From Geodermatophilus chilensis (lineage in GTDB: Bacteria; Actinomycetota; Actinomycetes; Mycobacteriales; Geodermatophilaceae): 38,751 nt of DNA. The notes below the pieces were generated by a model, which was not told the DNA's origin, made no database searches, and worked only from the letters and a program-made list of their open reading frames with translations. The stretch's first letter is position 1, and each line of letters starts with the position of its first letter. This document shows, piece by piece, positions 1 to 38,751 of the stretch. A program made the translations under genes and the position numbers. The stretch spans positions 1-38,751 of the forward strand of contig NZ_NVPT01000026.1 in the NCBI RefSeq assembly GCF_002802985.1, in the 5' to 3' direction.

Positions 1-117
1 CCCGTTGATCACCTGCCGGTGATCGTTCCAACGGCCGCCGCGGCGCGGCGTCCGGTCCGGCACGAGCGGCTCCAGCCGAGCCCACTCCGCATCAGTCAGG
101 TCGTGACGATCGAGCAC
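1..117 (-). CDS. IS5-family transposase, N-terminal fragment cut by window edge
   Basis: Reading leftward from a GTG at 117 gives 39 residues: LDRHDLTDAEWARLEPL, then a basic RGGRW segment and NDHRQVING at the window edge. This is the usual N-terminus of IS5-type DDE transposases (an LTDxEWxxLEPLLP block followed by RGGRWxDHRxVING). A stop codon in frame at 127-129 rules out a longer start. The DDE catalytic residues would lie beyond position 1, so activity cannot be judged. I infer that the contig broke here because the element is repeated in the genome. Confidence 0.8.
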   Translation of the reverse strand, partial: MLDRHDLTDAEWARLEPLVPDRTPRRGGRWNDHRQVING

Positions 118-166
118 AGGCCAGGCCTACCGAACCCGCCGGTCAAGATCGCTGAGACACGCCCTA
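1..166 (-). mobile_element. End of an IS5-type insertion sequence
   Basis: The transposase fragment is followed outward by GGCGGGTTCGG and then a GGGCGTGTCTCAGCGATCTT-type segment (read on the minus strand, 164 to 145). This resembles the terminal inverted repeats of IS5-group elements that carry a GTGTCTCA block. A CTAG at 164-167 would fit the short TA or CTAG target sites of this group. The opposite end of the element is outside the window, so the boundary at about 163-166 is an inference. Confidence 0.5.
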
Positions 167-174
167 GTCGGAGC

Positions 175-228
175 GGCCCCCTCCCGGGCACCGCCCCGAG
201 CTTGCGAGGGGTGGAGAGGAGGGGGTCC
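175..228. repeat. Class 1 GC-rich palindrome (copy 1), at 3' end of recD2-like gene
   Basis: Imperfect hairpin whose arms are 175-197 (GGCCCCCTCCCGGGCACC...) and 206-228 (GAGGGGTGGAGAGGAGGGGG...), with a GAGCTTGC loop. It sits immediately after the stop of the minus-strand helicase gene. It shares arm and loop sequence with the copies at 4297-4350, 10285-10338, 17200-17250 and 19222-19278. A role as terminator or REP-like element is inferred; there is no U-tract. Confidence 0.6.
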
Positions 229-230
229 TC

Positions 231-2213
231 TCACTCGGCGAGCAGCTGCGCCAGCCGGGTGCGCCGCGGCCGGACGTCGACCTCGCGCACCGCGCGGGCC
301 AGCGCCGCACCGGAGGCGTGCACGACCGACAGGTGCCGCTGCGCGCGGGTCAGCGCGGTGTAGACCAGCGGCCGCGACAGCATCCCGCCGGCCTCCGGGG
401 GCAGGACGACGACCACGCCGGGCCACTCGGAGCCCTGCGCGCGGTGCACGGTGATCGCCCAGCCGTGCCGCAGGTCGCTCATCGCCGACCCGCTGACGGT
501 GACCGGGCCGGAGGAGAAGGCGACGTCGAGCGTGCCGTCGCCGGTGCCGGTGACCACGCCGACCTCGCCGTTGGCGAAACCGATCGGCTCCAGCTCCAGG
601 TGGTTGGCGGTGGCCACCACCCGGTCGCCGACGTCGAAGCCCCACACCGTGCCGTCGCCCGGGTTCAACTTGGCCTTGAGCGCCTTGTTGAGCTCGATCG
701 TCCCGGCCGGTCCGCGGTGCACCGGTGTGACGACCTGCACGGTCGCCGGGTCGATCCTGAGCGCCCGCGGGATCGAGTCGGTGACCAGCTGCACGACCCG
801 CTTGGCCGCCTCCGCGCTGCCGGCGGCCGGGACGACGACGACCTCGCGGTCGGGGGAGTCCACCGGCGGCAGCTCCCCGGCCCGGACGGCGTTGGCCAGC
901 CGGGCGATCGCGCCGCCCTCGGCCTGCCGGTAGAGGGTGGTCAGCTCGGTCACCGGGACGGCTCGTGAGTCGATGAGGTCGCCCAGCACGTGACCCGGGC
1001 CGATCGAGGGCAGCTGCGCGGGGTCGCCGACGAGCAGCAGGTGGGTGCCGTCCGGGCAGGCCTCCAGCAGCGCCGCGGTGAGCTCGACGTCGAGCATCGA
1101 GGCCTCGTCGACCACGACGACGTCGGCGTCCAGCGGCCACTCCTCGTTGCGGGCGAACCCGCCGGAGGTGCCCTGCGCGCCCAGCAGCCGGTGCACGGTG
1201 ACCGCGGGGTGGTCGGTCAGCTCCTCCAGCCGCTTGGCCGCCCGGCCGGTGGGGGCGGCCAGCGCCACCTCGGTGCCCTTGGACTGCAGCAGCTTCACGA
1301 CGGCGGCGACCGTGCGGCTCTTGCCGGTGCCCGGCCCGCCGGTCAGCAGCGAAACGCCGGCGCCGAGCACCTGGGCCACGGCCTGCTTCTGCGCGTCGTC
1401 CAGGCCCTTGGCCACCGAACGGACGGCGGCGGGGTCGGCGATCCGCTCGGCGGTGGCGGCCAGCCGGGCCACGTTCTCCGCGACCGCCTCCTCGGCCATG
1501 CCGTAGCGGGCCAGCGAGAGCATCCGCAGCGCCGGGTCGGGCTCGGGCAGCTCGTCGGGGTGGTCGGGGTCCAGGGCGCCGGCGTCCTCGTCGGCTGAGT
1601 CCTCCCCGCCCGCCCCGAACGGCGGCTCGTGCTCGAGCACCTCACCGGACTCGACCGCCGCGACGATCGCCGCGGCCGGGTCGGCCAGGCCCTCGGCGCG
1701 CAGTGCGGCCACGACCAGGTCGGCGGGGAGGACGGTGTGCCCGTCGCGGGTCGCCGTCCGCAGGGTCTGCGCGACGATCGCGCGCCCGCGGCGGCTGTCC
1801 TGCTTGTCGGCGCCGGGCAGGACGGCGATGGCCAGCCGGTCGGCGTCGCCGAGGGTGACCCCGGTCAGGCCGAGCAGCGCCCACGGGTCGTCGCGCAGCC
1901 GGCGGGCGGCGTCGTTGCCCAGGGCGTCGGCGGCGGTCGAGGCGAGCTTGGCGTCCAGGCCCGCGCCGACCAGCAGCTCGACGACCTCGTAGGTCGGTGC
2001 CGCCGACAGGAAGCTGGAGAACAGCCGCTCGGCGCGCTGCCGGCCCACGCGGGGCAGCTTCAGGAGCTTGTCGGCGGTGACGTCGTCCGGGGAGGTGATC
2101 CCGGCGGCCGGCAGCTCGGCGGCCGCGCGCTTGCCCAGGCCCGGCCACAGCCCCGCGGCGCAGAAGGCGGCGAAGACGGGGTCGGCGCCCGGCGTGGTCG
2201 GGGCGGCACTCAC
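231..2213 (-). CDS. recD2: RecD2-like ATP-dependent DNA helicase (superfamily 1)
   Basis: 660-residue SF1 helicase, probably a 5'-3' DNA helicase of the RecD2 type that works outside a RecBCD complex. An N-terminal helix-hairpin-helix-like region (LPRVGRQRAERL, about residues 50-65) precedes the motor. Walker A GGPGTGKS is at about 292-299, Walker B/DEAS as VVVVDEASMLD at about 360, then GDPAQLPSIGPG, and a UvrD-like C-terminal segment with TVHRAQGSEWPGV and YTALTRAQ motifs. It is somewhat shorter than typical RecD2 (about 720-740), and an acidic insert lies near 203-225. The GTG start (2213-2211) overlaps the aldo/keto reductase stop as GTGA, so translation is probably coupled. The helicase family is secure; the exact subfamily name is less so. 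Confidence 0.85.
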   Translation of the reverse strand: MSAAPTTPGADPVFAAFCAAGLWPGLGKRAAAELPAAGITSPDDVTADKLLKLPRVGRQRAERLFSSFLSAAPTYEVVELLVGAGLDAKLASTAADALGNDAARRLRDDPWALLGLTGVTLGDADRLAIAVLPGADKQDSRRGRAIVAQTLRTATRDGHTVLPADLVVAALRAEGLADPAAAIVAAVESGEVLEHEPPFGAGGEDSADEDAGALDPDHPDELPEPDPALRMLSLARYGMAEEAVAENVARLAATAERIADPAAVRSVAKGLDDAQKQAVAQVLGAGVSLLTGGPGTGKSRTVAAVVKLLQSKGTEVALAAPTGRAAKRLEELTDHPAVTVHRLLGAQGTSGGFARNEEWPLDADVVVVDEASMLDVELTAALLEACPDGTHLLLVGDPAQLPSIGPGHVLGDLIDSRAVPVTELTTLYRQAEGGAIARLANAVRAGELPPVDSPDREVVVVPAAGSAEAAKRVVQLVTDSIPRALRIDPATVQVVTPVHRGPAGTIELNKALKAKLNPGDGTVWGFDVGDRVVATANHLELEPIGFANGEVGVVTGTGDGTLDVAFSSGPVTVSGSAMSDLRHGWAITVHRAQGSEWPGVVVVLPPEAGGMLSRPLVYTALTRAQRHLSVVHASGAALARAVREVDVRPRRTRLAQLLAE

Positions 2214-3190
2214 CGGTCGTACCGCCGCTCGGGGTAGCCGAAGTAGGGCGCCGAGACGTCCTCGAGCGCGGTGCGGATCGCCGCCGGCAGCCGCACCGCC
2301 TCCGCGTCCAGGGAGGACTGCAGCTGCTGCGCCGTGCGCGCCCCCACCACCGGGGCGGTGACGCCGGGACGGTCGCGCACCCAGGCCAGCGCCACCGCCA
2401 GCGGCGTGGTGCCCAGCCCCTCGGCGGCGGTGACGACGGCCTCGACGATGCGGTCGGCCGTGGCCGAGCGCAGCCCGTCGATGAAGCCCCGCCACTGCGC
2501 GGAGGCGCCCCGCGACCCGTCCGGCGCGCCCTGCCGGTACTTGCCGGTGAGCAGCCCGCGGCCCAGCGGCGACCAGGCCAGCACGCCCAGCCCCAGCGCC
2601 TCGGCCGCGGGCACCACCTCGCGCTCGACGCCGCGCTGCAGCAGCGAGTACTCCACCTGGGTGCCCACCAGCGGCACCCGGCCGGGCCAGGCCCGCTGCC
2701 AGGTGACCGCCTGCGCGGTCTGCCAGCCGGTGAAGTTGCTGATGCCGACGTAGCGCACCCGGCCCGAGGAGACGGCGGTGTCGCAGGCGGCGAGGGTCTC
2801 CTCCAGCGGGGTCGTCTCGTCCCAGGAGTGCAGCTGCCACAGGTCGACGTGGTCCAGGCCCAGCCGATCCAGCGAGGCGTCCAGCGCGGCGAGCAGGTGG
2901 CCGCGGGAGGCGCCGCGGCCCATCGGTCCGGGCGCGGTGCGCCCGACGGCCTTGGTCGCGACCAGCACGTCGGAACGGGGGACGACGTCGGCCAGCAGCC
3001 GGCCCAGGAGGCGCTCGCTCTCCCCGTCGCAGTAGACGTCGGCGGTGTCGACCAGCGTGCCGCCGGCGTCGACGAATGCCGTGAGCTGCATCGCGGCCTC
3101 GTCCTCGTCGGTGTCCCGGCCCCAGGTCATGGTGCCCAGGGCCAGGCGCGAGACGACCAGCCCGCTGCGCCCGAGTGCGCGTTGTTCCAC
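2210..3190 (-). CDS. Aldo/keto reductase
   Basis: 326-residue NAD(P)H-dependent oxidoreductase with a TIM-barrel fold. It begins LGRSGLVVSRLALGTMTWG. It has the catalytic-site pattern DTADVYCDGESE (Asp-Tyr), a Lys in VATKAVG and a His in LWQLHSWD, giving the Asp/Tyr/Lys/His tetrad, and it ends with a cofactor-binding region around VVGARTAQQL. Substrate is unknown. The GTG start at 3190 is preceded on its own strand by TAGGTT (3204-3199) with an 8-nt spacer, fitting a leaderless transcript. The stop overlaps the helicase start by four bases. The pairing of a reductase with a helicase looks positional rather than functional. Confidence 0.9.
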   Translation of the reverse strand: MEQRALGRSGLVVSRLALGTMTWGRDTDEDEAAMQLTAFVDAGGTLVDTADVYCDGESERLLGRLLADVVPRSDVLVATKAVGRTAPGPMGRGASRGHLLAALDASLDRLGLDHVDLWQLHSWDETTPLEETLAACDTAVSSGRVRYVGISNFTGWQTAQAVTWQRAWPGRVPLVGTQVEYSLLQRGVEREVVPAAEALGLGVLAWSPLGRGLLTGKYRQGAPDGSRGASAQWRGFIDGLRSATADRIVEAVVTAAEGLGTTPLAVALAWVRDRPGVTAPVVGARTAQQLQSSLDAEAVRLPAAIRTALEDVSAPYFGYPERRYDR

Positions 3191-3198
3191 GGGAGGCC

Positions 3199-3204
3199 AA
3201 CCTA
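3199..3204 (-). promoter_or_regulatory. -10 element (TAGGTT) of leaderless aldo/keto reductase
   Basis: On the minus strand TAGGTT lies 8 nt before the GTG at 3190. This is the spacing expected if transcription starts on the start codon itself. No good -35 hexamer is evident. Confidence 0.5.
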
Positions 3205-3278
3205 CCGGCGGGTCCTGACGGGAGCCGGGGACCGCGGCCGTCCCTGCGTGCCGCGCCGAGGGCGGGTCGGGTGCGGCC

Positions 3279-3284
3279 TAGGGT
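3279..3284 (+). promoter_or_regulatory. -10 element (TAGGGT) upstream of uppP
   Basis: TAGGGT places the transcription start at about 3291-3293. That coincides with a GTG at 3293 opening a 22-codon frame, and lies about 65 nt before the uppP ATG. Confidence 0.5.
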
Positions 3285-3292
3285 GGCCTCCC

Positions 3293-3361
3293 GTGCTCCT
3301 CCGAACCACCTCTGCAGCCCGACCTTCGCGCACCCACCGACAGGAGTACCGCGGGCGATGA
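3293..3361 (+). CDS. Possible leaderless 22-codon leader peptide upstream of uppP
   Basis: A GTG 8 nt after the TAGGGT -10 opens a short frame (VLLRTTSAARPSRTHRQEYR, then GR). Its TGA overlaps the uppP start codon as ATGA. If translated from the leaderless end it would couple translation into uppP. The peptide is basic and has no recognisable attenuation run such as Cys-Cys or repeated Leu. Only the positional evidence supports it, so it is tentative. Confidence 0.35.
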   Translation: MLLRTTSAARPSRTHRQEYRGR

Positions 3362-4191
3362 GCTGGATCGAGGCCGTCGTCCTGGGACTGGTCCAGGGCC
3401 TGACGGAGTTCCTGCCCATCTCCTCCAGCGCGCACCTGCGGGTGGTGGGGGAGGCGTTCGGCTGGGGGGACCCCGGCGCGGCGTTCACCGCGATCACCCA
3501 GATCGGCACCGAGGCCGCGGTGCTGCTCTACTTCCGCCGCGACATCGGCCGGATCATCAGCGCCTGGGTCCGCTCCCTGGGCGACCGCGCGATGCGCAGC
3601 GACCCCGACGCCCGGATGGGCTGGCTGATCATCGCGGGCACCCTGCCGATCGGGATCCTGGGCCTGCTGTTCCAGGACCGCATCGAGACCACCTTCCGCG
3701 ACCTGCGCATCGTCGCGATCGCGCTGGTCGCCTTCTCGCTGGTCCTGTACTGGGCCGACCGGGCCGGCCGCAAGAAGCGGGAGCTGGACCAGCTGACCGT
3801 CGGGCACGGCATCGCCTTCGGGTTCGCGCAGGCCATGGCGCTGGTGCCCGGCGTCTCCCGCTCCGGCGGCACGATCACCATGGGCCTGTTCCTCGGCTAC
3901 TCGCGGGCCGCGGCGGCGCGCTACTCCTTCCTGCTCGCCGTCCCCGCCGTCCTGGCCTCGGGTTTCTTCCAGGTCTACGAGGCGCTGACCGGCGGCGTCG
4001 CGGGGGAGGCGGTCTCCTGGGGGCCGACGATCCTGGCCACGGTGCTCGCCTTCGGCGTCGGCCTGGTCGTCATCGCCTGGCTGCTGCGCTACCTCGACCG
4101 CGGCAGCTTCACGCCGTTCGTCGTCTACCGGGTGGTGCTGGGCCTGCTCATCCTGGGCCTGGTCGGCAGCGGGGTGCTCGCCCCGCAGTGA
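3358..4191 (+). CDS. uppP: Undecaprenyl-diphosphatase UppP (BacA family)
   Basis: 277-residue polytopic membrane enzyme that dephosphorylates undecaprenyl pyrophosphate, recycling the lipid carrier for peptidoglycan and other wall polymers; the family is linked to bacitracin tolerance. Two signature motifs are clear: GLTEFLPISSSAHLRV near the N-terminus and LVPGVSRSGGTITMGLFLG in the middle. About seven to eight hydrophobic segments are visible. The length is normal. The ATG is chosen because the protein begins MSWIEAVVLGLVQG as in homologues, with AGGAG at 3342-3346. A promoter-like TAGGGT lies at 3279. The next genes on the strand follow after a palindromic gap. Confidence 0.95.
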   Translation: MSWIEAVVLGLVQGLTEFLPISSSAHLRVVGEAFGWGDPGAAFTAITQIGTEAAVLLYFRRDIGRIISAWVRSLGDRAMRSDPDARMGWLIIAGTLPIGILGLLFQDRIETTFRDLRIVAIALVAFSLVLYWADRAGRKKRELDQLTVGHGIAFGFAQAMALVPGVSRSGGTITMGLFLGYSRAAAARYSFLLAVPAVLASGFFQVYEALTGGVAGEAVSWGPTILATVLAFGVGLVVIAWLLRYLDRGSFTPFVVYRVVLGLLILGLVGSGVLAPQ

Positions 4192-4207
4192 CGGCTGGGC
4201 CCTCCTA

Positions 4208-4225
4208 CAGGGTCCCGCCGCGAGC
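4208..4225 (+). repeat. 18-bp sequence repeated exactly at 17208-17225
   Basis: CAGGGTCCCGCCGCGAGC occurs here, after uppP, and again at 17208-17225 within a class 1 palindrome after the RecB-like gene. It marks this gap as carrying an additional, partly degenerate class 1 element. Confidence 0.6.
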
Positions 4226-4296
4226 CTGGTGAGGTCGTGGAACGGCCACCCTTCAGGGGCCCGCGCCGAGCTTGCGAGGCGCGGGGGGAAGGAGAA

Positions 4297-4350
4297 GGAC
4301 CCCGTCCTCCCCACCCTTCGCGAGCTCAGGGCGGGACCCGGGACGGGGCC
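4297..4350. repeat. Class 1 GC-rich palindrome (copy 2), between uppP and histidine phosphatase
   Basis: Hairpin with a left arm beginning GGACCCCGTCCTCCCCACCC, a TTCGCGAGCTC-type loop, and a right arm ending GGGACCCGGGACGGGGCC. It ends exactly one base before the TAGGCT -10 of the next gene, so it covers where a -35 would lie. A half-related palindrome (GGGCCCGCGCCGAGC...GGCGCGGGGGG) lies just upstream at about 4257-4288. Confidence 0.65.
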
Positions 4351-4356
4351 TAGGCT
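4351..4356 (+). promoter_or_regulatory. -10 element (TAGGCT) of histidine phosphatase gene
   Basis: TAGGCT is followed after 8 nt by GTG at 4365, consistent with a leaderless mRNA. Confidence 0.55.
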
Positions 4357-4364
4357 CGGGCGTC

Positions 4365-5066
4365 GTGACCACCGTGATCCTCCTGCGGCACGGCCGCACG
4401 ACCACCAACGCCGGCGGCGTGCTCGCCGGCTGGACCCCGGGCGTGCAGCTCGACGAGACCGGCGAGCAGCAGGCCAGGGCGGTGGGGGAGCGGCTGGCGC
4501 CGGTGCCGCTGGCCGCCGTCGTCAGCAGCCCGCTCGAGCGCTGCCGGCAGACGGCGGGCGTCGTCCTCCCGGGGCGCGAGCTGGAGCTGGCCACCGACGA
4601 CCGGCTCGGCGAGGCCCGCTACGGCGACTGGACCGGCCGCCCGCTCAAGGAGCTGGTCAAGGAGCCGCTGTGGAAGGTCGTGCAGCAGCACCCCTCGGCC
4701 GCGGTCTTCCCCGGCCCGGAGGGGGAGGGCCTGGCGCAGACGCAGGCCCGCGCGGTCGCCGCCGTCCGCGAGTGGAACGCCCGCCTGGGGCCGGACGCCG
4801 TGTGGCTGGCGTGCAGCCACGGCGACGTCATCAAGGCGATCCTGGCCGACGCCCTCGGCCTGCACCTGGACCAGTTCCAGCGGATCGTCGTCGACCCGGC
4901 CTCGGTCTCGGTCGTCACCTACACCGACACCCGGCCGTTCGTGGTGCGGATGAACGACACCGGCGGCGACGTCGCCGCCCTCGTCCCGCCCACGAAGAAG
5001 GGACGGCGCCGCCGCAAGGCCGACTCCGACGCCGTCGTCGGGGGCGGTGCGGGCGCGACCGTCTGA
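4365..5066 (+). CDS. Histidine phosphatase family protein (MSMEG_4193-like)
   Basis: 233-residue protein of the phosphoglycerate-mutase/histidine phosphatase superfamily. The N-terminal ILLRHGRTTTN carries the catalytic RHG histidine, SSPLERCRQTA and ARYGDWTG follow, and the second catalytic-pocket histidine is in WLACSHGDVIKAI. The C-terminal tail KKGRRRRKADSD is basic. The GTG at 4365 is chosen because it fits the TAGGCT -10 and starts directly at the conserved VTTVILLRHG; a longer upstream frame runs through the palindrome and is unlikely. From memory, this family travels with the DUF3090 and SCO1664 families beside mshC in actinobacteria, as here. The substrate is not known. Confidence 0.88.
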   Translation: MTTVILLRHGRTTTNAGGVLAGWTPGVQLDETGEQQARAVGERLAPVPLAAVVSSPLERCRQTAGVVLPGRELELATDDRLGEARYGDWTGRPLKELVKEPLWKVVQQHPSAAVFPGPEGEGLAQTQARAVAAVREWNARLGPDAVWLACSHGDVIKAILADALGLHLDQFQRIVVDPASVSVVTYTDTRPFVVRMNDTGGDVAALVPPTKKGRRRRKADSDAVVGGGAGATV

Positions 5067-5102
5067 CCTCGCCTCTCGGCGCGCCCGCCGCACCCGCCCG
5101 CG

Positions 5103-5108
5103 TAACCT
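5103..5108 (+). promoter_or_regulatory. -10 element (TAACCT) of DUF3090 gene
   Basis: TAACCT is followed after exactly 6 nt by the GTG at 5115, a textbook leaderless arrangement. Confidence 0.55.
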
Positions 5109-5114
5109 GGCACC

Positions 5115-5666
5115 GTGCCACGCCAGCTGTTCCTCTTCGACCGCCCGTCCCGGTTCGTCGCCGGCACGGTGGGCCAGCCGGGCGACCGCACCTTCTACCT
5201 GCAGGCCGCCGACTCCTCCGGCCGCGTGGTCAGCGTGGCCCTGGAGAAGGCGCAGGTGCAGGTGCTCGCCGACCGGATGAACGAGCTGCTCGACGAGGTC
5301 GCCACCCGCCCGGGCACCGTCGTCCCGCCGGACGCCGAGGTCGACGACCTCGAGCCGCTGACCGCCCCGATCGACGAGGAGTTCCGGGTCGCGGCGATGG
5401 GCCTGGCGTGGGACGGCGAGGCGCAGGCCGTCGTCGTCGAGGCCGTGGCCGCCGGCGAGGAGCCGGTCGAGGAGGACGTCATCCTCTCCGACAGCGAGGA
5501 GGGCCCCGACGCGCTGCGGGTGACCATCACACCGGCCGCCGCCCGCGCCTTCGTCGTCCGGGCCCGCCGGGTCGTGGCCGCCGGCCGCCCGGCCTGCCCG
5601 CTGTGCTCGCTCCCGCTGGACCCCGCCGGGCACGTGTGCCCGCGGCAGAACGGCTACCGCCGCTGA
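5115..5666 (+). CDS. DUF3090 family protein
   Basis: 183-residue actinobacterial conserved protein of unknown function, starting PRQLFLFDRPSRFVAGTVGQ. The middle is acidic (VEEDVILSDSEEGPDALRV). A C-terminal CPLCSLPLDPAGHVCPRQNG segment holds three cysteines and a histidine in a zinc-ribbon-like spacing. It lies 48 nt after the histidine phosphatase and 19 nt before the SCO1664-family gene, a trio that I recall as conserved near mshC. No enzymatic motif is visible. The zinc site is my inference from the CxxC...HxC pattern. Confidence 0.88.
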   Translation: MPRQLFLFDRPSRFVAGTVGQPGDRTFYLQAADSSGRVVSVALEKAQVQVLADRMNELLDEVATRPGTVVPPDAEVDDLEPLTAPIDEEFRVAAMGLAWDGEAQAVVVEAVAAGEEPVEEDVILSDSEEGPDALRVTITPAAARAFVVRARRVVAAGRPACPLCSLPLDPAGHVCPRQNGYRR

Positions 5667-5685
5667 GCCCGGTCCGGCCGCCCCG

Positions 5686-6441
5686 ATGACCGAGCGCCCC
5701 GCCGACCCGGCCGCGGGTCTGCGCCCCCCGGCCGACGACGCCGAGGCCCGGCTGCTGCTGCTCGAGGGCGAGATCGACCTCGAGGGCCGGATGCTCGACG
5801 CCAGCAACGTCACGCTGGTCGGCTACGTCCGCACCGGCGAGCTCGAGGCCGAGTGCGTCTACAAGCCGGTCGCCGGCGAGCGGCCGCTGTGGGACTTCCC
5901 CGACGGCACCCTCGCCGGCCGCGAGGTGTCCGCGGCGCTGGTCAGCGAGGCGACCGGCTGGGGGGTCGTGCCGCCGACCGTGCTGCGCGACGGCCCGTTC
6001 GGGCCCGGCATGGTGCAGCTGTGGATCGACGGCGACCCCGACGTGGACCTCGCCGCGTTCGTCCGCTCGGACGACCCCGGCCTGCGCCGGATGGCGGTGT
6101 TCGACGCCGTCGTCAACAACGCCGACCGCAAGGGCGGCCACATCATCCCGACGTCCGACGGGCACGTGTACGGCGTCGACCACGGCATCTGCTTCTCCGT
6201 CGACCCCAAGCTGCGCACCCTGCTGTGGCGCTGGGCCGGGCAGCCGCTGCCCGCTGAGGCGCTCGAGGTGCTGGAGAAGCTCACCGGCGACCTGCTGGGT
6301 GACCTCGGCGAGCAGCTGCACGAGCACCTGACCCGGCGCGAGGTGCGGCGCACCCAGCAGCGGGTCGCCGAGCTGCTGCGCACCGGCCGGCACCCGCAGC
6401 CCAGCGGCGACTGGCCCGCCCTGCCCTGGCCGCCCTTCTAG
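5686..6441 (+). CDS. SCO1664 family protein (PI3/PI4-kinase-like)
   Basis: 251-residue conserved protein of a family mainly seen in actinobacteria. Parts recall the phosphatidylinositol-kinase/HipA-like fold: a possible phosphate-lysine region CVYKPVAGERPLWDFP, a catalytic-loop-like VFDAVVNNADRKGGHII (Asp-Asn-Asn), and a DFG-like metal segment YGVDHGICFS. The real substrate is not known, and a kinase or AMPylase-type activity is inference. It directly follows DUF3090 in the same direction (gap 19 nt), so the two are probably cotranscribed. Its C-terminus (HPQPSGDWPALPWPPF) ends shortly before a palindromic element. Confidence 0.85.
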   Translation: MTERPADPAAGLRPPADDAEARLLLLEGEIDLEGRMLDASNVTLVGYVRTGELEAECVYKPVAGERPLWDFPDGTLAGREVSAALVSEATGWGVVPPTVLRDGPFGPGMVQLWIDGDPDVDLAAFVRSDDPGLRRMAVFDAVVNNADRKGGHIIPTSDGHVYGVDHGICFSVDPKLRTLLWRWAGQPLPAEALEVLEKLTGDLLGDLGEQLHEHLTRREVRRTQQRVAELLRTGRHPQPSGDWPALPWPPF

Positions 6442-6465
6442 GAGCCGGGCGGGTCCTCCGCGCAC

Positions 6466-6522
6466 CGAGTGCGACCGACTCGTGGTGATCGGAGCCTGAT
6501 CGCCACGACGTCGTCGCACTCG
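6466..6522. repeat. Class 2 palindrome (copy A; CTCGTGG/CCACGA core)
   Basis: 25-nt arms at 6466-6490 and 6498-6522, with about 20 of 25 positions paired and a GGAGCCT loop. The left arm reads CGAGTGCGACCGACTCGTGG, then TGATC. Related palindromes with the same GTGCGAC and CTCGTGG blocks lie at 10211-10267 and 33124-33177. It follows the SCO1664-family gene and touches the possible start of the VOC gene. Confidence 0.6.
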
Positions 6523-6926
6523 TGCGGCACCATCTCCCCGTGCCGCACCGATCGCGCCTGGCCGTCCTCATGCTCGACCTGCCGCCCGAGCTGCACGCCG
6601 CCGGGCGGGCCTTCTGGTCCGGCGCCACCGGTCACGACGTGTCCCCGGACCCGTCGGACGAGAACTGGTCGTCGCTGGGCTCGTTCGCCGGCGGCTTCCA
6701 CCTCGAGGTGCAGCGCACCGGGCACGGGACACCACCCCGGTGGCACGTCGACGTCGAGACCGACGACGTCGACGCGGAGGTGGCCCGGCTGGAGGCGCTG
6801 GGAGCGCTGCGGATCGCCGACATGGGCGGCTTCTGGCAGATGAAGGACCCCGCCGGGATGGTCTTCGACGTCGTCGGCGTCCAGACCGGCGAGGACTTCG
6901 AGCGGCACGCCACCACCTGGCCCTGA
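6522..6926 (+). CDS. VOC (glyoxalase/bleomycin-resistance fold) family protein
   Basis: 134 residues at most, a single-domain vicinal-oxygen-chelate-type protein. It shows the expected opening beta strand (RLAVLMLDLP), FWSGATGHDV, a FHLEVQR strand with a metal-ligand-like Glu, WHVDVETDDVDAEVARLEALG, and a closing FWQMKDPAGMVFDVV. No catalytic assignment is possible. The start is uncertain: GTG at 6522 abuts a palindrome, and GTG at 6540 is a good alternative that keeps the first strand. A perfect 9-bp inverted repeat (6522-6530/6540-6548) covers both candidates. It converges with the next gene. Confidence 0.8.
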   Translation: MRHHLPVPHRSRLAVLMLDLPPELHAAGRAFWSGATGHDVSPDPSDENWSSLGSFAGGFHLEVQRTGHGTPPRWHVDVETDDVDAEVARLEALGALRIADMGGFWQMKDPAGMVFDVVGVQTGEDFERHATTWP

Positions 6927-6927
6927 G

Positions 6928-7021
6928 GTAGCGCTCCGCGGCGATCATCGGCGGACGGCTGCCCCTCCCGGCCTGTCGAGCAGCCACCCGCCGATGATCA
7001 CGGTCGGCGGGGAAGTGCTAC
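6928..7021. terminator. Long inverted repeat between convergent genes
   Basis: Perfect arms GATCATCGGCGG (6943-6954) and CCGCCGATGATC (6988-6999) extend inward through GGCTG/CAGCC (6957-6961/6981-6985) and outward to GTAGC/GCTAC at the ends. It fills the gap between the converging VOC and DinB-type genes and even includes the stop codon of the latter. This suggests a bidirectional terminator without a U-tract; the function is inferred. Confidence 0.55.
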
Positions 7022-7734
7022 TCCGGGCGCACCAGGTCGAACATCGCGGCGGCCTGCAGCCCGTCGCCGTCCACCGTGAGCACCTCCAGCGGCACCCGCC
7101 GCCAGACCGCGAGCAGCAGGTCGCCGGCGGTGCCGGTGAGCCGGGCGATCGGCACCGGCCGCGAGCCCGGGAACAGCACCCGCTCGACGCCGGCGTCCAC
7201 CGCGTGCAGGACGACGGGGTGCGCACCCTCCGGCGGCCCGTCCGGCAGCGCGCCGGGGACCACCACCTCCAGCCACTCGTCGAGGCCGTCGAGGCCGACG
7301 TCGGTGCGGATCGGCCGCACGTCGCCGAGCACCTGCTCGACGTCGGCGGTGTGCACGACCGCCTCCATCGCCTGCCGGCGGAGCACGAAACCGACGTCCT
7401 GCCGGGGTGCCCAGGTCCACACCCGCTCGGCCGGGTCGGCGCCGGCCAGCACCGTCTCCAGCTCCGCCGACTGGGCCAGGCCGAACGCGAGCAGCTCCTC
7501 GTCCGGACGGCGGACCGGCCCGGCGTAGGCCCCGGGATCGCTCGCGCGGGTGCGCACCACCCAGGCCCAGAAGTGCTGGACCTCGGCCAGGTGCCAGACC
7601 AGGTCGGCCAGCGTCCACCCCGGGCAGCCGGGCACCGGCGCCTGCCAGCCGCGGGCCAGCACCGCCTCGGCGGCGGCGTCGGCGAAGCGGGCGTCGGCCT
7701 CCTGCAGCACCTGCACGTACTCGTCGAGCTCCAC
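7018..7734 (-). CDS. Maleylpyruvate-isomerase-type, DinB-fold mycothiol-dependent enzyme family protein
   Basis: 238 residues with the four-helix DinB/maleylpyruvate isomerase N-terminal domain. PVPGCPGWTLADLVWHLAEVQHFWAWVV carries the GW..DL..H..E signature and a metal-ligand-like His, and MEAVVHTADVEQVLG provides a second conserved His/Asp helix. The C-terminal part is an SCP2-like alpha/beta region. In actinobacteria such proteins often use mycothiol, and mshC is the divergent neighbour, which fits but does not prove it. The GTG start at 7734 is preceded by GGAGGGACC. The substrate is unknown. Confidence 0.85.
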   Translation of the reverse strand: MELDEYVQVLQEADARFADAAAEAVLARGWQAPVPGCPGWTLADLVWHLAEVQHFWAWVVRTRASDPGAYAGPVRRPDEELLAFGLAQSAELETVLAGADPAERVWTWAPRQDVGFVLRRQAMEAVVHTADVEQVLGDVRPIRTDVGLDGLDEWLEVVVPGALPDGPPEGAHPVVLHAVDAGVERVLFPGSRPVPIARLTGTAGDLLLAVWRRVPLEVLTVDGDGLQAAAMFDLVRPE

Positions 7735-7753
7735 GGTCCCTCCTCCGGCGGGC

Positions 7754-7788
7754 GGCGCCAGGGTCCTCCGAGGCGCCAGGCCCTCCGA
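7754..7788 (+). repeat. Tandem 17-18 bp repeat in the mshC divergent promoter region
   Basis: GGCGCCAGGGTCCTCCGA (7754-7771) is followed directly by GGCGCCAGGCCCTCCGA (7772-7788). The pair sits between the divergent DinB-type gene and mshC, about 40 bp upstream of the mshC -10. It could be a regulator site or slippage; no known motif is recognised. Confidence 0.5.
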
Positions 7789-7826
7789 CAGGATGAGGGC
7801 CGACCGGCCGGGTGGGTACCCGCCTC

Positions 7827-7832
7827 TAGGCT
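7827..7832 (+). promoter_or_regulatory. -10 element (TAGGCT) of leaderless mshC
   Basis: TAGGCT is followed by CGGTAC and then GTG at 7839, the 6-nt spacing typical of leaderless actinobacterial mRNAs. The pafA promoter region at 30791-30805 is nearly identical. Confidence 0.6.
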
Positions 7833-7838
7833 CGGTAC

Positions 7839-9119
7839 GTGCTCGCCTGGCCCGCCCCGCTCCTCCCGACCCTCCCGGGCACCGGTCCGGTCCTCAAGCT
7901 GCACGACACCGCACGGGGGGAGGTGGTCGCCACCTCCCCGGACACGACGGCGCGGATGTACGTCTGCGGCATCACCCCGTACGACGCCACGCACCTCGGC
8001 CACGCCGCCACCTACCTGGCCTTCGACCTGGTCAACCGGGTGTGGCGGGACGCCGGCCACGCCGTCCACTACGTGCAGAACGTCACCGACATCGACGACC
8101 CGCTGCTCGAGCGGGCCGAGCGGGACGGCGAGGACTGGGTCGTGCTCGGCATGCGCGAGACCGCGCTGTTCCGCGAGGACATGACCGCGCTGCGGGTGCT
8201 CCCGCCCGACGACTACGTGGGCGCGGTCGAGTCGGTGCCGCACATCGTCGCCCACGTGGAGACGCTGCTCGACGAGGGCCTGGCCTACGTGCTCGACGAC
8301 GGCACCGGCGACGTCTACCACGACGTCGCGCAGGCCCCCGGCTTCGGCAGCGAGTCCGGCTACGACGAGGCCACCATGCTGCGGTACTCCGCCGAGCGCG
8401 GCGGCGACCCCGACCGCCCGGGCAAGCGCAACCGGCTCGACCCGATGCTGTGGCGCGGCGAGCGGCCGGGGGAGCCGTCCTGGCCCGGCCCGCGCGGCAT
8501 CGCCGGGCGTCCCGGCTGGCACATCGAGTGCGCCACGATCGCCCTGGAGACGATCGGGATGGGCTTCGACGTCCAGGGCGGCGGCAGCGACCTGGTCTTC
8601 CCGCACCACGAGTTCTCCGCCGTCCACGCCGAGGCGCTGACGGCCATCAAGACCGGGGTGAAGCAGCCCTTCGCCCGGGCCTACGTGCACGCGGCGATGA
8701 TCGGCCTGGACGGCGAGAAGATGAGCAAGAGCCGCGGCAACCTGGTCTTCGTCTCCAAGCTGCGCGGCGAGGGCGTCGACCCGATGGCCATCCGCCTGGC
8801 GCTGCTGGCCGGGCACTACCGCACCGACCGCGCCTGGACGCCGGACCTGCTGGCCACCGCCGAGCAGCGGCTGGCCACCTGGCGGCGTGCGGTGGCCCGC
8901 GACGCCGGCGCGCCGGCCGCCCCGGTGCTGCAGGGGCTGCGCGAGCGGCTCACCGACGACCTGGACAGCCCCGGCGCCATCGCGCTGGTCGACTCCTGGG
9001 CGGCGGAGACCCTGGCCGGGGGAGCGGACCAGGAGGAGGAGTCGCCGCGGATCGTCTGCGACGCGGTCGACGCCCTGCTCGGAGTCGCCCTCGACGGCCC
9101 CGCGCCCCAGTCGCGCTGA
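7839..9119 (+). CDS. mshC: Cysteine:GlcN-Ins ligase MshC (mycothiol biosynthesis)
   Basis: 426-residue paralogue of cysteinyl-tRNA synthetase that joins cysteine to glucosaminyl-inositol with ATP, the penultimate mycothiol step. It lacks the tRNA-binding C-terminal region of CysS. The zinc and cysteine-pocket motif is [16 protein letters not shown], with the HxGH-type signature. [11 protein letters not shown] and [12 protein letters not shown] complete the zinc site, and KMSKSRGN is the ATP loop. The N-terminus ([21 protein letters not shown]) matches MshC rather than CysS. The stop overlaps the ATG of the next gene by one base (TGATG), implying coupling. Its presence is strong evidence for an actinobacterium. 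Confidence 0.96.
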
Positions 9120-10147
9120 TGGGCGGGGGGTCCTTCCGCCTGGTCGACCGGGCGTCCCGGGAGCGCGAGGAGGAGGCCCTCGCGCCGGCGGCCACGCGGT
9201 CGGCCGCCACCCGCGGCCGCGCCGTCCCCGAGGCCGAGGACCCCCTGCGCACCGCCTTCGAGCGCGACCGCGACCGGATCCTGCACGCCAAGGCCTTCCG
9301 TCGGCTCAAGCACAAGACGCAGGTCTTCCTCAACCCCGACGGCGACCACTTCGTCACCCGGCTGACCCACACGCTGCAGGTCACCCAGGTCGCCCGCTCG
9401 CTGGCCCGCGCGCTGGGCCTCAACGAGGCCCTCGCCGAGGCGATCGCGCTGGGCCACGACCTGGGCCACTCGCCGTTCGGCCACATCGGCGAGGACGCGC
9501 TGGAGCCCTACGTCCCCGGCGGCTGGCACCACGCCGCCCAGGGGGTGCGGATCGTCGAGGTGCTCGAGCACCTCAACCTCACCTGGGAGGTCCGCGACGG
9601 CATCCGGGCGCACAGCTGGAAGATCACCCCGCCGCCGACCACCCGCGAGGCCGAGTGCGTGCGCTACGCCGACCGCATCGGCTACCTGTCCCACGACGCG
9701 CTGGACGCCGTCCGGGCCGGGGTGCTACAGGTCGGCGACCTCCCGGCCCGGGCGCGCGCGGTGTTCGGCGACCCGGGTAGCCGGATGGTCGGCGCGATGA
9801 TCGACGCCGTCGTCGCCGGTTCGCTGGCCGACGGGGGAGTGGTGGTCATGGCGCCCGAGCCGCTGGAGGCCATGCACGAGCTGCGGGCCTTCATGTTCGA
9901 GCGGGTGTACGCCTCGGAGACCGCGGCCGGGCAGAAGCAGCTGGCCATCGACGTCACCCGGCGGCTGGTCGACCACCACCTGGCCCACCCCGAGCTCATC
10001 CCGGCGACCTACCGCGACACCTCGGCCGACCCGGTCACCCAGGTCGTCGACTACGTGTCCGGGATGACCGACCGGTACGCGCTGTCCACGCACGACCGGC
10101 TCTTCGACGCCGACGCGACGTCGGCCATGCGACCGCTGCTCCGATAG
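9119..10147 (+). CDS. dGTPase-like HD-domain phosphohydrolase
   Basis: 342 residues related to deoxyguanosine-triphosphate triphosphohydrolases, which cleave dNTPs to the nucleoside and tripolyphosphate. After a basic N-terminal segment come RILHAKAFRRLKHKTQVF and RLTHTLQVTQVARSLA, then the HD motif in LGHDLGHSPFGHIGE, and a later YADRIGYLSHDALDAV with the last metal Asp. The metal set H...HD...D is complete. It is shorter than the roughly 420-residue standard form, so substrate range is uncertain. The ATG at 9119 overlaps the mshC stop, so it is probably in an mshC operon. It converges on the PAC2 gene, with palindromes between. Confidence 0.88.
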   Translation: MGGGSFRLVDRASREREEEALAPAATRSAATRGRAVPEAEDPLRTAFERDRDRILHAKAFRRLKHKTQVFLNPDGDHFVTRLTHTLQVTQVARSLARALGLNEALAEAIALGHDLGHSPFGHIGEDALEPYVPGGWHHAAQGVRIVEVLEHLNLTWEVRDGIRAHSWKITPPPTTREAECVRYADRIGYLSHDALDAVRAGVLQVGDLPARARAVFGDPGSRMVGAMIDAVVAGSLADGGVVVMAPEPLEAMHELRAFMFERVYASETAAGQKQLAIDVTRRLVDHHLAHPELIPATYRDTSADPVTQVVDYVSGMTDRYALSTHDRLFDADATSAMRPLLR

Positions 10148-10210
10148 CGGCGCTGCGCGCCGCACCGCGGCCTCGCCGTCCGACGACGACCGTTATCCCC
10201 AACTCCCGCG

Positions 10211-10267
10211 CGAGATCGGCGGTCTCGTGGCGATCAGACGCTGATGACCACGAGATCGCCGATCTCG
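10211..10267. repeat. Class 2 palindrome (copy B)
   Basis: 27-nt arms at 10211-10237 (CGAGATCGGCGGTCTCGTGG...) and 10241-10267, with 24 of 27 positions paired and an ACG loop. It lies between the converging dGTPase-like and PAC2 genes. It shares the CTCGTGG/CCACGAG core with copies at 6466 and 33124. Confidence 0.65.
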
Positions 10268-10284
10268 TCAGAAGGACAGCGGGC

Positions 10285-10338
10285 GGCCCCGTCCCGGGCC
10301 CCGCCCTGAGCCTGCGAAGGGTGGGGAGGACGGGGTCC
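10285..10338. repeat. Class 1 GC-rich palindrome (copy 3), at 3' end of PAC2 gene
   Basis: Left arm GGCCCCGTCCCGGGCCCCGC (10285 on), loop GAGCCTGCGA, right arm AGGGTGGGGAGGACGGGGTC ending at 10338. It lies five bases outside the PAC2 stop codon. With copy B of class 2 it forms a double hairpin between convergent genes. Confidence 0.65.
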
Positions 10339-10342
10339 TCCT

Positions 10343-11206
10343 TCAGTTGGGGGAGGAGCCCCGACGGCGCAGGTAGCGCTCGAACTCCCGGGCGATCTGG
10401 TCGCCGTTGGCCTGGGACAGGTCGCTCTCGGTGGCCCGCTCCTCGAGCGAGCGCACGTACTCGACGACCTCGGCGTCCTCGTTGGCCATCTCGTCGACGG
10501 TCTGGACCCACTCGTCGGCCTGCTGCGGCAGCGCACCCAGGGGCACGGTGAGCTCGAGGACCTCCTCGACCCGCTGCAGCAGCGCCACCGTCGCCCGGGG
10601 GGACGGCGGCTGCGACACGTAGTGGGGGACCGCGGCCCAGAAGCTGATCGCCGGCAGCCCGGCCTGCACGCAGGCGTCCTGGAACACGCCGAGGATGCCG
10701 GTGGGCCCCTCGTAGCGGGACGTCTCCAGACCCCACTTCTCGGCCGACTCGGTGTCGTAGGCCGAGCCGCTGACCGGCGTGGGGCGGGTGTGCGGGGTGT
10801 CGGCGAGCAGCGCGCCCAGCCCGATCACGGTGCGCGCGTCGAGCTCCTGGCACAGCTCGATGAGCTCCTCGCAGAAGCCGCGCCAGCGCATGTTGGGCTC
10901 GATGCCGCGGATCAGGACGACGTCGCGGCCGGAGTCCGGCGGGCGGGCCACGGAGATGCGCGTGGTGGGCCACTCGATCCGGCGGCTGACCCCGCCGATG
11001 AGCGAGACGGTGGGCCGGTTGACCTGGAAGTCGTAGTAGTCCTCGGGGTCCAGCGCGGCGAGCGGGGTGGCGTCCCAGATCAGCTCGAGGTGCTCCAGCG
11101 CCCCGGTGGCGGCGTCCCCGGCGTCGTTCCAGCCCTCGAAGGCGACGACCACCACCGGGTCGTCGAGCCGGGGCAGGTCCTCAGGGGTGGACTTCGGGTC
11201 GATCAC
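10343..11206 (-). CDS. PAC2 family protein
   Basis: 287 residues of the PAC2 (proteasome assembly chaperone 2) superfamily, found in actinobacteria near the proteasome locus. The conserved core is [22 protein letters not shown] at the N-terminus, then [41 protein letters not shown] and [11 protein letters not shown]. The acidic C-terminal region ([18 protein letters not shown]) is predicted helical. A role in 20S assembly in bacteria is not established, so a function should not be assigned. The GTG at 11206 is chosen because TAGGCT lies 7 nt upstream on that strand. It is divergent from metH. Confidence 0.88.
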
Positions 11207-11213
11207 CCCTGCG

Positions 11214-11219
11214 AGCCTA
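11214..11219 (-). promoter_or_regulatory. -10 element (TAGGCT) of leaderless PAC2 gene
   Basis: Minus-strand TAGGCT with a 7-nt spacer to the GTG at 11206. It shares a 115-bp divergent region with the metH promoter. Confidence 0.55.
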
Positions 11220-11309
11220 CGTCGATCGCGCGCCACCGCCCTGCTGCGCGACCCGGATGACGGGACCGGCGTCCCCCGCGGGGGCGACCGGCCCACCCCC
11301 GCGGGCGGC

Positions 11310-11315
11310 TACCCT
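11310..11315 (+). promoter_or_regulatory. -10 element (TACCCT) of leaderless metH
   Basis: TACCCT followed by GGCTCG and GTG at 11322 (6-nt spacing). A leaderless start leaves no room for a 5'-UTR cobalamin or SAM riboswitch. Confidence 0.55.
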
Positions 11316-11321
11316 GGCTCG

Positions 11322-15131
<3,810 letters not shown>

Positions 15132-15187
15132 GGGGACGGTCACCTCGTCGCCCCGCCCGGGGACCGGCCCGGCTCCCGGCCGCGCCG

Positions 15188-15193
15188 TACCGT
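15188..15193 (+). promoter_or_regulatory. -10 element (TACCGT) of HAD phosphatase gene
   Basis: TACCGT with a 7-nt spacer to the GTG at 15201. It overlaps the alternative GTG at 15192, which argues for the later start. Confidence 0.5.
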
Positions 15194-15200
15194 GGACCCG

Positions 15201-15932
15201 GTGGGCACCCCGGACACCAGCGGACCGAGCGGAGCGCGGCTGGCGGCGGTGTTGTTCGACATGGACGGCACCCTCGTCGAGACCGAGCAGTACTGGGGCG
15301 AGGCGATGTTCGCCCTCGCCCGGGAGCTCGGCGGTGCCTTGTCGGAGGCCGCCCGCGAGCGGACCGTCGGCACGAGCATGCGGACGTCGCTGGGGATCCT
15401 CTACGCCGACATCGGGGTGGAGCGCAGCGAGGAGCAGCTGGTGGCCGACACCCACTGGGTGGAGGACCGCACGGCGGAGCTGCTCGGCGGGGAGATCCAC
15501 TGGCGGCCCGGCGCCCGGGAGCTGCTCGGTGAGATCCGGCACGCCGCCGTCCCGACCGCGCTGGTGACCACCACCCCGCGCCGGCTGGCCGACATCGTGC
15601 TGGGGGCGATCGGCCGCGCGTTCCCCGACGTCCCGCCGTTCGACACCACCGTCTGCGGTGACGAGGTCCCCGCCCGCAAACCGGACCCGGCGCCGTACCT
15701 GCAGGCGATGGCCGAGCTGGGCGTCGAGGCGTCCGGCTGCGTCGTGGTGGAGGACTCGGTGGCCGGCTCGACCGCCGGCCTGGCCGCCGGCGCCGCCGTG
15801 CTCGCCGTGCCGTCCCTGCAGCCGCTCACGGCGGTGCCGGGTCTGGTGCTGCGCGACACGCTCGTCGGCGTGGACCTGGCCGAGCTGCACGCGGTGCTCG
15901 CCGCCCGCGCCGCGGTGGACGCCCGCGCCTAG
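15201..15932 (+). CDS. HAD superfamily hydrolase (beta-phosphoglucomutase-like)
   Basis: 243 residues with the haloacid-dehalogenase motifs in order: motif I LFDMDGTLVETEQYW (nucleophile Asp in DMDGT), motif II ALVTTTPRRLADIV (Thr), motif III Lys in EVPARKPDPAPYLQAM, and motif IV VVVEDSVAGSTAGLAAG (Glu-Asp). The cap inserts after motif I, as in class I phosphoglucomutase-like phosphatases. The substrate is unknown. It follows metH by about 70 nt with its own -10. Its TAG stop overlaps the convergent amidohydrolase stop through a shared CTAG. Confidence 0.9.
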   Translation: MGTPDTSGPSGARLAAVLFDMDGTLVETEQYWGEAMFALARELGGALSEAARERTVGTSMRTSLGILYADIGVERSEEQLVADTHWVEDRTAELLGGEIHWRPGARELLGEIRHAAVPTALVTTTPRRLADIVLGAIGRAFPDVPPFDTTVCGDEVPARKPDPAPYLQAMAELGVEASGCVVVEDSVAGSTAGLAAGAAVLAVPSLQPLTAVPGLVLRDTLVGVDLAELHAVLAARAAVDARA

Positions 15933-17110
15933 AGCGGCACCTCCCGGCCGCGGGAGACGACGACGCGCGGCCGCTGCAGGGCGGTGACGTCGGCCGTGAC
16001 GTCGCCGTCGGCCACGAGCAGGTCGGCGTCGTACCCGGCCGCCAGCCGCCCGGTCCGGTCGCCCAGCCCGCAGGCGCGGGCCGACCGGGCCGTCGCCGCG
16101 GTCAGCGCCTCCTCCAGGGGCACGCCACAGGGGCCCGCCAGGTCGGCCACCGCGTACGCCACCTGGCCGTGCCGCTTGGCGGGGCCGATCCCGCCGTCGG
16201 TGCCGGCCAGCAGGCTGGCCCCCGCCCGGTGCAGAGCCGCCACGTGCGGGAGGTGCTGGTCGATCGTCACGCCGACCGCGGCCATCCGCGCCTGCACGTG
16301 CGGCGGCGGGTCCACGCCCGGCAGGAACCCCACGGTCGGGCAGACGTCGATGCGGGCGGCGACCAGCGCGGCGCCCAGCTCGGCGGACAGGTGGATGCCG
16401 GAGCCGGTCAGGCAGCTGCAGTGCTCGATGCCGTCGACGCCGGCCGCGACGCTGCGCTCGACCGCCGCCAGGCCGTGCGCGTGCGCGGTCACCGGCAGGC
16501 CGAGCCGGTGCGCCTCGTCGACGACAGCGCGCAGCTCCTCGAGGCTGAACTGGCAGGCGGTGAGGTCGGTGCCGGGCGTGAGCACGCCGCCGCTGGCCAT
16601 GACCTTCACGACGCCGGCGCCGCGCTCGGCCCGCTCCCGCACCGCGCGGCGCAGCGCCTCGACCCCGGACGTCTCGCCGCCCATCGACCAGCAGTGCCCG
16701 CCGGGTGAGGTGAGCGGCGGCCCGGCGGCGACCACGGTGGGCCGCTCGCCGTCGCGCCCGGCGCGCCCCAGGACGGTCCAGTGGTGGTCGCCGAGGTCCC
16801 GGACGGCGGTGACGCCGGCCCGCAGCGTCGCCCGCTCCGCGGCGGTGATGACCGCGTCGAGTTCCGCGGGGTCCAGCTCGGGGACCTGCTCCAGCGCCCG
16901 CGGGCCGCCGTCCGCGCAGAGGTGCACGTGGGTGTCGATCAGCCCGGGCAGCAGCGTGCCGCCGGGGACGTCGGTGACCGCGCAGCCGTCCGGTGCCGGT
17001 GCGGTGGCGGGCTCGACGCCCACGATGGTGCGGCCCTCGACGAGCACCAGTGCCCCGCCGGGGAGGAAGCGCTCGCCGTCGAAGGCCCGCGGTGCCCGGT
17101 ATCCGCGCAT
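15929..17110 (-). CDS. Metal-dependent amidohydrolase
   Basis: 393 residues of the amidohydrolase superfamily. After an N-terminal beta-sandwich strand set (GGALVLVEGRTIVGVEP) comes TLLPGLIDTHVHLCADGG with the HxH metal pair. VVKVMASGGVLTPGTD has the bridging-lysine position, VTAHAHGLAAVERSVAAGVDGIEHCS gives the next metal histidines, and LLAGTDGGIG the catalytic Asp. It resembles imidazolonepropionase/Xaa-Pro dipeptidase-type amidohydrolases; the substrate is unknown. The ATG at 17110 (RGYRAPRAF) has a GGGAG upstream; a longer start at 17146 is possible. The stop overlaps the HAD gene by four bases. Confidence 0.87.
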   Translation of the reverse strand: MRGYRAPRAFDGERFLPGGALVLVEGRTIVGVEPATAPAPDGCAVTDVPGGTLLPGLIDTHVHLCADGGPRALEQVPELDPAELDAVITAAERATLRAGVTAVRDLGDHHWTVLGRAGRDGERPTVVAAGPPLTSPGGHCWSMGGETSGVEALRRAVRERAERGAGVVKVMASGGVLTPGTDLTACQFSLEELRAVVDEAHRLGLPVTAHAHGLAAVERSVAAGVDGIEHCSCLTGSGIHLSAELGAALVAARIDVCPTVGFLPGVDPPPHVQARMAAVGVTIDQHLPHVAALHRAGASLLAGTDGGIGPAKRHGQVAYAVADLAGPCGVPLEEALTAATARSARACGLGDRTGRLAAGYDADLLVADGDVTADVTALQRPRVVVSRGREVPL

Positions 17111-17199
17111 GCGCGATGCTCCCGCGCCATAGTGCGGCCGGTCCACAGTCGTCGGCCGCGCGCCGTCCGGCGGGGTGTCGGCCCGTCCCGGCCCCCGCT

Positions 17200-17250
17200 G
17201 GCCCCTGCAGGGTCCCGCCGCGAGCGCGGGAGTGGCGCGAGCAGGGGGCC
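17200..17250. repeat. Class 1 GC-rich palindrome (copy 4), at 3' end of RecB-like gene
   Basis: Outer arms GGCCCCTGC (17200-17208) and GCAGGGGGCC (17241-17250), with an inner CCCGCCGCGAGCGCGGG hairpin. It contains the exact 18-mer shared with 4208-4225. It lies four bases outside the RecB-like stop codon. Confidence 0.55.
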
Positions 17251-17254
17251 TCTT

Positions 17255-18238
17255 TCAGTCGCGCTCGACGACCGGCAGCGTCTGCCACCCCGCGGCGGCC
17301 GCAGCCTCGGCGGGGAACGGCGGGGGCGTCCCGCCGAACGACGGGCACAGCGCCTGGTGGTCGCACCAGTCGCACAGCCGGGTGCGGTTGGGCCGGAAGT
17401 CGCCGGTCGCCACCGCGCGCTCGATGGCCGCCCAGATCGCCTGGAGCGTGCGCTCGAAACGGACCAGCTCGGCCTCGTCGGGCGCGTAGGTGAGCGCATC
17501 GCCGTTGCCCAGGTAGAGCAGCTTGAGCTGGCTGGCCACCACGCCGCGGGTGCGCCACAGCACCAGCGCGTAGAACTTCATCTGGAACAGGGCCTTGCCC
17601 TCGAACGCCTCGCGCGGCATCGACCCGGTCTTGTAGTCGACCACCCGGAGGGCGCCGTTGGGCGCGACGTCGAGCCGGTCGACGTAGCCGCGTAGCAGCA
17701 GCCCGTCGGGCAGGGTGACCTCGACCAGCTCCTCGCGGCCGTGCGGCTCGATCCGCGACGGGTCCTCGAGGGTGAAGTAGGTCTCCACCAGCTTGCCGGC
17801 CGACGCCAGCCAGGCGTCCAGGGACTGCTCGGCGGGCGCGGCGTCAGCAGCGCCGTCCTCCGCGAACAGCTCGGCGACCTCCGGGTCGGCCCGCAGCTCC
17901 TCCCAGGCCGGGGCGACCAGCTCGCGGGCCGCCTCGGCGGTGCGCCGGCGGGCGGGCAGGTCGTAGAGCCGCTCGAGGACGGCGTGCACCAGCGTGCCGC
18001 GGACCGCGGCCAGGCTCTTGCGCTCGGGCAGCCGGTCGATCGTGCGGAAGCGGTACAGCAGGGGGCAGGTCTTGAAGTCGGCCGCCCGGCTCGGGGACAG
18101 CGAGGGGCGGCGCGGCGTCCGCCCCTCCGCCGTCCCCGTGTCGGCGACGGGGGCGTCCGGGGAAGAGGCAGCCGCGTCCGCGGGCTGCCCGGTCTGCACC
18201 AGGCCCGGCCGCGTCGAGTCCTGCGCCATCGTCGTCAC
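17255..18238 (-). CDS. RecB-like PD-(D/E)XK nuclease with putative Fe-S cluster
   Basis: 327 residues. It begins with a low-complexity stretch, then SLSPSRAADFKTCPLLYRFRTIDRLPE with the first cluster cysteine, GTLVHAVLERLY (catalytic-domain His), GYVDRLDVAPNGALRVVDYKTG (the Asp...DxK nuclease core), QMKFYALVLWRTR (motif Q-Y), and CDWCDHQALCPSF with the last three cysteines. The four-cysteine arrangement matches the 4Fe-4S-stapled AddB/Cas4/RecB nuclease fold. It corresponds to the stand-alone RecB-family gene beside trmI in mycobacteria (Rv2119 from memory). A GTG start at 18238 is chosen, as it sits 7 nt after TAGCCT; ATG at 18229 is an alternative. Confidence 0.88.
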   Translation of the reverse strand: MTTMAQDSTRPGLVQTGQPADAAASSPDAPVADTGTAEGRTPRRPSLSPSRAADFKTCPLLYRFRTIDRLPERKSLAAVRGTLVHAVLERLYDLPARRRTAEAARELVAPAWEELRADPEVAELFAEDGAADAAPAEQSLDAWLASAGKLVETYFTLEDPSRIEPHGREELVEVTLPDGLLLRGYVDRLDVAPNGALRVVDYKTGSMPREAFEGKALFQMKFYALVLWRTRGVVASQLKLLYLGNGDALTYAPDEAELVRFERTLQAIWAAIERAVATGDFRPNRTRLCDWCDHQALCPSFGGTPPPFPAEAAAAAGWQTLPVVERD

Positions 18239-18245
18239 GTCCACG

Positions 18246-18251
18246 AGGCTA
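18246..18251 (-). promoter_or_regulatory. -10 element (TAGCCT) of RecB-like gene
   Basis: Minus-strand TAGCCT with a 7-nt spacer to GTG at 18238. It is divergent from the trmI promoter 67 bp away. Confidence 0.5.
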
Positions 18252-18298
18252 GGCGCGGGCACCGACACTTCCGAGAGCGCGCGCCGGGCGGCGGGTGA

Positions 18299-19219
<921 letters not shown>

Positions 19220-19221
19220 AA

Positions 19222-19278
19222 GGACCCCGTCCCGGGTCCCACCCTTCGCAGGCTCAGGGTGGGACCCGGGACGGGGCC
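19222..19278. terminator. Class 1 palindrome (copy 5), near-perfect 24-bp hairpin after trmI
   Basis: Left arm starts at 19222 (GGACCCCGTCCCGGGTCCCA, then CCCT), loop TCGCAGGCTC, right arm 19256-19278 (AGGGTGGGACCCGGGACGGG, then GCC). The innermost 21 positions pair perfectly. It starts two bases after the trmI stop and separates it from arc, so a terminator role is likely although no U-tract follows. It is the best-preserved member of the class 1 family. Confidence 0.6.
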
Positions 19279-19348
19279 GGGCGGGGGCTCGGGACCGAAC
19301 GCGGGACCGACCCGTCAGCGAGCCCCGGGCAGGCTGTCGCCAGGCGTG

Positions 19349-19354
19349 TATAGA
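19349..19354 (+). promoter_or_regulatory. -10 element (TATAGA) of arc
   Basis: TATAGATTT is the most AT-rich spot between trmI and arc. It would give a leader of about 30 nt containing the ribosome-binding site GGAGG at 19382-19386, so arc, unlike many neighbours, appears to be leadered. Confidence 0.5.
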
Positions 19355-19392
19355 TTTGCGTCCTGGCTCTCCCGATGTGTCGGAGGTGCGCG

Positions 19393-21174
19393 ATGGGCCC
19401 CGGTCTTGGCAATGGTCCCGACGAGTTCAGAGCGCGGCGCGAGCGTGACGTGACGGCGCTGCTCAGCCAGATCTCCTACCTGGAGGAGGAGATCGGCCTG
19501 CTGCGCCGCAAGGTGGCGGAGAGCCCCCGCCAGCTGCGGTTGCTCGAGGAGCGGGTGGCGGAGGCGGAGGGGCGCGCGGCCTTCCTGTCCGAGCGCAACG
19601 ACAAGCTCTCCGGCACGCTGCGCGACGCGCGCGACCAGTTGGTCACGCTCAAGGAGGAGGTCGACCGGCTCGGCCAGCCGCCGTCGGGCTACGGCGTCTT
19701 CCTCACCCGCCACGACGACGGCACCGTCGACGTCTTCACCGGCGGTCGCAAGCTGCGCGTCTCGGTCTCCCCGGCGGTGGAGGTCGACGATCTCCAGCAC
19801 GGCCAGGAGGTCATGCTCAACGAGGCGATGAACGTCGTGGAGGCGTGCGGGTTCGAGCGCGCCGGCGACGTCGTCATGCTCAAGGAGCTGCTCGAGCCGG
19901 TCGAGGGCGAGGCGCCGCGTGCGCTGGTCATCGGGCACACCGACGAGGAGCGCGTCGTCCACCTCGCCGACTCCCTGACCGACCAGCCGCTGCGCAGCGG
20001 CGACTCGCTGCTGCTGGAGACCCGTTCGGGCTACGTCTACGAGCGGATCCCCAAGAGCGAGGTCGAGGAGCTCGTGCTCGAGGAGGTGCCCGACATCGAC
20101 TACGGCGACATCGGTGGCCTGTCCCGGCAGATCGAGCAGATCCGCGACGCGGTCGAGCTGCCGTTCCTGCACGCCGACCTGTTCCGCGAGTACGAGCTGC
20201 GCCCGCCCAAGGGCATCCTGCTCTACGGCCCGCCCGGCTGCGGCAAGACGCTCATCGCCAAGGCGGTCGCCAACTCGCTGGCCAAGAAGGTCGCCGCGGT
20301 GAAGGGGGAGGGGCAGGCGAAGTCCTACTTCCTCAACATCAAGGGCCCCGAGCTGCTCAACAAGTACGTCGGCGAGACCGAGCGGCACATCCGGCTGGTC
20401 TTCCAGCGGGCCCGCGAGAAGGCCGGCGAGGGCACGCCGGTCATCGTCTTCTTCGACGAGATGGACTCGATCTTCCGCACCCGCGGGTCCGGGGTCTCCT
20501 CGGACGTCGAGTCGACGATCGTGCCGCAGCTGCTCAGCGAGATCGACGGCGTGGAGGGGCTGGAGAACGTCATCGTCATCGGCGCCTCCAACCGCGAGGA
20601 CATGATCGACCCGGCGATCCTGCGGCCCGGCCGGCTGGACGTGAAGATCAAGATCGAGCGGCCGGACGCGGAGGCCGCCCGCGACATCTTCAGCAAGTAC
20701 CTGACGACCACGCTGCCGCTGCACCCCGACGACCTCGCCGAGCACGGCAACAGCCGCGAGGCCACGGTCGCCGGGATGATCCAGCGCACCGTCGAGCGGA
20801 TGTACACCGAGAGCGAGGAGAACCGCTTCCTCGAGGTGACCTACGCCAACGGTGACAAGGAGGTCCTGTACTTCAAGGACTTCAACTCCGGGGCGATGCT
20901 GCAGAACATCGTCGACCGCGCCAAGAAGATGGCGATCAAGGAGCGGCTGGAGACCGGCGCCGGCGGCCTGCGCGTCGGCCACCTCATGCAGGCCTGCCTC
21001 GACGAGTTCAAGGAGAACGAGGACCTGCCCAACACGACCAACCCCGACGACTGGGCGCGGATCTCGGGCAAGAAGGGCGAGCGGATCGTCTACATCCGCA
21101 CGCTCATCAGCGGCAAGGGCACCGAGAGCGGCCGCGCCATCGACACCGCGACCAACACCGGCCAGTACCTGTAG
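19393..21174 (+). CDS. arc: Proteasome-associated AAA ATPase ARC/Mpa
   Basis: 593-residue hexameric unfoldase (called Mpa in mycobacteria, ARC elsewhere) that recruits pupylated proteins and feeds them into the 20S core. Layout: coiled coil (about 15-95) that binds Pup, tandem OB folds (about 98-240), then the AAA domain with Walker A GPPGCGKT (about 279-286), Walker [11 protein letters not shown] (about 350-359), and arginine-finger region [15 protein letters not shown]. It ends GQYL, the C-terminal penultimate-Tyr motif that docks on the proteasome. The ATG at 19393 is chosen over 19375 because GGAGG stands 6 nt before it. dop and pup follow on the same strand. Confidence 0.97.
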
Positions 21175-21196
21175 CAGAAAGATCACGTCCTCCCGG

Positions 21197-21224
21197 CCCG
21201 GTCCCCGCGACGGCGGGGGCCGGG
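21197..21224 (+). terminator. GC-rich hairpin downstream of arc
   Basis: CCCGGTCCCCGC (21197-21208) pairs with GCGGGGGCCGGG (21213-21224) across a GACG loop with one T-G wobble. It lies 20 nt after the arc stop, and dop has its own leaderless promoter beyond it. The rest of the 216-bp gap holds nothing else I recognise. Confidence 0.45.
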
Positions 21225-21378
21225 TCGTCGTCGTCCCGGGGGCGTCGCGTCCCCGGCGAGGCGCCGATCCCGCGTGCTCCGGGCGCCCCGTCCGTGCGGA
21301 CCGGCGATCTCGCCGCCGGTGGGGCGTCGTCGTCGGCGGCCGGTCGACCGTCTGCCGAACGGTGTGGCACCGGACGCC

Positions 21379-21384
21379 TAGGGT
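21379..21384 (+). promoter_or_regulatory. -10 element (TAGGGT) of leaderless dop
   Basis: TAGGGT, then GGCGAC, then ATG at 21391: exactly 6 nt, the leaderless spacing. Confidence 0.6.
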
Positions 21385-21390
21385 GGCGAC

Positions 21391-22896
21391 ATGAGCGTGC
21401 GGCGGGTCATGGGGACCGAGGTCGAGTACGGCATCTCGGTGCCCGGGCAGCCGACGGCGAACCCGACGACGCTGTCCAGCCAGGTCGTGAACGCCTGGGC
21501 GGTGGCCGAGGCGCCGACCCCGCGCCGGCCGCGCTGGGACTTCGAGGAGGAGTCGCCGCTGCGCGACGCCCGGGGCTTCGACCTGTCCCCGGCCCAGGCG
21601 CTGGACCACAACGACCTCGAGGAGGACTCGGGGATGGCCAACGTCATCCTCACCAACGGGGCCCGCCTCTACGTCGACCACGCGCACCCGGAGTACTCCA
21701 CGCCGGAGGTCACCAACCCGCGCGACGTCGTCCTGTGGGACAAGGCGGGGGAGCAGGTGATGGCCGAGGCGGCGCGCCGCGCCGCGCGTGTCCCGGGCAC
21801 GAGTGCGATCCAGCTGTACAAGAACAACACCGACGGCAAGGGCGCCTCCTACGGCGCCCACGAGAACTACCTCATGGACCGGCGGACGCCGTTCCTCGAC
21901 ATCATCCGCGGGCTCATCCCGTTCTTCGTGACCCGCCAGGTGGTGGCCGGCTCCGGGCGCGTGGGCATCGGTACCGAGAGCCGTACGCAGGGCTTCCAGC
22001 TGTCCCAGCGCGCCGACTTCTTCGAGGTCGAGGTGGGCCTGGAGACGACGCTCAAGCGGCCGATCATCAACACCCGCGACGAGCCGCACGCCGACGCCGA
22101 CAAGTACCGCCGGCTGCACGTGATCATCGGCGACGCCAACCTCGCCGAGCTGTCGACCTACCTCAAGGTCGGGACGACGGCGCTGGTGCTGGACATGATC
22201 GAGGCGCGCACCCTGACGCGGGACCTCTCGATCGAGGAGCCGGTGCAGGCCCTGCAGGCGATCAGCCACGACCCGTCGCTGACCCACCGGGTGCGGCTGC
22301 GCGACGGCCGCCGGATGACGGCGCTGGAGGTGCAGCAGGCCTACCTGGAGATGGCGCAGCGGCACGTCGACCGGCGGGGTGAGGACGACGGTCAGGCCGC
22401 CGACGTGCTGCGCCGGTGGGCCGAGGTGCTCGAGGACCTCGCGGTCGACCCGATGCGCTGCGCCGACCGGCTGGACTGGCCGGCGAAGCTGCGGCTGCTG
22501 GAGGGCTACCGCTCCCGCGACGGGCTGTCGTGGGGCGACTCGCGGCTGCACCTGGTCGACCTGCAGTACTCCGACGTGCGGTCGGAGAAGGGGCTGTACC
22601 ACCGGCTGGTGTCGCGCGGCTCGATGCAGCGGTTGCTCACCGACGACGAGGTGGTGCAGGCGATGGTGCGCCCGCCGTCGGACACCCGGGCCTTCTTCCG
22701 CGGCGAGTGCCTGCGCCGCTACCCGGCCCAGGTGGCCGCCGCGTCGTGGGACTCGGTGGTCTTCGACCTCGGCCGGGAGAACCTGGTGCGCATCCCGACC
22801 ATGGAACCCCTGCGGGGCACCCGCGACCACGTCGGCGCGCTGTTCGAGTCGACGTCCTCGGCGCAGGAGCTGGTGGACACCATCACCGGCGGCTGA
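21391..22896 (+). CDS. dop: Deamidase/depupylase of Pup, Dop
   Basis: 501-residue carboxylate-amine-ligase-fold enzyme that deamidates the C-terminal Gln of Pup to Glu and hydrolyses Pup from substrates. The N-terminal GTEVEYGIS matches the Glu-based nucleotide/metal motif. The segment rich in [16 protein letters not shown] (about 44-62) is the Dop-specific loop absent from Paf[16 protein letters not shown] contains the catalytic Asp (about 96). [18 protein letters not shown] and [13 protein letters not shown] are shared with PafA at 30803, showing common ancestry. Pup follows 101 nt downstream, and because this Pup ends in Gln, Dop is required to activate it. Confidence 0.97.
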
Positions 22897-22935
22897 CCCC
22901 CGGTCGGTCGACCTCCGAACGTCGCACCCCGCGGG

Positions 22936-22941
22936 TAACTT
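22936..22941 (+). promoter_or_regulatory. Possible -10 element (TAACTT) of pup
   Basis: TAACTT lies about 57 nt before the pup ATG and would give a short leader with the strong ribosome-binding site GGGAGG at 22987-22992. Evidence is only the hexamer and its position in the dop-pup gap. Confidence 0.35.
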
Positions 22942-22997
22942 CAGCACCGAGGCACCTGCCACAGAGCACCAGCCACGACCTGCACCGGGAGGAACCC

Positions 22998-23207
22998 ATG
23001 GCCACGAGGGACAGCGGCGGTCAACAGCGCTCGACGCGCAGCCGGGAGGAGACCGAGGAGGTCGAGGCGTCGGTCGACGCCGAGGTCGCCGAGCGCCACA
23101 AGGAGGTCTCCGAGGACCTCGACTCCATTCTCGATGAAATTGACGAGGTATTGGAGGAGAACAGCGAAGAATTCGTTAGGTCATATGTTCAAAAAGGGGG
23201 CCAGTGA
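22998..23207 (+). CDS. pup: Prokaryotic ubiquitin-like protein Pup
   Basis: 69-residue, mostly disordered modifier that is ligated through its C-terminus to substrate lysines. The N-terminal part (ATRDSGGQQRSTRSREE) enters the ATPase pore; the central acidic heptad-like stretch (VSEDLDSILDEIDEVLEENSEE) is the ATPase-binding helix; the end is FVRSYVQKGGQ, with terminal Gln needing Dop deamidation. GGGAGG at 22987-22992 fits the ATG. The last 25 or so codons use ATT, GAA, GTA, TTG, TCA, TAT, GTT, CAA and AAA, unlike the near-100% G/C third positions of neighbours, and this patch continues into the downstream gene. Confidence 0.97.
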   Translation: MATRDSGGQQRSTRSREETEEVEASVDAEVAERHKEVSEDLDSILDEIDEVLEENSEEFVRSYVQKGGQ

Positions 23208-23219
23208 CCATTCCTGCTT

Positions 23220-23247
23220 CGCCATTGTGCTGAGATAGAGAATGGCG
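23220..23247 (+). promoter_or_regulatory. Hairpin enclosing the start codon of the HNH endonuclease gene
   Basis: CGCCATT (23220-23226) and AATGGCG (23241-23247) form a perfect 7-bp stem with a 14-nt loop. The loop holds the only purine-rich stretch available as a ribosome-binding site (GAGATAGAG), and the right stem holds the ATG (23242-23244). A translational-repression role is inferred. Confidence 0.5.
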
Positions 23248-23985
23248 TTGGTGAAGTTCTGTCCGGACTGCGGTGGGGACCGTCCTGTCGACCAGTTCAC
23301 CAAGGACAGGCGACGCCGGGACGGGTTGGCCTTCTACTGCCGTGAACACGCCCGTCAGAGGCTCAGGGACTCGAACGCCCGGCGAATCGGGCCTCCGACG
23401 CGTCGATATCCGTTGGGGCGCGACGTCCCGGACGGGTTCAAGTGGTGCCCGGACTGCGACGCGGTCAAGCCCCTGGCTGAGTTCTCCAGGACCCGAGCCA
23501 GCCGCAGCGGCGTGTACACGTACTGCAAGCCGTGTCACAACACCCGCGGCAAGGCTGCGAAGGACAAGGTCGGCGGTTCGCGCACGTATCACCTGAAACG
23601 GCGGTACGGCATCACGGCCGAAGAGGTCGACGAGATGCTGGCCGCGCAGGGCGGGCTCTGTGCCATCTGTCGGAACACGCCGGCGCTCCACGTCGATCAC
23701 GACCATGAGACAGGACTCGTTCGGGAATTGCTCTGTTTCAACTGCAACGGGGGCCTGGGGCAGTTCAAGGACGACCCGGCCGTCCTCCGGGCGGCGGCCG
23801 ACTACGTCGAGCGGCACCGGGGCGAGCGGCGTCGTCCGCAGCCCCTGTCCCGGCGGCGCCTGGAGGTGACCAGCCGGGTCACCAGGCCGCCGGTAGGGTC
23901 GCAGGCGCGCCGGCCGTGGGTCCCGCGGCTCGGTCTGTGCAGTCGTGGCCGCGCGATCCTGGCGGCGAGAGAGGTGGATGGGTGA
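23242..23985 (+). CDS. HNH endonuclease, recombination endonuclease VII type, between pup and prcB
   Basis: 247 residues. Two treble-clef-like modules repeat at the N-terminus: CPDC...YCREH (Cys 7, 10, 33, His 36) and CPDC...YCKPCH (Cys 69, 72, 95, 98). The endonuclease VII domain (about 115-192) has CAIC (140-143), [24 protein letters not shown] with the catalytic-type DH and Asn, and [14 protein letters not shown]. The family cuts DNA, often at branched structures; here the target is unknown. Codon use (TTG, CGA, CGT, GAA, TAT, CCT) is clearly different from neighbours, suggesting transfer. The last 55 or so residues are basic, unconserved-looking and run over a promoter-like site. The TGA overlaps the prcB GTG (GTGA). 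Confidence 0.9.
23865..23883. promoter_or_regulatory. Perfect inverted repeat near an internal prcBA promoter
   Basis: GGTGACC (23865-23871), spacer AGCCG, GGTCACC (23877-23883). It lies 10 bp before a TAGGGT -10 and overlaps the expected -35 position, as an operator would. No regulator is identified. Confidence 0.4.
23894..23899 (+). promoter_or_regulatory. -10-like element (TAGGGT) inside the endonuclease gene, upstream of prcB
   Basis: The hexamer is identical to the dop and uppP -10s. It would start a transcript at about 23906 with a 75-nt leader, allowing prcBA expression independent of pup. Confidence 0.4.
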
Positions 23986-24824
23986 GCGAGTATTCGGCTG
24001 GTCGGAGCGGGTTCCCACCCGCGTACCTGGACCGGGTGGGTTCCTCGTTCACCGACTTCCTCGCGACGGCCGCGCCCGACCTGCTCCCGGGCCGACGTCC
24101 GGTGCCGCAGCTGCCCGTCGGCGACGTCACGCCGCACGGCACCACGATCGTCTCGGTCACCTACGAGGGCGGCGTCCTCATGGGCGGCGACCGGCGGGCG
24201 ACCATGGGCAACCTGATCTCCAGCCGGGACATCGAGAAGGTCTACCCGGCCGACTCCTACAGCGTGATCGGCATCGCGGGCGCGGCCGGCATCGCGATCG
24301 AGATGGTCCGGCTCTACCAGGTCGAGCTCGAGCACTACGAGAAGATCGAGGGCCTCACCCTCTCCCTCGACGGCAAGGCCAACCGGCTGGCCCAGATGAT
24401 CCGCGGCAACCTCGGCGCCGCGCTGCAGGGCCTGGCCGTCGTCCCGCTGTTCGCCGGCTTCGACCTCGACGCCGCGCCGGGCACCCCGCCGGGCCGCATC
24501 TTCAGCTACGACGTCACCGGCGGGAACTACGAGGAGCGCGGCTACGCCGCCGTCGGCTCCGGCTCGCTGTTCGCCCGCAACTCGCTGAAGAAGACCTGGC
24601 GGCCGAACCTGGACGGCGGCGCCGCCACGCGCAGCCTGGTCGAGGCGCTCTACGACGCCGCCGACGACGACTCCGCCACCGGCGGGCCCGACCCGGTGCG
24701 CCGGCTGTACCCGATCGTCTACCGGGTCGACGCCGAGGGCGCCGTCCGGCTGACCGATGACGAGGTCGCCGAGGTCGCCCACACCATCATCGACGAGCGG
24801 GCCGCCGCCGAGGGACAGGGCTGA
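23982..24824 (+). CDS. prcB: 20S proteasome beta subunit PrcB
   Basis: 280-residue catalytic subunit of the 20S core. It is made with a propeptide of about 53 residues (to ...GDVTPHG) that is removed autocatalytically to expose Thr54 in [23 protein letters not shown]. Mature Thr1, Asp17-region (GGDRRAT) and Lys33-region ([10 protein letters not shown]) residues are in place. The GTG at 23982 ([10 protein letters not shown]) is chosen because GAGAGGTGG precedes it and it overlaps the previous stop as GTGA; a frame beginning at 23916 would add an unlikely basic extension. prcA follows 5 nt after the stop. Confidence 0.96.
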
Positions 24825-24829
24825 TCGCC

Positions 24830-25693
24830 ATGACCATGCCGTACTACGCCTCGCCCGAGCAGCTGATGCGCGACAAGGGGGAGTACGCCCGCAAGGGCAT
24901 CTCCCGCGGTCGCAGCGTCGCCGTCGTCACCTACGCCGACGGCGTGCTGTTCATCGCCGAGAACCCGAGCTCCACGCTGCACAAGGTCGGCGAGCTCTAC
25001 GACCGGATCGGCTTCGCCGCCGTCGGTCGCTACAGCGAGTTCGAGAGCCTGCGGGTGGCCGGCGTGCGGCTGGCCGACGTCCGCGGCTACAGCTACAACC
25101 GCCGCGACGTCACCGGCCGGGTCATCGCGAACGCCTACGCGCAGACCCTCGGTGAGATCTTCACCCAGCAGATGAAGCCCTACGAGGTCGAGCTCTGCGT
25201 CGCCGAGGTGGGCGACACGCCCGAGACCGACCAGCTCTACCGGCTCACCTTCGACGGCTCGGTCGTCGACGAGCCGGACTTCATCGTCATGGGCGGCCAG
25301 GCCGAGACCGTCAGCGCCCACCTGCGCGAGCACTTCCTGCCGGGCATGGGCCTGGCCGAGGCCCTGCGGGTCGGCGTCCAGGCGCTGTCCGCGGTCAGCC
25401 CGGCCACCAGCGCCGGCAACGGCGGCCCCGCGCTGCTGTCCGCCGAGCAGCTGGAGGTCGCCGTCCTCGACCGGCGGCGGCCCAAGCGGGCGTTCCGGCG
25501 GATCACGGGGGCGGCGCTGCGCCCGCTGCTCGACTCCGATGGGGCCGACGCCCCCGCCGGCGGCGAGGAGCCGCACACCGCGGCGCACGCCCCGAGCGTG
25601 CCGCAGCCGGGCACCCCGCCTGGCCTCGGCGAGCCGTCGGCGCCCGACAGCGGCGGGACGGCGGGCAGCGGGGGCGAGGCGCCGACCACCTGA
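24830..25693 (+). CDS. prcA: 20S proteasome alpha subunit PrcA
   Basis: 287-residue non-catalytic subunit forming the gated outer rings of the 20S core. The N-terminal gating segment [29 protein letters not shown] is typical, followed by [32 protein letters not shown] and [12 protein letters not shown]. The ordered core ends at about residue 238 ([15 protein letters not shown]). A Gly/Pro/Ser/Glu-rich tail of about 45 residues follows, longer than I recall for mycobacterial PrcA. A 5-nt gap from prcB and a GAGGGACAGGG in the prcB end imply coupled translation, giving equal subunit output. Confidence 0.96.
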
Positions 25694-25731
25694 CCGCGCC
25701 GATTTGACGCCCGGTCAGAGGCGGGGGTGAC

Positions 25732-25986
25732 ATGGGCCCCGTGAGCAGCGCAGCCGTCGACGTCGTGGCCATGGACGGGCTCGGGGTCATCGGCACCGTC
25801 GGCTTCTTCGTGCCGGCAGCCCTGCTGATCGCGCTCGTCGTCGGCGCCGTCGTGCGCGACCGCAGGCTGCACGCCCGCGAGGAGCGCTCGGCGCAGGACC
25901 CCTCGGCGCAGGACCCCTCGGCACAGCACCTCGCGGCCAACGACCCCCGCCCGGCGGGCGCTACCGAGGGTCCGCGAGCCGACTGA
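25732..25986 (+). CDS. Small single-pass membrane protein, unknown function
   Basis: 84 residues with one hydrophobic segment (VIGTVGFFVPAALLIALVVGAVV, about 19-41) followed by a positively charged RDRRLHAREERSAQ region and a low-complexity tail. The tail contains a tandem repeat SAQDP-SAQDP-SAQ, mirrored in the DNA at 25888-25925. GAGGCGGGGGT precedes the ATG; an alternative GTG lies at 25741. Third codon positions are almost all G or C, which supports coding. Its last 26 nt overlap the convergent MerR-type gene. No family recognised. Confidence 0.6.
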   Translation: MGPVSSAAVDVVAMDGLGVIGTVGFFVPAALLIALVVGAVVRDRRLHAREERSAQDPSAQDPSAQHLAANDPRPAGATEGPRAD

Positions 25987-26737
25987 GCTCCCGCTCCACC
26001 GCCTCCTGCACCGCGGCGGCCATCTCGGTGCGGAACGCTGCCAGCACCGCCTGGGCAGCCACCGGCTGCAGCCGCGCCCCCAGGTCACGGACGGCGTCCA
26101 GTGGTGCGCCCGCGCCGACCAGGTCACGCCACGCGGTGTCGACGATCAGCTGGACGTAGCGCCGCGCGACGGCCCGCACGTGCTCGTTGACCTCCGCCTG
26201 CGCGGCGATCAGCCGCTCCGGCGGCACGCCGAGCTCCACCACCTGCAGCCCGGACACCAGCAGCGCGGGGTCGTGCACCCGCAGCCGACCGTCGCCGAGG
26301 CGCTCGACCAGGCCGAGGTCGACCAGCTGGTCGACCAGCGCGGTGCTCTCGGGCACCCCGGCCCGGGCGGCCAGCTCGGCGCCGGTCGTCTCCTCCGGCT
26401 CAGGCGGCAGCCAGGGGGCGAGCAGCGCGTGGTGCAGCGCCAGCGTGGCCGAGCTGGCGGTCGACGGCGCCGAGGCGAGCGTGCGCTCGATCATCGCCAG
26501 CGAGAAGCCCTCGGCGAGCATCTCGCGCACCAGCAGCAGCCGGGCGACGTGCGCGCGACCGTAGTAGCCGGTCCGGCCCACCATCCGCGGCGGTGGCAGC
26601 AGGCCGCGGGCGGCGTAGGCCCGCACGTTGCGCACCGTGATGCCCACGTGCGCCGCCAGCTCGTCGACGGTGAACTCCCGCTCCCCACCGTCCGGTGCCG
26701 GCTGCTGATCGGCTGCCGTGGCCACGCGATCTCCCAT
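25961..26737 (-). CDS. MerR-family transcriptional regulator
   Basis: 258 residues. The N-terminal winged helix-turn-helix is clear: EFTVDELAAHVGITVRNVRAYAARGLLPPP (about 20-50) followed by RTGYYGRAHVARLLLVREMLAEGFSLAMIERTL. The remaining part is helical (LVDQLVDLGLVERLGDGRLRVHD looks like a second wHTH-like segment; then a long C-terminal helical domain) and has no metal-binding cysteines, so a metal sensor of the MerR/CueR type is unlikely. GGAGG (26751-26747) precedes the ATG. It is divergent from the membrane operon at 26831, which it probably controls through the palindrome at 26772-26791. Confidence 0.87.
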   Translation of the reverse strand: MGDRVATAADQQPAPDGGEREFTVDELAAHVGITVRNVRAYAARGLLPPPRMVGRTGYYGRAHVARLLLVREMLAEGFSLAMIERTLASAPSTASSATLALHHALLAPWLPPEPEETTGAELAARAGVPESTALVDQLVDLGLVERLGDGRLRVHDPALLVSGLQVVELGVPPERLIAAQAEVNEHVRAVARRYVQLIVDTAWRDLVGAGAPLDAVRDLGARLQPVAAQAVLAAFRTEMAAAVQEAVERELSRLADPR

Positions 26738-26771
26738 CGTCCGTCACCTCCACGGTAGGACGTCGTTGTAT

Positions 26772-26791
26772 GTGACAGCGATCGATGTCAC
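26772..26791. promoter_or_regulatory. Palindromic operator candidate for the MerR-type regulator
   Basis: GTGACA-GCGATCGA-TGTCAC: perfect 6-bp arms with a self-complementary CGATCG inside the spacer. It lies in the 93-bp divergent gap. A further TGTCA half-site occurs at 26800-26804. A divergently transcribed regulator with a symmetrical site between the genes is a usual autoregulation layout. Confidence 0.5.
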
Positions 26792-26830
26792 CGTCGTGGG
26801 TGTCATCGCCGAACGAGGGAGAGGGACGCC

Positions 26831-28666
26831 GTGCTCCTCGCTGCTGCCGAGACCCGCCCCGCCGGTGGGGCCGCCGTCGCCGAGGTCCTGCTCGCCTCGG
26901 CGCTCGGGCTGGGGCTGACCGTCGGCCTGCTCGGACTGGTCTGGCTGCACCGCACTCGCCGCACCGCCGTGCTCACCCTGGTCGGCACCCGGCTGGGCTC
27001 CCCGACCGGCGCCCCGCCGTGGGTGGCGCTGCCCACCGTCCTGACGACGGTCTCGCTGCTCACCGCACTGCTCGGCATGCTCTGGGACATCGCGCTGCAC
27101 ATCGGCGTCGGCCGCGACGAGGGCCCGCTGGCCAACCCGGCCCACTACCTCATCCTCTTCGGCCTCTTCGGCGTCTTCGCCGGGGGCGTGCTGGCCTGCG
27201 CCATGCCGCTGGGCGAGGAGCCCGGGCCCGCGTCGGTGCGCTTCGTCCGCGGCTGGCACGTGCCCGTGGGCGGCATCCTGCTCACGGCCGCCGGCGCCTA
27301 CGCGCTGCTCGGCTTCCCGCTCGACGACGTCTGGCACCGGCTCTTCGGCCAGGACGTGACCCTCTGGGGCCCCACCCACCTGATGCTCATCACCGGCGCC
27401 GGTCTGTCGCTGGTCGGCCTGCTGGTGCTCGAGCAGGAGGGGCACGGCAGCCCGTCGTCCGGCGACCGGGGGGCGGGCGGGCGCGCCCGGTTCCTGCGCC
27501 GGTCCACCGCGATGGGCGGGTTGCTGCTGGGCCTGTCGGTGTTCCAGGGGGAGTACGACTTCGACGTCCCGCAGTTCCGGCTGGCGCTCGAGCCGCTGAT
27601 GATCGCCGGGGCCGCCGGGCTGGCCCTGGTCGCCGCGCGGTTGTTCATCGGCCGCGGCGGCGCGCTGGCGGCGACCGTCTTCTTCCTCGCCGTCCGCGGG
27701 GTCATCGCGCTGCTGGTCGGCCCGGTGTTCGGCGAGGTGCTCCCGACCTTCCCGCTGTACCTGGGCTCGGCGCTCGTCGTCGAGCTGCTGGCGCTCCTGC
27801 TCCCGGTGGCCCGCCGGCCGGTCGCCTCCGGTGCCGCCGCCGGCCTCGCCGTCGGCACGGTCGGGCACGCCACCGAGGCGGCCTGGACCCGGGTCGTGCA
27901 GACCCTCTCGTGGGGCAGCGACGTTCTCGTCGAGGGCACGCTCATGGCCGTCACCGGCGGCGTCGCCGGCGGGCTGCTCGGCGCGCTGCTGGCCACCGGC
28001 CTGCGCCGCCGGCTGCCCCGCCCCGCCGTGGCGCGCACCGTGCTCGTCGGCGCGCTGGTCGCGATCGCCGCGGGGGTGGCCAACGGGCTCGTCGCCACCG
28101 TGCCCGACGACCTGTCGGCGACCCTCACCATCGACGAGGTCACCGCCGAGCCGCGGACGGCGCAGATCGGCGTCCGGCTCGACCCCGCCGCCTCGCTCGA
28201 CGACCCGTCGTGGGTGCAGATCACCTCCTGGCAGGGCGACGGCCTCCTCGTCACCCCGCTGCAGCGCACCGGTACGGGCGAGTACCGGACGACCGAGCCG
28301 GTGCCGCTGCACGGCAGCTGGAAGACCCTGCTGCGCGTCCACGACGGCCGGACGCTGACCGCCGTGCCGATCCACCTGCCCGAGGACGCCGCGATCCCCG
28401 CCGGGGAGATCCCTGCCGAGGACGGCGTGACGCGGCCGGCCGTCCCCGAGATCGAGATCCTCCAGCGGGAGCTCACCGACTCCGGCGGAGGCCTGTGGGT
28501 GGTCGCCAACCTGGTCGTGCTGGCCTGCACGCTGGCGCTCGTCGCGACGATCGGCTGGGGTGTGGGCCGGTACTCCCGCCGGGCCGCCGTCCGCGAGCCG
28601 CGTCCTCGCGCGCCGGCCGACGCGCCGGCCGGTCAGCGCCTCGCGACCACCGGGCGGCTCCGGTGA
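26831..28666 (+). CDS. Polytopic membrane protein with extracytoplasmic C-terminal domain, unknown function
   Basis: 611 residues. I count about 12 hydrophobic helices in the first 430 residues, several with conserved-looking polar residues (WDIALHIGVGRDEG, WGPTHLMLITGAG, GTVGHATEAAWTR). A domain of about 125 residues follows (TLTIDEVTAEPRTAQIGVRLDP ... SWQGDGLLVTPLQRTGTGEYR ... LRVHDGRTLTAVPIHLPED) that looks like a beta-sandwich outside the membrane, then a last helix (WVVANLVVLACTLALVATIGW) and a basic tail. GAGGGAGAGGGA precedes the GTG start. It heads a three-gene operon with GTGA overlaps. The scattered His and Asp in the helices could bind metal; that is speculation. Confidence 0.82.
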   Translation: MLLAAAETRPAGGAAVAEVLLASALGLGLTVGLLGLVWLHRTRRTAVLTLVGTRLGSPTGAPPWVALPTVLTTVSLLTALLGMLWDIALHIGVGRDEGPLANPAHYLILFGLFGVFAGGVLACAMPLGEEPGPASVRFVRGWHVPVGGILLTAAGAYALLGFPLDDVWHRLFGQDVTLWGPTHLMLITGAGLSLVGLLVLEQEGHGSPSSGDRGAGGRARFLRRSTAMGGLLLGLSVFQGEYDFDVPQFRLALEPLMIAGAAGLALVAARLFIGRGGALAATVFFLAVRGVIALLVGPVFGEVLPTFPLYLGSALVVELLALLLPVARRPVASGAAAGLAVGTVGHATEAAWTRVVQTLSWGSDVLVEGTLMAVTGGVAGGLLGALLATGLRRRLPRPAVARTVLVGALVAIAAGVANGLVATVPDDLSATLTIDEVTAEPRTAQIGVRLDPAASLDDPSWVQITSWQGDGLLVTPLQRTGTGEYRTTEPVPLHGSWKTLLRVHDGRTLTAVPIHLPEDAAIPAGEIPAEDGVTRPAVPEIEILQRELTDSGGGLWVVANLVVLACTLALVATIGWGVGRYSRRAAVREPRPRAPADAPAGQRLATTGRLR

Positions 28667-29049
28667 CCCGCCGCGCCCGGGCCGGCGCCGCGCTGGCGGT
28701 CGTGCTGCTCAGCGGCTGCGCGGGGACGGCGGCGGCGGAGGCGGGGAGCAGTGGTCCCGTCACCGGCGCGCCGGCCCCCGAGGGCATTGGACAGCGGATC
28801 GCGGTCACGGTCACCGACGGGCGGGTCAGCGGGGACACCGGCCGCGTGCCGGTGCCCCTGGGGGAGACGGTGACGCTGACGGTGACGAGCGACGTCGCCG
28901 ACCAGCTGCACCTGCACGGCTACGACCGCACCGCCCCGCTCGCTCCCGGCCGGCCGGCCGCGCTGACCTTCGCCGCCGACGTCCCCGGCGTCTTCGAGGC
29001 CGAGCTGCACGAGGCCGGCACCGTGCTGCTCGCCCTCCGGGTCGGGTGA
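28663..29049 (+). CDS. Lipoprotein with cupredoxin-like domain
   Basis: 128 residues. A short signal peptide (TRRARAGAALAVVLLSGC) ends in a lipobox with Cys at about residue 19, so the protein should be anchored outside the membrane. The mature part is a beta sandwich: IAVTVTDGRVSGDTGRVPVPLGETVTLTVTSDVADQLHLHGYD, then AALTFAADVPGVFEAELHEAGTVLLALRV. The LHLHGYD and ELH segments resemble cupredoxin-like domains, but there is no Cys or Met copper ligand, so type I copper is not expected. The GTG overlaps the previous stop, and its own stop overlaps the next GTG, so it is the middle gene of a tight operon. Confidence 0.85.
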   Translation: MTRRARAGAALAVVLLSGCAGTAAAEAGSSGPVTGAPAPEGIGQRIAVTVTDGRVSGDTGRVPVPLGETVTLTVTSDVADQLHLHGYDRTAPLAPGRPAALTFAADVPGVFEAELHEAGTVLLALRVG

Positions 29050-30350
29050 CGCGGCTCGCTCACGGCATCGGCTCCCGCACCGACCTGCCGATCCCGCTCG
29101 GGCTGGCGCTCTACGGCGCGGGCGCGGCGGTGCTGTTCGGCTTCGCCGTCCTGCTGCTGTTCTGGCGGCAGCCGCGCCTCGGGGGCCCGGGGTCCGGGCG
29201 GCCGCTGCCCGTCGCGCTCCAGCGCCTGGCCGACGCGACGGCGGTGCGCCGGGCGGCGCAGGCGGTGGCGCTGGCCCTCGCCGCGGTCGTGACGGTGGCG
29301 GCCTTCGCCGGGCCGGCCGACCCGGACCGCAACCTCGCCCCCTGGGTGCTGTACGTGACGTTCTGGGTCGGCCTGGTCCCGGCCAGCCTGCTGCTGGGGC
29401 CGGTCTGGCGGGTGGCCAACCCGCTGCGGCTGCTGCACGCCGGCCTGCGCCGGGTGCTGCCCCCGCCCCCGGCGGCGGGGCTGCTGCCGCGGCTCGGGCT
29501 GTGGCCGGCCGCGGTCTCCCTGGGGGTGTTCCTCTTCTTCGAGCTGGTGCTGCCCACGCGCGCCGAGCCGGCCGTCGTGGGCGGGTTCCTCGTCGGCTGG
29601 GCGGCCGTCCACCTGGCGCTGGCCGCGGTGTTCGGCGAGGACTGGTTCGCCCGTGGCGACGGCTTCGAGGTCTACAGCACCCTGGTGGCCCGGCTCTCCC
29701 CCTGGGGGCGGCGCGACGACGGCCGGCTCGTGCTGCGCGACCCGCTGGCCAATGCCGACGCGGTGCCGGAGACGCCGGGGCTGGCCGCGGTCGTCGTCGT
29801 CCTGCTGGGCTCGACGGGCTTCGACGGCCTCTCCCGCACGCCGTTCTGGCAGAGCGGGCCCGGGGCGGCGGAGGACGCGCTGTCGGGCACGGTCGGGTTG
29901 CTGGCGGTCGTCGCGCTGGTCGCCGTCCTCTACCTGGCCGGCACCCGCCTCTCGGGCCGGATGGCCGGGCAGCCGCCGGGCCCGCAGCCGCGCCGGTACG
30001 CCGGCACCGTGCTGCCCATCGCCCTGGGCTACACCGTCGCCCACTACACCAGCCTGCTGCTGCTCGACGGGCAGCGGACCTGGATCCTGGCGAGCAACCC
30101 GCTCGGGCGGGACGGCGTCGACCTCTTCGGCACCGCCGCCCACGTCGTCGACCTGACCGCGATCGGCCCCGACGCCATCGCCTGGGTGCAGGTCGGCGCG
30201 GTGGTGCTCGGCCACGTGCTGGGCGTGGTGCTCGCCCACGAGCGGGCGCTGCGCTCGGCGCCGCGGGCCCGAGCGTCGGACCAGCTGCCCCTGGTCACGG
30301 TGATGACGTTGCTGACCGTCGGCGGGCTGGGCCTGCTCTTCGGGTTCTAG
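29046..30350 (+). CDS. Polytopic membrane protein resembling proteins annotated as fenitrothion hydrolase
   Basis: 434 residues with about ten hydrophobic segments. The N-terminus (RLAHGIGSRTDLPIPLGLALYGAG) is the AHGxxxRxDLPxP pattern that I recall from actinobacterial membrane proteins labelled fenitrothion hydrolase-like in databases, after a Burkholderia membrane enzyme; that label is from memory and does not establish activity. Other notable segments are NPLRLLHAGLRRVLPPPP, FGEDWFARGDGFEVYSTLVARLSPWG and YTVAHYTSLLLLDGQRTW. The GTG overlaps the lipoprotein stop. Together with the preceding two genes it probably forms an envelope complex under the MerR-type regulator. Confidence 0.8.
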   Translation: MTRLAHGIGSRTDLPIPLGLALYGAGAAVLFGFAVLLLFWRQPRLGGPGSGRPLPVALQRLADATAVRRAAQAVALALAAVVTVAAFAGPADPDRNLAPWVLYVTFWVGLVPASLLLGPVWRVANPLRLLHAGLRRVLPPPPAAGLLPRLGLWPAAVSLGVFLFFELVLPTRAEPAVVGGFLVGWAAVHLALAAVFGEDWFARGDGFEVYSTLVARLSPWGRRDDGRLVLRDPLANADAVPETPGLAAVVVVLLGSTGFDGLSRTPFWQSGPGAAEDALSGTVGLLAVVALVAVLYLAGTRLSGRMAGQPPGPQPRRYAGTVLPIALGYTVAHYTSLLLLDGQRTWILASNPLGRDGVDLFGTAAHVVDLTAIGPDAIAWVQVGAVVLGHVLGVVLAHERALRSAPRARASDQLPLVTVMTLLTVGGLGLLFGF

Positions 30351-30367
30351 AGGAGTAGGACGGCCGC

Positions 30368-30721
30368 ATGCCGACATACCGCGTGCACCAGGCCGGCGTC
30401 CGTACGGCCAGGCAGCTGATCGACGACGGGCGCTTCGACGACCGCACCGAGTGGTCCCACGCCGCGCCGGACGCCGCGGCCGCCAACCGGGTCATCGACG
30501 AGGAGGGCTTCGAGGCCTTCGCCGCGTGGCACCTGGCCGAGGACCCCGACGCCTCGGAGGGGACCAAGGGTCGGTACGCCTTCCCCTTCGGTGACTTCCG
30601 GACGGTCAACCGCGCCGCGCTCATCCACGCCAAGCAGCGGGCCAGTCAGAACGACCACGACGCGATCGAGGAGGCGGCCGACGACCTCCTCCAGCGGCTC
30701 GACCGGAGACGCGGGTCGTAG
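30368..30721 (+). CDS. Small conserved-looking hypothetical protein
   Basis: 117 soluble residues, starting PTYRVHQAGVRTARQLIDDG. The C-terminal half (GRYAFPFGDFRTVNRAALIHAKQRASQN, then a helical EEAADDLLQRLD) has a short pattern of the type seen in small proteins of unknown function, but I cannot name a family. GAGGAGTAGGA at about 30350-30360 is a good ribosome-binding site. It begins 18 nt after the membrane operon, so it may be its fourth gene. Third positions are G/C-rich as expected for a real gene. Confidence 0.7.
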   Translation: MPTYRVHQAGVRTARQLIDDGRFDDRTEWSHAAPDAAAANRVIDEEGFEAFAAWHLAEDPDASEGTKGRYAFPFGDFRTVNRAALIHAKQRASQNDHDAIEEAADDLLQRLDRRRGS

Positions 30722-30790
30722 CCACCGTCCAACCCGACGGGTCACCGGCACGGCGGGGTCCGCCGAGCGGCTTTCGTGGCATCCGGCGCC

Positions 30791-30796
30791 TAGGCT
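30791..30796 (+). promoter_or_regulatory. -10 element (TAGGCT) of leaderless pafA
   Basis: TAGGCT, CGGTGC, then GTG at 30803: 6-nt spacing. The block GCCTAGGCTCGGTGCGTG closely matches the mshC promoter at 7827-7841. Confidence 0.6.
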
Positions 30797-30802
30797 CGGT
30801 GC

Positions 30803-32161
30803 GTGGAGCGACGGATCTTCGGCATCGAGACCGAGTACGGCGTGACGTGCACCTTCCGCGGGCAGCGGCGGCTGTCGCCGGACGAGGTGGCCCGCTACCT
30901 GTTCCGCCGCGTGGTGTCGTGGGGGCGCAGCTCCAACGTCTTCCTGCGCAACGGCTCGCGGCTGTACCTGGACGTGGGCAGCCACCCCGAGTACGCGACC
31001 GCCGAGTGCGACGACCTCACCGAGCTGGTCGTCCACGACAAGGCCGGCGAGCGGATCCTCGAGGGGCTGCTGGTCGACGCCGAGCAGCGGCTGGCCGAGG
31101 AGGGCGTCACCGGCGACATCTACCTGTTCAAGAACAACACCGACTCGGCCGGCAACAGCTACGGCTGCCACGAGAACTACCTGGTGGGCCGGCACGGGGA
31201 GTTCAGCCGGCTGGCCGACGTGCTGATCCCGTTCCTGGTCAGCCGGCAGATCGTCGTCGGCGCGGGCAAGGTGCTGCAGACCCCGCGCGGGGCGATCTAC
31301 TGCGTCAGCCAGCGCGCCGAGCACATCTGGGAGGGCGTCTCCTCGGCGACCACCCGCTCGCGGCCGATCATCAACACCCGCGACGAGCCGCACGCCGACG
31401 CCGAGCGCTACCGGCGGCTGCACGTGATCGTCGGCGACTCGAACATGAACGAGACGACGACGCTGCTCAAGGTCGCCGTCACCGACCTGGTGCTGCGGAT
31501 GATCGAGGCCGGGGTGCCGATCCGGGACATGAGCCTGGAGAACCCGATCCGCGCCATCCGCGAGATCAGCCACGACATGACCGGACGGCGCAAGGTGCGG
31601 CTGGCCAACGGCAAGGAGATGTCGGCGCTGGAGATCCAGTCCGAGTACCACTCCCGGGCCGCGGAGTTCGTCGACCGCGAGGGCTTCGGCCCGGTGCACC
31701 GGCAGATGCTCGAGCTGTGGGGCCGGGTGCTCAAGGCCGTCGACACCGGCGACCTCTCGCTGATCGACCGCGAGGTCGACTGGGCCACCAAGTACCAGCT
31801 CATCGAGCGCTACCGGGCCAAGCGCGGCCTGCCCATGAGCTCCCCGCGGGTCGCCCAGATGGACCTCGCCTACCACGACATCAGCCGCACGAGGGGCCTG
31901 TACTACCTGCTCGAGCGCAACAACCAGGTCGACCGGGTGGCCCACGAGCCGCGGGTGTTCGAGGCCAAGAACGTGCCCCCGCAGACCACCCGCGCCCGGT
32001 TGCGCGGCGAGTTCATCCGCCGGGCGCAGGAGAAGCGCCGCGACTTCACCGTCGACTGGGTGCACCTCAAGCTCAACGACCAGGCCCAGCGCACCGTGCT
32101 GTGCAAGGACCCCTTCAAGGCCGTCGACGAGCGCGTGGACAAGCTCATCGCGTCGATGTGA
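30803..32161 (+). CDS. pafA: Pup--protein ligase PafA
   Basis: 452-residue ligase that phosphorylates the C-terminal Glu of Pup with ATP and joins it to a substrate lysine. The nucleotide-binding N-terminus is [33 protein letters not shown] holds the catalytic Asp (about 57). [19 protein letters not shown] and [21 protein letters not shown] are shared almost word for word with Dop at 21391, and no Dop loop is present, which separates ligase from depupylase. The C-terminal domain ([22 protein letters not shown]) binds Pup. The gene is 5.1 kb from prcA and has its own leaderless promoter. Confidence 0.97.
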
Positions 32162-32232
32162 CGTGCCCGAGTGGGCCCCGGAGGGGTCCGCGAAGGGTGC
32201 GTCGGTGGGGCTCCGCGCAGCTTGGTACGGCA

Positions 32233-32302
32233 CCTGGCCGCGGTGCGGTCCGGTGGGACCGCAGTGTCCTGGCCGCGGTGCGGTCCGGTGGGATCGCGAC
32301 GT
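32233..32302 (+). repeat. 35-bp tandem repeat, two copies, downstream of pafA
   Basis: CCTGGCCGCGGTGCGGTCCG and the following bases recur at 32233 and 32268 with a period of 35 bp and few mismatches. They lie in the 164-bp gap between pafA and the SDR gene. Confidence 0.7.
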
Positions 32303-32325
32303 TCCCGGAGGGCAGACTCGGCCTC

Positions 32326-33067
32326 GTGGGGACGGCGCTGGTCACGGGTCAGCAGGCGGGCGGGCATCGGCTCCGCCGTCGCCCGGCGACTGCTCGCCCG
32401 CGGCGACCGGGTGGTGGTGCACTCCTGGACGCCGCACGACGCCGGACAGCCGTGGGGCGCCGACGACCTGGACGCCGTCCTCGCGGAACTGGGCTCGCCG
32501 CCGCACGTCGCCGCGGACCTCGCCGAGCCCGACGCCGCGGCCGCGCTGGTCGCCCGCGCCCGGGAGGCCGTCGGGCCGCTGTCCACCCTCGTGGTCAACC
32601 ACGCCCGCAGCGCCCTGGGCCGGCTCGACGAGGTCACCGCCGCCGACCTGGACCTGTGCTTCGCCGTCAACGCGCGGGCCGGCGTGCTGCTCACCCAGGC
32701 GTTCGCCGCCCAGTACGAGCCGTCGTCCGGCCCGGGGTCGGTGGTGCTGTTCACCTCGGGACAGCACCGCGCCCCGATGGCCCGGGAGATCCCCTACGCG
32801 CTCAGCAAGGGCGCGATCCAGCAGATCACGGCGACCCTCGCCGCCGCGGTCGCCGACCGTGACATCACCGTCAACTGCGTCAACCCCGGCCTGACCGACA
32901 CCGGCTGGGCCGACCCCGACGAGACCGAGGGCGTGGCCGCGGCCATGCCGCGCGGGCGGTGGAACAGTCCGGAGGAGGCCGCCGGCGTCGTCGCCTGGCT
33001 CACCGGGCCGGACGCCCGGTCGGTGACCGGCGCGACCATCGACGCCGAGGGCGGCTTCCGCCGCTGA
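32326..33067 (+). pseudogene. Short-chain dehydrogenase/reductase (SDR), frameshifted in the cofactor-binding motif
   Basis: The product would start GTG at 32326 as VGTALVTG and then change frame: bases read GGT-CAGCAGG where GGTGCCAGCAGG is expected. Restoring two bases near 32349-32350 gives TGASRRAGIGSAVARRLLARGD, the SDR TGxxxGIG nucleotide motif. Downstream everything is intact: LVVNHARS, FTSGQ, the catalytic YALSKGA (Tyr-x-x-x-Lys) and NCVNPGLTDTG, ending GATIDAEGGFRR. As written, no frame joins the Rossmann start to the rest. It is either a recent pseudogene or an assembly error; a weak CAGACT -10 lies at 32313. Confidence 0.75.
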
Positions 33068-33123
33068 GCCACCGGCTCCCCGCACAGTGACCCGCGAGGG
33101 TCCGGCGTGCGGCGCGTCCCCGT

Positions 33124-33177
33124 CGAGTGCGACGGACCCGTGGCCATCCCGCGCTGACCACCACGAGTTCGTCGCAC
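33124..33177. repeat. Class 2 palindrome (copy C)
   Basis: The left arm (CGAGTGCGACGGACCCGTGG from 33124) and right arm (CCACGAGTTCGTCGCACC, ending 33178) pair imperfectly around CCCGCGCTGAC. It shares the GAGTGCGAC and CGTGG blocks with 6466-6522. It lies between the convergent SDR and DUF3866 genes. Confidence 0.6.
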
Positions 33178-33207
33178 CCGGCGCGGCCGGGGGGAACGAC
33201 CGGGTGC

Positions 33208-34320
33208 TCAGGCCTCGTCGTCGGGGAGGGGCACCTGCAGCGCGGCGTAACGGCCGGCGGCCGCCGCGGCGAGGAAGTAGGCGCGCTCCTCCGGCCAGCC
33301 GCGGCCCATCGTCGACAGCGGCACGGGGGACAGACCGAGGGCCTCCTCGAGGCCGTCGACGTCCATCCACACCACCCGGTTGCGCTCCGGTTGGCCGGCG
33401 AGGTCCTCCTCGACCTGGCTGCCCAGCTCCGAGCCCAGCCCGCGCGGCGCCACCAGCGTCACCCCGCCCAGCGCCACCCGGCCGAACGCGGTCAGCGAGT
33501 GGTGCGAGACGCCGCGGTGCCGCGGCCGCGGATCGGCGTCGGAGATGCGTAGCGCCCCGACCGGTTCCCCGCCGAGCACGGTGACCGCGTTGCACGCCTC
33601 GCCGGCGGCCACCCCGGAGAAGCCCCACGGCGTCCCGGTGCCGAGGTTGCCCGGCCCCTGGCTGACGATCGCCACGTCGGCGCCGAGCACGTGCTTCGCG
33701 GCCAGCAGCCCGGTGTGCAGGGTGACCGCCTCCAGGTCGCCGCCGAACGCCTGGCCCACGGTGACGACGCCGGCCAGCGAGGGCGCCAGCGCCGACAGCG
33801 TGCGGGAGAACCCGGCGACCAGGGCGCCGCCGTCGGTCATGACGTAGGCGACCCGCAGGTCCGGGTCGGTGGCCAGCACGCCGATCAGCGCGGCCGGCAG
33901 CGCCGAGTGCAGGTCGGCGACGACGACCGGCATCGCGGCGAGGTCCTCGGCGTCGGCGATGGTGCGGTGGTGCTCGGTGTACTGCTCGTCGACGCCCTGC
34001 ACGCTCACCTGCAGCGGCGTGTACCGCGCCTTGACCAGGTGGCCGGGGCCGGTGGGGTCCGGCGGCAGCCGGTCGGGGACGGCGACGACCAGCGCGTAGC
34101 CGCCGGTGCCCAGGCCCTGCGCCCAGGCGGTGGTGTTGAGCAGCACGGTGTCGCCGGCCTCCGGGACGCCGACCAGCGAGGGGTGCGCCAGCGCGCGCAC
34201 CTCGCCGTCGCCGTCGACCGCGGCGGTGAGCTCCTGGGCGTCCCGCCAGGCGCGCCCGAGGGCGGTCACCGTGCCGCGTCGCCACCGGATCCGTTGCTGC
34301 GTCGACTCGCGTTCCCCCAC
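33208..34320 (-). CDS. DUF3866 family protein
   Basis: 370-residue conserved actinobacterial protein of unknown function. Features: RWRRGTVTALGRAW at the N-terminus, NTTAWAQGLGTGGYALVV, VVVADLHSALPAALIGVLAT, a GQAFGGDLEAVTLHTGLLAAKHVLGADVAIVSQGPGNLGTGTPWGFSGVAAGE segment with many small residues, and HRGVSHHSLTAFG. No catalytic signature is known. The GTG at 34320 follows TAGCCT by 6 nt on that strand, so it is leaderless. It is divergent from pafB with only 55 bp between start codons, so the two promoters overlap. Confidence 0.87.
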   Translation of the reverse strand: MGERESTQQRIRWRRGTVTALGRAWRDAQELTAAVDGDGEVRALAHPSLVGVPEAGDTVLLNTTAWAQGLGTGGYALVVAVPDRLPPDPTGPGHLVKARYTPLQVSVQGVDEQYTEHHRTIADAEDLAAMPVVVADLHSALPAALIGVLATDPDLRVAYVMTDGGALVAGFSRTLSALAPSLAGVVTVGQAFGGDLEAVTLHTGLLAAKHVLGADVAIVSQGPGNLGTGTPWGFSGVAAGEACNAVTVLGGEPVGALRISDADPRPRHRGVSHHSLTAFGRVALGGVTLVAPRGLGSELGSQVEEDLAGQPERNRVVWMDVDGLEEALGLSPVPLSTMGRGWPEERAYFLAAAAAGRYAALQVPLPDDEA

Positions 34321-34326
34321 CCGGGC

Positions 34327-34332
34327 AGGCTA
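34327..34332 (-). promoter_or_regulatory. -10 element (TAGCCT) of leaderless DUF3866 gene
   Basis: Minus-strand TAGCCT, 6-nt spacer, GTG at 34320. The facing pafB -10 begins only 31 bp away. Confidence 0.55.
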
Positions 34333-34363
34333 GCCAGCGCGCTCGCGCGGTGCTGATCGTGAC

Positions 34364-34369
34364 TAGCCT
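34364..34369 (+). promoter_or_regulatory. -10 element (TAGCCT) of leaderless pafB
   Basis: TAGCCT, GGGGCC, GTG at 34376: 6-nt leaderless spacing, same hexamer as the opposing DUF3866 promoter. Confidence 0.6.
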
Positions 34370-34375
34370 GGGGCC

Positions 34376-35359
34376 GTGGCGGCGAAGCGGGCGGAGCGGC
34401 TGGTGAACCTGGTCATCGCCCTGCTCGGCACCCGCCAGTACGTGACGGCGGCGAAGATCCGGGCCACCGTGCCCGGCTACGAGCCCGACGACGGCACCGC
34501 CCGCGCCGACGAGGCGTTCAAGCGGATGTTCGAGCGGGACAAGGCCGAGCTGCGCGAGATGGGCGTGCCGCTGGAGACCGGCCGCACCAGCGTCTTCGAC
34601 ACCGAGGACGGCTACCGCATCGCCCGCGCCGACTACGAGCTGCCCGAGATCACACTCACCGGCGAGGAGGCCGCGGCGGTGGGTCTGGCGCTGCGGCTGT
34701 GGGAGTCCGCGCAGCTGGCCGGCGCCGCACAGAGCGCGCTGGTCAAGCTCAAGGCCGCCGGGGTGGACGTCGACACCTCCCGGGCGATCCCGCTGCGCCC
34801 GCGGCTGGACTCCGACGAGCCGGCCTTCGAGCCCTGCTACGCCGCGGCGCGCGACCGCCGGGTGCTGACCTTCGACTACCGCCGTCCCGACGAGGACGCC
34901 CCCGCCCGCCGCCACGTGCAGCCGTGGGGCGTCGTCGCCTGGCACGGCCGCTGGTACCTTGGCGGGCTCGACCTCGACCGGCAGGCGCCGCGCGTCTTCC
35001 GGCTCTCCCGCGTCGTCGGCACGCCCAGGGCGACCGGCCCGGCCGGGGCCTTCGAGCCGCCGGAGGACGTCGACCTGTCGGTGATGGTCGCCGGGCAGGC
35101 CCGGGGCGAGGAGCAGCTCGTCGTGGTGCGGGCCCGGCCCGGCACCGCCGTGGGGCTGCGCCGGCACGCCGTCCCGCTCGGCCCGGCCGAGGACGGGGAC
35201 GACCGGCTGGAGCTGCGCACCACCGAGCCGATGCGGCTGGCGGGCGAGATCGCCTCCTACGGCGCCGACGTCGTCGTCGAGGCCCCGGCCGCGGTGCGGG
35301 CGGCGGTCGTCGAGCGGCTGACCCGGCTCGCCGCGATGGCACCGGGGGAGACGGCGTGA
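34376..35359 (+). CDS. pafB: WYL-domain transcriptional regulator PafB
   Basis: 327 residues: an N-terminal winged helix (RAERLVNLVIALLGTRQYVTAAKIRATVPGY, about 4-60, then FERDKAELREMGVPLE), and the WYL domain (RRVLTFDYRRPDEDAPARRHVQPWGVVAWHGRWYLGGLD, about 160-200) that contains the WYL tripeptide and ligand-binding Arg/Tyr. A C-terminal WCX-like extension follows. In mycobacteria PafB and PafC together activate the LexA-independent DNA-damage response, and the proteasome helps to turn it off. The stop overlaps pafC as GTGA, implying equal synthesis of the two. Confidence 0.95.
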   Translation: MAAKRAERLVNLVIALLGTRQYVTAAKIRATVPGYEPDDGTARADEAFKRMFERDKAELREMGVPLETGRTSVFDTEDGYRIARADYELPEITLTGEEAAAVGLALRLWESAQLAGAAQSALVKLKAAGVDVDTSRAIPLRPRLDSDEPAFEPCYAAARDRRVLTFDYRRPDEDAPARRHVQPWGVVAWHGRWYLGGLDLDRQAPRVFRLSRVVGTPRATGPAGAFEPPEDVDLSVMVAGQARGEEQLVVVRARPGTAVGLRRHAVPLGPAEDGDDRLELRTTEPMRLAGEIASYGADVVVEAPAAVRAAVVERLTRLAAMAPGETA

Positions 35360-36354
35360 CGACCGCACCCACGACCACCGAGCGGATGACCCGGCTGCTC
35401 TCGCTGGTGCCGTACCTCACCGCCCGCCCCGAGGGGGTGCCGCTGGCCGAGGTGGCCCGCGACTTCGGCGTCCCCGAGCGGCAGCTGCGCCGTGACATGG
35501 AACTGCTGTGGATGTGCGGCCTGCCCGGCTACGGGCCCGGCGACCTCATCGACCTGGCCTTCGAGGGCGACCGCGTGCGGGTCACCTTCACCGCTGGCAT
35601 GGTCCGCCCGCTGCGGCTGACCACCGACGAGGCCGTCGCGCTGGTCGTCGCGCTGCGCGCCCTGCTCGAGCTGCCCGGCCTGGCCGAGCGGGAGGCGGTC
35701 AGCCGCGCGCTGGCCAAGGTCTCGGCCGCCGCCGGGCACGCCGCGCAGCGGGGAACCCCGGTGGCCCTGTCGGTGGACGCCCAGGAACAGGCGCTGGCCG
35801 TCGTCCGGGAGGGGCTCGAGCGCAAGCGGGCGCTGCACCTGCACTACTACGTGCCCACCCGCGACGAGCGCACCGAGCGCACCGTCGACCCGCTGCGGCT
35901 GCTGCTGGTCGACGGCCGCTGGTACCTGGAGGCCTGGTCGCGGGAGGTCGGCGGCGTCCGGCTGTTCCGACTGGACCGGATCGACGACGTCGAGGTCCTC
36001 GCCCAGCCGTCGGCGCCCCCGCCGGGACTGCCGCTGCGCGACGTCGACGCCGGGCTCTACCAGCCCGAGCCGGGCTCGCCGGTGGTGCGGCTGCGGCTGG
36101 CCCGCACCGCCCGCTGGGTGGCCGAGTACTACCCGGTGGAGGACGTGCGCGAGGTCGAGGACCCGCCCGGCGGTCTCGCGGTCGCCCTGCGCACCGCCGA
36201 CATGGCCTGGGCGCGCCGGCTGGTCGCCTCCCTCGGCGGGGCGGCCACCGTCGACGAGCCGGCCGGGCTGGCCGCGGCCGTCGCCGCCGACGCCCGGGCG
36301 GCGCTCAGCCGATATGCACCCGGTGGACAGCTGCCGTCCACCTCGGGCGACTAG
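35356..36354 (+). CDS. pafC: WYL-domain transcriptional regulator PafC
   Basis: 332 residues, homologous partner of PafB. The N-terminal winged helix is RMTRLLSLVPYLTARPEGVPLAEVARDFGVPERQLRRDMELLWMCGLPGY, followed by ITDEA-type helices (TTDEAVALVVALRALLEL). The WYL domain is KRALHLHYYVPTRDERTERTVDPLRLLLVDGRWYLEAWSREV, and the C-terminal WCX region is RLRLARTARWVAEYYPVEDV. It acts with PafB on DNA-damage-response promoters. The GTG start overlaps the pafB stop, and the gene ends 10 nt before the next GTG. Confidence 0.95.
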   Translation: MTTAPTTTERMTRLLSLVPYLTARPEGVPLAEVARDFGVPERQLRRDMELLWMCGLPGYGPGDLIDLAFEGDRVRVTFTAGMVRPLRLTTDEAVALVVALRALLELPGLAEREAVSRALAKVSAAAGHAAQRGTPVALSVDAQEQALAVVREGLERKRALHLHYYVPTRDERTERTVDPLRLLLVDGRWYLEAWSREVGGVRLFRLDRIDDVEVLAQPSAPPPGLPLRDVDAGLYQPEPGSPVVRLRLARTARWVAEYYPVEDVREVEDPPGGLAVALRTADMAWARRLVASLGGAATVDEPAGLAAAVAADARAALSRYAPGGQLPSTSGD

Positions 36355-36357
36355 GGT
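36352..36357 (+). promoter_or_regulatory. -10-like element (TAGGGT) at the pafC 3' end
   Basis: TAGGGT starts within the pafC stop codon (TAG at 36352-36354) and sits 7 nt before GTG at 36365, fitting a leaderless small gene. Confidence 0.45.
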
Positions 36358-36364
36358 CGCGGCC

Positions 36365-36559
36365 GTGCTGCTGACCGTCGTGTGGATCGCCGTCGCCGTC
36401 CTGGCCCTCGTCGTGCTGGGCGCGCTGGCGTACGGGGTGCTCGGCGCCGCCGGCCGGCTGCGCCGGGAACTCGCCGCCTTCGAACGCGAGGTCCGGCCGC
36501 TGCTCACCGAGGCGCAGGGGACCGCCGCGCGCGCCGCGCAGGTGCAGCGTCCCTCCTGA
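36365..36559 (+). CDS. Small single-pass membrane protein between pafC and tatA
   Basis: 64 residues. One hydrophobic helix (LLTVVWIAVAVLALVVLGALAYGVLG) is followed by an amphipathic helix GRLRRELAAFEREVRPLLTEAQGTAARAAQVQRP. The layout is like that of TatB/TatA-type or cell-division accessory proteins but lacks the FGxxxLP hinge, so it is not a Tat protein. Codons have G/C in nearly every third position. It lies 10 nt after pafC with its own -10, and 81 nt before tatA. Function unknown. Confidence 0.65.
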   Translation: MLLTVVWIAVAVLALVVLGALAYGVLGAAGRLRRELAAFEREVRPLLTEAQGTAARAAQVQRPS

Positions 36560-36602
36560 CCGCACCCCCCGTTTCGGGGGCGGCAGGACGCCTGCGGCCA
36601 CG

Positions 36603-36608
36603 TAGCAT
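36603..36608 (+). promoter_or_regulatory. -10 element (TAGCAT) of tatA
   Basis: TAGCAT would start transcription at about 36615, leaving a leader of about 26 nt with GGAGG at 36631-36635. Confidence 0.45.
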
Positions 36609-36640
36609 CGACGACGCCACCCGCTGACCTGGAGGACGAC

Positions 36641-36967
36641 ATGGCCGGACTCGGCCCGCTGGAGATCGGCCTGATCATCCTGGCCATCCTGCTGCTCTTC
36701 GGCTACAAGAAGCTGCCGGACGCCTCGCGTTCGCTGGGCCGCTCGCTGCGCATCTTCAAGGGTGAGATGAAGGGCATGAAGGACGACGACGTCCGCACCA
36801 AGGACGCCGCCAAGACCTCCCCGGTGCGCGGTGAGGTCCTCCCGCCGGCGACGGCGGCCGACCGCGAGCGCGAGGCCCTCGAGGCCGAGGCGCGGGCCGC
36901 GGAGGCCCGGGCCGCCGAGCTGCGGGCGCGTGCCACGCAGCCCGGCCCGGCCGACAGCACCCGCTGA
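36641..36967 (+). CDS. tatA: Twin-arginine translocase subunit TatA
   Basis: 108 residues. Short membrane helix LGPLEIGLIILAILLLFG, hinge FGYKKLPDASRSLGRSLRIFKGEMKGM (amphipathic helix with the conserved FG..KLP), then a charged, Ala/Glu/Arg-rich tail (AADREREALEAEARAAEARAAELRARA) likely helical. TatA oligomers form the pore for folded proteins carrying twin-arginine signals. GGAGGACGAC precedes the ATG. tatC starts 20 nt after its stop, forming the usual tatAC operon beside pafBC. Confidence 0.95.
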   Translation: MAGLGPLEIGLIILAILLLFGYKKLPDASRSLGRSLRIFKGEMKGMKDDDVRTKDAAKTSPVRGEVLPPATAADREREALEAEARAAEARAAELRARATQPGPADSTR

Positions 36968-36987
36968 CCCCAGCTCCCGGCACCACC

Positions 36988-37962
36988 ATGAGCGACCGCA
37001 GCACGGGTGACGCAGCCCGGAGGCGGCCCGGCCTGCGCCGGCGCCGTCCGCCGCGTGACCCCGCCGCGACGATGACGCTGGTCGCGCACCTTACCGAGCT
37101 GCGCAACCGGATCGCCAAGGCGCTGTTCGCGCTGCTGGTCGCCACGGCCGTCGCGTTCTGGTGGTACGAGCACGGCCTCGGTGACTTCATCCGGGCGCCC
37201 TACTGCGACCTGCCTGCGGGCCTGCGGTTCACGCAGGGCAGCGAGCAGGAGTGCGGCCTGCTCATCACCGACGTCCTCGGCGGCGTCTTCATCCGGCTCA
37301 AGGTCAGCTTCCTCTGCGGTGCGGTGCTCTCCGCGCCGTTCTGGCTCTACCAGCTCTGGGCGTTCATCACGCCGGGGCTCAAGCGCAGCGAGAAGCGCTA
37401 CGGCTTCGGCTTCGTCGCGGTCTCCTCGCTGCTGTTCGCGCTGGGCGCCACGCTGGCCTACGTCTCGCTGTCGGCGGGCCTGGAGCTGCTGCTCGGGCTG
37501 GCCGGCAGCGGCACGGTCATCGCGCTGACCGCGCAGGACTACATCGGCTTCGCCCTCTCCCTGCTGGTCGCGTTCGGGGTGAGCTTCGAGGTGCCGCTGG
37601 TGGCGGTGGCGCTCAACCTGGTCGGCGTCCTCTCCTACGAGGCGCTGCGCGGCGCCCGGCGGTGGATCTTCTTCCTGACCATCGTCTTCGCCGCGTTCGT
37701 CACGCCGACGCAGGACCCGTTCACCATGCTGCTCATGGCCGGGCCGATGATCGTGCTCTTCGAACTCGCCATCCAGGTGGCCCGGTTCGTCGACCGGCGC
37801 CGCGCCAAGCGGGCCGCGGTCGAGCACTTCCACGACCTCTCCGACGACGAGGCCTCGCCGCTGAACGCCGCGCCGTCCGCGTTCGACGTCGCCCCCACCG
37901 CCTACGACGACCTGCGCCGGGAGGACGACGCCGCACCGCGGCTCGGGTCCGGGGGGCGCTGA
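36988..37962 (+). CDS. tatC: Twin-arginine translocase subunit TatC
   Basis: 324-residue receptor for twin-arginine signal peptides. A basic N-terminal extension precedes MTLVAHLTELRNRIAKALFALL, the conserved HLxELRxR motif with the signal-binding Glu. The loop IRLKVSFLCGAVLSAPFWLYQLWAFITPGLKRSEKRYG carries the family signature, and later helices include FVAVSSLLFALGATLAY, YIGFALSLLVAFGVSFEVPLV and IFFLTIVFAAFVTPTQDP. Six membrane helices are expected. The C-terminal tail is acidic and longer than in E. coli. The same gene order pafC-tatA-tatC is recalled in mycobacteria. Confidence 0.96.
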   Translation: MSDRSTGDAARRRPGLRRRRPPRDPAATMTLVAHLTELRNRIAKALFALLVATAVAFWWYEHGLGDFIRAPYCDLPAGLRFTQGSEQECGLLITDVLGGVFIRLKVSFLCGAVLSAPFWLYQLWAFITPGLKRSEKRYGFGFVAVSSLLFALGATLAYVSLSAGLELLLGLAGSGTVIALTAQDYIGFALSLLVAFGVSFEVPLVAVALNLVGVLSYEALRGARRWIFFLTIVFAAFVTPTQDPFTMLLMAGPMIVLFELAIQVARFVDRRRAKRAAVEHFHDLSDDEASPLNAAPSAFDVAPTAYDDLRREDDAAPRLGSGGR

Positions 37963-37976
37963 GCCGCCGACGGCCT

Positions 37977-38044
37977 CAGGCCGGCTGCGCGGGCCACGAC
38001 TTCAGGCGGGCTGCGCCGGCCACGACTTCAGGCCGGCTGCGCCG
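37977..38044 (+). repeat. 26-bp tandem repeat, about 2.6 copies, after tatC
   Basis: CAGGCCGGCTGCGC recurs at 37977, 38003 and 38029 (one copy CAGGCGGG), with a period of 26 bp including GGCCACGACTT. On the minus strand each unit encodes the end of the neighbouring small gene (AQPA then a stop), so the 3' end of that gene has been duplicated. Confidence 0.75.
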
Positions 38045-38360
38045 TCAGGGCCGACGTGAGCTGCTCCACCAGCCGGCTGCGCGGCGGCGCGGCGAACCCC
38101 TCCGTCGGCCCGGGGACGGACCCACCGGGGGCCGGACGGCCCGGCGCCCGGCCCGCGGCCAGCAGCTCGGCCACCCGCGGGTGCACGGCCTCCAGCGCGG
38201 TCGGCGGGGCGGCCACGTGCATGTGCCGCGGCACCGCCCGACCCACCACCGGGTCGGCGCCGGCCGCGGCGAGCACCAGCAGGGTGGGCAGCGTCCCGCC
38301 CGGCGCCGCCGGCGGGCTGGGGGACCGGCCGTCCCGGACGGCCCGTCGTGACGTCTTCAT
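38028..38360 (-). CDS. Small hypothetical protein on the opposite strand to tatC
   Basis: 110 residues, not recognised. It reads KTSRRAVRDGRSPSPP, then LPTLLVLAAAGADPVVGRAVPRHMHVAAPPTALEAVHPRVAELLAAGR, a Pro/Gly-rich linker, and SRLVEQLTSALTAQPA. Evidence for coding is that in this frame almost every third codon base is G or C over more than 90 codons, while the other frames are mixed. AGGTG precedes the ATG at 38360. Its last codons lie in the 26-bp tandem repeat. It is convergent with tatC and divergent from the kinase-like gene. Confidence 0.5.
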   Translation of the reverse strand: MKTSRRAVRDGRSPSPPAAPGGTLPTLLVLAAAGADPVVGRAVPRHMHVAAPPTALEAVHPRVAELLAAGRAPGRPAPGGSVPGPTEGFAAPPRSRLVEQLTSALTAQPA

Positions 38361-38462
38361 CACCTGGCCGTCGGGCACGGATCCGGTCTCCCAGGCGGGA
38401 TCCGCGACGACAACCGTCCCTGGTCGCGCCCGGCTGCGACTCCCGGCGCGCGCCGCAGGTCG

Positions 38463-38468
38463 TAGGGT
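38463..38468 (+). promoter_or_regulatory. -10 element (TAGGGT) of the kinase-like gene
   Basis: TAGGGT gives a start at about 38475 and a leader of about 32 nt with GGAGGA at 38495-38500 before the ATG. Confidence 0.45.
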
Positions 38469-38506
38469 CCGGGCGCCCGACCCCCCCGACCTGCGGAGGA
38501 GCACGC

Positions 38507-38646
38507 ATGCCCGCTGCCGAGGTCGCCGTCCTGGTCAGCCCGGCGGCCGGCCGCGGGCGGGCCCGCGCCGCCGCGGCTGCGGTGCTCGACGTGCTGCGGG
38601 CCGCCGGGCTGACCCCGCGGGTGCTGCCCGCGACCACCCGCGCCGC
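38507..38646 (+). CDS. Diacylglycerol/lipid kinase-like protein, N-terminal fragment
   Basis: Only about 46 genuine codons remain: PAAEVAVLVSPAAGRGRARA, then an Ala-rich helix and VLRAAGLTPRVLPATTRA. This matches the start of DagK/YegS-type lipid kinases (VLVNPxAGxGRA for the nucleotide loop). GGAGGA 6 nt upstream supports the ATG. The gene is cut because the sequence from about 38647 on is adapter and low-quality read, so the open frame continuing to 38713 is not real protein. A kinase gene after tatC is the usual actinobacterial order as I recall it. Confidence 0.7.
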
Positions 38647-38751
38647 CACATCTGACGCTGCCGTCGACTCCTGCCCTTCAGCCCTCTCTGCCCGCCCGAT
38701 CCTGTATCAATAACCTCACTAACCCCTGCCCTCCTGTCGGACCTCTCGCGC
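38647..38751 (+). other. Sequencing-adapter read-through at contig end (artefact)
   Basis: CACATCTGACGCTGCCG (38647-38663) is identical to part of the Illumina Nextera transposase adapter, and the next four bases TCGA differ from adapter ACGA by one. The rest, to 38751, loses the high-GC character and becomes C/T-rich with TAA runs, as expected from error-prone read-through past the index. It should be trimmed and not annotated as genome. Confidence 0.85.

Follow-up and report, generated by a model that had tools for sequence, protein, structure and literature searches.

A putative homing endonuclease cassette with a recoded pup tail at the proteasome locus of Geodermatophilus chilensis and its relatives

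Genetic organization of the pup-prcB junction

The DNA analyzed here (the window) is a 38,751-nt stretch of Geodermatophilus chilensis contig NZ_NVPT01000026.1. It contains a predicted nuclease gene placed between two conserved genes, pup and prcB, and starting 34 nt past the pup stop codon. The features of this region are listed below (all on the + strand).

22998..23207, +, pup, with the proposed target and rescue segment at its 3′ end (Pfam Pup, E 3.2e-29; TIGR03687)
23127..23204, +, pup tail, with 26 recoded codons (index 0.07, compared to 0.71 upstream; the exchange seen in sister pairs of relatives is sharpest in the final 9)
23208..23241, +, leader of the CCATTC type, from the pup stop to the nuclease start (the type tracks the nuclease sub-lineage)
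23242..23985, +, Endonuclease VII / Hpy99I-like nuclease, lineage A, 247 aa
23251..23388, +, first zinc-type module, residues 4–49 (conserved Cys; AlphaFold model)
23437..23568, +, second zinc-type module, residues 66–109 (conserved Cys; AlphaFold model; Hpy99I alignment)
23590..23811, +, Endonuclease VII core, residues 117–190, with D152, H153, H155, R161 and N169
23836..23982, +, C-terminal extension, residues 199–247, mostly disordered (pLDDT), crossing the prcB leader
23893..23899, +, GTAGGGT, a −10-like motif and putative prcB promoter within the 3′ end of the nuclease ORF
23982..24824, +, prcB, the right flank, with a GTG start at 23982 (TIGR03690, E 5.9e-108)

The neighboring genes encode Pup, PrcB, PrcA, a proteasomal ATPase and a Pup-ligase family protein, which we take to be Dop from its position. 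The ORF at 23242–23985 (+) matches Endonuclease_7 of Pfam (E 1.8e-26) and endonuclease VII of PHROG (E 1.4e-46), in agreement with the first-pass annotation, which had described an endonuclease VII-type gene wedged between pup and prcB; the motifs it had quoted (CAIC...HVDHDH...CFNCN) were found in the protein. A second Endonuclease VII-domain gene is present in the same genome (L002, 1501–1737) on contig C323, in which no Pup match was found.

In an alignment of 15 rows (A1), residues C7/C10/C33, C69/C72/C95/C98 and D152/H153/H155/R161/N169 are invariant. The same holds for a 39-row alignment (A2), with the exception of C69 (at least 90%), so that the DHHRN signature is conserved in 39/39 sequences; the loss of catalytic residues in most homologs, which the first-pass annotation had named as evidence against a nuclease role, is not seen. 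The AlphaFold model contains two repeated four-strand-plus-helix modules, both of which may bind zinc, followed by a beta-beta-alpha core, and pLDDT is below 50 over most of residues 201–243. The 3′ ends of the nuclease ORFs differ among relatives. Among proteins of solved structure, the sequence is closest to Hpy99I (residues 66–191, E 6.6e-16), followed by T4 endonuclease VII with a lower score. Hpy99I (PDB 3fc3) shares with the nuclease, over the aligned residues, a zinc-type module and a beta-beta-alpha-metal core.

Two alternative genetic arrangements were considered and rejected. A Pup-nuclease frameshift fusion is contradicted by the start offsets of the nuclease, which occupy all three frames (by eye), and a search of positions 22000–25000 for a self-splicing intron or known RNA (Rfam, E ≤1) returned one chance-level match (sR53, E 0.29, below the cut-off, in an upstream gene). 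The overlap of the nuclease stop and the prcB start as GTGA, reported in the first-pass annotation, is indeed present in the window, but it is not a constant feature of these loci (25/63 active-looking family loci, window included).

Upstream of prcB, at a median distance of 99 nt, GTAGGGT was identified in 74 of the 83 family loci that do not belong to genus g8, compared to 0.33 expected from shuffling; none of the 9 g8 loci has it. This motif, a putative prcB promoter, bears on the co-transcription assumed in the first-pass annotation. In several loci of families f19 and f3 the likely ribosome site of prcB falls within the nuclease 3′ end, and a remnant locus (G217) still retains such a site (both by eye).

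Codon use was scored as a relative-adaptiveness index. The value for the nuclease (0.46) is unlike those of prcB (0.86), prcA (0.85) and pup codons 1–43 (0.71), as the first-pass annotation had observed. The strongest signal, overlooked in that annotation, is the synonymous tail of pup: the index of its last 26 codons (0.07) deviates beyond that of the nuclease itself, and the 2143 windows of 26 codons taken from five host genes all have higher values (minimum 0.32). The encoded Pup protein remains normal (Pfam and TIGRFAM matches), i.e. the change is synonymous. The recoded stretch comprises the last 9–26 codons of pup. On the opposite side, prcB codons 2–12 (23985–24017) are also poorly adapted (index 0.25), mirroring the pup tail in weaker form on the right flank, but low values at the start of prcB occur at loci without the nuclease as well.

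Distribution of the nuclease in Geodermatophilaceae and other Actinomycetes

In the survey of 112 Geodermatophilaceae genomes (window genome counted), Pup was detected in 104 and a match to the nuclease query in 97. Of the 104 pup loci 103 were examined (G070 was omitted), and they were assigned to nuclease lineage A (69 loci), B (27) or C (3), or contained no detected nuclease (4). A nuclease or its remnant is thus present at 99/103 loci, and the three lineages share one site.

Copies were considered active-looking when they formed a single ORF with the catalytic residues, a definition that replaced an earlier one of intactness, which proved too strict. This applies to 47/69 A and 19/27 B copies. 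The remaining 22 A and 8 B copies (30/96) are broken, partial or catalytically altered, some of them possibly through assembly errors; G041, G042 and G046 were counted as broken, and start-loss was judged from the frames. In two genomes, G073 and G079, the pup-prcB spacer measures 102 and 96 nt, respectively. Since the latter retains a TGATCA-CTGATCAC leader resembling that of B loci of its own genus, it probably reflects loss of the cassette rather than an original empty site. The presence/absence map of the pup-prcB spacer, an analysis proposed in the first-pass annotation, is therefore that of an optional and decaying gene, as far as Geodermatophilaceae are concerned (4/103 without, 30/96 broken).

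In the lineage C loci (L033 in G005, L088 in G001 and L065 in G004) this site behind pup is occupied by another Endonuclease VII protein, the third of its kind, which resembles the others only in its core. It has 295–297 aa in G001 and G005 and is a short piece in G004; the pup tail is recoded in G004 and G005 too. BLASTP aligned only a 78-column core of this protein with that of the window, and it matches PF02945. It is matched by 1757 phage records, all with less than 60% identity, and by nothing in the 246-genome class set described below, in a search run without a positive control. The presence of lineage C at pup suggests an independent invasion of one hot spot.

In the class set (246 genomes of Actinomycetes, pup in 205) the nuclease is patchy, with profile matches in 50 genomes. 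In 41 of these 50, one match adjoins pup (tables compared by reading; G302 from its locus), in seven it does not, and in G233 and G346 the position of pup is not among the matches listed. The nine genomes without a pup-side match have only matches of 2e-25 or weaker; all listed matches stronger than this adjoin pup. Families f20, f25, f27, f35 and f37 have nuclease-free loci in which pup and prcB abut or overlap, and genus g83 contains both states (nuclease in G250, none in G345). Five f18 loci (L116, L120, L121, L123 and L128) contain at pup a single frame of about 1000 nt with two tandem Endo VII-type matches, resembling a fusion.

Named genomes were scanned with nuclease patterns alone: among the best 80 of 101 relatives, all 80 loci lie behind pup, 79 of them no more than 200 nt away and one at 232 nt. 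These 80 comprise 56 Geodermatophilaceae, 17 Micromonosporaceae, 3 Streptomycetaceae, 2 Thermomonosporaceae, 1 Streptosporangiales bin and 1 labeled Bacillus. The last (L260), a nuclease locus on a contig labeled Bacillus sp. AZ43, is probably from a misnamed Geodermatophilaceae genome. From their place among named rows in the nuclease tree, f19 is probably Streptomycetaceae, and f3 is probably Micromonospora-like.

Phages and plasmids were rejected as vectors. Of 1970 matching phage records only 2 fall in the 60–80% identity band (the top-ranked match, Streptomyces phage Starbow, has 38% identity over 91% of the query), and the 18 matching plasmid records are all below 60%.

Exchange of the nuclease and spelling of the pup tail

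The nuclease tree was compared with that of prcB using the same 72 rows, a comparison that the first-pass annotation had put forward as informative. The genus label changes 28 times on the nuclease tree and 12 times on the prcB tree, which favors a mobile nuclease within Geodermatophilaceae. The opposite was found for tail type, with 4 changes on the nuclease tree versus 22 on the prcB tree, on which the A/B lineage itself changes 19 times. Similarly, the leader type of 46 A rows changes 8 times on the nuclease tree and 22 times on the prcB tree. The AU test gave p 0.035 for the A rows of genus g9 as one clade.

Two pairs of sister genomes (G044/G064 and G103/G085) contain nuclease A in one member and B in the other, with different leaders. 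Within each pair prcB is identical over its first 120 nt, and pup upstream of its last 27 nt is 97–100% (G044/G064) or 89–100% (G103/G085) identical per bin, compared to 44–89% in the last 27 nt. The swapped tract thus starts no more than about 9 codons before the pup stop in the two pairs; in the window the deviant spelling reaches 26 codons. This pattern is a sequence signature suggestive of co-conversion of the flanking target at pup.

The active-looking copies have a median omega of 0.26 over 674 pairs with dS below 1.5 (for prcB in these pairs, 0.24), and values from 0.06 to 0.49 in the 14 closest. The nuclease diverges more than prcB in the same pairs (e.g. in G100/G101, with dS of 0.79 for the nuclease and 0.07 for prcB). 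Purifying selection of this kind can be produced by homing itself.

Between families, the nuclease tree (75 rows) has 14 changes for 14 labels, where the minimum is 13. Since it mostly follows host family, wide jumps are not evident, but the single f11 row (G182), placed beside f19, may represent a transfer. Exchange therefore appears frequent inside Geodermatophilaceae and is not evident between families, as would be expected if movement needs flanking homology. Taken together, these comparisons make the mobility of the nuclease cassette well supported.

The tail statistics given below ignore relatedness, except for the tree-based ones. Lineage A typically has the tail GTA CAA AAA GGG (codons 6 to 3 from the end of pup) and lineage B has CAG AAG GGC (codons 5 to 3). 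Tail A was found in 57/69 A loci and tail B in 27/27 B loci. On independent host pairs the association between A/B lineage and tail type was retained (8 pairs, mean 7.7 concordant, 0 opposite, median p 0.008). The B tail differs little from the host-default spelling, with fewer codons recoded than in A, and recoding in B is therefore limited to other positions; drops in GC3 occur in this lineage at codons 2, 6 and 10, counted from the pup end. In lineage A, GC3 is 0.49 in the last 9 pup codons, compared to 0.80 in the nuclease.

Across the class, GC3 of the last 12 pup codons is 0.64 at loci with a nuclease or remnant (n=40) and 0.85 at those without (n=39) (p 2.4e-7), whereas pup codons 18–50 from the end have similar values with (0.88) and without (0.90) the nuclease (p 0.24). 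Loci without the nuclease have mostly host-like tail codons. In family f19, tail GC3 is 0.60 with a full nuclease (11 loci), 0.80 with a remnant (9) and 0.89 with none (3) (full vs remnant, p 0.011; full vs rest, p 0.003). The 30 loci of f3 show a tail GC3 of 0.58 with a full nuclease (5) and 0.80 without a full one (25) (p 0.012), while the upstream value is 0.93 in both; the latter group divides, by hand-averaging, into 16 remnants, many of them weak matches (about 0.76), and 9 loci without the nuclease (about 0.89).

Within lineage A, tail A was observed in 45/47 active-looking and 12/22 dead loci (p 8e-5), and CAG at codon 5 in 3/46 active loci. With 6 independent host pairs, activity and tail were not significantly related, and GC3 of the last 9 codons did not differ between active and broken A loci under the first, stricter definition of intactness (p 0.14). 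A partial Mantel analysis revealed weak fine-scale covariation of tail and nuclease within A (partial r 0.25). This is not specific, since it is seen also for pup codons 30–59 (0.15) and is absent from the B tail.

Five loci without a detected full nuclease nevertheless have AT-rich tails (G126, G262, G225, G243 and G184). Two of them, L156 (G126) and L157 (G262), carry GTA CAA AAA GGG GG tails, with no nuclease match in the former and a short one in the latter. These two recoded tails are possible scars of a lost cassette.

A proposed home-and-rescue cassette at pup

The site specificity of the nuclease, its presence or absence, its decay, its exchange between genera of one family, the movement of the tail with the nuclease and the purifying selection on active-looking copies are all backed by the sequence comparisons described above. 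The suggestion in the first-pass annotation of a homing-type element is consistent with an element that is site-specific to pup, optional, decaying and exchanged between genera. We consider it probable that this element is a free-standing homing endonuclease cassette that targets a stretch including the pup 3′ end and brings along a rescue tail resistant to cutting.

According to this proposal, the cassette, seated at the pup-prcB junction, would consist of the recoded last ~9 codons of pup, the stop codon, the leader and the Endonuclease VII-type nuclease. The nuclease would cleave alleles that are empty or have another tail spelling, in or close to the highly conserved pup 3′ end, and recombination with the incoming locus would copy the cassette together with a variable upstream stretch of pup. 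The synonymous spelling of the tail would restore Pup and escape further cutting. Copies would then decay through mutation and be replaced by other cassettes. The steps that we infer are cleavage at the end of pup, protection of the recoded tail from it, and movement by break repair.

Free-standing homing enzymes can possess the Endo VII motif, since F-CphI of cyanophage S-PM2, a DHHRN homing endonuclease, is located beside psbA (PMC6083498). The pup nuclease resembles F-CphI in being free-standing beside a conserved target gene and in its D-H-H-R-N catalytic signature. The two differ in that F-CphI is a phage enzyme whose own allele is described as shielded from cutting by a group I intron in the target (PMC6083498), whereas the pup cassette is chromosomal and its shield would be synonymous recoding of the target end. 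The T4 seg/mob genes provide a further parallel (PMC2988022): intronless homing with co-conversion, and nuclease genes that harbor host promoters (segG/gene 32). Like these genes, the pup nuclease lies between conserved genes, bears a sequence signature of co-conversion and contains a host promoter, here a putative one. The T4 enzymes (phage-borne, GIY-YIG and HNH), by contrast, are reported to cleave at distances of hundreds to thousands of bp (PMC2988022), a point against the proposed pup target, which would abut the cassette.

The mobile nuclease may instead be accompanied by a recoded tail that is hitchhiking co-converted DNA, or an operator for the nuclease or another regulator, and does not confer immunity. 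This is unlikely, though it fits the joint travel of pup tail and nuclease and the retention of the tail in 12/22 dead A copies. Against it, the tail is more deviant than the nuclease in lineage A, and recoding is weaker in the remnants of f19 and f3, as reported above. Some leaders are palindromic (a stem of at least 6 in 21% of A loci, compared to 6% in shuffles), in favor of this reading, but palindromes exceed shuffles at nuclease-free loci too (23% vs 13%), and RNA folding was ordinary in 8 loci (z −1.2 to +1.1). For the same reasons, a palindromic leader as a general target and a special RNA structure spanning the pup tail and leader were rejected.

The first-pass annotation had also considered domestication within the operon, or a link between the nuclease level and the proteasome. 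Such a host nuclease would be in line with its near-universal presence in Geodermatophilaceae, with purifying selection (omega 0.06–0.34 in ten same-genus pairs among the 14 closest) and with the GTGA coupling at some loci. This reading is not supported, because 30/96 A/B copies are broken or altered, 4/103 loci have no detected nuclease and the lineages replace one another; the patchy distribution in the class (50/246 genomes) also argues against it, and we regard it as very improbable. Least probable of all, and barely credible, is a Type II restriction enzyme or other phage defense, to which the Hpy99I match and a PADLOC hit (REase_II, E 8.7e-10) would point: Hpy99I is described as having an adjacent methylase (PMC6083498), whereas none was found among the scanned neighbors of pup, which are proteasome genes, and neither the pup-specific placement nor the tail recoding is predicted by it.

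The homing cassette outlined above is, in our best reading, a natural counterpart of engineered home-and-rescue drives. In one of these, HomeR, the rescue is reportedly a recoded copy of the target gene. HomeR, an engineered CRISPR system of Drosophila that targets and rescues an essential gene (PMC7968924), differs from the pup cassette, which would be natural, bacterial and based on a protein endonuclease. We give even odds to a full natural home-and-rescue drive, in which several rival cassettes, each with its own recoded, cut-resistant and functional tail, would attack the pup 3′ end, invade empty loci and oust one another; the prcB promoter or ribosome site that probably lies within the end of the nuclease gene would make a clean loss harder.

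In the open literature searched, no paper on a nuclease at pup was found by title or abstract. The host-spelled, A, B and remnant alleles make the cassette idea directly testable in vitro. If correct, it would describe a widespread homing endonuclease of bacterial chromosomes, outside introns and inteins and specific to the ubiquitin-like pup, and provide a natural precedent for recoded-rescue gene drives, in which the rise of resistant alleles and the rivalry of cassettes could be followed across many genomes. The long pup-prcB spacers would then be accounted for, as would the rare codons of pup, a gene of interest in pupylation research.
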